44,318 nt of DNA from a virus: positions 1-44,318 of the IMG/VR virus record IMGVR_UViG_3300005264_000017; one strand, 5' to 3'. Made by a program: the position numbers and the translations under genes. The notes under the pieces are model-generated. The model saw nothing but the letters and a program-made list of their open reading frames with translations, was not told the DNA's origin and searched no databases. Shown piece after piece: positions 1-44,318 of the stretch (positions within the stretch are counted from its first letter, which is position 1; every line of letters begins with the position of its first letter).

Positions 1-42
1 ACTAGTGGTACTGACGGTATTATTACAACGGTTCAATTATAA
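1..42 (+). CDS. 3' end of a structural (probably tail) protein, partial
   Basis: The first 13 codons read TSGTDGIITTVQL and end at TAA. The gene starts before the window. It lies just upstream of a tail assembly chaperone-like gene and the lysis genes, and the other window end is inside the tape measure, so a late tail or fibre gene is likely. Too little is present for a family call. Confidence 0.5.
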   Translation, partial: TSGTDGIITTVQL

Positions 43-50
43 TTTATAAA

Positions 51-437
51 ATGAAAAACTATATCGACATAACAGGCGAAAATTATCATGAGAATGTTTC
101 TGATATTCCTAAGATTAAGGGGGTTGAGTTTATTGAGTGCACAAAGCGAAGAAGTGACAATATGCAACCGGTATTGGACAACGAAGGAAAGTTTAAAACA
201 TGGTTGATAGTTGGTGAAGATTTACAAAAAAGAGCAGAAAGAATTTTCCGAAAAAATCGAGACAAAAAGATAACAAAAACAGATTGGATTATTTTCCGTC
301 ATAAAGAGCAGTTGGAACTTTCTATTGATACAAATATAACTACAGCGCAATATACTGATCTTTTAACTTATAGACAGGCCCTCAGAGACTCGGCAGATAC
401 TTTAGAACTACCATCCGAACCGACATGGCTAAAATAA
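51..437 (+). CDS. Tail (fibre) assembly chaperone-like protein
   Basis: 128 aa. The C-terminal half carries the pattern seen in phage tail assembly chaperone / tail-fibre assembly proteins: a DW near residue 79, an acidic stretch, then TYRQALRDSADT at about 106-117, matching the usual YRQALRD signature. Such proteins help fold or attach distal tail proteins. It sits directly after the end of a late gene and before lysis genes, which fits. The N-terminal half is not recognisable. The start follows an A-rich stretch with no Shine-Dalgarno. Confidence 0.6.
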   Translation: MKNYIDITGENYHENVSDIPKIKGVEFIECTKRRSDNMQPVLDNEGKFKTWLIVGEDLQKRAERIFRKNRDKKITKTDWIIFRHKEQLELSIDTNITTAQYTDLLTYRQALRDSADTLELPSEPTWLK

Positions 438-535
438 TTATATTATGTATTATTTCGATTGTTCTTGGATATGTAGCTAGAGATTTTGTTTCTGAAAAAA
501 TAGACAATAGTTATTACAAAGAAATTATAAAATAA
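425..535 (+). CDS. Small single-span membrane protein
   Basis: 36 aa, overlapping the previous gene by 13 bases. Residues 3-17 form one hydrophobic membrane segment, followed by a charged tail ending in KEIIK. It lies between a tail chaperone-like gene and a second membrane protein in front of the endolysin, so a lysis accessory role (holin or spanin partner) is possible but not shown. Confidence 0.45.
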   Translation: MAKIIILCIISIVLGYVARDFVSEKIDNSYYKEIIK

Positions 536-537
536 AA

Positions 538-879
538 ATGGCAAGTTCTAACGAAACACTCGAAGTAAAAATAGATGCAATTAAAGAATTGCTACTAGAT
601 CACGTGCGAGAAGGGCGTGACTCCGAAGAAAAACGAGACAAGATACAGGAATCTAACTATAAACGGTTTGCGCGTCATGATAAACTTATAAATAGGGCAC
701 TTGGGGCAATGTCAATACTTGTATTCTTCTCGGGTGGAGCGTATGCGTTTGCTTCATATTTTGTAAAAGATGAAATAAAAGGACAAACAACTGAATTGAA
801 AAAAGAAATATTATCATCCAGAGAAATGAATAATCTTTTGGATGAGGCTTGCGATGATTGTTTATTAAAAATAAAATAA
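538..879 (+). CDS. Membrane protein of the lysis cluster (holin/XhlA-like candidate)
   Basis: 113 aa. Residues 1-50 are charged and helical, residues about 54-73 form one membrane span, and residues 75-113 are a charged helical tail with a CDDC pair near the end. A helical head plus one span next to an endolysin resembles XhlA-type haemolysin or holin-associated proteins. Its stop overlaps the endolysin ATG (TAATG), suggesting translational coupling. A spanin-like role is the alternative. Confidence 0.5.
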   Translation: MASSNETLEVKIDAIKELLLDHVREGRDSEEKRDKIQESNYKRFARHDKLINRALGAMSILVFFSGGAYAFASYFVKDEIKGQTTELKKEILSSREMNNLLDEACDDCLLKIK

Positions 880-1394
880 TGGCTTGTGAAAAATTCCCCC
901 AAAACCGTGACATTAGATACTTAGATCCAAACTTTCACAAAAAAGTGGAAGAATTGTTATTTAATCATCCAGAAATATTCATTACAGAGACTATTAGAAC
1001 TCAGGAACGTCAACAGTGTTTGTATGATGTAGGATTATCACAAACGCTCAACAGCATGCACAAAAAAGGGCTTGCCGTGGATATTGCGTTTCATGGAAAA
1101 GAGTTGTATCCAAAAGATATATCAAAATGGGATGTGGTTGCAAAGACTGCTAAAACGCTTGGAATGGAATGGGGCGGGTCGTGGAGCGGGTTTGTAGACA
1201 AACCTCACTTCCAATGCGACGGAACTGTTTATAAAAGCGAATGGGATCATCTCGACAGATGGCAGAAAAACGCTTTAAACTGGGCGACACGAAACGGGGT
1301 TTCAAACGGCGAACGGCCACTTGATAAAATTTCTCGTGTAGAAGTTATGGAGTTATTTCGCAAATTCTACGAAAGTATGGTAAAATCTAAGTAG
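879..1394 (+). CDS. Endolysin, M15-family L-Ala-D-Glu/D-Ala-D-Ala peptidase
   Basis: 171 aa. The M15 metallopeptidase signature is clear: SMHKKGLAVDIAF (residues 59-71) supplies zinc ligands His61 and Asp68, GMEWGG (95-100) supplies the catalytic acid, and DKPHFQ (107-112) supplies the third ligand His110. It would cleave peptidoglycan cross-link peptides at lysis. Residues about 122-165 look like a small wall-binding repeat. I chose ATG 879, coupled to the preceding TAA, over a TTG at 858. A terminator follows, so this closes the late operon. Confidence 0.9.
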   Translation: MACEKFPQNRDIRYLDPNFHKKVEELLFNHPEIFITETIRTQERQQCLYDVGLSQTLNSMHKKGLAVDIAFHGKELYPKDISKWDVVAKTAKTLGMEWGGSWSGFVDKPHFQCDGTVYKSEWDHLDRWQKNALNWATRNGVSNGERPLDKISRVEVMELFRKFYESMVKSK

Positions 1395-1438
1395 GCTTTA
1401 CAATACAAAGGGGCCATGATTGAAATCTCAAAATTATT

Positions 1439-1468
1439 CCCATCCTTGCTTTAAGGGGTGGGTTTTTT
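1439..1468 (+). terminator. Rho-independent terminator after the endolysin
   Basis: CCCATCCTT pairs with AAGGGGTGGG around a short loop, followed by six T. It lies 44 bases after the endolysin stop and would end the late transcript. Confidence 0.8.
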
Positions 1469-1660
1469 GGGATATAAATTGAGTATAGTTTATATATAAT
1501 GTATAATCGTTTTATATACTTCTAAGTATTTACTGTAATATTTCCAAGATCCAGATTTTGTACCAGGAAACTATCCCCCTTCATCCCCCATTGATTTTTT
1601 TTCACAAAATATCAGATACATTTAAAGTGGAGATACTTTTTCAATAGTTTCAACCTGTTT

Positions 1661-1674
1661 ACGATCTAGATCGT
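1661..1674. repeat. Perfect 14-bp palindrome
   Basis: ACGATCTAGATCGT is a perfect inverted repeat inside the roughly 660-base non-coding stretch between the endolysin and the next gene. It could be an operator or a processing site. The rest of 1469-1660 is AT-rich, with several TATAAT-like boxes near 1480-1515 and no open frame. Confidence 0.4.
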
Positions 1675-1719
1675 TGGATTAAAAGAACATTTTGCAATTG
1701 CGACATTTCCTGAGTCCGA

Positions 1720-1965
1720 GTTCCGCACGCTGGAAACACCTGTATCCTTGCAACAACATTCATTTCGTTGAATGCCCCTTCGTGTGCAATGAGTGTTTAT
1801 TCGTGTTTACAGGTATAGACACGCACTCTAACGCTAGAATTTACTAGGAGGGATGCAAACCGTCACACCAATCTCAGAAAACTATAGAACTCCAAAGGTC
1901 GAAACCAGTGGAGGAATATCTCGGTTTGAGAACGTTGTTGTTTGACGCAACTTCATGCGCACACC
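1720..1965 (+). ncRNA. Candidate structured non-coding RNA with pseudoknot
   Basis: This stretch has no gene and is richer in G+C than its flanks. Several pairings nest together: CATTCA (1757-1762) with TGAATG (1769-1774); GAGTG plus CGTGT (1791-1795, 1802-1806) with ACACGCACTC (1819-1828); ACCTGTA (1738-1744) with TACAGGT (1808-1814), which lies in the loop of the second hairpin and so makes a pseudoknot; and CTCCA (1890-1894) with TGGAG (1909-1913). No known RNA family is recognised. Exact ends are uncertain and the strand is assumed. Confidence 0.5.
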
Positions 1966-2026
1966 TAAATATTCAAGACAATAATACCAAACCAAAAAAT
2001 AAAATCAAACTTTTTCTAATTTAATG

Positions 2027-2032
2027 TATAAT
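2027..2032 (+). promoter_or_regulatory. -10 box upstream of the 2058 gene
   Basis: A perfect TATAAT lies 26 bases before the ATG at 2058. The region where a -35 box should lie is only weakly similar to consensus. Confidence 0.45.
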
Positions 2033-2057
2033 AGGTACATATTTCTAACAATCACAA

Positions 2058-2411
2058 ATGACAAAAGAACAAAAGGCAGACAGAGGGTTGAAAATTCAAT
2101 CTGCGTTTTTAACAAAAGATCAAGAAGTAAAAGTAAATCGGATTCTGAACCTTGCGAAAGATCATGCACAGTTCGTACCATCATTCGGTAAAACTCAAGT
2201 ACCAGAGGGGTATAGAACGCTTAGAGTATTAGTTGAGTCAGAACAATCAAGAGACGTTCTAGAATCGCTTGTGAAGGCAATGAAAGAAGGTATGGGGCTT
2301 TTGGGAGAGTTTGAAGAAGCAATCAAAGACTTTGACAAAGTAATGAAAGAAGAAATTAAGCAAGTAGAAGAAGGAAAACAGAAGTTTGTAGCAGAAAAAG
2401 ACGAGAAATAG
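2058..2411 (+). CDS. Hypothetical protein with C-terminal coiled coil
   Basis: 117 aa, mostly helical and charged. Residues about 85-117 (EFEEAIKDFDKVMKEE...) are a likely coiled coil. No family recognised. It is transcribed alone between its own -10 box and a strong bidirectional terminator. A sequence close to the phage leader motif (AACAATCACAA) lies just before its ATG. Confidence 0.6.
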   Translation: MTKEQKADRGLKIQSAFLTKDQEVKVNRILNLAKDHAQFVPSFGKTQVPEGYRTLRVLVESEQSRDVLESLVKAMKEGMGLLGEFEEAIKDFDKVMKEEIKQVEEGKQKFVAEKDEK

Positions 2412-2452
2412 TAAAAAATAGCCAACATAAACGAAAAAACCGTTTATCTTAA

Positions 2453-2486
2453 TGAACCGTCCGATTTATTCGGACGGTTCATTTTT
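2453..2486. terminator. Bidirectional terminator between convergent genes
   Basis: A perfect 12-bp stem, TGAACCGTCCGA with TCGGACGGTTCA, surrounds the loop TTTAT. T-rich sequence follows on the plus strand and A-rich sequence (AAAAAA at about 2434) precedes it. It separates the 2058 gene from the minus-strand gene ending at 2535. Confidence 0.85.
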
Positions 2487-2534
2487 GGTTATCCAAACAC
2501 TTATTCACTCGTTATTCAACACTTATTTTGTTCG

Positions 2535-3224
2535 TTATTCCGCTAACCTATGCGATGTAAAGCAAGAAACACCTTCATCAGTTTTTTTCCAAAGTAGGGG
2601 AATGTCATCTATTGAAGTTTTTCCGTAGAATATTTCAGAAAGGTTTTCACGTGTAAATTTTTGGTTAAAGATTCTTGAGTTGTTTTCGCCCCGGATCAGT
2701 ACTCCGATTTTTTCAAGTTTTTTTGCAATAGAATCGAACTGTTTTTGATTGAGTCCGAACTTCTTCTTACAGGCGATTTGTTTAAAAGAATGGAACTCTA
2801 TCAAGTGATTTATTATTTCATCGCTAGGAACGCCAAAAATCATGCCAATTTCTGATTGTTTATGTTGTTTCTTTGTTGGCCAAAGTGAAATACTCGAAAA
2901 GAAGTAGAAAGTTTCAATAAATATCGTATCTATGAATAAGATGAAAACGGATCCAAGTATTACTTTTGGGATGTAAAAATCTTTGAATAATACAATTTCT
3001 TTTAAAAGTTCTAGACTTTCAGCAGGATAATAAAGAGAAAGTGCAAACGTAATGACAATAGAAAGTTTTGTAAATCCTGTAAATACATCCCTCAAATACG
3101 ATACATCCATAAAGTAACAGAATTTTTGCCAGAGAATTTTCCTGAGTTTCAAAGGTTTTTCAGGTTTCATTTCTCCCGACTTCATTTTTTTCATGATTTC
3201 GGTTTCGAGTTTTTTAGATTTCAT
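2535..3224 (-). CDS. Membrane protein with cytoplasmic helical (possible winged-helix) C-terminus
   Basis: 229 aa from ATG 3224. The N-terminus is very basic (KSKK, MKKMKSG). Hydrophobic segments at about residues 50-64 and 85-105 suggest two or more membrane spans. The C-terminal 110 residues are helical and contain FGLNQKQFDSIAKKLEKIG, which could be a winged-helix-like fold. No family is assigned. The start overlaps the stop of the small gene before it by 11 bases. One of only three minus-strand genes, in an island under its own promoter. Confidence 0.55.
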   Translation of the reverse strand: MKSKKLETEIMKKMKSGEMKPEKPLKLRKILWQKFCYFMDVSYLRDVFTGFTKLSIVITFALSLYYPAESLELLKEIVLFKDFYIPKVILGSVFILFIDTIFIETFYFFSSISLWPTKKQHKQSEIGMIFGVPSDEIINHLIEFHSFKQIACKKKFGLNQKQFDSIAKKLEKIGVLIRGENNSRIFNQKFTRENLSEIFYGKTSIDDIPLLWKKTDEGVSCFTSHRLAE

Positions 3225-3318
3225 TTTGAGAAATATAGTAAATAGGGAATTCCTCAAGTGGCGACTCGAAAGAATTTTCAAGAATAATTTTATCGATAGC
3301 GGTCAGTTTTTTGTACAT
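3214..3318 (-). CDS. Small protein, minus-strand island
   Basis: 34 aa (MYKKLTAIDKIILENS...), acidic in the second half. It begins in the leader-like context TTAATCACAATG, which matches the leader placed before many genes of this phage, and it overlaps the next gene. Function unknown; it may serve translational coupling. Confidence 0.45.
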   Translation of the reverse strand: MYKKLTAIDKIILENSFESPLEEFPIYYISQNEI

Positions 3319-3330
3319 TGTGATTAAAAA

Positions 3331-3462
3331 TTAACGATTTAAAATAGGTGACACTAAGTAAACGAACCCGAAAAGGATTCCGAAACGCCAACTCCAATCC
3401 CATGTTTCTTTTAAAATGGTTTTTAGTTGGACTTTTTTGTAATTGATATATAATTTGATCAT
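3331..3462 (-). CDS. Small membrane protein, first gene of the minus-strand island
   Basis: 43 aa from ATG 3462. A basic N-terminus is followed by an aromatic hydrophobic segment (WDWSWRFGILFGFVYLVSPI) that can span a membrane. I prefer ATG 3462 because it follows the leader-like CTAATCACAGAACA, and because upstream in-frame starts lie before or within the promoter -10 box. Unknown role. Confidence 0.5.
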   Translation of the reverse strand: MIKLYINYKKVQLKTILKETWDWSWRFGILFGFVYLVSPILNR

Positions 3463-3518
3463 TGTTCTGTGATTAGGCAATTTAAAAAGTCTCTTGAAAT
3501 ATAGAGGCTTTTTTTCAT
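3459..3518 (-). CDS. Possible 19-residue leader peptide
   Basis: Starts at ATG 3518 and ends at a TGA overlapping the ATG at 3462 (ATGA). The hairpin at 3485-3512 lies inside it, so translating this peptide would affect hairpin formation. This is the layout of a translation-coupled attenuator, but the coding evidence is only positional. Confidence 0.3.
   Translation of the reverse strand: MKKSLYISRDFLNCLITEQ
3485..3512 (-). terminator. Hairpin with flanking A/T runs in the minus-strand leader (attenuator candidate)
   Basis: AAAAGTCTCT (3485-3494) pairs with AGAGGCTTTT (3503-3512) around an 8-base loop, with T runs on one side and A runs on the other. Read on the minus strand it lies between the promoter at 3566-3594 and the first gene at 3462, so it could terminate or attenuate that transcript. 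Confidence 0.5.
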
Positions 3519-3565
3519 GGTGGTGAGTTATGTTTTTGCATATTGTTTTTTTAGATTTATGTTTC

Positions 3566-3594
3566 ATTGTATCACAGACAAGAAAGAAAATCAA
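3566..3594 (-). promoter_or_regulatory. Minus-strand promoter of the island
   Basis: On the minus strand: TTGATT, 17-bp spacer, TACAAT. It is divergent from the plus-strand promoter at 3603-3630, with only 8 bases between the two -35 boxes, so the two may be co-regulated. Confidence 0.6.
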
Positions 3595-3602
3595 GAAAGT
3601 AT

Positions 3603-3630
3603 TTGACTTTCGCATAAATACAAATAGAAT
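3603..3630 (+). promoter_or_regulatory. Phage early-type promoter
   Basis: TTGACT, then the conserved 16-bp spacer TTCGCATAAATACAAA, then TAGAAT. The same spacer pattern recurs at 4531, 17281, 19319 and 33157. It drives the early operon starting at 3657. Confidence 0.75.
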
Positions 3631-3637
3631 CGATTTG

Positions 3638-3650
3638 TTACTTAATCACA
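3638..3650 (+). promoter_or_regulatory. Conserved leader element TTACTTAATCACA
   Basis: Lies between the promoter and ATG 3657. Identical or near-identical copies sit just before ATG at 4568-4580, 9231-9240 (CTTAATCACA only), 14754-14766, 17317-17329, 33195-33206 and 33823-33834. It is probably a 5'-UTR signal of the phage, perhaps a translation enhancer used instead of a Shine-Dalgarno. Confidence 0.65.
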
Positions 3651-3656
3651 AACAAC

Positions 3657-3848
3657 ATGTCATGCGATGTTACGGCTTCCAGAAAAGATTATACAACTGA
3701 GATTTGCAGATGTATTACTTTTATTGTTTCACAGGTTCGGAAAGGTCGGAATGTTGAAACGGCTTTTAATCAAGCAGTTTCATCTTATGGATATGCAATC
3801 GCATTTAATTCAAAAAGAGCTATAGAACGTAACCTTGCAAAAAAATGA
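3657..3848 (+). CDS. Small early protein, unknown
   Basis: 63 aa, first gene after the divergent promoter and leader element. Two cysteines near residue 17-19 and a basic C-terminus. No family recognised. Its stop overlaps the next start (ATGATAA: TGA immediately followed by TAA in frame). Confidence 0.6.
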   Translation: MSCDVTASRKDYTTEICRCITFIVSQVRKGRNVETAFNQAVSSYGYAIAFNSKRAIERNLAKK

Positions 3849-4255
3849 TAAAACGAAACAAAAAAGGGCAATTTGTGAAAGGGTCAACTGTTGGGAATAC
3901 ATCCGCAAAGGGAAACCCTCCGAACATAACTAGTTTCAAAAAAGGGAGTTGTCATGGACCTATGCACTTACAATGGAAAGGAGGTGTTCAGAAGGCTGGA
4001 AAGGATTGTGCTTATTTATGGGAAGGTGCTAATAAAAGATTGCGACGACCGAGAGTTATTTATGAAAAAATTCACGGAAAAATACAAAAAGGATTCGTAA
4101 TATTCCATAAGAATGGAGATACGTTTGATGATTCTATACAAAACCTAGAGGCAATATCTAGACAGGAATTAATCAAAAGAAATAGAAAAAACTCAGATTT
4201 ACTCGGAGAAACTCACGGATTCAAAAAGGATATTGATTTACTAAACAATTTGTAA
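3845..4255 (+). CDS. HNH endonuclease-like protein (HNH_3/NUMOD type)
   Basis: 136 aa. The N-terminus has repeated FKKG / FVKG motifs typical of DNA-binding NUMOD elements. Residues about 70-108 match the HNH_3 pattern: RPRVIYEKIHGKI, then VIFHKNGDTFDDSIQNLEAISR, with His and Asn at the expected places. Likely a homing-type or regulatory nuclease. It is embedded in the early operon with no sign of an intron nearby. Confidence 0.7.
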   Translation: MIKRNKKGQFVKGSTVGNTSAKGNPPNITSFKKGSCHGPMHLQWKGGVQKAGKDCAYLWEGANKRLRRPRVIYEKIHGKIQKGFVIFHKNGDTFDDSIQNLEAISRQELIKRNRKNSDLLGETHGFKKDIDLLNNL

Positions 4256-4256
4256 A

Positions 4257-4445
4257 ATGAAAAACAAAAAAACGACATACGAGGAAATAATAGAAATAGT
4301 TGGAGAAGTCGTAATTCTTGACGAGGTTCTCACTATTATTTCAAAAAAACATAGACCTTTCTATTTAGGGGTAATTGATTTCTCAAAAAAATTGAGCGAA
4401 CAAGAACCAGAAACATTAGATGAAATTCTAAAACTACTAAAATGA
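4257..4445 (+). CDS. Small acidic hypothetical protein
   Basis: 62 aa ending at TGA 4443-4445. No family recognised. The frame continues after this TGA for 23 more sense codons with plausible acidic composition to a TAA at 4515-4517, so readthrough (for example by the phage tRNA-Gly(UCA)) would give an 86-residue protein. An overlapping 16-codon ORF (4442-4492, MNKRAKRR...) is the competing explanation of the overlap. Confidence 0.5.
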   Translation: MKNKKTTYEEIIEIVGEVVILDEVLTIISKKHRPFYLGVIDFSKKLSEQEPETLDEILKLLK

Positions 4446-4530
4446 ATAAACGAGCCAAAAGAAGAGGTGTCAGAAAAATGTCAGGATTTTGAATATGAGT
4501 TTGAAAATAATAAATAAGTATAAAACTAAT

Positions 4531-4558
4531 TTGATTTTCGTATAAATACAATTACAAT
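4531..4558 (+). promoter_or_regulatory. Phage early-type promoter for the recombination operon
   Basis: TTGATT, spacer TTCGTATAAATACAAT (16 bp), TACAAT. The leader element TTACTTAATCACA (4568-4580) follows, then ATG 4586. Confidence 0.75.
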
Positions 4559-4585
4559 ATAAAGGTATTACTTAATCACAAACAA

Positions 4586-5281
4586 ATGGCAAAAGTAGAA
4601 ACGGAAAGCGGTAAGTTAGCAAAGAAGATTGAAGAAGTTGCGAAGAAGATTGGAAACATGAAAAAAGAGGGGAAAAACACGTTCTCAAGCTACAGCTACA
4701 TAACTCATGAACAATTGAACGCAACACTTAAGATTCTTTTTGGAGAGTGTAAAATATCAATACTTCCAGAAATTATAGAAACAAAAGAAACAGAATCTCA
4801 GAACGATAAGGGAAAAACAGTAATAAGAACTACCGTAAAGATGAGTTTTGAAATAATTGATCACGAAACAGGGTTCTCAATTACAAAGACGTTTTATGGA
4901 GCTGAGCAAGATACAGGGGGTAAGTCTATGCAGCAGGCGATTACTCAGTGTGTAAAATATTTCTTTTTTAAGTTGTTTAGAGTTTCTGATAAAGGCGATG
5001 TGGATGGTGATTCAAAAACTCAAGAATCAAAGCCAATTCCTGCAAAGAAGAAATTCGGAGTTAAAGAGATGGTAGCGATGAAGGATAAATTTAAAGCAAA
5101 ACTAGAAACTGGTGCAACTGGTGACATGATACTTTCTCAAATGGAAACGTCTGGAAAACTTGATGTAGATCCAGAAGTGGCAGTTGTTCTTACAGGTCTA
5201 ACTATCGAAACATACGATACAATCCCATTTTTTCGAGAAAAGAAAAAATCAGTTACAACTCCTGATCAATTACAATCATGA
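4586..5281 (+). CDS. ERF-family single-strand annealing protein
   Basis: 231 aa. Family features: N-terminal KLAKKIEEVAKKIGNMKK, then YSYITHEQLNATLKILF (about 35-51), an amphipathic beta region, and GGKSMQQAITQCVKYFFFKLFRVSDKGDVDGD (about 113-144), the ERF signature that ends in a D-x-D. ERF proteins anneal single strands during phage recombination. The C-terminal third is a lysine-rich linker plus a small domain. The preceding promoter and leader make it an early gene; its stop overlaps the next start. Confidence 0.8.
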   Translation: MAKVETESGKLAKKIEEVAKKIGNMKKEGKNTFSSYSYITHEQLNATLKILFGECKISILPEIIETKETESQNDKGKTVIRTTVKMSFEIIDHETGFSITKTFYGAEQDTGGKSMQQAITQCVKYFFFKLFRVSDKGDVDGDSKTQESKPIPAKKKFGVKEMVAMKDKFKAKLETGATGDMILSQMETSGKLDVDPEVAVVLTGLTIETYDTIPFFREKKKSVTTPDQLQS

Positions 5282-5760
5282 ATAAAATACAACAACTCCG
5301 GATAATGCGCGCGAAACAAGAAGAAAGCGAAGCATTAAAGAATTCTATAAAAGTTTCTGAGAATTACATAACACTTTCAAAAACTATAGAATCGATACAA
5401 GAAGAACAGAAAAACTTACTATCTGAAATAGTTGACTATTCAGAAGCACTTAAAGATCTAGAGCAAGAAGTCATTGGAGAATGCGTAAAAACAAACATAC
5501 TTTCTACCGACGAATACGAGGTAAAATTCAAAAAGTCAGGAACAGTAAATGCATACGCACTTCGGGAAACATTACAAGATGAAGACTTCTTCTTTGAGTT
5601 CGTTAAGATCCCACAAAAAGCGGTAAAAGATCACATTAAAGAGGCGGGCGAAAAAGCAAAAAAAGATGGAACTGAAAATGAATTTAAAGAATACAAAAAA
5701 GCAATATCATCTTGTATTGAATATACGCAAAAGGCCGACAAAATTATACTTAAAGATTAA
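5278..5760 (+). CDS. Coiled-coil protein next to the annealase, unknown function
   Basis: 160 aa. Residues 1-75 are a long charged helix with heptad-like spacing; 80-160 contain EYEVKFKKSGTVNAYALRE and more helices. The position after ERF is often held by host-nuclease inhibitors or Gp157-like proteins, but no diagnostic motif is present. Co-transcribed with the ERF gene by ATGA overlap. Confidence 0.6.
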   Translation: MNKIQQLRIMRAKQEESEALKNSIKVSENYITLSKTIESIQEEQKNLLSEIVDYSEALKDLEQEVIGECVKTNILSTDEYEVKFKKSGTVNAYALRETLQDEDFFFEFVKIPQKAVKDHIKEAGEKAKKDGTENEFKEYKKAISSCIEYTQKADKIILKD

Positions 5761-5764
5761 ATAA

Positions 5765-6064
5765 ATGGAACCAATAGAAATTTCAAATTTTCGTGAATGT
5801 TGCTTAGAAGTTAGAGAATTGCAATCACTAACATGGAGGGCAAAGCGTCGAAGATGGGAGGCTTTAAAAAAAGCTCGAAAACATATAGAAAAAGATTTTT
5901 CAAAAAAACATTACTCAATCATGAGATATTTAAGGGGCGAGTTTGCTACTGGATATGAAGGAGCCAAAGTAGAGTTTAATAAGAAATACGGAGAAAAAAG
6001 CATAACAATGGAAAGGATTCGACAGGTATTTGAAAAAATGAAAAAACAATATAATATAAAATGA
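5765..6064 (+). CDS. Small basic protein with possible HTH at the C-terminus
   Basis: 99 aa. The segment YGEKSITMERIRQVFEKMKK (about 76-95) resembles the recognition helix of sigma-70 region 4 (ITRERVRQI type). The rest is helical and basic (WRAKRRRWEALKKARK). It could be a DNA-binding regulator. The resemblance is short, so this is only suggestive. Confidence 0.5.
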   Translation: MEPIEISNFRECCLEVRELQSLTWRAKRRRWEALKKARKHIEKDFSKKHYSIMRYLRGEFATGYEGAKVEFNKKYGEKSITMERIRQVFEKMKKQYNIK

Positions 6065-6510
6065 AAAAAAAGATAATAAAATTCGATAAAACAGACGGCA
6101 TGAATGTCGATGAATATAATCTTATTGCAAATGCGTATCGAGATTGGAGCGGAAAAGGGGAGGCGGTTTTTCAGTCTCCCACACGTACACCAAAGCAAAA
6201 TCGATCCCTGCATTTATATTGCGAATGGATGGCTTGCACGTTCAATGATAAACACATTCCATACGTAGAGAGTTATTTTGGAAAAGAATTTGAAAGAGAG
6301 TGGACAATGGAACTCGTTAAGGAAAAGGCATTTAAACCAATTCTAAAGGCTTTGTGCGGAAAAACGAGTACTGCCAAGTCGACTACTACAGAAATCTGTC
6401 AGGTGGCCGATTACATAGAAAAAAACCTATCATTAAAACTTGAAATAGATCTCAGATGGCCAGACAGAAATCAATTGGAACTGGAAAAGACAGAAAAAAG
6501 TCAGGGTTAG
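6061..6510 (+). CDS. NinB-like phage recombination protein
   Basis: 149 aa. Contains SPTRTPKQNRSLHLYCEWMA (about 39-58), the RTxxQNxSLH pattern of NinB-like and related phage proteins, then a conserved Trp-rich helix region and KTSTAKSTTTEICQVADYIE. NinB-type proteins bind DNA and mediate recombination. Location after ERF in the same operon supports a recombination or replication role. The C-terminus (RWPDRNQ) fits the family's usual ending. Confidence 0.6.
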   Translation: MKKKIIKFDKTDGMNVDEYNLIANAYRDWSGKGEAVFQSPTRTPKQNRSLHLYCEWMACTFNDKHIPYVESYFGKEFEREWTMELVKEKAFKPILKALCGKTSTAKSTTTEICQVADYIEKNLSLKLEIDLRWPDRNQLELEKTEKSQG

Positions 6511-6572
6511 GGGTTCGATTGCATGATTAAGTAACATTTATCGAACTCCTTACTTTATTTTTTAAAAACAAC

Positions 6573-6908
6573 ATGGCTAAATTAAAAGAATTCGTAAAAC
6601 ATACAAAAGCAAACGCTGGATGTTCTGGATTAGAGGGATGCAAGTTTCTATCAGAATGTGAACACGAGAGAGGTGATGATCCTAAATATACATGTGACTG
6701 GTCATCTCAATCGCAATATTCTTCTCCAGATGAAAAGGTTAAAACAACACGTAGTATTTATGACGAAAAAGGAGGTTTTATTAAGAAGGTTGAAAGTTAT
6801 AGATATGAGCGTAAAACGTGCAGTATTTGTGGAAAGAAAATAGATACTAATTCTTCGGAATATTCTTGCATGGCTCTGTTTGAAAATCCAAAACTAAAAT
6901 TTATATAA
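6573..6908 (+). CDS. Zinc-ribbon hypothetical protein
   Basis: 111 aa. Cysteines occur at about residues 17, 23, 29 and 41 and again as CSICGKK near 81-87 with another Cys near 99, indicating zinc binding. No family recognised. A degenerate leader (TTACTTTATTTTTT) precedes the ATG. On the opposite strand an inverted leader copy, TGATTAAGTAA, lies at 6524-6534. Confidence 0.55.
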   Translation: MAKLKEFVKHTKANAGCSGLEGCKFLSECEHERGDDPKYTCDWSSQSQYSSPDEKVKTTRSIYDEKGGFIKKVESYRYERKTCSICGKKIDTNSSEYSCMALFENPKLKFI

Positions 6909-6928
6909 ACAATAAAATTACTAAACAA

Positions 6929-7219
6929 ATGAGAAAAACAATAGGACAAAAGTTTACACCTATCCTAGAAGAGATAGAAGCGGCTCTATGGGAGTTTGAA
7001 TATGAAATGCCTAATACTCGCCCTGTTTATGACGGAACGGCTCTAAGAAGTGCATCAAAGATCTTTTTAAGCACGTTGCTTGATAAGATGTGGACAAAGC
7101 AAGAGCAATACGACATGCCACAAAAACAACGTGAAGAAATGGTTTTGTATATTGGAACGGCTTTTCAAGAATTAATCGAAGAAGCTACGGATTTGGATTC
7201 TACTAAATTTTATGGATAA
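6929..7219 (+). CDS. Hypothetical helical protein
   Basis: 96 aa, predicted mostly alpha-helical, acidic C-terminus. Upstream sequence AATTACTAAACAA resembles a degraded leader element. No family recognised. Confidence 0.55.
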   Translation: MRKTIGQKFTPILEEIEAALWEFEYEMPNTRPVYDGTALRSASKIFLSTLLDKMWTKQEQYDMPQKQREEMVLYIGTAFQELIEEATDLDSTKFYG

Positions 7220-7220
7220 A

Positions 7221-7409
7221 ATGGCAAAACAAAGAAAATATTTACCGGGTCAAATATGGGAGTGCGAAAAATTCAAAAGAAAAATCCTAATAAGAGATAA
7301 ATGGGATATAACATTCCACGACATGAGAACAAATGAAGTAATAAAAATGGATACTGCTTATTTTTCATCACGTGTTATTGTGTTTGGTGCGAAGTTAGTA
7401 ATGTTTTAA
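7221..7409 (+). CDS. Hypothetical small beta-rich protein
   Basis: 62 aa from ATG 7221; an in-frame ATG at 7212 overlaps the previous stop and is the alternative. Short beta-strand pattern (LPGQIWECEKFKRKILIRD...) resembles small KOW/SH3-like folds often seen in phage accessory proteins, but nothing diagnostic. Confidence 0.5.
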   Translation: MAKQRKYLPGQIWECEKFKRKILIRDKWDITFHDMRTNEVIKMDTAYFSSRVIVFGAKLVMF

Positions 7410-7411
7410 AA

Positions 7412-7552
7412 ATGACCTGTGAAAAATGCGATCATGTAAAATGCTCAACTAGACAATTAGAAATAATAAAGAGCGAAAAGGACGCGGGTATAATAGAAAA
7501 AGCAATACGTAAAATGATATGCGCTCTTAGAAAAATAGGTGTAAATATATGA
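7412..7552 (+). CDS. Small Cys-containing protein
   Basis: 46 aa (MTCEKCDHVKCSTRQ...). CxxC followed by HxxxC suggests a metal-binding knuckle. Two bases after the previous stop; ends at TGA. Unknown function. Confidence 0.5.
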   Translation: MTCEKCDHVKCSTRQLEIIKSEKDAGIIEKAIRKMICALRKIGVNI

Positions 7553-7583
7553 AACAATTAACACAAACATCAAGTTTAAAAGT

Positions 7584-7611
7584 TTGAAATTAAAAAACAT
7601 TATGATATGAT
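7584..7611 (+). promoter_or_regulatory. Promoter for the structured RNA
   Basis: TTGAAA, 16-bp spacer, TATGAT preceded by TGA, the same TGATATGAT -10 used at 22349 and 27099. Predicted start about 7618. Confidence 0.55.
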
Positions 7612-7617
7612 AAAAAA

Positions 7618-7770
7618 GAAGCAATTGACGTGTGGGTAATAACCATGATGTTGATTGCAACCGCTTCGGCGGAGTCGTTTGGTCACGACTTAAAACAGAA
7701 GTATAATATTAGTGCATCGGGTTGCGAGAATGACCAAAAAGTATTTCTGCTCGCAACTTGGTGCATTTTT
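7618..7770 (+). ncRNA. Candidate small structured RNA with terminator
   Basis: No convincing gene in 7553-7775. Four hairpins follow the promoter: TGG/CCA around GTAATAA; CCGC-TTCG-GCGG, a classic UUCG tetraloop; GTCGT/ACGAC; and a terminal stem TGCA plus GTTGCGAG (7713-7728) pairing with CTCGCAAC plus TGCA (7750-7765), followed by five T. Promoter, hairpins and terminator together indicate a discrete RNA of about 150 nt. A short ORF (ATG 7649) crosses it but would be interrupted by these structures. Family unknown. Confidence 0.6.
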
Positions 7771-7775
7771 GTATC

Positions 7776-8105
7776 ATGAATTATGAAGATGTATTCGGCT
7801 ACATGGAAAAGACTGGTTTTGAAAAATGTAAGTGTAGATTGTATCCTATTTTTAAGGATCTAACATTAAAAAACAACAAACCACCAACAGAGGCGTTGTT
7901 TATTGTGATTGGGAAAACAAAATACACAAAAGATGACTATAAAATCCAGAAAACAAAATATAAATGGAATGGGAGTGGGAATAGGCGAAGAAAGGTTTAT
8001 GGAGAATATACAAGAATTAGGTATAAATCCGCAAGAGTACATAAATTTCATCGCCAAATGATAAAAAGTCTAGAGTACACAAATAATTTAATGCAAAACA
8101 AATAA
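7776..8105 (+). CDS. Hypothetical basic protein
   Basis: 109 aa, rich in Lys/Arg/Tyr, with KWNGSGNRRRKVYGEYTRIRYK in the middle. I start at ATG 7776, just after the RNA terminator; an upstream ATG at 7758 overlaps the terminator stem. No family recognised. Lies directly before the replication initiator, so a replication accessory role is possible. Confidence 0.5.
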   Translation: MNYEDVFGYMEKTGFEKCKCRLYPIFKDLTLKNNKPPTEALFIVIGKTKYTKDDYKIQKTKYKWNGSGNRRRKVYGEYTRIRYKSARVHKFHRQMIKSLEYTNNLMQNK

Positions 8106-8107
8106 AA

Positions 8108-8788
8108 ATGTCAGAAATAAATGGGTATTCGTTATCGAGAGCATGGTTTGACTTTGCTTTTGAGAATCCTGAAATAATAAGACCAATACATGGGATTATA
8201 TATCTTTTCGCAATAGAGCATTGTAATAGGCTCGGATGGAAGGATAAGTTTGGATTCCCCACAATTATGGCAATGGAAGCGATAGGAGTTAAAAAATATC
8301 AAACATATATAAAAGCATTTAATGATCTCGTTGATTGGGGGTTTATAAAACTTATCCAAAAATCACAAAATCAATACTCAGCAAACATAATAAATATAAA
8401 AAGTGCCTATACAAAAAAAGGCAAAGCACTAGACAAAGCACTTGTAAAGCATGGGGCAAAGCAACTGGAAAGCATGGGGCAAAGCAAGGACAGTATATAT
8501 AAACAAGTAAACAAAGAACAAAGAACAAGTAAACAATATCTTTTTGATTTCTTTTGGAAAATGTACCCAAACAAGAAGTCTAAAAAACAAGCTGAAAAAA
8601 TATGGAATAAATTAAAAATGGATGAAGATCTTTATAGAAAAATAATTATATCGTTGAAAAAACAAATGGAAACTCGTCAATGGCAAAAGAATGGTGGAGA
8701 GTTCATACCTCATCCATCAACATGGCTAAATCAAGAGAGATGGAATGATGAAGAAGTACCAGAAGTAGAAATAGAGCTTAATTTTTAG
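8108..8788 (+). CDS. Replication initiation protein (helix-turn-helix, lambda O-like layout)
   Basis: 226 aa. Residues 1-100 look like a winged-helix domain (SLSRAWFDFAFENPE, then GFPTIMAMEAIGVKKYQTYIKAFNDLVDWGFIKLI). A low-complexity linker (about 100-140) follows, then FDFFWKMYPNKKSKKQAEKIWNKL (about 145-168) and IPHPSTWLNQERWND (about 202-216), the C-terminal signature common in phage replisome organisers. The linker DNA holds six iterons, as in lambda O where the origin lies inside the gene. It likely binds the origin and loads a helicase. Confidence 0.75.
   Translation: MSEINGYSLSRAWFDFAFENPEIIRPIHGIIYLFAIEHCNRLGWKDKFGFPTIMAMEAIGVKKYQTYIKAFNDLVDWGFIKLIQKSQNQYSANIINIKSAYTKKGKALDKALVKHGAKQLESMGQSKDSIYKQVNKEQRTSKQYLFDFFWKMYPNKKSKKQAEKIWNKLKMDEDLYRKIIISLKKQMETRQWQKNGGEFIPHPSTWLNQERWNDEEVPEVEIELNF
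8422..8486 (+). repeat. Iterons: probable replication origin inside the initiator gene
   Basis: Six copies of (C/T/G)AAAGCA start at 8422, 8434, 8445, 8457, 8468 and 8480, spaced 12, 11, 12, 11, 12 bp, about one helical turn apart. An AT-rich stretch with repeated AACAAGTAAACAA follows (8492-8540) and could be the unwinding element. Location inside a replication initiator gene fits the phage origin pattern. Confidence 0.7.
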
Positions 8789-8791
8789 AAA

Positions 8792-9235
8792 ATGTATAAA
8801 ATAACTTTTAAGAATCCAGAAGATGAAACAAAAAGGATTCAAAAAACATTATCTGAGTTCGAGGCGAAGAAAGCAATGAAGGCAAAGAAAGATAGATCAG
8901 TTTATTCGATACCAGGGTTTGGAATGGTAGGAAGTGGGATGATTATATCAATCACAAAACAATACAAAAAACAAAAACAATTATCCTATCCAAAAACACG
9001 ATACGAAAAAGAAAAGCCAACGAAAGAAGAATGGCAAGCGTTAACCATTGGATTTGTATATACACATCCGTATAAAATAATATTCAATGCTACGCCTTCA
9101 TTTCTTCAAAACATAGTAAAAAGTTTATGGAATTTAAACAATGACAGAACAAAAGAATGTTTAGAAATTGGCAGAGAATGGACAAAAGAAGGGAAAACAT
9201 TTAAGGATTTGATGTATAAAATCCAACAAACTTAA
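8792..9235 (+). CDS. Hypothetical protein of the replication region
   Basis: 147 aa, basic. Three bases after the initiator stop, so same operon. N-terminal YKITFKNPEDETKRIQK and a TKEEWQALTIGFVYTHPYK segment; no family recognised. The leader-like CTTAATCACA after it belongs to the helicase gene. Confidence 0.5.
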   Translation: MYKITFKNPEDETKRIQKTLSEFEAKKAMKAKKDRSVYSIPGFGMVGSGMIISITKQYKKQKQLSYPKTRYEKEKPTKEEWQALTIGFVYTHPYKIIFNATPSFLQNIVKSLWNLNNDRTKECLEIGREWTKEGKTFKDLMYKIQQT

Positions 9236-9246
9236 TCACAAACAAC

Positions 9247-10620
9247 ATGAAAAAATATTCAGAGTTTATAAGTAAAAAAACTCATACAAGTATTGACAAA
9301 GGAATTGAAACATTATTCATTCCTGAAAAAATGTTCGACTTCCAGAAGCATGTTTTAAAAATAGCAAACAAGCGGGGTAGGATGGCAGTTTTCCTAGACA
9401 CTGGATTGGGTAAAACGATAATAGAGTTATCAATAGCTCAGAATTATTTTCTAAAAACAAACAAACCAGTATTGATAATAACACCACTTGCGGTAGCTTT
9501 TCAGTTTGAAAAAGAGTCTAAAAAGTTTGGGATTGATTCGGTTGAATATTCAAGAAATGGAGAAATAAAAAGCAATATAGTTATTTGTAATTATGAACAA
9601 TTAGATAAGTTCGATCCGAAAGACTTTGATTGTGTAATTTTAGATGAAAGTTCAATACTAAAAAATTCCGATGGTAAAACAAGGTTGGCAGTTACTGAGT
9701 TTTTAATGAAAGTTAAATACAGATATTTATTCACTGCCACACCTAGCCCGAATGACTTCATAGAACTTGGAACGTCTAGTGAGGCCTTGGGGTTTTTGGG
9801 ATATACTGACATGTTGGGTAGGTTTTTTACAAACAATGAGAAAACAATAAAGAGTCATGGTCATATAGGCGTAAAATGGATTCTAAAACAACACGCAAAA
9901 GAGGGTTTTTTCAAATGGATAAGAAGTTGGTCAATATCTGCAAAAAAACCATCAGATCTAGGGTTTAGCGATGAAGGATACGACTTGCCAGCATTAAAAC
10001 TAAAACATCATGAGATAAAAAACAAAACTCCATTAGTGATAAATAATCAAACATCAATGTTTACAATGGAAGCAAAAAACTTATCAGAAATAAGAGGCGA
10101 ACAAAGAGCAACTATAGAAGATCGGTGCAAAAAGGCCGTTGAATTGGCAAGCAATCATGATACAACGGTGTATTGGTGCAATCTAAACAGTGAAGCGGAT
10201 ATAATTGAAAAGCTAGATAAAGATGCCGTACAGATCAAAGGAGGAATGACAATAGAAAAGAAAGAAGAAATGCTATTAAAATTCGCAAATGGAGAGATAA
10301 AAAAACTTATAACAAAACCAAAAATAACATCATTCGGATTAAACTGGCAGCACTGTAATCATACCGTATATTTTCCTTCATTCAGTTATGAGCAATACTA
10401 TCAAGCAATAAGAAGGTTTTGGCGGTTTGGACAAGAAAAAGAGGTAATAGTTGACATGGTATATTCAGACGGTCAAAAAAGAATAATTAGAGCGTTATTA
10501 GAAAAATCACAAAAAGCTATTGAGTTGTTCGATAAATTGAACAAAGAACTCACAAAAAAAGAAGTAGTAAAAAAAGAAGTTGGCGAAAAAATATTATTTC
10601 CTAAATTTTTAACAAAATGA
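9247..10620 (+). CDS. SNF2/DEAD-like helicase
   Basis: 457 aa. Superfamily 2 motifs in order: FDFQKHVLK (Q-like, 30-38), GLGKT (Walker A, 53-57), ILDESS (motif II, about 130-135), TATPSPND (motif III, about 163), ITSFGLNWQHCNHTVYFP (motif V region) and QAIRRFWRFGQ (motif VI). Phage helicases of this type are usually paired with a DNA methyltransferase, as here. The gene starts after a CTTAATCACA leader and its stop overlaps the methyltransferase ATG (TGA followed in frame by TAA). Confidence 0.85.
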   Translation: MKKYSEFISKKTHTSIDKGIETLFIPEKMFDFQKHVLKIANKRGRMAVFLDTGLGKTIIELSIAQNYFLKTNKPVLIITPLAVAFQFEKESKKFGIDSVEYSRNGEIKSNIVICNYEQLDKFDPKDFDCVILDESSILKNSDGKTRLAVTEFLMKVKYRYLFTATPSPNDFIELGTSSEALGFLGYTDMLGRFFTNNEKTIKSHGHIGVKWILKQHAKEGFFKWIRSWSISAKKPSDLGFSDEGYDLPALKLKHHEIKNKTPLVINNQTSMFTMEAKNLSEIRGEQRATIEDRCKKAVELASNHDTTVYWCNLNSEADIIEKLDKDAVQIKGGMTIEKKEEMLLKFANGEIKKLITKPKITSFGLNWQHCNHTVYFPSFSYEQYYQAIRRFWRFGQEKEVIVDMVYSDGQKRIIRALLEKSQKAIELFDKLNKELTKKEVVKKEVGEKILFPKFLTK

Positions 10621-11588
10621 TAAAAAACCAAACGATTACAGATGATTACGCTTTGTATAATGCAGACTGTATGGACGTAATAGCAGAGATGGACGATGCG
10701 AGTATAGACCTATCCGTATATTCCCCACCTTTTGCGGGTTTGTACAATTATTCAAGTGATCCGAATGACTTTTCAAATTGTGCAACAAAAGAAGAATTTC
10801 TAGAACAATATGATTTTTTGATAAAAGAAATGGCAAGGATAACAAAGCCTGGACGAATAACAGCCGTTCATTGTACAGATGTAATAAGCGGAGGGGGTAA
10901 CTTTCTTTGGGATTTTCCACATGAAATAATAAAACTTCATGAAAAATACGGGTTCAAATACAGAAATAAAATAACAATATGGAAAGAACCGTTGCAAGTA
11001 CGGATAAGAACAATGGTTAGATCTTTAATGCACAAATTGATTGTAGAAGATTCTACCGAATGTTTTCCGGCAATGCCAGACTATATGCTTATATTTAAAA
11101 GAATTGGTAAAAATAAAGTGCCAGTAGAACATAAAAAAGGATTCACAAAATATGCAGGAGCTCACTTTCTTTTACCTGAAATGGTATCAAAATATGGATC
11201 ATATGAAGATATGAAAAAGAAATACGCAAATTGGGAAGATCCGAGAACAAATAAACTGAGTCATATTATTTGGCAAAGATACGCGTCAAGTGTTTGGGAT
11301 GACATAAGAATTAAAAACATTTTACCGTTTAGAGAATCAAAAGAAGATGATGACGAGAAGCACGTACACCCGCTACAATTGGACGTAATAGAGAGATGTG
11401 TAGATCTTTGGAGCAATGAGGGTGAAGTTGTGTTCACTCCTTTCATGGGGGTTGGAAGCGAAGTTTTTGGAGCCGTTAAAAATAACAGGTTTGGGATAGG
11501 GGTAGAACTAAAAACAAGTTACTACAAACAGGCTATAATGAATTTACAACACGTAAACAAAGATATTGAACAAGAATCACTATTTTAA
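10617..11588 (+). CDS. DNA methyltransferase (N4-cytosine/N6-adenine)
   Basis: 323 aa. Catalytic motif IV DLSVYSPPF (about 31-39) precedes the AdoMet-binding motif I VVFTPFMGVGSEVFGA (about 278-293), the permuted order of beta-class enzymes; SPPF is common in N4-cytosine enzymes. No restriction endonuclease gene is seen beside it, so it is likely a solitary modification enzyme protecting phage DNA or marking replication, with the helicase as partner. Confidence 0.85.
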   Translation: MIKNQTITDDYALYNADCMDVIAEMDDASIDLSVYSPPFAGLYNYSSDPNDFSNCATKEEFLEQYDFLIKEMARITKPGRITAVHCTDVISGGGNFLWDFPHEIIKLHEKYGFKYRNKITIWKEPLQVRIRTMVRSLMHKLIVEDSTECFPAMPDYMLIFKRIGKNKVPVEHKKGFTKYAGAHFLLPEMVSKYGSYEDMKKKYANWEDPRTNKLSHIIWQRYASSVWDDIRIKNILPFRESKEDDDEKHVHPLQLDVIERCVDLWSNEGEVVFTPFMGVGSEVFGAVKNNRFGIGVELKTSYYKQAIMNLQHVNKDIEQESLF

Positions 11589-11590
11589 AA

Positions 11591-11773
11591 ATGGAAAAAG
11601 GAAAAACATATCGGCGAAAAGGTGAAAAGGGATCAGATAGATATTTTGACAGAGAAATAACAGATATATTCGGCGGAAAGGTGTATTATAAAACAGGATG
11701 GGGAGATAAAACAAAAAAGTGTAGTTTAGAATTATTTAAGAGATACATGGTTATCGGTAGATATTCGTTTTAA
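11591..11773 (+). CDS. Small basic hypothetical protein
   Basis: 60 aa, two bases after the methyltransferase. Contains GKTYRRKGEKGSDRYFDREI and beta-rich segments. Unknown. Confidence 0.45.
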   Translation: MEKGKTYRRKGEKGSDRYFDREITDIFGGKVYYKTGWGDKTKKCSLELFKRYMVIGRYSF

Positions 11774-11792
11774 TTACTAATTATCAAATAAC

Positions 11793-12128
11793 ATGAAGAA
11801 CAACAACGTGTATTCGGACGATGACTTGATATTTGTTAATATTGGAGACTTAGAGCTTCATTATGAGCATGAGCACTCACATGTACTAGAATCTTTTGCG
11901 GAATTACTTATGGATGTAGTCTGTGATTTCAGGAACAATCGAGAACCTTCATATCATATAATACTTGATGACACGCTTTCTATTGACGTGAACATACTAG
12001 AACAGCCAGACGGAAAAGAGATCACGCTATACCTTCACAATACTTGCTGGAGCTATGACTTTATACCAGAATCAAGTGATGAGTTGCAAGATCTAGCAGA
12101 CGCAATATTAGCAGAAATTGGAGACTAA
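11793..12128 (+). CDS. Acidic hypothetical protein
   Basis: 111 aa, strongly acidic (pattern rich in D/E), beta-strands with a HYEHEHSH cluster near residue 24-31. A degenerate leader TTACTAATTATCA lies upstream. Such acidic proteins in phage early regions sometimes mimic DNA, but there is no direct evidence. Confidence 0.5.
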   Translation: MKNNNVYSDDDLIFVNIGDLELHYEHEHSHVLESFAELLMDVVCDFRNNREPSYHIILDDTLSIDVNILEQPDGKEITLYLHNTCWSYDFIPESSDELQDLADAILAEIGD

Positions 12129-12138
12129 AAACTATAAC

Positions 12139-12327
12139 ATGAAAACAGCAAAAGACGGGATCGAACTACCGGAAGAAGAAAAAGAGATTATAATGTTGAA
12201 AGTTATAAGGAAAACGAATGAGGATCAAAAAGCTATCATGGAATGGTTTGATGAAATAGCAGAAGCGATACCAGCGGATGCAGATATAATGGAAACTATT
12301 AATAAGAACTTTACAAATCTAATATGA
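12139..12327 (+). CDS. Small acidic hypothetical protein
   Basis: 62 aa from ATG 12139. Acidic helical. Stop is TGA directly followed in frame by TAG and overlaps the next start. Unknown. Confidence 0.5.
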   Translation: MKTAKDGIELPEEEKEIIMLKVIRKTNEDQKAIMEWFDEIAEAIPADADIMETINKNFTNLI

Positions 12328-12581
12328 TAGCAAAGAACCTAAAACAACTACACAAGCTAGTTGGAGAACGCGAGGACTGGATATGTGAATATTGCGAAAC
12401 TGATTTTTCATACGAATGTTATTTCAACGAGAAAGGAGTGAACGTGGCGGTATGCGCTCATCACGTCACTCATGTTGGCGCAGATATAAGCAAAAAGTTT
12501 AATCCAGATGTATGTAGAAATATTTGTGACTCATGCCACAATGCCGTTCATTTAGGATCAATTAAAGAAAAACCACTATGA
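12324..12581 (+). CDS. HNH nuclease-like zinc protein
   Basis: 85 aa. CEYC (about 22-25), then CAHHVTHVG (about 45-53) and RNICDSCHNAVH (about 65-76) give the Cys/His order of small HNH nucleases. No DNA-binding extension. In the middle of a run of small early genes; could act in DNA processing. Confidence 0.6.
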   Translation: MIAKNLKQLHKLVGEREDWICEYCETDFSYECYFNEKGVNVAVCAHHVTHVGADISKKFNPDVCRNICDSCHNAVHLGSIKEKPL

Positions 12582-12745
12582 AATGTTTGATGTGCAACCG
12601 TCCAAGAAAGCATACCTACCAACTCACAGAAGATGTGACGTGCGAATTGTGCGACGCTTGTTTGAAAAATGTTACGGTGTTCGGATGTATGAGAGATAAT
12701 GCGAGAAACTTAGTACAAAAAGAGTTTGATTTGTGCAAAAAATAA
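12578..12745 (+). CDS. Small zinc-ribbon protein
   Basis: 55 aa. CLMC near the N-terminus and CELCDAC in the middle suggest a four-cysteine zinc ribbon. Overlaps the previous gene by 4 bases. Function unknown. Confidence 0.55.
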   Translation: MKCLMCNRPRKHTYQLTEDVTCELCDACLKNVTVFGCMRDNARNLVQKEFDLCKK

Positions 12746-12753
12746 ATTATAAT
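12725..12753 (+). promoter_or_regulatory. Promoter upstream of the ParB-like gene
   Basis: TTTGAT, 17-bp spacer, perfect TATAAT. The predicted start is about 12760, only 4 bases before ATG 12764, so the transcript would be nearly leaderless. Confidence 0.5.
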
Positions 12754-12763
12754 ATCTAAGAAT

Positions 12764-13363
12764 ATGACAGAAAAAAAACAGGCTCCGATGAAAATAGAAA
12801 TGGTAAAAATATCAGATCTAAGTTTCGCGAAATATAATCCGAGAACAATTTCAGAAAAACAGATTGAGAAGCTTACCGCGAGTCTTGAAAAGTTCGGATT
12901 TGTTGATCCTGTAGTGGCAAATAAGAAGAATAAAACGATTGTAGGAGGTCACCAAAGAACAATGTGCTGGGAAGCTATGGGAAACAAAGAAGTTCCTGTA
13001 TTTTGGGTAGATCTAAACTTGGAAGATGAAAAACAGCTTAATATATCTTTAAATGCAATCTCTGGATCATGGAATTTTGAAGTTTTAAAGCAGAATTTTG
13101 ACATGGGAGTTATTGAAGAATGGGGATTTGAGGTTGAAAAATTTGACGAACTAAAGGAAGTTGAAGAATTAAAAGAAGATGAACCAGAAAAGGAACACAA
13201 AGACGTTCGATTATCAATAGAATTTGACACCGAACAACAAAAGACAGACTTTGAGTCGATATTGGATAAAAACAAGCCAGAGGGGGTCTCAAAAGGTGCG
13301 TACATGCTAGAAATGATTTACGCAATGGAAAGAGTAGAAGCGGAAAAAGTTATAAAGAAATAA
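12764..13363 (+). CDS. ParB/sulfiredoxin-like nuclease-domain protein
   Basis: 199 aa. The N-terminal domain has KISDLSFAKYNPRTIS (about 13-28), VDPVVANKK and TIVGGHQR (about 60-67), the ParB-like nuclease signature. In phages this domain is commonly fused to or placed beside DNA methyltransferases; a methyltransferase lies 1.2 kb upstream here. The acidic middle and C-terminal VRLSIEFDTEQQK region match that subfamily. Probably DNA modification or replication control rather than partitioning. Confidence 0.75.
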   Translation: MTEKKQAPMKIEMVKISDLSFAKYNPRTISEKQIEKLTASLEKFGFVDPVVANKKNKTIVGGHQRTMCWEAMGNKEVPVFWVDLNLEDEKQLNISLNAISGSWNFEVLKQNFDMGVIEEWGFEVEKFDELKEVEELKEDEPEKEHKDVRLSIEFDTEQQKTDFESILDKNKPEGVSKGAYMLEMIYAMERVEAEKVIKK

Positions 13364-13527
13364 TGTGCAATCAGTGCGAAAAATACAGAAAGCAAATGGA
13401 AAGCCAAAAAGACACGTTCAAAAAAGAACTTGAAAGAAACAACAAGAAGTCTATAAGAAAGCTAATGGAGCAACGCAAAACCATAGCAAGAAAGCAAGAA
13501 GAAATTAATAAGCTAAAAACAAAATGA
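13363..13527 (+). CDS. Small coiled-coil protein
   Basis: 54 aa, basic helix with heptads (KDTFKKELERNNKKSIRK...), two Cys at the N-terminus. TAATG overlap with the ParB-like gene. Unknown. Confidence 0.45.
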   Translation: MCNQCEKYRKQMESQKDTFKKELERNNKKSIRKLMEQRKTIARKQEEINKLKTK

Positions 13528-13703
13528 CAACACGAAACAACCTGCTAACGGAAGTACTAGAGCTAAACAGCGAAAGAGATAGATTACAAGAAGAAATAGA
13601 CGAACTATACGAAAAAGCCTTGTCAATTGAAGATAGCGAAGACGACGAATGCGGAAACGACTCATACATTTCTTGCATAAAATCCTATTCATCACATTAC
13701 TGA
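13524..13703 (+). CDS. Small acidic coiled-coil protein
   Basis: 59 aa: NLLTEVLELNSERDRLQEEIDELYEKA is a coiled coil, followed by an acidic patch. The preceding gene is a basic coiled coil of similar size, so the two may form a heterodimer (inference). ATGA overlap. Confidence 0.45.
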   Translation: MTTRNNLLTEVLELNSERDRLQEEIDELYEKALSIEDSEDDECGNDSYISCIKSYSSHY

Positions 13704-13704
13704 A

Positions 13705-13869
13705 ATGAAAAACTTAAGAACGGCGTCTCAGTTATTAGGAATATTTGTACTACTATCACTTACGTATTTTATGTACACAGATAGCCTGATCGAATCTATT
13801 TATTGCGGGGTCATATTGATATACAACCAATTGTTTCTTATTGATATGCGAATTCAACAAAATAAATAA
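13705..13869 (+). CDS. Small membrane protein
   Basis: 54 aa with two hydrophobic segments (LLGIFVLLSLTYFMY and SIYCGVILIYNQLFLI). Unknown role. Confidence 0.45.
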   Translation: MKNLRTASQLLGIFVLLSLTYFMYTDSLIESIYCGVILIYNQLFLIDMRIQQNK

Positions 13870-13877
13870 AAACTCAA

Positions 13878-14069
13878 ATGATTGAATACGATCGGCTTTC
13901 AGTAGAAGAAATAATCAAAGTAATCGAGAAAGAAAGAAATGATGCAGAAGAACTTCATAATAAATTAAAATCAGACAATCCACGATTAGGATTCCCGAGA
14001 GGTATTGAGTTTGGTACTATAAGAGCGTGCGACAGAATACTAGATGCGATAAACAAAGTTGATTTATAG
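13878..14069 (+). CDS. Small helical hypothetical protein
   Basis: 63 aa, acidic/basic mixed helix. Resembles short phage proteins before terminase genes, no family recognised. Confidence 0.5.
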   Translation: MIEYDRLSVEEIIKVIEKERNDAEELHNKLKSDNPRLGFPRGIEFGTIRACDRILDAINKVDL

Positions 14070-14087
14070 CAGAATAAATAAAAACAA

Positions 14088-14675
14088 ATGCCAAGAGCAA
14101 AGCACGACTATGATGCACTGTACAACGAATTTTTGAAGTCAGACAATGTTGACGTTACTCCGTTTTTGGTAGAAAAAAACATACTCAAGAAGGGTAAAGG
14201 GCGCGAAACTCTATCGGCAAGCATTAACGGCCATTTTAAGGGATGGAGAGAGAAGAAGGAGAAACAGCTGAGCATGGCGAACGCAAAGGCCAAAACAATA
14301 GTAGTGAAGTCAAAGATAGATGAATGGGTAAAAGTCTATAAGAACGTCGATGTAGCAGAAAGAAAGGCATTGTACGAGATAGCGAGCACAATCATGAACG
14401 GGATGCCAGTTTATGCCATGAAGAAAGTTTGTGAAAAGAACGTAATAGACAGGGGCCAGGGATCCAATGGAGTAGTTGGACACCGTCCTTTGACTTTCGT
14501 GGAGTTAAAATCTGTATGGGAGACTCTGAGACTTGCACAAGGAAAAGCGAGCGATATTACTCTTAACCTAGTCATGGGGCTGAATGAGACGAATAAAACA
14601 GATCCTATTGGCGATAAACTGAGAGAAATGGATATATGGGAAGCGGAGCGGAAGGCTAGAAAGAAGAAAAAATGA
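14088..14675 (+). CDS. Putative terminase small subunit
   Basis: 195 aa. N-terminal helices (YDALYNEFLKSDNVDVTPFL) look like a DNA-binding module; the C-terminus is highly basic (AERKARKKKK). Position about 1 kb before the large terminase and general size fit a small subunit, which recognises the packaging site. No definitive motif, so the call rests on context. Confidence 0.45.
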   Translation: MPRAKHDYDALYNEFLKSDNVDVTPFLVEKNILKKGKGRETLSASINGHFKGWREKKEKQLSMANAKAKTIVVKSKIDEWVKVYKNVDVAERKALYEIASTIMNGMPVYAMKKVCEKNVIDRGQGSNGVVGHRPLTFVELKSVWETLRLAQGKASDITLNLVMGLNETNKTDPIGDKLREMDIWEAERKARKKKK

Positions 14676-14716
14676 AAAAATTCGACTGCATCAATATGTA
14701 AATGTCGAAGAAAGTC

Positions 14717-14745
14717 TTGACTTAATGATTTTGAAGGTGTAATAT
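14717..14745 (+). promoter_or_regulatory. Phage early-type promoter
   Basis: TTGACT, 17-bp spacer, TAATAT; followed by the leader TTACTTAATCACA (14754-14766) and ATG 14772. The internal spacer is less conserved than in other copies. Confidence 0.6.
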
Positions 14746-14771
14746 TTGATTACTTACTTAATCACAACAAA

Positions 14772-14906
14772 ATGCAAATGACACAAAGCGCTATCGACTA
14801 CCGAAACTCAGAAATCGCAAACGGAAATATAAAAGAAGAATGGATGAAAGATGAAGGAGTTAGAAGTTTTTTAAATGCACTTTGCGAACTAACTGCCAAA
14901 CGGTAG
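14772..14906 (+). CDS. Small hypothetical protein
   Basis: 44 aa, downstream of a phage promoter and leader element, which supports it being expressed. No family recognised. Confidence 0.5.
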   Translation: MQMTQSAIDYRNSEIANGNIKEEWMKDEGVRSFLNALCELTAKR

Positions 14907-14929
14907 TAAGTTCTTATTTGATAGAATTA

Positions 14930-14962
14930 GCGGATAATTACATACATCGTAGGATTATCCGC
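14930..14962. other. Perfect 9-bp stem-loop
   Basis: GCGGATAAT (14930-14938) pairs with ATTATCCGC (14954-14962) around a 15-base loop. No T run follows. Could be an mRNA stability or processing hairpin between two small genes. Confidence 0.45.
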
Positions 14963-14986
14963 ACTATAGCTTGAAAACCTTATTTG

Positions 14987-15121
14987 ATGAAAGTTGAAAG
15001 AACGTTTCGTGACGTGTTGGCACTCCCTTTTTTATTGCTCGGACTTTATATAATAAAATTTAGTGCGCGTATTGGCGGGACGCTTACGGCATTAAAAATC
15101 ACAAGTATTTTAAAAAAATGA
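14987..15121 (+). CDS. Small membrane protein
   Basis: 44 aa with one hydrophobic span (VLALPFLLLGLYIIKF). Its TGA overlaps the next ATG. Unknown. Confidence 0.45.
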   Translation: MKVERTFRDVLALPFLLLGLYIIKFSARIGGTLTALKITSILKK

Positions 15122-15480
15122 ACAAAGAAAAATACATAAGTCTCGAATTAGCAAAAGCTATTGAAAAAGAGCGCGAGAGGATTGGGATGGATTCTTTTGA
15201 GTGTGAATATGTGTGGAGGAAAGGGAGTGAGTTTAGTGAGTACGCGTGGTACATAATAGAAAAGAAAAGTATATGGAGTAATGATGAGAGAGAATGTATT
15301 TCGGCATACGATAACTACGAGCTCGGGGAGATTTTGAGGAAAAGAGATTTGCCAATTTTTAGCGATGAGAAAAGCGGATGGATGGATTTGTCTATTCCAC
15401 TACATACAAGTGCAAAAACAGAGACGGAATCAAGGGGGAAACTTTTACTTTATTTACTCGAAAACGACTTAATAAAATAA
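15118..15480 (+). CDS. Phage hypothetical protein
   Basis: 120 aa. The N-terminal segment SLELAKAIEKERERIGMDSFECEYVWRKG, the middle YDNYELGEILRKRDLP and the C-terminal RGKLLLYLLENDLI form a pattern found in small phage proteins of unknown function. TAATG overlap with the following HTH gene. Confidence 0.55.
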   Translation: MNKEKYISLELAKAIEKERERIGMDSFECEYVWRKGSEFSEYAWYIIEKKSIWSNDERECISAYDNYELGEILRKRDLPIFSDEKSGWMDLSIPLHTSAKTETESRGKLLLYLLENDLIK

Positions 15481-15620
15481 TGATAAAAATTAAGCAAAAA
15501 GATGTTGCAAAGTATTGCGGAGTTCATCGTGAGACGGTAGCGAATCGAGAGAAAAAACTAGGGAAAATAAATGATATTGAGAGCTTATTGATTATATTGG
15601 GTAGTCTCTCTAAAAAATGA
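15480..15620 (+). CDS. Small HTH DNA-binding protein
   Basis: 46 aa. KQKDVAKYCGVHRETVANREKKLG (about 5-28) is a helix-turn-helix of the type found in small terminase subunits and regulators. ATGA overlap with the large terminase gene. This tiny protein is an alternative candidate for packaging-site recognition or a regulator. Confidence 0.55.
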   Translation: MIKIKQKDVAKYCGVHRETVANREKKLGKINDIESLLIILGSLSKK

Positions 15621-17263
15621 ATTCCGAACTTCTTACATTAGAACAGATCGAAAGAGTGGACAAGATGGGAAGAGCACATCTAGGGTTCACTGAAAAAGAA
15701 GAGTTACAATACATGTATTCAAAGGGATATTATGACATTGGATATTTTGCCGAGACTTTTTTGAAAGAATGGAAAAGAAATAAGAAGACTTTGGAGTTTA
15801 TTGTTTCGCCGGATTTTCATGAAGAAATTTGGGATAATATGCGGAATACAAAAAACTCTGCCGTTATCGTTCCAAGGGATCACGCAAAAACAACATGCTC
15901 AAGAATATTTTGTGTATGGTCAATTTGCTACAAATTCGATGTTTCAATTTTGATATTCACTCCAGAAGATTTGGGGGTAGAAACTATCGGAAAAATAAGA
16001 GAGGTTTTTTCTTTTAATTTTTTGATAAATAAAATTTTCGGAAACTTAGTTCCGGGAAAATCTAAGCAAGAACTATTTGAGGGCAAGAAATGGAAAGACA
16101 GCCTCTTACAATTCTCAAATGGATGTCAGATCCAATGTGTAACTAAAAACGGTTCAGTTCGAGGAAAACGGCCTACATTTCTACTTGTGGATGATCCGCA
16201 AGAAATAGCAGACGTTGCAAACGATGTACAGGCGAAGAAGTTCGCCAATAGGTTCTGGACTGCTACCTACAATGTTTTGGAGCCGAGCGGGCGATGTTGT
16301 GCTCTCGGTACAGTTATCTCGAGCAATTGTTTGATGAAAGAGATCGAGGGCAAAGAAGTATTCAAAACGGTCAGATACCAGGCAATAAGCAAAGTACGGA
16401 AAATCGGAGGGAAAATTGTAGGAGGTATTCCGCTATGGCCCGGGCTTTGGTCTCTGGAAGCATTAGAAGAACGTCGGATGGTAATTGGTGATGGTCCATT
16501 CGATCAAGAGTACATGAATATAGCTCATGACTACAATCACAAGCCAGTGTTTGGGAAGTCTACTTATTTTGAGATCGTGAAACCGATCCGAACAATTGAT
16601 GATATAGAGTTTTATTGTGAGCCGTGCGATGATCTTGTAATAGGTGCAGATACTGCCGAGGGGGGTATTGATGGTGATTACTCTACTTTTGTAGGGAGAA
16701 AAAGGAATGGCGAATTGGCTTTTATATACAGAGGGAAAGTGCCAGAGGATGTGCTAGGGCAAAAGGTGAATAGAGTTTTTGAGTTAGGATACAGTGGAAT
16801 ATTTGTACCAGAAGCAAATAAGAGCGCACTTCTTATCTCGACTATAAAAGAGTTTTGGTGGTTTGAGGATCATATATACCAAAGAACAGATGAATTAAAC
16901 GAGAAAGAAACAGAATCCGCAAAATATGGGCTTTACATGACAGCATCACTAAAAAGGCAAATAATAGGGGAATATGATGTTGTATTGAGATGTGTGACAG
17001 AAAAACAAAAGCAATCAAAAGTTAGCGATGAGGTAGAGGATGGCTGGCATGGTTTAGCAAATACTAGATCTATCACATGTTGGCAGTTTTCTGAGGTACT
17101 GAGAGATGAAGTAAAGAGCTATGCATACGACGACAAAATGCGCGCGAATGCAGTAGCGGGGTACAATGATGACACTCTTATTTCTGATATGTTATGCAAT
17201 CAAGCACGTAAAAAGATGGGGCGAATGCAAAACGTATCTCTTGAGGATCTAGGGCTCAAGTAA
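15617..17263 (+). CDS. Terminase large subunit
   Basis: 548 aa. ATPase: SAVIVPRDHAKTT (81-93) is the Walker A-like P-loop of the subfamily with PRxHAKTT, and FLLVDDPQE (188-196) is Walker B. Nuclease: VIGADTAEGG (341-350), with Asp345 as first metal ligand, then GDYSTFVG. It powers genome packaging and cuts concatemers. Full family length, no in-frame TGA, TAA stop. A promoter follows immediately. Confidence 0.9.
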   Translation: MNSELLTLEQIERVDKMGRAHLGFTEKEELQYMYSKGYYDIGYFAETFLKEWKRNKKTLEFIVSPDFHEEIWDNMRNTKNSAVIVPRDHAKTTCSRIFCVWSICYKFDVSILIFTPEDLGVETIGKIREVFSFNFLINKIFGNLVPGKSKQELFEGKKWKDSLLQFSNGCQIQCVTKNGSVRGKRPTFLLVDDPQEIADVANDVQAKKFANRFWTATYNVLEPSGRCCALGTVISSNCLMKEIEGKEVFKTVRYQAISKVRKIGGKIVGGIPLWPGLWSLEALEERRMVIGDGPFDQEYMNIAHDYNHKPVFGKSTYFEIVKPIRTIDDIEFYCEPCDDLVIGADTAEGGIDGDYSTFVGRKRNGELAFIYRGKVPEDVLGQKVNRVFELGYSGIFVPEANKSALLISTIKEFWWFEDHIYQRTDELNEKETESAKYGLYMTASLKRQIIGEYDVVLRCVTEKQKQSKVSDEVEDGWHGLANTRSITCWQFSEVLRDEVKSYAYDDKMRANAVAGYNDDTLISDMLCNQARKKMGRMQNVSLEDLGLK

Positions 17264-17280
17264 TTTCCCCCAAAAAGAAT

Positions 17281-17308
17281 TTTACTTTCGCACAAATACA
17301 ATTAAGAT
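17281..17308 (+). promoter_or_regulatory. Phage early-type promoter
   Basis: TTTACT, spacer TTCGCACAAATACAAT (16 bp), TAAGAT; leader TTACTTAATCACA at 17317-17329; ATG 17336. Confidence 0.7.
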
Positions 17309-17335
17309 CGAAGTACTTACTTAATCACACGGCAA

Positions 17336-17509
17336 ATGAAAAACCCAATCCCAAAAACATCACATTTCTTTATGGCTGTAGAAGAAGGCCGAAAGAACTT
17401 TTTAGAAAGAGCAGAAGAGTTTGGATACGATGTGGCGTTTAGTATGGCTGTAAAAGATACTTGTATAAAAGGCTCAGCAATGGAATACATAACTCATAAA
17501 CAATCTTAA
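17336..17509 (+). CDS. Small hypothetical protein
   Basis: 57 aa. EEGRKNFLERAEEFGYDVAFSMAVKDT is helical. Weak similarity in pattern to the 3657 gene (both begin operons after promoter plus leader and have a similar AVSSYGYAIAF-like stretch), which may mean they are distant copies; unproven. Confidence 0.5.
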   Translation: MKNPIPKTSHFFMAVEEGRKNFLERAEEFGYDVAFSMAVKDTCIKGSAMEYITHKQS

Positions 17510-17512
17510 AAA

Positions 17513-18070
17513 ATGAAAACAACAGAAGAACGGCTTTCGGCAATTGAGAAAACACTGGAATATGTAATTGATCGTTTGAGTTCAAAAGGGATTGTTCGTG
17601 GGGCGAGATTAGAAACATGCGAGCCAGGATCAAGAGGCGGCACAGGGTTTACAGACGAGAAAGGAGAAGATCACACAACTATTGATATAAATTCAAACGA
17701 ATATAAAAGATCAAAGTGTTGTAATTCAGAAATAACAGTTAGTCGTAGCGAAGGAGGAGACTTTTTGTGCGACGAGTGCGGGAGGCGATGTTCCGTTATA
17801 CATTTGGACTACCCAAAAACAATAAAAGAATGGTTTGAAAGTGTAGAAGATGAAGGGTTGAGAGAGTTATTGTTGGAACGATATGTAGAAGGGTACGGAT
17901 CAGTAGGCGAAAAAGTAGGAGCAAAATTCAGGGACATGGTATTACAAGGATTTCACTGGAGATGTACAGATGAGGGATGGCAGTTCTGGGAAGACGTAGC
18001 AAATGGAAAAATAACAACCTACAAAAAAAAGAAAAGCCTTGGCCGCAAAATGGAGATGTTATTTGGATAA
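17513..18070 (+). CDS. Zinc-ribbon protein, zero-frame product of a probable frameshift pair
   Basis: 185 aa. Residues 1-25 are a short coiled coil; CCNSEITVSRSEGGDFLCDECGRRC (about 66-90) is a zinc ribbon; a helical region and a Trp-rich tail follow. Near the 3' end the zero frame crosses A-AAA-AAG (18025-18031), the dnaX-type slippery heptamer, and a -1 shift would replace the last residues (SLGRKMEMLFG) with EKPWPQNGDVIW... encoded by the next frame. Confidence 0.6.
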   Translation: MKTTEERLSAIEKTLEYVIDRLSSKGIVRGARLETCEPGSRGGTGFTDEKGEDHTTIDINSNEYKRSKCCNSEITVSRSEGGDFLCDECGRRCSVIHLDYPKTIKEWFESVEDEGLRELLLERYVEGYGSVGEKVGAKFRDMVLQGFHWRCTDEGWQFWEDVANGKITTYKKKKSLGRKMEMLFG

Positions 18071-18402
18071 TTGATTGGATTGGAGGTATTCAAAATAAAA
18101 TAATGGATAGTAATTATATGGTCGACACATTTTCTGCAGGCACAGGGAATATTTATAAAACGCGAGAACAAGCCGAGCATGTTATTTTTCTCAAAAAACA
18201 CATACACGAATATCCATGCCCAAAGAAAGGAGAAAGAGTGCATATTTATACACATAACAGTAAATGGCTCGGAATTGACTTGAGCGAAGATGACATGTTT
18301 ACAAAGATGAAATACTTGTCCGGGGCGATTATGCCGAGTGGAGCTGGTGCGAAAGAAAGAGAAAAAAGAGCGGAATTGATAAAAAAAGCATACAATGGAT
18401 GA
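17977..18402 (+). CDS. PWPQNGD-type phage protein, probably made as a -1 frameshift fusion
   Basis: From 18031 on, the frame reads EKPWPQNGDVIWIIDWIGG then GNIYKTREQAEHVIF, a pattern shared by many phage proteins in which KPWxPxxGDxYW is followed by GNxFxTxEEAE. An independent start would be ATG 17977, overlapping the upstream gene by 94 bases and giving a poor-looking N-terminus (LGRRSKWKNNN). A -1 slip at 18025-18031 is the better explanation: the zinc-ribbon domain then carries this domain at its C-terminus. Confidence 0.6.
   Translation: MAVLGRRSKWKNNNLQKKEKPWPQNGDVIWIIDWIGGIQNKIMDSNYMVDTFSAGTGNIYKTREQAEHVIFLKKHIHEYPCPKKGERVHIYTHNSKWLGIDLSEDDMFTKMKYLSGAIMPSGAGAKEREKRAELIKKAYNG
18025..18031 (+). 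other. A-AAA-AAG slippery heptamer for -1 frameshift
   Basis: In the zero frame the codons are AAA AAA AAG inside an 8-A run. The heptamer is in the correct phase, and the -1 frame is open from here to TGA 18402. No strong downstream hairpin is visible. Confidence 0.5.
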
Positions 18403-18502
18403 ATCAGATGAACACAACTAAGAAGAGGCAAGGATTGCACAATCTCAGCCGTTTAGAACTCCATATAATCCTACTGATGATGATATGGATGTAGGGGATT
18501 AG
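18395..18502 (+). pseudogene. Short interrupted ORF (possible remnant)
   Basis: ATG 18395 reads MDESDEHN, then TAA, then in frame EEARIAQSQPFRTPYNPTDDDMDVGD and TAG. The second part looks coding but has no start. It may be a decayed small gene. The rest of 18403-18650 holds only a 23-codon ORF (18565-18636) of doubtful value. Confidence 0.25.
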
Positions 18503-18650
18503 TTCTTTCGCTAATGCGCCAATGCTCACCGTAAATCGAAGCGGACAAAATGTTGGAATAATTAATGGATACAGAGAAACGATTTAACCAACTTAGTAGG
18601 ATGTGGAGAGATGAAGGATGTATGGCGTATTTGTGAATGAATTAAACAAA

Positions 18651-18824
18651 ATGACAGAATACACATGGCTTTCAGAATGTTGTGACGGTAAAATCGAAGG
18701 AGGGAAGTGTGCGATATGTTTCGAGGGCGTAGAAGGTGTAAAAGTGTGCGATAATTGTGGAGAAGATTTTAAAGATTGCCGGGGTAAGTGTATTCAGGTA
18801 AATGTTGATAGTTTAGATAAATAA
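18651..18824 (+). CDS. Small double zinc-ribbon protein
   Basis: 57 aa from ATG 18651. LSECCDGKIEGGKCAIC and VCDNCGEDFKDCRGKC give two Cys pairs of a zinc-ribbon. Unknown function; next to the structured leader at 18838. Confidence 0.55.
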   Translation: MTEYTWLSECCDGKIEGGKCAICFEGVEGVKVCDNCGEDFKDCRGKCIQVNVDSLDK

Positions 18825-18837
18825 AACTTAGCTAACA

Positions 18838-18901
18838 GCGGAGTGGCTATAAACTCTAAGAAGGACTAGAGGTACAAATAACACGTTTATAAAACCTCCG
18901 C
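18838..18901 (+). ncRNA. Nested stem structure in the 5' leader of the RusA-like gene
   Basis: Three coaxial pairings: GCGGAG (18838-18843) with CTCCGC (18896-18901); TATAAA (18848-18853) with TTTATA (18886-18891); CTCTA (18854-18858) with TAGAG (18867-18871). It ends 14 bases before ATG 18916, so it may control that start. No known riboswitch is recognised. Confidence 0.45.
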
Positions 18902-18915
18902 AATCCATAAAAAAA

Positions 18916-19311
18916 ATGATCCATCTAATATTGCCAATGCCGATAAGCGTCAACATGGCATATTCTGGACTTGCAAGGCGATACAAGTCAAAGAAGTATA
19001 AAGAATGGATCAGAGAGGCGAGAATGGCACGAAATAAGAAATATACGATAATAGGTAGGAATTGGTTAGAAGTTACTTATAAATATTACACCCCGCTATA
19101 TTACAAAACTGCCAAGAATAATGACGGAACTCCGAAGGAAAAAGTTATAGATATTTTTAATTATGAAAAGGTTTTATCAGATTTTATAGCCTCTGAAAAA
19201 TCGACAGTCGAAGGGTTCAAAGATCACATGATAATAAAAGGACACGTCGAAAAGATAGACTCAGAAAGAAACGAGGTAGAAGTTTTGATAGAAGAAGTGG
19301 AGAAAGTGTAA
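18916..19311 (+). CDS. RusA-like Holliday junction resolvase
   Basis: 131 aa. ILPMPISVNMAYSG (5-18) is the N-terminal strand and SxN motif of RusA; YKSKKYKEWIREAR follows; KVIDIFNYEKVLSDFI (about 75-90) carries the Asp of the D-x-x-N catalytic segment; EGFKDHMIIKGHVEK (about 98-112) carries the second Asp and lysine. It resolves recombination junctions before packaging. Length is typical. Confidence 0.75.
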   Translation: MIHLILPMPISVNMAYSGLARRYKSKKYKEWIREARMARNKKYTIIGRNWLEVTYKYYTPLYYKTAKNNDGTPKEKVIDIFNYEKVLSDFIASEKSTVEGFKDHMIIKGHVEKIDSERNEVEVLIEEVEKV

Positions 19312-19318
19312 AACCCTT

Positions 19319-19346
19319 TTGACTTTCGCACAAATACAATTACAAT
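19319..19346 (+). promoter_or_regulatory. Phage early-type promoter (consensus copy)
   Basis: TTGACT, spacer TTCGCACAAATACAAT (16 bp), TACAAT: the best match to the phage consensus. The -10 box overlaps an ATG at 19345, so a transcript starting near 19353 would begin after that ATG. A leader-like TTTTTAATCAC lies at 19408 before ATG 19422. Confidence 0.75.
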
Positions 19347-19623
19347 GAAAATAAAAGAAACACTCGGCTTCCTATGGTTTGTAATAGAGGTGTGGATAGA
19401 AAATATTTTTAATCACGGAAAATGAACAAGAGAAATCCTCGAAAAACGGCTTACACAACTATACGAAGATAATGATATATATTACGGAAGTAGCTCAGTA
19501 ATAATTAAAGCCTTCATCTTCTCAGAAGTAATACCAGAGGTGTTGAAAAGCGTAGTATGTAAGAAGTGTGAGATTGGGAAACAAAAAGCCCTAGAGCTAT
19601 ACGGAGTAGAATTAAACGGCTAA
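19345..19623 (+). pseudogene. Interrupted small gene: in-frame TGA or one-base insertion
   Basis: From ATG 19345 the frame is MKIKETLGFLWFV...FNHGK, TGA (19423-19425), then TREILEKRLTQLYEDNDIYY... through KKCEIGKQKALELYGVELNG to TAA. The second part is clearly coding-like but has no ATG, GTG or TTG near its beginning. Two readings: UGA is read through as Gly, giving 92 residues; or the gene starts at ATG 19422 after the leader and one extra A in ATGAACAAGA breaks it (ATGACAAGA would give MTREILEKRL). The second fits the promoter position better. Confidence 0.5.
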
Positions 19624-19624
19624 C

Positions 19625-19645
19625 CCACTGCCATAAAGTGGTTTT
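19625..19645 (+). terminator. Weak terminator-like hairpin
   Basis: CCACT (19625-19629) pairs with AGTGG (19637-19641), followed by four T. Short stem, so termination would be partial. Confidence 0.35.
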
Positions 19646-19651
19646 ATAAAG

Positions 19652-19828
19652 ATGAAAAAATACCATTGTATCATTACCGATTTCGAAGAAGATGGTTTTG
19701 ATATTCGTGAAAACAGCGGACTGATTCAATCGCTTGAGAATTGTGGAGCGAAACACGTTATTTTCTTGGGAGAAATATCCAATGAAAAATGCGTAAAAAT
19801 CGGTGAAATATTAAAACATAAAAAATGA
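19652..19828 (+). CDS. Small hypothetical protein
   Basis: 58 aa: alternating strands and helix (CIITDFEEDGFDIRENSG, then HVIFLGEISNEKCVKIGEIL). No family recognised. ATGA overlap with the next gene. Confidence 0.5.
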   Translation: MKKYHCIITDFEEDGFDIRENSGLIQSLENCGAKHVIFLGEISNEKCVKIGEILKHKK

Positions 19829-20190
19829 ACCACATCTCGTTGGCTACGGCAAAGCAGTTGAAGGAGTGGGGGTGTGAGATTGAGAGCGCTGTCGTAAGAG
19901 CGGATCACAATGACAGGCTAATTCTCTACGGCGGAAAACATGATTTAATAATCAAAGAAGGAGTTACTTTTGATGAAAGTGTTGTAATTTATCCATCCTA
20001 CGACATCCGAGAAATAATCTGCAACGGAGAGATGGCGAAAGCGTTCTTTGGGGAAGAGTTTAATGCTAGGTTTGGATCTAAAACATGTTCACACATTGAA
20101 ATGATAGTAAACCTACTATCCACAAAAAAACAAGAAGAAGCTGAACAATATTTACTCGATAATTGTATTTTTAATCCGTCGAACAAATGA
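19825..20190 (+). CDS. Phage hypothetical protein
   Basis: 121 aa. ISLATAKQLKEWGCEIES is a segment common in small phage and plasmid proteins of unknown role. YPSYDIREIICNGEMAKAFFG in the middle and helical C-terminus. Ends at TGA with a very long open continuation, one of the genes showing that UGA must work as a stop. Confidence 0.55.
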   Translation: MNHISLATAKQLKEWGCEIESAVVRADHNDRLILYGGKHDLIIKEGVTFDESVVIYPSYDIREIICNGEMAKAFFGEEFNARFGSKTCSHIEMIVNLLSTKKQEEAEQYLLDNCIFNPSNK

Positions 20191-20381
20191 CCGAAACAAC
20201 ATGCAATAGACCTCACGTTTTCGATCCAAACTATAAAATGATACCATTCACAAAAGAAGAAAAAATCGCAATGGATAAATCTTGGAAAGAATATAAGGCA
20301 TATACTCACAGAGATGTGCATTGGTCAAAACAAAGATTGAGTGATAAGGATGAGCGGGAATGCGCGCAATGGGCGAATTAA
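20187..20381 (+). CDS. Small hypothetical protein
   Basis: 64 aa, charged, Trp-containing helix (MDKSWKEYKAYTHRDVHWSKQ). No family recognised. ATGA overlap. Confidence 0.45.
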   Translation: MTETTCNRPHVFDPNYKMIPFTKEEKIAMDKSWKEYKAYTHRDVHWSKQRLSDKDERECAQWAN

Positions 20382-20399
20382 AAACCTAAGCCTAGAAAA

Positions 20400-20552
20400 A
20401 TGACCACAATAAAAGTAGAACGGAAATGGCTTGAGAGTTTATTGAAACATGCGGAGGCTTGTAAGATATCGGGAGACGAACGCAATATGAGTGTGTATAA
20501 ACTAATAGGCTTCGCAGAGTCGGCAAAGTATATGCTTAAAAAATATAAATGA
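20400..20552 (+). CDS. Small hypothetical protein
   Basis: 50 aa, one long basic helix (WLESLLKHAEACKISGDERN...). ATGA overlap with the HD hydrolase gene. Confidence 0.45.
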   Translation: MTTIKVERKWLESLLKHAEACKISGDERNMSVYKLIGFAESAKYMLKKYK

Positions 20553-21226
20553 AACTACACATACTCGATAACGAAAAACTAGCCGCTAGGCTTCATGAGG
20601 TGAAGCGTTGGCACGGAAAGCTAGAAATGGCAGATGGAGAAAGCGAGTCAGACCTAGAGCATTCACTTGATATGCTTATAATTAAAGATGAAGTGTTTGA
20701 ACGATTTGAGTATCTCCGGGCCGAGTTCTCCAACAAGGAGCTATCTGTTATGATAGAGACGCATGACACAGGGGAGATATTCGCAGGTGACGCAGAACAA
20801 GAACTTACAAAAAAAGAGAGGGCAGAGCATGACAGAAGAGAACGCAAGCTCGGAATGTTGTTGTATAAATCCAACCCAGCGGTTCAAGAGCTATACCGAC
20901 GCTCGTTTGATGTAGAGTTGGGAGACAAAGAAGCCCTGATGTGTAAGTTTCTAGACAAAATTCAAGCAGGGAAAACGGTTATGAATCGGATAGTGGGGAA
21001 ACAAGACAACGAAATAGTTATAAGCAATATAGAACAATACACACTACAACACGCCTATAAGGTATATAAAACCCTAGAACCGTTGCTTTCAGAAGAAGCA
21101 CACAACGAATTAAGAAAAGTGCTTAAAGAATACCAAACCGAGGCGAGGGACACCGTAAGGGGTCTGGCTAAAAAAGACCCTAGAAGAGATGACGAGAAGG
21201 CGTGGGATAACCAAAACGAAACATGA
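20549..21226 (+). CDS. HD-domain hydrolase (possible nucleotidase)
   Basis: 225 aa. HD signature: LEHSLDMLII (His near 37), ETHDTGEIFAGD (His-Asp near 70-71), and a later Asp in MCKFLDKIQAG (about 131). The order matches HD_3 / YfbR-like hydrolases that act on nucleotides or phosphate esters. It may adjust the nucleotide pool during infection. Overlaps neighbours by ATGA on both sides. Confidence 0.65.
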   Translation: MKLHILDNEKLAARLHEVKRWHGKLEMADGESESDLEHSLDMLIIKDEVFERFEYLRAEFSNKELSVMIETHDTGEIFAGDAEQELTKKERAEHDRRERKLGMLLYKSNPAVQELYRRSFDVELGDKEALMCKFLDKIQAGKTVMNRIVGKQDNEIVISNIEQYTLQHAYKVYKTLEPLLSEEAHNELRKVLKEYQTEARDTVRGLAKKDPRRDDEKAWDNQNET

Positions 21227-21708
21227 ATAAAGCCACAAAACCAGAATCAGTAAAGGTGTCGAATTCGACACCTTCTAATAAACCGCTATCAGTTATCGAG
21301 GCAGAGCTGTATGAGGTTATGGCTTCAAAAGAGCTTAGTTTTGGGTGTAATGTTGATTTATCGAATGACCATGGGAATGGAACCTTCGTGACAGGAAAAA
21401 TTATTACATATAACGGTTATACTTTCCGGGTGTTGTGTGACGATGGCATTGAAAGAGAGATTCACGAGGAAACAATGAGGGCCATTGCGAACGAAAGAGT
21501 CATAATCGGCCACGAGCCCCGCCTTGAGGATGTTTTATTGAAATTGAACGAAATCCATGTAGTTTATCGTATGGACTTGGAGGAGAACGAGCTATTGATA
21601 GATATCTCGTCGCAAGGAACGACATTTGGTTTATACGACCTCACAAAATCATTCGACAATCAAACAGACGAGACAAAACGGAAAATACATAATCTAATAT
21701 GCAAATGA
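21223..21708 (+). CDS. Hypothetical protein
   Basis: 161 aa. N-terminal 30 residues are low complexity. Residues about 50-85 form a small beta domain (GNGTFVTGKIITYNGYTFRVLCDDG), and the rest is helical. No family recognised. Confidence 0.5.
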   Translation: MNKATKPESVKVSNSTPSNKPLSVIEAELYEVMASKELSFGCNVDLSNDHGNGTFVTGKIITYNGYTFRVLCDDGIEREIHEETMRAIANERVIIGHEPRLEDVLLKLNEIHVVYRMDLEENELLIDISSQGTTFGLYDLTKSFDNQTDETKRKIHNLICK

Positions 21709-21878
21709 AACCAAAAGAAGACGATTCCGGCTTTGAGAAGCAACCAGAAGACGCGAGTTTTGAGAAGACTATCCAAAAGAGACTAGACTTCCTATTTGCG
21801 CAAATAGACGCAGGGAAAGCAACGAGGGAAGAATTATATGCGTTTTGTGAGTATCATGATATTGATTTATTATTTTAA
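21705..21878 (+). CDS. Small acidic hypothetical protein
   Basis: 57 aa with a repeated GFEKQPED / SFEKTIQK pattern at the N-terminus. ATGA overlap with the previous gene. Unknown. Confidence 0.45.
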   Translation: MKPKEDDSGFEKQPEDASFEKTIQKRLDFLFAQIDAGKATREELYAFCEYHDIDLLF

Positions 21879-21881
21879 TAA

Positions 21882-22049
21882 ATGAGAATACAAAAAGACT
21901 TTAATCCGCCACTGAAAAAAAGAGGAGAGGGAGTGCTTGCGTATTCGATAAGAGTGAGCAGGCTTAAAAAGAAACATGATCAGATGTACAAGGATTATTC
22001 AACATGGCCAACAGCAAAGTTCAACGCAAAATATTTTCCTGTAAAATAA
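21882..22049 (+). CDS. Small basic hypothetical protein
   Basis: 55 aa, basic; RLKKKHDQMYKDYSTWPTAKFNAKYF. Unknown. Followed directly by a promoter. Confidence 0.45.
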   Translation: MRIQKDFNPPLKKRGEGVLAYSIRVSRLKKKHDQMYKDYSTWPTAKFNAKYFPVK

Positions 22050-22050
22050 T

Positions 22051-22078
22051 TTGATTTATGCAAAAAACTAATTACAAT
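22051..22078 (+). promoter_or_regulatory. Phage promoter before the DNA-binding protein
   Basis: TTGATT, 16-bp spacer, TACAAT. The expected start (about 22085) coincides with ATG 22085, so this transcript is probably leaderless. Confidence 0.6.
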
Positions 22079-22084
22079 GACAAT

Positions 22085-22345
22085 ATGACAAACGATACAA
22101 AAAAACTAAAAAGAGGCCGTCCACAAGTAGTATATGGAAGAGCCATGGTAATGTTCCATAAAGATGAGAAAGAATTCTTTACAAAATGGATGAAAAAAAG
22201 AGTAGCTACAAAAGAAGAGCAATTGTTTCTTGGAATGGAATCCGACAAGATGGGGATTTCTGATGCTATGCGGTTTTTGATTATACGGGGAATTGAAAAA
22301 GAAACAGGACAAGAGTTTAAGTCTATTGAAAAAAAACAGGAATAG
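22085..22345 (+). CDS. Small DNA-binding regulator candidate (AT-hook/RHH-like)
   Basis: 86 aa from ATG 22085. KLKRGRPQV (7-15) holds an RGRP AT-hook core; residues 30-86 are helical with MGISDAMRFLIIRGIEKETG like a ribbon-helix-helix or antitoxin-type regulator. It stands alone between two promoters, just before the adhesin cluster, so it could control late expression. Confidence 0.55.
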   Translation: MTNDTKKLKRGRPQVVYGRAMVMFHKDEKEFFTKWMKKRVATKEEQLFLGMESDKMGISDAMRFLIIRGIEKETGQEFKSIEKKQE

Positions 22346-22354
22346 TGATATGAT
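22326..22354 (+). promoter_or_regulatory. Promoter of the adhesin cluster
   Basis: TTGAAA, 17-bp spacer, TATGAT with the extended -10 TGA in front. Lies at the end of the regulator gene; ATG 22377 follows 22 bases after the -10 box. Confidence 0.6.
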
Positions 22355-22376
22355 ATTGGTGTTTTAAAAATTAAAA

Positions 22377-22694
22377 ATGCCAAATAACGATTATAACTAT
22401 CCACAATTTAGCGTTTTACCTCCACCTGTAGCAACAAAAAGCGCAAAGACGTTGTCAACTTCGACGACTGCCATAGTAATACCAGTAGAAACAGGCGCAA
22501 AGAATATAAGGATGTACCCTAAAACGGTGGATCATTTTTTGCGGTTTGGATCGGGAGTGGTATCAAGTGCAGATGACGAGTGGGATTTTGTTATACCTGC
22601 CGGGGCGGTGGTGGATATTACAATACCAAAAGAAGAAACAACATTCAGCATAGTTTCTGCAGCTATAGATATTTTGTATTTAACTCAAAGATAA
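22377..22694 (+). CDS. Small structural protein upstream of the tail fibre
   Basis: 105 aa, beta-rich: STTAIVIPVETGAKNIRMYPKTVDHFLRFG and VDITIPKEETTFSIVSAAIDILYLTQR, the kind of small beta sandwich found as virion or fibre accessory proteins. Directly before the large fibre gene (stop followed by ATG). Confidence 0.5.
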   Translation: MPNNDYNYPQFSVLPPPVATKSAKTLSTSTTAIVIPVETGAKNIRMYPKTVDHFLRFGSGVVSSADDEWDFVIPAGAVVDITIPKEETTFSIVSAAIDILYLTQR

Positions 22695-25352
22695 ATGAGC
22701 GCATTAGGAGTTACATCAGTAGGAGGAAGCGGAGGAGGTGTTATAACACCCGCAGTTGATTATTATGCAGATTTGCCGGCCCCATCGGTAGGAGTTGGAA
22801 AGATCTTTTTTGTTAAGTTTGATTCAAACCCTAATTGGCACATGGGAACGATTGGGAGTTTCTATAAATATCCAAGAGGTCAATACATATCAAATGGAAC
22901 GGAATGGAGTTTATACGGACGGCAGGTAGAAGTTTCTGAGGACTCTGCAACTTTAATAAATATTGAAAACTATGCGGAATGGTTTGGAACTACTGAAAAC
23001 GTAAATACTGGAGACTTAAAGGTTTTCGATGAAGTTTTGTATCAGAATTTGACAGGAACTTACACGGCGACTATTCCTTCATCAGATTCCACAAACTGGA
23101 AAGCATTTTCTAGCGGGGGCGGGGGAGTTGACTACGAAAACACAATCACAGTAGCAAAGAGCGGAGGAGATTATGACACTATTCAGGCGGCGATTGATGC
23201 AAGTACAAGCGGTGACGCTATTATAGTTTACCCTGGTACATATACTGAGAACATAACTACAAAAGCAGGGGCAACTACGAATATTGAAGGAATCGGGAAT
23301 ATGGGAAGCGTTATAATTGAAGCGAACACAGGAAGCGTAGTGACCGTTCCAAGTGCAATGATGACAATGGCTTTTTTCAAAAACTTAAAGCTAAAATCAA
23401 CTGTTACCGGGGCGAATACTTCAAAACTGTTGTACGGAGATGGAATGATGGTATCGTTCTTAGATGTTGTTTTTGATTACAATTTGAGTAATGGGTATAC
23501 TGAGGAAATATTAGACTTAGAAGTGGGATCTTACATTTTCATGAACTGTAAGTTTGATTTTGATGGAACTGGAACTAGTGGAGGAAGTACAAATTTTATA
23601 TCTGCTGCTGGATCTGCGAAGTTTAACCTTCTACAAGGGTTTGGCGATATGAAAACAGCTTCAGTGTCACCATCAGATCACATACATTTCATTGGATATG
23701 ATTCTTCAGCATTAAGTATAGTGAGAGATTTCGACAGTATTACTACTGGATCAAGTGCTTCTTTCGGAGGTCATTTGGATTTTATTCACATGACAGGATC
23801 GGGAGAAATAGAAGTGATGGGAAATAAAATTTCAATAACTACACCGAGCGGTATAACTGGATCATATGGTCAAATTTATCACTTAGCAGGTACGAGCGGA
23901 GGACATGTACATTCAACATCAAACCGAATAAATGTAACAGGATTTGATAAAAATTACATGGGAGATATTGGAGCCACAGAGGTGCTACATTCGCATTTTG
24001 ATGACATTATAGCAGTTGACAGCGTAATAGGGGATGGTACTTATTCATATGTGAATTCGCCAAGCGGGGGCGATATGCAAATGAGCGGTGATATTATTTC
24101 AAAGGTTGTAAATATTACATCGGATTACGATTCTTCAGAGGACTGGGAGTGGGGGATTTTGAACTCAGATGCAACAACTGAGATAACGGCCACTTTCAAT
24201 CTAACTGAAATAAACGGATTGCCAGATGGAGCGAAAAGAGTTTTTACTAACTCCAGTTCCGCAAGCAACTTTATTATAGATACAAATGGAGTGACGGTAG
24301 GAGCATCGACGGCCGATAGAGCGATTTATCCAGGCGGGTATATTAAGGTTGAAAAAATAGGAGGAGAATTTATTATAACAAGTTCACATAATACGAGTTT
24401 TAATATTAACCTAGCGGATGTGCCGAATAAGACTTTTCATCTAGACTTTTCTGACGCCTCGAGTGTAACCACGTCCGGAGACGACATTACAGCTATGACA
24501 GAGAGTATTAATTCATGGAATGGAGACGGTACAGCTTTGGCCGGGCGTATTAAATACGGACTTACAACGCAAAACGGATTAAATACAGGATACTGGGATG
24601 ACCCAAATTCAACCCTAAACTTTGGAGATAGGGATTTGCATAGCAACCTAGCGGGGCGGGGGTTAACTATCATATCGGTAGTAAAACCTCGTTATGGTGG
24701 TGACGCAATTATCAGTAAATATGCTGATAATGTGCCAAATGCGGAATGGCGATTTTTAACGAATTCTGCGGCTATTTATGATGAATTAGACAGAAGTGGG
24801 GCAGAGGCGACATTAAACTTTTCTTCGAATTACGAGGAATGGCAGATAATCGGTATGACATGGGAGCCAGGGGGTAGATTAAAGGTATACAAGAATGGAT
24901 ACTTGATGGGGAATTCTTCATACACTACAACAGATATACCAGCAGGAACAGCGGATTTAATGGTAGGGATTAGTGATATAAGTGGGATGGATTTCTATGG
25001 AGAGATGGGGGAAATTCTAGCAATTTCAGACACTCCTACCGAGGATATGCGGAAGGCGATGGTATCTAAACTCGGAGCAAAGTGGGGAATAGATACAGCA
25101 GTATTTAGTTCTAGCGACAGTTCGCCTTTCGGGAGAGATGAAGAGACAGATACAATCAAACCATTAATTGACAATGACAATCTAGATATTGGAACGGGGG
25201 TTTATGGCGGAGTATTGAAAGACGGAATAGAATTAGAAAGTGACGCTGCACCAACAACTGATGCGGGGGTTGCTAATAAGAAATACGTCGATGATAATAG
25301 TGGAGGAGGAGTATCAGAAGAATTAGCCATAGCGTACGCAGTAGCTTTATAA
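22695..25352 (+). CDS. Tail fibre/adhesin with beta-helix and LamG-like domain
   Basis: 885 aa. N-terminal 1-140: Gly-rich attachment region. About 148-330: VAKSGGDYDTIQAAIDAST then YPGTYTENITTKAGATTNIEGIG, the pectate-lyase-type right-handed beta-helix start. About 590-790: LamG/concanavalin-like domain (TIISVVKPRYGG, EEWQIIGMTWEPGGRLKVYKNGYLMG, FYGEMGEILAISDTP). C-terminus: TDAGVANKKYVDDN, typical of phage fibres. It probably binds host surface glycans. All glycines use GGN codons, unlike the recoded adhesins downstream. Confidence 0.75.
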   Translation: MSALGVTSVGGSGGGVITPAVDYYADLPAPSVGVGKIFFVKFDSNPNWHMGTIGSFYKYPRGQYISNGTEWSLYGRQVEVSEDSATLINIENYAEWFGTTENVNTGDLKVFDEVLYQNLTGTYTATIPSSDSTNWKAFSSGGGGVDYENTITVAKSGGDYDTIQAAIDASTSGDAIIVYPGTYTENITTKAGATTNIEGIGNMGSVIIEANTGSVVTVPSAMMTMAFFKNLKLKSTVTGANTSKLLYGDGMMVSFLDVVFDYNLSNGYTEEILDLEVGSYIFMNCKFDFDGTGTSGGSTNFISAAGSAKFNLLQGFGDMKTASVSPSDHIHFIGYDSSALSIVRDFDSITTGSSASFGGHLDFIHMTGSGEIEVMGNKISITTPSGITGSYGQIYHLAGTSGGHVHSTSNRINVTGFDKNYMGDIGATEVLHSHFDDIIAVDSVIGDGTYSYVNSPSGGDMQMSGDIISKVVNITSDYDSSEDWEWGILNSDATTEITATFNLTEINGLPDGAKRVFTNSSSASNFIIDTNGVTVGASTADRAIYPGGYIKVEKIGGEFIITSSHNTSFNINLADVPNKTFHLDFSDASSVTTSGDDITAMTESINSWNGDGTALAGRIKYGLTTQNGLNTGYWDDPNSTLNFGDRDLHSNLAGRGLTIISVVKPRYGGDAIISKYADNVPNAEWRFLTNSAAIYDELDRSGAEATLNFSSNYEEWQIIGMTWEPGGRLKVYKNGYLMGNSSYTTTDIPAGTADLMVGISDISGMDFYGEMGEILAISDTPTEDMRKAMVSKLGAKWGIDTAVFSSSDSSPFGRDEETDTIKPLIDNDNLDIGTGVYGGVLKDGIELESDAAPTTDAGVANKKYVDDNSGGGVSEELAIAYAVAL

Positions 25353-25359
25353 CAAAAAC

Positions 25360-26040
25360 ATGCCAAATATATTAGCCGGTCGCGATATGGGGAGCTATGC
25401 ATTCGATGCGAGTGCTCAAACCATTACCTTTTCAGGACTTGGAACGGTTGCTCTTGAGGATATATTCTTGATAACAAACGTCACAGATAATATTATTATC
25501 TATAATTTCGCTTCGGCTGCTCTCGGTGGAGTGATGGCAAGCAATGTTTTGACGTTAGATTTCGATACAACATCGATGGACGACGCGGACGAGTTGCAAA
25601 TTGTAATGAATTACAATGCGACTACAGATTTTAATCTGAGTTCTCAAAAGGTGATTCCTCAAGCGAATTCTCCGCACCAAAAAACAGACGCAGAAGAGTT
25701 GGTATCTGCTCAGAACCTAACAGCGGCTTATGCTAACTTTGGGGCTGAAATAGATATAAGTGATAATCGGTATTTAGGATTATGGGTCGTGTACGATGTG
25801 AACGACTCGGACGCGGTGGATCTTAAGCTTTTGGGGAAATACGAATCAGGAGGTACTGATGAATTCGAAATTGATGGATTATCAGTAAAAAGAGTTTTCA
25901 ATTCCGGAGATTCAGACGGAAAAATATATTACGAATTCGACACTGGAACTATAAATTATATTCGAGTTCAGGCGATTGCCGGAACCGTTGGAACGACGGC
26001 CGGGGATTTAACGATCAATATTAATAAATACGATATCTAA
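25360..26040 (+). CDS. Virion structural/adhesin protein
   Basis: 226 aa, beta-rich. N-terminal half: FDASAQTITFSGLGTVALEDIFLITNVTDN and a TLDFDTTSMDDADELQIVMNY segment; C-terminal half is a jelly-roll-like repeat with YIRVQAIAGTVGTTAGDLTINI. Similar phage proteins decorate heads or fibres. TAATG overlap with the next gene. Confidence 0.5.
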   Translation: MPNILAGRDMGSYAFDASAQTITFSGLGTVALEDIFLITNVTDNIIIYNFASAALGGVMASNVLTLDFDTTSMDDADELQIVMNYNATTDFNLSSQKVIPQANSPHQKTDAEELVSAQNLTAAYANFGAEIDISDNRYLGLWVVYDVNDSDAVDLKLLGKYESGGTDEFEIDGLSVKRVFNSGDSDGKIYYEFDTGTINYIRVQAIAGTVGTTAGDLTININKYDI

Positions 26041-26489
26041 TGGCAGGATTCAAACCAGATCGGCTTTGGCGAGGGTTCCATCATATTAGTAGCCCAGAAA
26101 CTACAACGTGTACGATTGCTGATACTTATTATAAGATTAGTGGTACGTGGGGAGATGGAGATGATTGCAATCACGGATTTGCGTTTGATGGATCCGGGAA
26201 AATAACATTTCAAGGACAATCTGGCGCATATTTATTATTTAATGGGGCCAGTGATCTATCGGCAGACAAGGTAGCGACTGTTACATACGCGATGTATTTG
26301 AATGGAGCGCTCGTTACTGGCGGAGAATCTCCAGTAAGCATTCAACATGCAAATGAAAACGTAAACTTGAGTATCACAAATTTTGTAAAACTAAACCCCG
26401 GGGATTACATAGAAATTTATGTTAAAAGCAATACGGCAAATACTGATGTAACATCAAGCACTCTTTTTCTAACCTTTCTAGGACAATAA
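26040..26489 (+). CDS. C1q/TNF-like jelly-roll adhesin
   Basis: 149 aa. The order of strands (TYAMYLNGALVTGGESPV..., NVNLSITNFVKLNPGDYIEIYVKSNT, STLFLTFLGQ) matches the C1q/TNF jelly-roll used by phage receptor-binding tips, in particular the PGDYIEIYVK strand and the hydrophobic last strand. Likely a host-binding head or fibre tip. Confidence 0.6.
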   Translation: MAGFKPDRLWRGFHHISSPETTTCTIADTYYKISGTWGDGDDCNHGFAFDGSGKITFQGQSGAYLLFNGASDLSADKVATVTYAMYLNGALVTGGESPVSIQHANENVNLSITNFVKLNPGDYIEIYVKSNTANTDVTSSTLFLTFLGQ

Positions 26490-26490
26490 A

Positions 26491-26865
26491 ATGGATTTCA
26501 ATACAAAACCGACTTCGACAACACCGGAAATAACACAAGAGATTGCGCAGGGGGTTTATTTATTGATTCGAGAGTATGGGAGCGCTGATTTAGCTTTCAA
26601 GTCTCAATCAAATAGTGAATACGAGCCAGAACACTTTGGAATAGTTGAAAAAGAATACAAACGGATCGATACAGAGGTAAATTCTATAATGTGGGGCAAA
26701 GACTCACCTAATGATGAAGAAGCTCTTATTGCGCTTATTTCAAGCAAATTACTAGATGTATCAGTAATAGTTCCGGATGTTCGGATTTATTCGGACGGAA
26801 ATTCAGATAAAGATCCAGACTTTGAAACATGGAAAGCTACCTTTAAAGAAAAGGAAATGATATAA
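26491..26865 (+). CDS. Hypothetical protein of the adhesin cluster
   Basis: 124 aa, acidic, helical/beta mix. Follows the jelly-roll gene by one base. Its last codons (ATG ATA TAA) overlap the TATAAT box of the next promoter. No family recognised. Confidence 0.5.
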   Translation: MDFNTKPTSTTPEITQEIAQGVYLLIREYGSADLAFKSQSNSEYEPEHFGIVEKEYKRIDTEVNSIMWGKDSPNDEEALIALISSKLLDVSVIVPDVRIYSDGNSDKDPDFETWKATFKEKEMI

Positions 26866-26866
26866 T
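26861..26866 (+). promoter_or_regulatory. Extended -10 box, leaderless start
   Basis: TGATATAAT: perfect TATAAT with the extended TGn. No good -35 box. The A of ATG 26873 is 7 bases downstream, the expected start site. Confidence 0.5.
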
Positions 26867-26872
26867 GGGGGT

Positions 26873-27103
26873 ATGAGAGTCCGAAAAAGGGATTTGACTT
26901 GTCGATCTGAGCTTAGAACAAAATCTAGGCTCTCAAAAAAAGAGAAATATAAATTACAGTACGCAAAGACCGTACTGACTATTCATCGTTGGCGAGGAAA
27001 GAAGAAATCAGCAGGAGAAGTAGAAGCCGTTTGGAGGGTTTTTGGTGAAGAATTAATAGAAAAAAGGCCTTATTTGCTCGAGACTCTTCAACGTGTGATA
27101 TGA
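26873..27103 (+). CDS. Very basic small protein before the tRNA
   Basis: 76 aa, strongly basic N-terminus (RVRKRDLTCRSELRTKSRLSKKEKYK), likely nucleic-acid binding. Unknown family. Stop TGA lies 10 bases before the tRNA, and the tRNA promoter lies inside its 3' end. Its location beside the code-switch cassette makes a role in translation or tRNA handling conceivable, but nothing in the sequence shows it. Confidence 0.5.
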   Translation: MRVRKRDLTCRSELRTKSRLSKKEKYKLQYAKTVLTIHRWRGKKKSAGEVEAVWRVFGEELIEKRPYLLETLQRVI

Positions 27104-27104
27104 T
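27074..27104 (+). promoter_or_regulatory. Promoter of the tRNA gene
   Basis: TTGCTC, 19-bp spacer, TATGAT preceded by TGA (extended -10). The start would be about 27111, two bases before the tRNA 5' end. Confidence 0.5.
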
Positions 27105-27112
27105 GTAAATAC

Positions 27113-27186
27113 GTGGTATTCGTTTAATGGTAGGACGGCCGACTTCATATCGGAAGGCGCGGGTTCGATTCCCGCATACCACTCCA
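27113..27186 (+). tRNA. tRNA-Gly with anticodon UCA (reads UGA), CCA encoded
   Basis: All arms are present. Acceptor GTGGTAT (27113-27119) pairs perfectly with ATACCAC (27176-27182). D arm GTTT-AATGGTA-GGAC. Anticodon stem GCCGA/TCGGA (first pair G-A mismatched) with loop CTTCATA (27143-27149), so the anticodon is TCA (27145-27147). Variable region 4 nt. T arm GCGGG-TTCGATT-CCCGC. Discriminator T, then CCA. U73, the AATGGTA D-loop, the short variable loop and G1-C72 are bacterial tRNA-Gly traits; Sec or Trp identity is not supported. Position 37 is U rather than the usual purine. Confidence 0.93.
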
Positions 27187-27188
27187 TC

Positions 27189-27217
27189 TTTACTTTCTAG
27201 AGATTAGAAGGTATAAT
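27189..27217 (+). promoter_or_regulatory. Promoter of the recoded adhesin genes
   Basis: TTTACT, 17-bp spacer, perfect TATAAT, starting 3 bases after the tRNA CCA. Predicted start about 27224, ATG at 27240. Confidence 0.7.
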
Positions 27218-27239
27218 TTTTGTGATTAACTATAGTCTC

Positions 27240-28502
27240 ATGACTTACGAATCACTCTGAAGCCAAGGGAGGCCTATCTTCCGCGAAACCTTTCAATCTG
27301 AGCAACAAACTCGGAGGAATGGCTGAGTCCCGACGGATGTATCTTTTTCGGATGGGAAAGGGGTGTCAAACGGAAGCACAAGCGAAACATCATACTGAGA
27401 TAAATTTAATTTATCTTGAACGTCGTTTTCAATTAAAATTAAATTTAATACAAATAGTGTTGACAGACAAGGGTTTGTTGAGAAAAGATACGGCGCTAAC
27501 TTCTGATATAGAGTAAATATTAGGTTTTGATTAATACGATGGGAAATCTACAATTGATCATCGGCGGTAATTACGGCCCATTTCACAGTGTGAAAGGATC
27601 ACGAGGTAATTGCAACATGTGATTCGTCTGGCGCAAATTCAATATTAAAATTATATGTAGATGGTGAATACATAGGATCAGATACTTTGTCAGGAACAGG
27701 TTTTGCTAGCGCAGAGAATTTTAACATGTTTAGAGACAATAGGGCCTACTCTCTGGACGGATCAATGGATTTAGTAGAAATATACGACTACGCATGGACA
27801 GCCGAACAAGTATCAAACGATTACAACAATCAGACTTATAAAGATGTAACAGATGGGCTTATTTTAAATAGCTATGGAAGTCATGGCACATTTGCGAGTG
27901 TATCATGAGATTACCCTATAGATATTACGAACACGAAAGCATGAAACAAAATAGTATGAGAGATGACTATGGACAAATGATGGCTAGATTATGGAGACAC
28001 CGATTCAATCAACTTTAATTGGGACGATCCTTTTTCTATATCGTTTTTTGCCAAAACATTAATGACGAGGTGTTATTTCGTAACAAAAGCACTCCATAAT
28101 TGATCTTATCAATGAATATGGTTATATATAATCGGTTCGGATGTTTATGTTTATATAAAATCAACTAGCGGGCAATCCGTTCAGATTGGGCAAATTAATA
28201 TAGATATAAATGATAACGAGTGGCACAATGTAACATTTGTGTATGATTGAAGTGGCGAAAGCGGGGCATGACACATGGATATATATGTTGATGGAGAAAA
28301 ACGATCATCAGCATATAGATCTGGGACTGTTAATAGTTGAGAATTTGGAAATACATATCCATTAAATGTAGGTAATACAAATAATTTACATGTATGATAT
28401 GAATATGAAGGAAAAATAAATCAAGTTCGGTTTTATAATAAAAAATTGACAGATAGTGAGTGCAGAAGGATTTACGATTCTAACAAACAATACTATGTCT
28501 AA
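27240..28502 (+). CDS. LamG-type adhesin 1, UGA-recoded (UGA = Gly)
   Basis: With TGA read as Gly (genetic code 25) this is one 420-residue ORF ending in TAA. It contains 18 TGA codons against about 27 GGN glycines. Two LamG/concanavalin-like domains: about residues 57-200 (NLSGTSFSIKIKFNTN, LYVDGEYIGSDTLSG, DYAWTAEQVSNDYNN) and about 250-415 (FNWDDPFSISFFAKT, NDNEWHNVTFVYDGSGESG, MDIYVDGE, GKINQVRFYNKKLTD). TGA falls where the fold has Gly, as in VYDGSGESGAGH. Tryptophan is encoded by TGG. It overlaps the next recoded gene by 8 bases. Translation needs the tRNA next door or a code-25 host. Confidence 0.93.
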
Positions 28503-30111
28503 AGTCTTTGAAACCAATTTCAGTAAAGGGTCGATTCTTACAAATGATTGAAACACTATGCTAAACAGTGGGGCCGTTTTAAAGCAGACTAGTAAAGGGT
28601 TAGCAATGCAATTTGATGGGGTGAATGATTATATTGATACAGGCTGCAATGTAATTGGTACAAAATGAGTAACAATAATGTTTATTTTAAAACCAAAAGG
28701 GTATTGAGGGGGTGGATATTGAAGAATGTTCGCTAATGGCAAACTAGAGATATATACATCGGCACCACATACGGCTATAAGGATGTATAGTGATATGCAC
28801 ACTTTGGCTACATCTTGAACTGACTCCATATTATTAAATAAATTTTATTTTGTAGCTATAACAAGAGAGTCTGATGGTACAACAAATTTCTATATTGGAG
28901 ATGATGAAAACGCTCTAGCGTCTTCATGAAGTGTAGACCAAAGCTCTTGAACACCCACAGAGGGAACACATAATTTATTAATTTGAAAAAATCAAACATT
29001 AGGCAGGTGGTTTGATTGATTTATTTGAGATATCATAGTGGAAGAAAGCATATTATCATTAACAGAAATGAATCATTTCTACGAACAATTCCTACAAAGA
29101 AAACCCCTCGGAACACAATCTAAAAATTTCACACACCACAAACCTGACCACTTAGAAGAATATGGGCTTGTAGCAGCTTATAATATGAAACCTAGTGCGG
29201 GAGGTGTTTTGGCAGATATTTCAGGAAATGGAAATAACGGTACTATAAACTGACCACTAGCAACACTTGATGGCCTGGCTTTTGATGGGGTTGATGATTA
29301 TGTTATGCTCGAGGAAAGTTTGTCTGGTTTAGATAAAATGACAATGTCATCACTTGTAGACAAGAGATGATGAAGATCGTATGCATTAATTAGTGGGCAA
29401 TCATACGGTACATGATTCGAAATATATGAAGGTGTGCTTTTTTTTCTGGTAAACACGAACGAATGACTTGCCTATTGTACTTGTGCTAACACAGAAACAT
29501 GAGTAACTTCATTTGTAGCGGTTTTTGACGGAAGTGCCACCGGAGATGAAAATAGACTAAAAATCTATATAAATGGTGAACAGCGTACCGTTACATTCCC
29601 GGCGACAGGGGTTGGTACACAATTAGTCACCTTCTCTTGACAGATGTATTTGGGAAAGCGACCATGGAATGAAGATTATTCAAAAGAACTTTTATATAAT
29701 TTTTCTATCCATAACACGGCGAAAACAGACCAACAAATAAAAGACTACCACAACAAATACGCATCACAAGTAGCACTCTTTGAAGATTTTAGATACGCAA
29801 AGGCAGATGGAACTACTCAGCTACCAGCAGGATGGACTTCATCGACAGGAAGTCATAAAACCAATGAAGATTCTACTGGAAAATACATTGAATGCGTAAC
29901 GAGCGGCGTTGTTCAATACAAAAGCGTTGATCTGAGTGGTTACGAAGGAAATGGATACATATTCAAGATTGATGGTGATTTTAGCTCTGACGTGGACAAA
30001 ACAGTAGACAGTTCAACCAATGTATCATTCGCAAACAACACAGTATCAGTAACAATGACATCAGGACAAAAACTAAGAAATATCGGTATTCAAAAAGGAG
30101 TCCTTGCATAG
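28495..30111 (+). CDS. LamG-type adhesin 2, UGA-recoded (UGA = Gly)
   Basis: 538 residues with TGA read as Gly, ending in TAG. It has 17 TGA codons, all between 28549 and 29640. LamG domains at about residues 35-184 (LAMQFDGVNDYIDTG, LLIGKNQTLGRWFDGFIG with three UGA glycines) and about 223-420 (DISGNGNNGTING, LAFDGVDDYVML, KIYINGEQRTV). A beta-rich C-terminal domain (about 425-538) has about a dozen GGN glycines and no TGA, suggesting a native phage end joined to an imported adhesin. Likely a receptor-binding protein. Confidence 0.92.
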
Positions 30112-30131
30112 TTTTCTGTGCGGTGTACAAT
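30104..30131 (+). promoter_or_regulatory. Promoter after the recoded genes
   Basis: TTGCAT, 16-bp spacer, TACAAT, overlapping the stop of the second recoded gene. Drives the membrane protein genes and perhaps the head operon. Confidence 0.55.
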
Positions 30132-30158
30132 AGAAGTAATATTTTAACCAAATATAAA

Positions 30159-30359
30159 ATGAATTTAAAATCTTTTGATTTCGCTAAAGGAACAAAATCT
30201 ATTACAGGATTGATCGTTATGGTCATTTCTTTGTATGCTACTCAAAAAGGATTGGACGTTGACTTGTCTATCGTAGAATCAACTCTCACAGAGGTTATGT
30301 TGGCAGTAGGTACAATTTACGCGGCTTTCGGGTTTTTCATGAAACTTCTTAGAAAATAA
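30159..30359 (+). CDS. Holin-like membrane protein
   Basis: 66 aa from ATG 30159. Two hydrophobic helices (ITGLIVMVISLYATQKG and EVMLAVGTIYAAFGFFMKLL) with a short polar loop and a basic end, the layout of small class II holins. It is far from the endolysin, so it could instead be a virion-associated membrane protein. GTG 30123 is inside the promoter and rejected. Confidence 0.5.
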   Translation: MNLKSFDFAKGTKSITGLIVMVISLYATQKGLDVDLSIVESTLTEVMLAVGTIYAAFGFFMKLLRK

Positions 30360-30360
30360 G

Positions 30361-30537
30361 ATGCAAAAATTATTTCAAATGATGGGAGAGATTTTCAGAA
30401 TAATTATCGGGGCGGTACTTGTTATCGCCCTGGTTGTTTTGTGTTTTGGGATTGGTATTTGGCAAAATTCAAAGTCACTTGAAGAAAGGGGAAGTATTAG
30501 AACAGATCAGAGTGTGCCAACATATAGAAATTTATAG
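30361..30537 (+). CDS. Small single-span membrane protein
   Basis: 58 aa. One strong span (IIIGAVLVIALVVLCFGIGIW) followed by a polar tail. Directly after the holin-like gene; could be a spanin-like or antiholin-like partner (inference). Confidence 0.5.
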   Translation: MQKLFQMMGEIFRIIIGAVLVIALVVLCFGIGIWQNSKSLEERGSIRTDQSVPTYRNL

Positions 30538-30575
30538 AAAAAAATGTTATAGTAATTATGATTTGATTATTACAC

Positions 30576-32048
30576 ATGGCAAAAAAAGATGTTCGTTCAG
30601 ATTATTTAAAAAGGAAAAACTTCTACCAAGAGAAATACACCCGGCTCTATTATGGGGAGTTGGGAGAATTTTTTGACATGCTTACGAACCCTGCACAAAG
30701 ATCTATGCTATCTATATCGACTAGTCATAGCATTACAGAGGAAGTATTGCCTAGGCTTAGAGCTTTTTTCGAGCGTAATCAAAAGAACTGGCAAGACTCA
30801 AATATCGTTTTCACTAATTACTTTGAAGCAATTGCGGAGATATTCTCAACATTTGCAATAGGTAAAGGGGTTGAATTCATTTTCAAAGATAACGAAGGAG
30901 ATAAATTTAATGAGTTTTGGAAGGATAATAAAATGGATAAGGTTTTAAAGAAAACTTTTGAGAAAACTTTGTCATCTGGATACGATGGGGGGTATTTGCG
31001 AGTAGAAGATGGAAAGTTTAAATATCAAGAGATTGGGTTCCAAAACTACTATCCAACGTCAACGGCATTGTTTGGGTATGATGACAATGATATTAATCTC
31101 ACATGGTTACTAAAAAAAGACGAAAATACTTATTCAAAATATCTGTATGTGATTAATTTCAAACAAGAGGAAAATTCAGTTGTGATAACTCATAAAGTTT
31201 ACAACTACAACGAACAAACAGGAATTGGAAATGAAGTGAGTGACGCAGTTCTAAGGCAATTTGACATAGATGGAGCTATAGGGGAAGGTGGGGAGCAAGA
31301 AAACGACTACAAGAGCATTCCTATCGTAATGATGGAAAATATAAAACAAGACTCAGAAGGTTTTGGAGAATCTGAATTCAAGAATATAGTTGGACAAGTA
31401 CAGGATATTTCTATTTGTGAGACGTTGGGATCTATGGAATTCCAAGAGTTTTTTGGATCTAAAATGGCAATTCCAGAGTCGGCAGTTACTCCGAACAAAG
31501 ACGGAACTCCAAAAATGAAACATGCAGATTATTTTATTGTAGGGAAGAATTCAATAGCTCCATCGTATATAACTCGGCAAAATCCAGACTTCCCGAATCT
31601 TTTCCAAAAAACTACAGAGTCAAAGATAGACATTTCTGCAAGTACTAAAATTCCAGTAGAAATTTTGGATAAAAAAAGCGGAGCAAATGAAAAGGTGGAA
31701 CTGGCAAAAATAAGACTACAGCCGTTTGTTCGGAAGGTACAAGCCCAAAGAAACGCAATAGACGAATACATAAACGGATTAGCAGAGATTGTATTTGAAG
31801 GGGAAGTACCAGAATTCGAGATAGTTTACCCTCCGATAATTGATCCAGACATGATTCTGGTTAAAACTGACATGAGAGAAGATGTTGCGGCAGAACTTAT
31901 AAGCAAAAAAAGATACTTACAAGAAACATATCCAGAACTTGATAACGATGCAATTGAAGATATTCTACAGGAAATAAAAGACGAACAAGGTTCTGATGTA
32001 AAAGTAGGCACAAATGACTTGATAGGCGATATTGGTAACGGACTCTAA
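30576..32048 (+). CDS. Phage portal protein
   Basis: 490 aa. Characteristic of SPP1 gp6-like portals: N-terminal LPRLRAFFERNQKNWQDS, a central beta domain with DGGYLRVEDGKFKYQEI, then a stem region (VGQVQDISICETLGSMEFQEFFGSKMAI) and a helical crown (ISASTKIPVEILDKKSGANEKVEL, ETYPELDNDAIEDILQEI). It forms the dodecameric ring for DNA entry. First gene of the head operon, followed by MuF as usual. Confidence 0.8.
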   Translation: MAKKDVRSDYLKRKNFYQEKYTRLYYGELGEFFDMLTNPAQRSMLSISTSHSITEEVLPRLRAFFERNQKNWQDSNIVFTNYFEAIAEIFSTFAIGKGVEFIFKDNEGDKFNEFWKDNKMDKVLKKTFEKTLSSGYDGGYLRVEDGKFKYQEIGFQNYYPTSTALFGYDDNDINLTWLLKKDENTYSKYLYVINFKQEENSVVITHKVYNYNEQTGIGNEVSDAVLRQFDIDGAIGEGGEQENDYKSIPIVMMENIKQDSEGFGESEFKNIVGQVQDISICETLGSMEFQEFFGSKMAIPESAVTPNKDGTPKMKHADYFIVGKNSIAPSYITRQNPDFPNLFQKTTESKIDISASTKIPVEILDKKSGANEKVELAKIRLQPFVRKVQAQRNAIDEYINGLAEIVFEGEVPEFEIVYPPIIDPDMILVKTDMREDVAAELISKKRYLQETYPELDNDAIEDILQEIKDEQGSDVKVGTNDLIGDIGNGL

Positions 32049-32050
32049 AC

Positions 32051-32224
32051 ATGATTGATATTTCACGACAAAACATACTCGCTCCACGCCCTGAACCGAA
32101 TGAAGGTTTGGAAAACCCATTGAACTATTTTCTAAAACTCTTGATTGTAGGAGTTTCTTACTCATTCTTGATAGTAAGTATTTTGGGTACAATATTCGGA
32201 TTAATTAAACTATTCTTTTTATAG
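32051..32224 (+). CDS. Small membrane protein between portal and MuF
   Basis: 57 aa: polar N-terminus, then a span YFLKLLIVGVSYSFLIVSILG and a second hydrophobic end. A membrane protein inside a head operon is unusual. Stop immediately precedes the MuF ATG. Confidence 0.5.
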   Translation: MIDISRQNILAPRPEPNEGLENPLNYFLKLLIVGVSYSFLIVSILGTIFGLIKLFFL

Positions 32225-33139
32225 ATGACAGAAGAAGAACTATTGAAGCAATATGCAGAAGTCCAGAAAGCGATTTCGGATCTATTGGTGAAAGCGTTTT
32301 ACTCTGACAAAAACAATGCTACAGTTCGGAGAATAGTAAATAGCGATGTTGACAGGCTTATTAATGCGTTGACAGTTTCTTCTGCTACTTTTGTGTCAAC
32401 GGCAGTACCTGAAAACTTTATACTCGGGATAGAAAGCACATTAAAGGATCTTTTGACGAATGACTTCATAACAAGAAGTGCAATACAATTTGAGTTCGTT
32501 TCTGATTTCGGAAAAGCCCCAAAGAATTTTCAAGAAGTAGTTACAGATATGATTGCAGGGTACGAAAGTTCTTTCGACGATGCATTAAGAGCCGCAAAGG
32601 GTACAACAAAACAGAACCTTAATAGAGTTTTGGGATTAAAAAGGACTATTGACCAGGCAGAAGCTCTTTCGGCAACTGAGCGAGCGATTTCAAGAGATAT
32701 TGTAAAAAAGGCACTCACTCAAGACGCTTTCGGATCCAAAGGAATTGACCAGATTTCAAGAGAAGTTGCAAAAGAATTCCGAAAAAACGTACAAGGAAAT
32801 TTTGAAACAATGTTCAGAGATAAGGCGGGGCGTAGGTGGTCTTTTCAAAGGTATGCGAATATGGTTACAGGAGATATAAGAGCGCAGGCAAATAGACAAG
32901 GGCAAGTTGAGCAGTTTCTAGATTTGGGATTAGATCTAGTGCGGATTTCATGGACTGGCACGCCAGACAGTTGCCTCCCATACGAGGGTATAGTTATATC
33001 TCTTACAGGAAAAACGCCAGGAGTTCCTTCTTATGAAGAGCTTATAGGGAATAGTGATCACATATTTGGTGTTCAATGTCATCATCAATTGCTGTATTTG
33101 TCGAGCGAAGAAGCACAAGAGTATCTAGATAAGAAATAA
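32225..33139 (+). CDS. MuF-like minor capsid / head morphogenesis protein
   Basis: 304 aa. Long helical N-terminal region, then FETMFRDKAGRRWSFQRYANMVTGDI (about 198-223) and a C-terminal MuF signature: GTPDSCLPYEGIVISL and SDHIFGVQCHH with the Cys/His set. MuF proteins ride inside the capsid near the portal. Directly follows the portal module. Confidence 0.8.
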   Translation: MTEEELLKQYAEVQKAISDLLVKAFYSDKNNATVRRIVNSDVDRLINALTVSSATFVSTAVPENFILGIESTLKDLLTNDFITRSAIQFEFVSDFGKAPKNFQEVVTDMIAGYESSFDDALRAAKGTTKQNLNRVLGLKRTIDQAEALSATERAISRDIVKKALTQDAFGSKGIDQISREVAKEFRKNVQGNFETMFRDKAGRRWSFQRYANMVTGDIRAQANRQGQVEQFLDLGLDLVRISWTGTPDSCLPYEGIVISLTGKTPGVPSYEELIGNSDHIFGVQCHHQLLYLSSEEAQEYLDKK

Positions 33140-33156
33140 AAAAGCCTAAAAACAAT

Positions 33157-33184
33157 TTGACTTTCGCAAAAATACAAATAAAGT
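33157..33184 (+). promoter_or_regulatory. Phage early-type promoter inside the head region
   Basis: TTGACT, spacer TTCGCAAAAATACAAA (16 bp), TAAAGT; leader TTACTTAATCAC at 33195-33206; ATG 33214. An early promoter between MuF and scaffold implies the small genes at 33.2-36.1 kb are an inserted module. Confidence 0.7.
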
Positions 33185-33213
33185 TAAGACATATTTACTT
33201 AATCACTTACAAT

Positions 33214-33765
33214 ATGTCAAACTCCACAGAATACGAATTCATAATAAAGGCAATAGAGCAAGCTCTGTTTAAAAAATGCTGTGTGACGATTAAGACGGAT
33301 AAGCCTGGGCGCTCAGATCATAAACGAACAATGACTTGCTCGGTTTATCATCCTATGGCTATTTCTACCACTTGTTTAAGTCAAACGCTCGACGAACGCC
33401 ATTTTGAGTACAAAAGAGACGTATCACTAGAGATGGAATTGGCGATGGAGGCAAAGCAGCAATTTGTAAAACAAGCAGCAAGAGAACTTTACCCTACTAA
33501 CGAAGGGTTTCAAGAAATGTTTCAAAAAGAGAAAGAGAAGCAATGCAGAGAGATTGAGGATCTTTCGTTCAATCTTGGTTATTGTGAAAACAGGCTGAGT
33601 GAATCGAAAGTGAGAATTGAGTGTCTACACACACAGCTTGAACTACAAAACCCATTAACAAGAGCATACAAAAACCCATTCATAAAAGCATGTATTCAAT
33701 TGTTATTGTTGCCTAGTATAATCATTGCTATTTACTTTTTTTTAAACCAGTATACATGTACCTAA
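33214..33765 (+). CDS. Membrane-anchored protein with coiled coil
   Basis: 183 aa from ATG 33214 (after the leader). A 100-residue polar region, a coiled coil (EKQCREIEDLSFNLGYCENRLSESKVR) and a C-terminal span (LLLPSIIIAIYFFLNQY). Tail-anchored membrane protein of unknown function. Confidence 0.55.
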   Translation: MSNSTEYEFIIKAIEQALFKKCCVTIKTDKPGRSDHKRTMTCSVYHPMAISTTCLSQTLDERHFEYKRDVSLEMELAMEAKQQFVKQAARELYPTNEGFQEMFQKEKEKQCREIEDLSFNLGYCENRLSESKVRIECLHTQLELQNPLTRAYKNPFIKACIQLLLLPSIIIAIYFFLNQYTCT

Positions 33766-33780
33766 AAACCCCAAAAAAAC

Positions 33781-33807
33781 TTGATTTCTTTTAAAATGAA
33801 ATAATAT
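33781..33807 (+). promoter_or_regulatory. Second promoter of the inserted module
   Basis: TTGATT, 15-bp spacer, TAATAT (weaker match), followed by the leader TTACTTAATCAC at 33823-33834 and ATG 33841. Confidence 0.45.
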
Positions 33808-33840
33808 TAAATCATTACATATTTACTTAATCACTTACAC

Positions 33841-33984
33841 ATGAAGAATAAACAAACGGCATCGCAGAATCACATTTACGTAGGACTTTTTTATTGGACG
33901 GCAGGATTCGCGTCAATGGCACTTCTCGTATTTAATTATGCATCATTTTTGGATGGTACAATGTTGGATTCTATTCTTAAATAA
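33841..33984 (+). CDS. Small membrane protein
   Basis: 47 aa with one span (IYVGLFYWTAGFASMALLVFNYASF). Starts after the leader element, which supports expression. TAATG overlap with the next short ORF. Confidence 0.5.
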   Translation: MKNKQTASQNHIYVGLFYWTAGFASMALLVFNYASFLDGTMLDSILK

Positions 33985-34034
33985 TGGAAAACTCACAAGA
34001 CATATTCGATTTGATAAACTCCATTAAAATATGA
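33984..34034 (+). CDS. Possible 16-residue peptide
   Basis: MENSQDIFDLINSIKI, linked by TAATG and ATGA overlaps to genes on both sides. May only serve translational coupling. Confidence 0.25.
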   Translation: MENSQDIFDLINSIKI

Positions 34035-34270
34035 AAGAAATTTTGATAAAAGTCTCAGAGGATATGATTATCATAAAAACAGATGATATTGAGCACAACA
34101 TGCACTTTGTTGACTGGAATGATATTGTTGAAAACAAAGAGCGTACAAATTCAATATTATGGCAATATATATGGCACATGATGGGGAAGTGTGAACACAA
34201 AGATCATCTATCATTGCGTGACACTACAACAAAGAGCGAACTATATACAGAAACCACTAATCTTTTTTAA
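34031..34270 (+). CDS. Small acidic hypothetical protein
   Basis: 79 aa, acidic, His-containing (NMHFVDWNDIVENKER...). No family recognised. Confidence 0.5.
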   Translation: MKEILIKVSEDMIIIKTDDIEHNMHFVDWNDIVENKERTNSILWQYIWHMMGKCEHKDHLSLRDTTTKSELYTETTNLF

Positions 34271-34274
34271 AAAC

Positions 34275-34613
34275 ATGAAAGAAGAATACACATTTTCGGA
34301 AGAACTATTGAGCGAAGTTTCGCCACTGGTTCTTAAAAAACTAAAGGAAGTAGACGTTGAAGGTAAGATGTACTTTGAGAAAGCGTATATTGAACAAAAG
34401 AAGAGTCTGGCAGTTGCGTATGTAATATGGTTTTTCGGGTTTCATAATTCGTATTTTGGGAATCATGGAAAAACAGTATTGTATATTATTACGTTACTTT
34501 TATGGGTGGGAATTATTTGGTGTATTTATGACGCTATTTATATGAAAAAACAAGTGAATAATTATAACGAAAAAATACAATGGGAAATTTTGAACAAAGT
34601 TAAGTATATTTAA
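34275..34613 (+). CDS. TM2-domain-like membrane protein
   Basis: 112 aa from ATG 34275. Helical cytoplasmic N-terminus (about 1-42), then AYVIWFFGFHNSYFGNHGKTVLYIITLLLWVGIIWCIYDAIYM: two spans joined by a short loop with the F/G/N pattern and ending D-A-I, as in TM2 proteins. Function in phages is unknown. Confidence 0.6.
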   Translation: MKEEYTFSEELLSEVSPLVLKKLKEVDVEGKMYFEKAYIEQKKSLAVAYVIWFFGFHNSYFGNHGKTVLYIITLLLWVGIIWCIYDAIYMKKQVNNYNEKIQWEILNKVKYI

Positions 34614-34615
34614 AA

Positions 34616-35119
34616 ATGAAAGAATTTTCAGACAGATCGGCACAGTATGTAGAAAGATGTCATATTTATAGCGGAATGCTTACAGATTTATTTATGATAT
34701 ACGATCACAAACCAAAAGAAGGTATCGCTTGTTTTATGCAAAATACTTACGATGGAATTGGTGGAACAACTAAGACATGTTTCAATTCACGGGATTTTGA
34801 TGAAAAAGCATATAATGATGATTACTCAAAGGATGATCTTACGTATCATATGACAGTAGAAGAATTAGGGAAAGAGATGGGTGTTGACATAGAAGAATGT
34901 ACAAGCCTCCGAAAAGTTATGGAAAATAAATTTGGGAAAGTATGTGAACGAGATGAGTGGTGTATTGACATGATATTTAAGCTAAATGATGCATTATCAG
35001 AGGCTGCAAAATATCGGAGGTCACTCGCAATGATACGAATACAGCTTTCAAAACACAAGAACCTATCTATATTTGGAAAGATTAAATTATTATTTAATAG
35101 TAAAAACGAGCTTTTTTAA
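34616..35119 (+). CDS. Hypothetical protein of the inserted module
   Basis: 167 aa, mixed alpha/beta, several cysteines (CFMQNTYDGIGGTTKTCFNS). Helical C-terminus with KYRRSLAMIRIQLSKHKN. No family recognised. Confidence 0.5.
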   Translation: MKEFSDRSAQYVERCHIYSGMLTDLFMIYDHKPKEGIACFMQNTYDGIGGTTKTCFNSRDFDEKAYNDDYSKDDLTYHMTVEELGKEMGVDIEECTSLRKVMENKFGKVCERDEWCIDMIFKLNDALSEAAKYRRSLAMIRIQLSKHKNLSIFGKIKLLFNSKNELF

Positions 35120-35123
35120 AAAC

Positions 35124-35435
35124 ATGATCACAAAACAACTGGCATCGGGAATAGCAGTATCGGCATTTTTAGTTGGAATTATTATTGGGTGGGGCGTACA
35201 CCCAAACTATACTGAAGACATAACGGCAAGTCCTATATATATTCAATTAGAAAAAGACTACAATAAAGCCTATGGCATTGCAGAGAGATCCCTGCATAGA
35301 GAATCAGATTTGAATGACGATATGGACAAATATAAAGAAATGCTATCAGACACCAATGAGGAGGCGGAGTATTGGAGAAAGGAAAACAAAGAAAGCCAAA
35401 GAACTATTAAAAATCTTTTGGAATATGAAGATTAA
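35124..35435 (+). CDS. Membrane-anchored coiled-coil protein (spanin-like)
   Basis: 103 aa from ATG 35124. N-terminal span (SGIAVSAFLVGIIIGWGVHP), then a periplasm-facing coiled coil (about 40-100, EEAEYWRKENKESQRTIKNLLE). This is the layout of an inner-membrane spanin; its position outside the lysis cluster makes that uncertain. Ends 11 bases inside the next gene. Confidence 0.5.
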   Translation: MITKQLASGIAVSAFLVGIIIGWGVHPNYTEDITASPIYIQLEKDYNKAYGIAERSLHRESDLNDDMDKYKEMLSDTNEEAEYWRKENKESQRTIKNLLEYED

Positions 35436-35634
35436 ATTCAAAATCGGAGATAATGTGGTAGTATCAAATGGGAAAACAATATTCACAGTGTCGAGTATTC
35501 AAATAAGAAATATGGATGGGTTCTGTGATTTCCAATTGGTGAATGGAGAAGGAAACACATCATGGCATTCTCAAGACATGTTATCTCCGCATAAAAAACA
35601 AAGCATAGGATTTAATGTTGAGTTTAAAAAATAA
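35425..35634 (+). CDS. Small beta-barrel protein
   Basis: 69 aa from ATG 35425. KIGDNVVVSNGKTIFTVSSIQIRN and DFQLVNGEGNTSWHSQDML look like an SH3-like or KOW fold common in small phage proteins. Unknown. Confidence 0.5.
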   Translation: MKIKFKIGDNVVVSNGKTIFTVSSIQIRNMDGFCDFQLVNGEGNTSWHSQDMLSPHKKQSIGFNVEFKK

Positions 35635-35636
35635 AA

Positions 35637-35753
35637 ATGAAAAATATACTATTCCGGATTTCATTAATTCTGTTTTTGATTCTTATTAGTTATTTGGTTG
35701 CAACTTACGAACCATCACTTGATATTTATCCATTAGAACATTTTATAAAATGA
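35637..35753 (+). CDS. Small membrane protein
   Basis: 38 aa with one N-terminal span (ILFRISLILFLILISYLVA), possibly a signal anchor. ATGA overlap with the next gene. Confidence 0.45.
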   Translation: MKNILFRISLILFLILISYLVATYEPSLDIYPLEHFIK

Positions 35754-35938
35754 AAGAGAACATAATAATGAACTCGCTCCCTCGATATTTTTCTGGAATA
35801 AGTGAAGAAGAAGAAAGAATATTCAATCTTTCTGTTCGTGAATTATATGAAGAGAATGGGTATAACGTAATATCAAAAGAAGAGATGAAAAAACAAAACA
35901 GAACTTTTTTAGAAGAAATTATAGCGAAAAGTAAATGA
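35750..35938 (+). CDS. Small acidic hypothetical protein
   Basis: 62 aa, helical, acidic. No family recognised. ATGA overlap. Confidence 0.45.
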   Translation: MKENIIMNSLPRYFSGISEEEERIFNLSVRELYEENGYNVISKEEMKKQNRTFLEEIIAKSK

Positions 35939-36057
35939 AAAAATCACAAAAAGAATTGTTTAAAAACCTTATAGCAAACAGCTTTATTCCTATCAAGTTC
36001 ATAAAAAGAAAAATAAATATGGATAAGGTGTTTTTTTATAAAAAGACAATCGTGTAG
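35935..36057 (+). CDS. Small basic peptide
   Basis: 40 aa, basic and hydrophobic; last gene of the inserted module. The 85-base gap to the scaffold gene holds TTCACA ... TATGAT (about 36066-36095), a possible promoter for the capsid operon. Confidence 0.35.
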   Translation: MKKSQKELFKNLIANSFIPIKFIKRKINMDKVFFYKKTIV

Positions 36058-36141
36058 GTTTTTGCTTCACAAAGTAGCGTTTTATGTATTATGATGAGAT
36101 TGACCAGTAGGTCTTTCTTATTTTTTTATACACACCACAAA

Positions 36142-36792
36142 ATGTCAAAAACTGACGGAAATGATGGACAAGCATCTAGCGGAACTCAGAATAATTCTGA
36201 CGGAAACGATGGCTCTTCATCACAAACTCAAGAAGGACAACTCACTCAGGCGCAAGTTGATGCAAAAATTGAAGAAGCAAAGGCAAGTGCCGTTGAAGCT
36301 TATAAAGCAAACAACGGACGAACGGAAAAACAAATCCGAGAAGAAGCAATTGCGGCATATGAAGCGTCAAACAAAGCTAAAGACTTGGAAAAACAAGGGA
36401 AATTTGAAGAACTGTACAATTCTTCTATTTCTGAAAAGTCTGATCTTGAAACAAAACTTGCAGAAGCAATCTCGAAAAATGAACCGCTCGAAGAGTTTAA
36501 AAAGAAACTATCCGATACGACTGCTACAGAGAATGAATCTATATTGAGTGAATTAGAGAAGAATATTCCTGAAGAAAAAAAGGAACAATTCGAAAAAATG
36601 AAATCTACATTACATGAAGATCCTTTTTCACGAAAGGAACAACTTGTAACGTGGAAATTTCTTTTAGGTGACGTGACAAAGGGTAAGAACTCTCCTAAAA
36701 CTCCGAAAGGAGAATCAGATGAAAAAGCATTTGACGAAGCTCTCAAAGACATTAAAGAGACAAAGGAGAATTCATGGGAAAAAAAATTATAA
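36142..36792 (+). CDS. Capsid scaffold protein
   Basis: 216 aa from ATG 36142. Low-complexity polar N-terminus (SSGTQNNSDGNDGSSSQTQEG), then a long charged coiled coil (about 35-150) with KIEEAKASAVEAYKANNG, and a basic/polar C-terminal region: the standard phage scaffold layout. Placed right before decoration and major capsid genes. It would shape the procapsid and then leave. Confidence 0.7.
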   Translation: MSKTDGNDGQASSGTQNNSDGNDGSSSQTQEGQLTQAQVDAKIEEAKASAVEAYKANNGRTEKQIREEAIAAYEASNKAKDLEKQGKFEELYNSSISEKSDLETKLAEAISKNEPLEEFKKKLSDTTATENESILSELEKNIPEEKKEQFEKMKSTLHEDPFSRKEQLVTWKFLLGDVTKGKNSPKTPKGESDEKAFDEALKDIKETKENSWEKKL

Positions 36793-36812
36793 CTTTTTAA
36801 AAAAACACTAAA

Positions 36813-37214
36813 ATGGCGGATACACCACAATATTCACACACAGCGAATATCTCACCAGAAGATATTTTTGCTCGTCCGATTGGACTCGAAGACAACAAAC
36901 CACTTTCTGGTACATTGGCGGGGAATGCTTCACAAACAACTCCACTCGTTCGTGGAACTGTAATGGGAGTAGTTACTGCTACTGGAGAATTTGCTCCATA
37001 TGTAGCAGGGGCATCAGATGGTACAGAAACAGCGGTAGGGATTCTTTCAAAGACTTTCGACGCATCAGAACTTTACAATGTAAACAGTTCAAACGTAAAA
37101 GCAGCAGCAGAAAATCCAGCTACAATTTATCGAGCAGGTACATTCTTTGAGGCGGCTTGTCCAGGAATTGATGCAGCAGGTAAGGTTGATCTTACTGATA
37201 TTACATTCGAATAA
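36813..37214 (+). CDS. Head decoration protein
   Basis: 133 aa, beta-rich, Gly/Thr-rich (GTLAGNASQTTPLVRGTVMGVVT, AVGILSKTFDASE). Matches gpD-like decoration proteins in size, composition and place between scaffold and major capsid. It would stabilise the expanded head. Confidence 0.7.
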   Translation: MADTPQYSHTANISPEDIFARPIGLEDNKPLSGTLAGNASQTTPLVRGTVMGVVTATGEFAPYVAGASDGTETAVGILSKTFDASELYNVNSSNVKAAAENPATIYRAGTFFEAACPGIDAAGKVDLTDITFE

Positions 37215-37246
37215 TTCGGATTTTCTAAAATTAAAAAAACAATACA

Positions 37247-38311
37247 ATGAGTGAAGTAATTACAAAAGTAGCGGGGCTTATTCTCGCAAAAGGAATTCCA
37301 CAATTCCTAGCAGATCCAAAATCGGCCAATAAACTATATGGAAGTATCCCTACATCGGTAGGAGAGTTATACGGACTTAATACATTCTTGAGTAATCCAC
37401 GACAATACCGATCTCCAAAATACGAGATGGTAGCAAAAGAGAATACTTATGGGCTTGCAAAGGCAATTGCAGAAGATGGTATTTCAAACGTAGTATCAAA
37501 ACTTAAATCAAAGGCTATTACTACAGGAGGTTTTAAATACTCAGAAACTGTAAACTACAATGAATCTGAATTGGCAGATATCATGGCAGCACAAGAAGGA
37601 AGTGCAAACGATCTTTCTTTGCAACTTGCAGCTGAATCATTCGCAACGAATGCACAGCAGTTACAAGATCGACTTGCAATGGGACTTGAAAAAACCTTCT
37701 GGGATGGTGTTTATCTAGGAAAAATGACAATTGATATTCAAAACGGAACTTCAATTGAGATATTCACAGAAACTACAATCATGACTCCATTGTTAACTAC
37801 AGCTAAATGGGATGAGCCGACAACATGTAAGCCTACTCAGGATTTGACAGCTATGGATCGAGAGTTTCGAGGGTCTGGTTACAAGTCAGCAGTTGTTCTT
37901 ATGAATCAAGCGACTTATGACAACATGGCAGCGTCTGCATCATTTTTGAACATTCTAACTCCACAACAAAAAGAAGACGTTTCTCTCGGGAATGTACCTT
38001 CTGGACTTGGAAAACGAAAATTGACAATCATAGATCAAACATACCAACTTACATCAGGGGGAGCACTTTTTGACTACCTTCCAGATGGTTACGTTACAAT
38101 GGTTGGAACAGGTGGAGCACAGCCAGTTTCATTGATTGAACTTCTTAATCTTGACTCAAGTACAGGGCAAACATTAGGCGCAACTACTGGAGGATGGTTT
38201 AAGACAATTCTTGATACAACTGCGAACACTACGATGCGTTTACAACAATCATTTAAAGGATTGATAGCATTCGAGAATCCACGAGCATTCGTAACATTGA
38301 AAGTATATTAG
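37247..38311 (+). CDS. Major capsid protein (HK97 fold, gpE-like)
   Basis: 354 aa. Fold cues of the phage major capsid protein E family: N-arm, GLAKAIAEDG then a helix LADIMAAQEGSANDLSLQLAAE... (spine), KSAVVLMNQATYDNMAASASFLNIL (A-domain), and SFKGLIAFENPRAFVTLKVY at the end. Forms the head shell together with the decoration protein upstream. Ends at TAG; a GC-rich hairpin follows. Confidence 0.8.
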   Translation: MSEVITKVAGLILAKGIPQFLADPKSANKLYGSIPTSVGELYGLNTFLSNPRQYRSPKYEMVAKENTYGLAKAIAEDGISNVVSKLKSKAITTGGFKYSETVNYNESELADIMAAQEGSANDLSLQLAAESFATNAQQLQDRLAMGLEKTFWDGVYLGKMTIDIQNGTSIEIFTETTIMTPLLTTAKWDEPTTCKPTQDLTAMDREFRGSGYKSAVVLMNQATYDNMAASASFLNILTPQQKEDVSLGNVPSGLGKRKLTIIDQTYQLTSGGALFDYLPDGYVTMVGTGGAQPVSLIELLNLDSSTGQTLGATTGGWFKTILDTTANTTMRLQQSFKGLIAFENPRAFVTLKVY

Positions 38312-38321
38312 TATTTATTTT

Positions 38322-38343
38322 GGGGGGTGCGAATTGTGCCCCC
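38322..38343 (+). other. GC-rich hairpin after the major capsid gene
   Basis: GGGGGG and CCCCC flank GCGAATTGTG; only two T follow, so it is likelier to protect or pause the capsid mRNA than to stop transcription. The loop shares CGAATTG with the terminator at 41823. Confidence 0.5.
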
Positions 38344-38360
38344 TTATAACATAATAAAAA

Positions 38361-38945
38361 ATGGAAAATAAAATAATTAGACTAACTGCTCCGCTCGATG
38401 TGAATGGATCGGTGTATCCAATTGGATATGTTTTCGAGATGAAAAGAATACATAAAGATCTTTTGAAAGTTTTGAAGAAAGAATTTGAAAAAGATTCTAG
38501 AAAATTCTCTGGGGATTTAGAGTTTCTTGCATATGGAAAAAACGAAGTAAATGTTGGAAAAATGTTGAAAACTCCGGACAAACTTTCTCTTAAAGAATTG
38601 AAAAAACTTGCGGCCAAAATGGCTATAAAAGGATGGCAGGCTTGCACAAAAGAGAAAACTCTTCGTGATAAGATTGATCTAGAAGTTTCACGACTAAAAA
38701 AAGCAGAGAAAGCAAAAGCAAAAGCAGATGTAAAAGCAGATGTAAAAATAGATACACCTGATGGAAATATTCAAGAAGTAGAACTACGTGGAGAATTGTT
38801 TGAAATTATTCGAGAGGATAAAGAAAATGTATTCATGAAAGGTACTCGAAAACTTCTGGATTTATTGGGATTGAAAGATCTCAAAGAAAGTAAAGAGATC
38901 GAGATTACAAAAGAAGAACTTGAAGAAATTAAGAACGAAAAATAA
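38361..38945 (+). CDS. Hypothetical head-region protein
   Basis: 194 aa. N-terminal small beta domain (LTAPLDVNGSVYPIGYVFEM), a helical SAP-like segment (LSLKELKKLAAKMAIKGW), a Lys/Ala-rich linker with repeated KADVKADVK, then an acidic helical C-terminus. Located between capsid and head-tail connector. TAATG overlap with the next gene. Confidence 0.55.
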   Translation: MENKIIRLTAPLDVNGSVYPIGYVFEMKRIHKDLLKVLKKEFEKDSRKFSGDLEFLAYGKNEVNVGKMLKTPDKLSLKELKKLAAKMAIKGWQACTKEKTLRDKIDLEVSRLKKAEKAKAKADVKADVKIDTPDGNIQEVELRGELFEIIREDKENVFMKGTRKLLDLLGLKDLKESKEIEITKEELEEIKNEK

Positions 38946-39481
38946 TGGCTATAACTATCCAAGAAATACCAACTCCGATTTATACAACAGCTACGGCAGT
39001 AAAAGCCGCTACTGACAATACAGATTTGCAAGCCCTCTCGGACGAAGATGTAAACAGTTTAATCGTACAAGCTGAAAATCTTATTGATTTCTATGTTGGA
39101 TTTTGGGAAAAGTATTGCATTATTACGGATGGGGTTGATGGTTGTGATTATTTAAGAACAATTTTCCCTCGACTTGAGGACTTCACAGTTGAAGATGATA
39201 TTGAAGATCCTTTTATACCTTCGAATATAAATCAAGCGACAATTCTATTGGTAGAAATATTGTTCGAGAAACAATCGGACGGTGCTGATGACATTTCATC
39301 ATTCCTAGGTGATGCAGAATCGGTCAAAATTGGAGACTTCTCAGTAAAAAGGAGAGATTCTACTCCGAACGCAACGGACACAAGAGAAGCTCTTTCTGAG
39401 TTTCTAGGGTCAACTACAAAAGGAGGACAAGTGTTGAATTATATTTCTGAATATCAAAATCTAGCTATTACAAGGTTATGA
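38945..39481 (+). CDS. Head-tail connector (gp6-like adaptor)
   Basis: 178 aa, helical: LQALSDEDVNSLIVQAENLIDFYVGFWEKYC then NQATILLVEILFEKQ, the two-helix pattern of HK97 gp6-type adaptors that sit under the portal. Ends at TGA overlapping the next ATG; with UGA as Gly it would run on 10 residues. Confidence 0.65.
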   Translation: MAITIQEIPTPIYTTATAVKAATDNTDLQALSDEDVNSLIVQAENLIDFYVGFWEKYCIITDGVDGCDYLRTIFPRLEDFTVEDDIEDPFIPSNINQATILLVEILFEKQSDGADDISSFLGDAESVKIGDFSVKRRDSTPNATDTREALSEFLGSTTKGGQVLNYISEYQNLAITRL

Positions 39482-39843
39482 GTGCACAAAAAATCGTTCT
39501 CGCCGCTATAAAGATGGCAAACAAGTTCTGTGACATTACAGTACTTACAAAAGGGAGGATTGCTGGCACAACTCAAAAGGCAGATATTGAAACAATTTTA
39601 TTTACACAAGTTCCATGTAGGTACGAGCAAAAGATCTTTTCAAAAACACATCCTATTTCTCAAATGGTTGAGCAAGGGAAAGTAGCAGGGGTTTTCTATG
39701 TACCGTTTTCTTTTGAAGATACACCTATCGAAGTTTTGCACAAAAAGAACACAATAGTATATCAAGGCGACTCTTATATGGTATTGGATTCTGTGCTTCC
39801 ATCCGTAGAATCGTACGTTAAAATTTACGTTCAAAAAATATGA
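39478..39843 (+). CDS. Head closure / head-tail joining protein
   Basis: 121 aa, beta-rich (VPCRYEQKIFSKTHPISQMVEQGKVAGVFYVPF ... YQGDSYMVLDSVLP). Position and size fit a stopper protein. Ends ATA TGA AAG TAA, so readthrough would add only two residues. Confidence 0.55.
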   Translation: MSAQKIVLAAIKMANKFCDITVLTKGRIAGTTQKADIETILFTQVPCRYEQKIFSKTHPISQMVEQGKVAGVFYVPFSFEDTPIEVLHKKNTIVYQGDSYMVLDSVLPSVESYVKIYVQKI

Positions 39844-40412
39844 AAGTAACTATTGACTCAAAAGCCTTTGATGCATCTTTCCGAAAAATGAAAGAAGGAC
39901 TCGGACAGGTTCTAGTCAATACTTCTCATGAGATAGGGCTCGCAACTGAGTCAAAGATCAAAGAAGAATGGCCTGTGAGCTCTGGAGAGTCTGGACGGCA
40001 AATTTCAACAAAGACTGTGAAGAAAGGAACTAGGATAATCACGACGGTTGGAACGGATGTAAAAACTCCATGGGCTATAATTATAGAAGAGGGCCGAAAG
40101 CCTAATAATTCTTTCCCAAACCTTGGAGGTATTTCAAAATTCATTGCAAGGACACCGTCATTACAAAAAGGACTACAGGCTATGGTAGTTGATAACGGTG
40201 GGAAGCGTCCTAAAAATATTCTAGTTAGTCAGGAATACGAGTCACTAACATCGGCACAAAAAGGAATGGTGTTCGTTGTAGCAAGATCTATTGCTAAAAA
40301 AGGTATAGAAGGTAGGCATATTTTTGAAAAGGTAAAAGGAAAAGATATGCCAATGCTTACCGAAAAAATATTAAATAGGAATCTCACAAAATATTTACAA
40401 AAATTCCAATGA
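39840..40412 (+). CDS. HK97 gp10-like tail completion protein
   Basis: 190 aa. N-terminus FDASFRKMKEGLGQVLVNTSHEIGLATESKIKEEWPVSSGESGRQIS matches the start of gp10-like/neck proteins (helix, then P-V-x-S-G-x-x-x-x-S). The C-terminal IAKKGIEGRHIFEKV is the usual end motif. It joins head to tail. ATGA overlaps on both sides. Confidence 0.7.
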   Translation: MKVTIDSKAFDASFRKMKEGLGQVLVNTSHEIGLATESKIKEEWPVSSGESGRQISTKTVKKGTRIITTVGTDVKTPWAIIIEEGRKPNNSFPNLGGISKFIARTPSLQKGLQAMVVDNGGKRPKNILVSQEYESLTSAQKGMVFVVARSIAKKGIEGRHIFEKVKGKDMPMLTEKILNRNLTKYLQKFQ

Positions 40413-40798
40413 AAACACTTGATGTGGCACTGATAGAATACTTTGAAAATGCTTCATTCTTTGGAGATTTTGGATCGGTAGTGAATGGGTTGGCAGAAAC
40501 GTCTAACGACGCCCCCTCGCTAATATATGAAACAATCCCTAAAGATTTTCTTGGATCGATTGGAACTAATTCTAGCACGGTTGTATTTGCGGTTGTAGGT
40601 TCTGCTACAGATCCAAACCTACTTTCACTCATGAATAATACTATTCAATATATTGAGGCGAAGGATGGTGGATCTATGGAAGGAGTGTCAACTCAAAGCA
40701 TAGTGAGAACAAAGCCCATGCAAACAATACCAGACACGCGAAACAAACAAGTCATGTATATTATCGAATACGACTTCAAATGGATTTCATTAACATAA
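40409..40798 (+). CDS. Tail terminator protein
   Basis: 129 aa, alternating beta strands (NSSTVVFAVVGSATDPN, MYIIEYDFKWISL) as in tail terminator/minor tail U-like proteins. Lies between neck and tail-tube genes. It would cap the tail tube. Confidence 0.6.
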   Translation: MKTLDVALIEYFENASFFGDFGSVVNGLAETSNDAPSLIYETIPKDFLGSIGTNSSTVVFAVVGSATDPNLLSLMNNTIQYIEAKDGGSMEGVSTQSIVRTKPMQTIPDTRNKQVMYIIEYDFKWISLT

Positions 40799-40802
40799 TA
40801 AT

Positions 40803-40979
40803 ATGAAAGAAGAAAAAACGGCATCGTGGAAAGAACCTGTAAAAGAAACGGTTAATGTGGAGTTCTTAAAAAGAACAGATCTCGGAATTAATAAAGAATT
40901 CCTGAGAGGTGAAACATCAGAGCTTCCCAAAAAACAAGCAGGGAATCTTAAAAAACAAGGATTCGTTAAATTTATTTAA
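40803..40979 (+). CDS. Small protein before the tail tube gene
   Basis: 58 aa: KEEKTASWKEPVKETVNVEFLKRTDLG..., ends KQGFVKFI. Unknown; short genes here are often tail accessory proteins. Confidence 0.5.
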   Translation: MKEEKTASWKEPVKETVNVEFLKRTDLGINKEFLRGETSELPKKQAGNLKKQGFVKFI

Positions 40980-40991
40980 AACCAATAAAAA

Positions 40992-41798
40992 ATGGTAGTT
41001 ACAAAATCGGCAACATTCGAAAAAAACAAATATCTATCACCTGGAATGCTTACAAAGCGTGTAGGGAATGATTGGATACAACTAGGAGGGTATCTTGATA
41101 TGGAAGTAACATCAGAGCCTACAAAAACAGAAGGGCTAGCAACTCATGATGGTATTGATGGATCTGTTACATTGCGACGTGATGGAAAGGCTTCATTTAC
41201 ATTGCTTGTAGCAAAAAATATCGTACTACTTGAACAATTGTTTGGATTCAATTCTATTGATTACACTCTTGGATCTATCACAGCAATCACAGGAGAGCAA
41301 GTTATGGTAGACATGCTAAGCGGAGACGGTATCTATGAGGCAGTGCTATCAAAAGCAAGCGGAGACGGTACGTTGAATACATTAGTGGTTGTAAAAGACT
41401 CAACAGGTGTTACAACATACGTATTGGATACGGATTACACTATTGAGTCATTTAATGGGAAAACTGCAATCCGTATGATCTCAGGTGGTGCAATTACGGC
41501 TGGACAAGAACTATTGATTGATTATTCATACCTTCCAATGGTTAGTGCAACTGCTCGTGATGGGAATGCTAAAGTATTGACTGCAAATGAGTTTAAATTC
41601 ACAGAAACTCCGACAGCAGCAGGAAGCGCTCTTACAGATGAGATTATGGAGGTTCACTTCACTCTTGCAGATGTAGTAAGTGGTTTCGGATTGAAATTCC
41701 GAGATGCGGATGGTGAAGCTGAGGAATACCAAATGCCAGTTGAAATTGAAAACCGAAAAGGAGCGGATTTCTACATTAAGACAACTGCTAGAGTTTAG
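40992..41798 (+). CDS. Major tail (tube) protein
   Basis: 268 aa. SPGMLTKRVGNDWIQLGGYLDMEVTSEPTKTEG (about 14-46) resembles the N-terminal part of siphovirus tube proteins; a beta domain (about 100-170) contains an immunoglobulin-like stretch (VVVKDSTGVTTYVLDTDYTIESFNGKTAIRM); MPVEIENRKGADFYIKTTARV is the last strand. Followed by a strong terminator, as is usual for a highly expressed virion gene. Confidence 0.75.
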   Translation: MVVTKSATFEKNKYLSPGMLTKRVGNDWIQLGGYLDMEVTSEPTKTEGLATHDGIDGSVTLRRDGKASFTLLVAKNIVLLEQLFGFNSIDYTLGSITAITGEQVMVDMLSGDGIYEAVLSKASGDGTLNTLVVVKDSTGVTTYVLDTDYTIESFNGKTAIRMISGGAITAGQELLIDYSYLPMVSATARDGNAKVLTANEFKFTETPTAAGSALTDEIMEVHFTLADVVSGFGLKFRDADGEAEEYQMPVEIENRKGADFYIKTTARV

Positions 41799-41822
41799 GT
41801 TGGATTGTATGTACATAAAAAC

Positions 41823-41850
41823 GCCCTCCGAATTGCGGGGGGCTTTTTTT
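41823..41850 (+). terminator. Rho-independent terminator after the tail tube gene
   Basis: GCCCTCCG (41823-41830) pairs with CGGGGGGC (41836-41843) around AATTG, followed by seven T. It would stop most transcripts before the tail chaperones, giving the tube protein its high ratio. Confidence 0.85.
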
Positions 41851-41854
41851 GTGA

Positions 41855-41860
41855 TATAGT
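41855..41860 (+). promoter_or_regulatory. Extended -10 box for the tail chaperone operon, leaderless start
   Basis: TGATATAGT with the possible -35 TTGCGG (41833-41838, inside the terminator, 16-bp spacer). ATG 41867 is 7 bases downstream of the box, so the start is probably leaderless. Confidence 0.45.
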
Positions 41861-41866
41861 GAAAAC

Positions 41867-42277
41867 ATGTCAGAAGTAAAAATAGATCTAAAACATTTCG
41901 CTACAGAAGAAGAAAAGCTGGAAAACTTTGAATATGTGGAAAGGAAGTGGCGGTTTTTTCGGAAAGAAAAAGTAGGAGTTATCTGTTTTGAGAGAGCGCC
42001 AATTAAACTAACTGAGTCATTCGTACGGAAATATTATCCAAGCGAGGGTAATACCGTTGTAATTAATTTCCATGAACTTGTGGATGATCTTTTCAAGTTG
42101 TTCAAAAAAGATCCGAGAAACTTTTGGCTCAAAAAAGAATACTTATTACAGCAATCTCAAGAGATGTGCATGTTAATGACTACGTTTATTGCAAGAGAAC
42201 ATTTTGCTAAAAGTAAAAAAAAAACTCCGGGAACGGCAAGGCTCTCCCCTACGGAGCGATATTTGGCTACATTATAA
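41867..42277 (+). CDS. Tail assembly chaperone (G-like)
   Basis: 136 aa: KIDLKHFATEEEKLENFEYVERKWRFFRKEKV then helical ESFVRKYYPSEG and KKDPRNFWLKKEYLLQQSQEMCMLMTTFIAREHF. Place between tube and tape measure is the standard chaperone position. Near its 3' end lies a 10-A run (42215-42224) where a -1 shift would join the frame of the next gene. Confidence 0.65.
   Translation: MSEVKIDLKHFATEEEKLENFEYVERKWRFFRKEKVGVICFERAPIKLTESFVRKYYPSEGNTVVINFHELVDDLFKLFKKDPRNFWLKKEYLLQQSQEMCMLMTTFIAREHFAKSKKKTPGTARLSPTERYLATL
42215..42224 (+). other. A-run slippery site for -1 frameshift in tail chaperones
   Basis: Ten A in a row in frame as AAA AAA AAA A. The -1 frame has a TAA right before the run and is open from there through 42504. 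This is the G/GT chaperone arrangement known from lambda and many siphophages. Confidence 0.6.
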
Positions 42278-42504
42278 GAAATTCGTCATATACAATCGAA
42301 GATATTTTGAACATGACAACAAACGGTGTTATGCGGGTTTTTAATTGTATTTTGATTTCAAGATTATCAGAGTTGGGCGAAGAAGGAGAAAGAGCCATAG
42401 AAAAAATGATGAGAAAACCAGACAAACCAATTACATTCGCTGAAATAAGCCGTGCCTTTGCTGAGCAACAAAAACGTGGTAAGATAAAAGAGAATTCACA
42501 ATAA
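42217..42504 (+). CDS. Frameshift extension of the tail chaperone (T-like)
   Basis: Read after a -1 shift: ...ALPYGAIFGYIIRNSSYTIEDILNMTTNGVMRVFNCI... to EQQKRGKIKENSQ. The stretch before ATG 42313 is already coding-like (YTIEDILNMTTNGV), which argues for a fusion rather than a separate start at 42313. The helical C-terminus would contact the tape measure. Confidence 0.6.
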   Translation, partial: KKNSGNGKALPYGAIFGYIIRNSSYTIEDILNMTTNGVMRVFNCILISRLSELGEEGERAIEKMMRKPDKPITFAEISRAFAEQQKRGKIKENSQ

Positions 42505-42507
42505 AAA

Positions 42508-44318
42508 ATGGCAACACTTCCATCCGTAAAAGTCAACGTCGAATTAGAACTCGACAAAGCAAAAAAACAAGCTGAACAACTTCAAAAAGAGTTCAAAAAA
42601 ACAGGGGAAGCTTTGACCAATAAACAGGCGGTAGGGAAGTTTGAGAAGGATACGGTAAAATCAATGAAGAAGGTTCAGAAAGAAACAAAGAAAACTGAGG
42701 ACTCTTTCAAGAAACTCGGTACAATTATTTCAACTGCACTCGTATTAAGAGCTGTACAAACATTTTTTTCTGGATCAATAAAACTTGCAGGGGATTTTAA
42801 TCAAGAGATGGTATCGGTTGCAAAAACCACAGGGCTTGCAGCGAAAGAGATTAATGAGCTAGGTGACGACATTAAAAACATGTCAAAGCGTATACCTATT
42901 GCAGCGACTGAACTTGCTAAAATTGGAACCGTAGCGGGGCAATTAGGAATAAAAGGGAAAGCGAATATTTTGGAATTTGTGGATGTAATTGGTCAGGGTG
43001 TAATTGCATTGCCAGAATTTTCTGGGGGGGCAGAGCAAATAGCCACTACAGTGGCGAAAGCTACAAATGCGTTCAAGATAAATATAGGGGAGGCAGATAA
43101 CTTGCTTTCATCATGGAATGAACTCTCAAATAGCACGGCCGCAAATGCCTTGGAGATTTCAAAGTTTATAGAAAATTTCTCAGGTGCCGCTGAAACTATG
43201 GGAATCACGGCAGATATTGCATCCGGATTGGGTGCAACTTTGATTTCGATGGGGCAGGATGGAAGCGATGCAGGTACAAGAATGTCACAGGGATTAACAA
43301 AGATGTTCAAGAATATGGACAAGGTGGCGAAGTTGACCGGAAAAACTGAGGAAGAGCTTACAACATTATTTAATAATGATGTGATTGCGGGGCTAGAATT
43401 AGTAAGCTCAAGTATTGAGGGAATAGAGGGAAGCACTCAAAGATTGACAAAGGCTAATGAGATATTTGGAATAATCGGAGGGAAAAGTATGTTGAAACTT
43501 ATTGGGTCAACTGAATTACTAAACGAAAATCTAGAAATTTCAAAAAGAGGATATGAAGATGCGACATCTTTGACAACTGAGTTTGATGTAGCAATGGGAG
43601 GTTTTAACAATAAGATGAAGTTGTTTAGGAATCACTGGGATTCTGTACGTAGAGATGTAGGAGAAAAAATACTTCCACTTTTGAGTAGTGGATTTAGTGG
43701 GTTGAATAATCTAATAGGGAGCACATCTACAGGAATGGCGGCACTTCGTGGAGCAATATTGGCAATAGGAGGTGCTGCTGTTTTGGCTACAATAGCGACT
43801 TTGATTGGAAGTTTCGGAGGGGTTGTAGCGATACTTACAGCCGTTAAAGTTGCGGCAATTGCAGCCTTTGGCGGTATAGGATTAATTGCGACGGCTGTTG
43901 TAGCAGTTGGTACAGCTATGTATTTTGCTATACAGGCCCACACGGACTATTCTGCAAAAATAAAAGAGAATATTGATCTATTGGATGAAGAAGTAAAAAA
44001 ACAAAAAGAAAGAGCTTCGAAGATAAAAAAAATACAAGAAGATTTGGCGAAAAACGAAAAAGACAATGCTGATAAAAGTGTAAAATTAAAGCAAACCGAA
44101 CTTGACCTACTTATAAGTGAAGAAAAGAAGGCGGCGAGTATAATAGCAAGGATCCGAGGGTTTATTTTGAATGATACGATAAAAAGACTTGGACAGCTCA
44201 AAAGTGACACAAAAGATATGAAAGAGGAGTTGGCATCATTAGAGGCAAAATTTGCAGATCCAGATCATGATTTCTCAATTGGTACAGGGGGGAAATTGGG
44301 AGAGTTTTTTCGAGGGAA
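42508..44318 (+). CDS. Tail tape-measure protein, partial (3' end outside window)
   Basis: 603 codons seen, open at the right edge. N-terminal coiled coil (ELDKAKKQAEQLQKEFKKTGEAL), then the TP901-type tape-measure core: FNQEMVSVAKTTGLAAKEINELGDDIKNMSK, IPIAATELAKIGTVAGQLGI, AGTRMSQGLTKMFKNM, and an Ala/Gly-rich hydrophobic region (about 410-475) of membrane-like helices. A further charged coiled coil starts near residue 490. It sets tail length and enters the host envelope. No in-frame TGA. Confidence 0.85.
   Translation, partial: MATLPSVKVNVELELDKAKKQAEQLQKEFKKTGEALTNKQAVGKFEKDTVKSMKKVQKETKKTEDSFKKLGTIISTALVLRAVQTFFSGSIKLAGDFNQEMVSVAKTTGLAAKEINELGDDIKNMSKRIPIAATELAKIGTVAGQLGIKGKANILEFVDVIGQGVIALPEFSGGAEQIATTVAKATNAFKINIGEADNLLSSWNELSNSTAANALEISKFIENFSGAAETMGITADIASGLGATLISMGQDGSDAGTRMSQGLTKMFKNMDKVAKLTGKTEEELTTLFNNDVIAGLELVSSSIEGIEGSTQRLTKANEIFGIIGGKSMLKLIGSTELLNENLEISKRGYEDATSLTTEFDVAMGGFNNKMKLFRNHWDSVRRDVGEKILPLLSSGFSGLNNLIGSTSTGMAALRGAILAIGGAAVLATIATLIGSFGGVVAILTAVKVAAIAAFGGIGLIATAVVAVGTAMYFAIQAHTDYSAKIKENIDLLDEEVKKQKERASKIKKIQEDLAKNEKDNADKSVKLKQTELDLLISEEKKAASIIARIRGFILNDTIKRLGQLKSDTKDMKEELASLEAKFADPDHDFSIGTGGKLGEFFRG

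Follow-up and report, generated by a model that had tools for sequence, protein, structure and literature searches.

The tailed phage RSA-ATP1 of the Absconditicoccaceae, reported in 2026, is the first that its authors know of among patescibacterial phages to carry a tRNA-Gly-sup(TCA) (PMC13059738). For Gracilibacteria and Absconditabacteria, both code-25 and code-11-compatible phages were described in 2023 (PMC10746230), and the summary given there includes phages that recode their late genes by means of suppressor tRNAs, with TAG read as glutamine or TGA as tryptophan. We analyzed a whole virus record, IMGVR_UViG_3300005264_000017 (44,318 bases; hereafter the window), in which two adjacent genes for putative adhesins use UGA as a sense codon beside a tRNA with anticodon UCA. 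Like RSA-ATP1, this phage appears to have its own suppressor tRNA-Gly(TCA) and to read in-frame UGA as glycine; unlike RSA-ATP1, in which internal UGA occurs in 39 of 65 ORFs including portal and terminase (PMC13059738), it does so in two adhesin genes only. It shares with the code-11-compatible phages a majority of genes without in-frame TGA; the TGA stops of those phages are often soon backed up, a tendency that is not significant in the counts given below. Those phages have no in-frame TGA at all (PMC10746230), whereas here there is a putative UGA=Gly block with its own tRNA. The late-gene recoders, as far as they are summarized in PMC10746230, resemble it in their suppressor tRNA, their recoded genes of structural type and their standard code elsewhere; the residues named in that summary are glutamine and tryptophan, whereas here the residue is probably glycine, the other late genes are untouched, and a sharp border appears to fall within one gene. 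Phage tRNA-Gly(UCA) and code-11-compatible phages of code-25 bacteria are thus already published. What appears to be new here is the adhesin-confined mosaic in one genome: in the papers that we searched, no standard-code phage is described in which UGA=Gly is limited to adhesin genes beside the tRNA.

A tRNA(UCA) and two genes in which UGA is sense

The cassette consists of a tRNA(UCA) at 27113-27186, followed by two overlapping TGA-rich frames that extend to 30111; no convincing repeats were found in its flanks. The features discussed below are the following.

22695..25352, + strand: native standard-code tail/fiber-like protein of 885 aa; weak LamG match at 24672-25016, no TGA
27113..27186, + strand: putative tRNA-Gly-type opal suppressor tRNA, anticodon UCA, U73, encoded CCA (ARAGORN, Rfam)
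27189..27217, + strand: promoter-like TTTACT-17-TATAAT between the tRNA and gene 1, a consensus match only
27240..28502, + strand: putative adhesin gene 1 (420 aa), with two LamG domains and 18 in-frame TGA; the GTG at 27222 is a possible alternative start
27399..27815, + strand: LamG domain 1, 5 TGA inside (blind read-through scan)
27990..28460, + strand: LamG domain 2, 6 TGA inside (blind read-through scan)
28495..30111, + strand: putative adhesin gene 2, 538 aa, 17 in-frame TGA, two LamG domains; overlaps gene 1 at its 5' end
28615..29061, + strand: LamG domain 3 (LamG profile searches)
29287..29742, + strand: LamG domain 4, 6 TGA inside (blind read-through scan)
29644..30111, + strand: 3' part of gene 2 that lacks TGA (13 GGN versus 0 TGA) and is an open frame in the standard code as well

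An earlier reading of this DNA, made from the sequence only, had pointed to two overlapping frames of 420 and 538 codons that are open if TGA is sense. Translation with code 25 agrees: the frames at 27222/27240-28502 and 28456/28495-30111, which overlap by 8 bases, hold 18 and 17 TGA codons, respectively, and no internal TAA or TAG. All 35 in-frame stops over the 958 codons are TGA, and there are no frameshifts. The longest frames free of TAA and TAG measure 1689 and 1299 nt, whereas 500 base shuffles of the region give 286 nt on average and never more than 627 nt. For gene 1, the GTG at 27222 is preceded by a Shine-Dalgarno-like AGAAGG better than that of the ATG at 27240.

We scanned all six frames by unbiased read-through with Pfam Laminin_G_3, and obtained three matches above the curated cut-off in the cassette. 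These cross 5, 6, and 6 TGA (17 in total) and no other stop; a fourth match, weak and TGA-free, lies inside the 885-aa protein. The comparison with LamG profiles that the sequence-only reading had proposed as a check bore it out, with Laminin_G_3 scores of 97.2 and 66.8 bits for the TGA=Gly translations (cut-off 27.6; E-values 1e-27 and 3e-18). A search of solved structures returned weak LamG matches alone for gene 1 and no credible match for gene 2, and AlphaFold run without an alignment gave an unusable model, mostly strands, with a pLDDT of 35.6. Both frames are coding sequences in which UGA is sense, and by sequence both products are LamG-type proteins. Their LamG domains, together with the position of the genes beside those for tail and virion proteins, suggest a putative role in receptor binding.

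The residue at UGA

ARAGORN detects only one tRNA in the record, at 27113-27186, with anticodon tca and the label SeC, and the Rfam tRNA model covers the same positions at full length (57.1 bits; gathering score, 29). U73, the 4-nt variable loop, and the encoded CCA are all present. The complete tRNA previously described from the sequence is recovered by both programs. It had also been called glycine-type. Annotated phage tRNAs that resemble it in sequence are almost all tRNA-Gly, which agrees with this assignment; those of Streptomyces phages are 85% identical to it over positions 10-63, and the one annotated similar tRNA that we retrieved has the anticodon tcc. By its sequence, then, it belongs to the glycine type, and its charging with glycine is putative. 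U73 and a 4-nt loop are by themselves no proof of glycine: U73 is also found in tRNA-Cys, and for this reason an independent look at the residue through protein profiles matters. The tRNA has a pyrimidine (U37) where a purine is expected, a 27-43 mismatch, and U2-A71, and because of these oddities its efficient function is not assured.

A LamG profile was derived from 44 domains encoded in the standard code by bacterial genomes, and with it each of the 20 residues was scored at the TGA positions of both proteins. Glycine ranked first with 144.1 bits, ahead of serine (138.5), asparagine (137.1), glutamine (136.3), and arginine (131.7); cysteine (117.6) and tryptophan (94.7), the last of the 20, lay 26.5 and 49.4 bits below glycine. 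As a control, most known codons regained their true residue in this profile; Trp (9 codons) and AAC (Asn) did not. With Pfam Laminin_G_3, for which ten residues were tried and the two genes summed, the order was the same: glycine 164.0, serine 155.6, asparagine 153.5, arginine 148.4, cysteine 130.2, and tryptophan 113.0. Glycine is thus the best-scoring residue in both tests, with a modest margin over serine and asparagine of about 5-10 bits, in line with the glycine reading proposed before.

Both sets of scores reject tryptophan and cysteine at UGA. Cysteine would have the advantage that neither U73 nor the shortness of the variable loop tells tRNA-Gly from tRNA-Cys, and that a single change turns the GCA anticodon of tRNA-Cys into UCA; moreover, the window tRNA is an imperfect glycine tRNA. 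Its annotated relatives, however, are tRNA-Gly, and a cysteine reading would give the two tail adhesins 35 cysteines between them, in contrast to the 0-1.3% Cys of this phage's other structural proteins. Serine comes only 5.6-8.4 bits behind glycine; tRNA-Ser, however, is characterized by a long variable arm.

The code switch is local

The earlier description of the phage as standard-code outside the cassette holds: the remaining genes contain 0 TGA in 10,467 codons, with 0 in-frame TGA versus 661 GGN in the long genes elsewhere in the 44.3-kb record, and TGA terminates 11 of 50 genes. A backup TAA or TAG follows within 9 codons in seven of these 11 genes, not significantly nearer than behind other stops (p=0.14), and the other four have no near backup. 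The genes for capsid, portal, tape measure, endolysin, and the 885-aa fiber all have zero in-frame TGA. Comparing the cassette genes (35 TGA versus 74 GGN) with the other late genes (0 versus 396), the difference is highly significant (Fisher p=4e-26). Since TGA is absent in-frame elsewhere and serves as a stop in 11 genes, the recoding is confined to the tRNA and the two adhesin genes. The phage has neither the UGA in most genes and lack of UGA stops that characterize a whole-genome code-25 phage, nor the UGA across structural and lysis genes that characterizes late-gene recoding.

Even within the cassette, the use of TGA is uneven. The counts of 18 and 17 stand as first given, but the final 155 codons of gene 2 hold 13 GGN and 0 TGA (Fisher p=0.013), so that the code border appears to lie inside this gene, its 3' part being likely a standard-code C-terminal module. 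An ORF listing with table 11 gives a single ORF within the 3 kb, of 155 aa at 29644-30111. In the TGA-rich parts, GGA makes up 18 of 60 GGN codons, versus 345 of 691 elsewhere, as if TGA had taken the place of GGA. GC content (0.361 in the cassette versus 0.362 in the rest) and the remaining synonymous codon use are alike.

Relatives and other phages with tRNA(UCA)

Searches of viral contigs found no relatives of gene 1, gene 2, the terminase, or the 885-aa protein, and tblastn against phages with genes 1 and 2, the C terminus, and the capsid protein as queries gave no match. No second copy of the cassette turned up in these searches of viral contigs and phages, which leaves the term "portable", applied to it in the sequence-only reading, without a second instance.

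We also searched for the tRNA. An initial pattern scan of viral contigs gave no match, a scan for tRNA(UCA) with a 4-nt variable loop matched 13 viral contigs, and a broader scan requiring U73 and CCA gave 43 matches, two of which (L063, in G042, and L065, in G043) ARAGORN confirmed as tRNAs. Three phages have a tRNA(UCA) with U73 and CCA (G041, G042, and G043), and two of the three use UGA=Gly widely. In G042 (IMGVR_UViG_3300036985_004989; 21,485 bp, AT-rich) it extends across the late genes, and the early genes are TGA-free. A collagen-like protein of this phage has 24 TGA, mostly at the glycine phase of its GXY repeats, and by its sequence makes a clear viral case of UGA=Gly. In G041 (IMGVR_UViG_3300020045_005878; 46,364 bp), where the tRNA(UCA) sits between tRNA-Tyr and tRNA-Trp, most genes use UGA=Gly, and a Gly-rich protein has 62 TGA in 294 codons. 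Both share with the window phage the tRNA(UCA) with U73 and CCA and the reading as glycine, but their recoding covers the late genes or most of the genome, and neither has LamG.

G043 (IMGVR_UViG_3300035661_000037; 82,711 bp) has its tRNA(UCA), with U73 and CCA, at about 36759-36832, beside a DNA methylase. It looks standard-code, without an evident UGA-recoded gene or block and with TGA mostly near the ends of the ORFs examined, and is therefore not a second cassette. Six further viral contigs (L010, L012, L013, L017, L018, and L020) have a tRNA(UCA) with a discriminator that is mostly G; these are probably Trp-type opal suppressors of code-4 phages. A Ramlibacter tRNA, found in a scan of genome contigs with a pattern that does not match the window tRNA, was discarded, as ARAGORN reads a two-base anticodon in it.

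Aligned to its G042 counterpart, the window endolysin scores 93 bits across 166 aa; the best phage record gives 74 bits. It also aligns with G047 (IMGVR_UViG_3300035698_008918; 41,920 bp), and the type is shared with G042 as well. Among 34 ORFs of at least 100 aa in G047, 26 end in TAA, 5 in TAG, and 3 in TGA, so that TGA is largely avoided even as a stop. The window helicase and methylase are nearest to those of standard-code phages, including Flavobacterium phages. The endolysin gene, of M15-type peptidase, lies at 858-1394 of the window; it has a TTG start and overlaps the end of the preceding small ORF.

Origin and expression of the cassette

With moderate confidence, we favor the import of a UGA=Gly module and its joining to a standard-code C terminus, with full adhesins made only without effective release factor 2, probably in a code-25 patescibacterial host. 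The donor would have been a phage or bacterium with UGA=Gly (code 25), from which a standard-code tailed phage acquired the tRNA-Gly(UCA) together with both LamG adhesin genes; the imported gene 2 would then have been fused to a C-terminal piece written in the standard code. Late in expression the phage tRNA would read UGA as glycine, as would the host tRNA in a code-25 cell, and full-length adhesins would result only if release factor 2 is missing or loses the competition. The likeliest setting would be a phage newly arrived in, or a part-time user of, a code-25 patescibacterial host, to which the adhesins may attach. In a code-25 cell, release factor 2 is expected to be absent, so that its competition would be gone. 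There the phage tRNA would act as a supplement, as in RSA-ATP1 (PMC13059738). We rate such a host as likely as, or likelier than, the tRNA acting alone in a standard-code host.

The TGA-free 3' part of gene 2 and the reduced share of GGA fit both import and mosaicism at the level of domains, and the affinity of the endolysin to G042 would count for the same explanation. Since no close relative of the genes or the cassette was found, the argument for import is one from composition; the code-25 source proposed in the sequence-only reading thus fits these two features and is, like the glycine charging, the host, and the receptor-binding role, something that we infer. Against it, GC and the other codon use of the cassette are those of the rest of the phage, the lead of glycine over serine and asparagine is modest, and the odd tRNA positions leave efficient function in doubt. 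The 11 TGA-ended genes, four of them without a near backup, suit a standard-code host better, and the likeness of helicase and methylase to standard-code phages would argue the same way. If the explanation is correct, an alternative code can travel between viruses as a small block, made of a codon-reading tRNA and the genes that depend on it, and a code border can fall within a single gene. Exchange between standard-code and code-25 viruses would become visible, with a hint of phages whose host range crosses the code barrier, and the receptor-binding genes of such phages would escape standard annotation.

A purely standard-code host is a distinctly less likely alternative. There, the tRNA would beat release factor 2 late in infection, so that the adhesins are made late only, and the TGAs would have arisen inside the phage. 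This would account for the tRNA adjoining the recoded genes, for the 11 of 50 genes in which TGA is a normal stop, and for replication genes resembling those of standard-code phages; the recoded genes are, moreover, of structural type, as in the late-gene recoding summarized in PMC10746230. It leaves unexplained why the other late genes (capsid, portal, tape measure, 885-aa fiber) lack TGA, and why the end of gene 2 does so too. By arithmetic, half yield over 17-18 serial UGAs needs a read-through of ~96% per site against release factor 2, and neither a release factor nor a glycyl-tRNA synthetase was found among the window proteins scanned, a subset of the ORFs. Somewhat less probable again is a phage that infects both standard-code and code-25 cells, its UGA-rich adhesins being finished in code-25 cells alone; which binding proteins the progeny carry would then depend on the code that the infected cell uses.

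A chimera, in which assembly fused code-25 phage sequence with the contig of a standard-code phage, is improbable. The abrupt change of code and the lack of a second copy in our searches are what such a chimera would produce, but it requires joins at two places, one of which would have to keep the reading frame inside a gene, and the frame of gene 2 continues unbroken into the TGA-free part. The match in GC and synonymous codon use argues against a differently composed foreign assembly piece, not against import from a similar genome. A residue other than glycine, such as cysteine, serine, or tryptophan, appears slightly more improbable still, given the profile scores and the tRNA relatives described above. 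Finally, a decayed region, in which the frames are pseudogenes and the TGAs true stops, would suit the high TGA density and the unusual tRNA positions, but can be practically dismissed, as 35 of 35 stops are TGA, the LamG domains are intact, and the frames are unshifted throughout.
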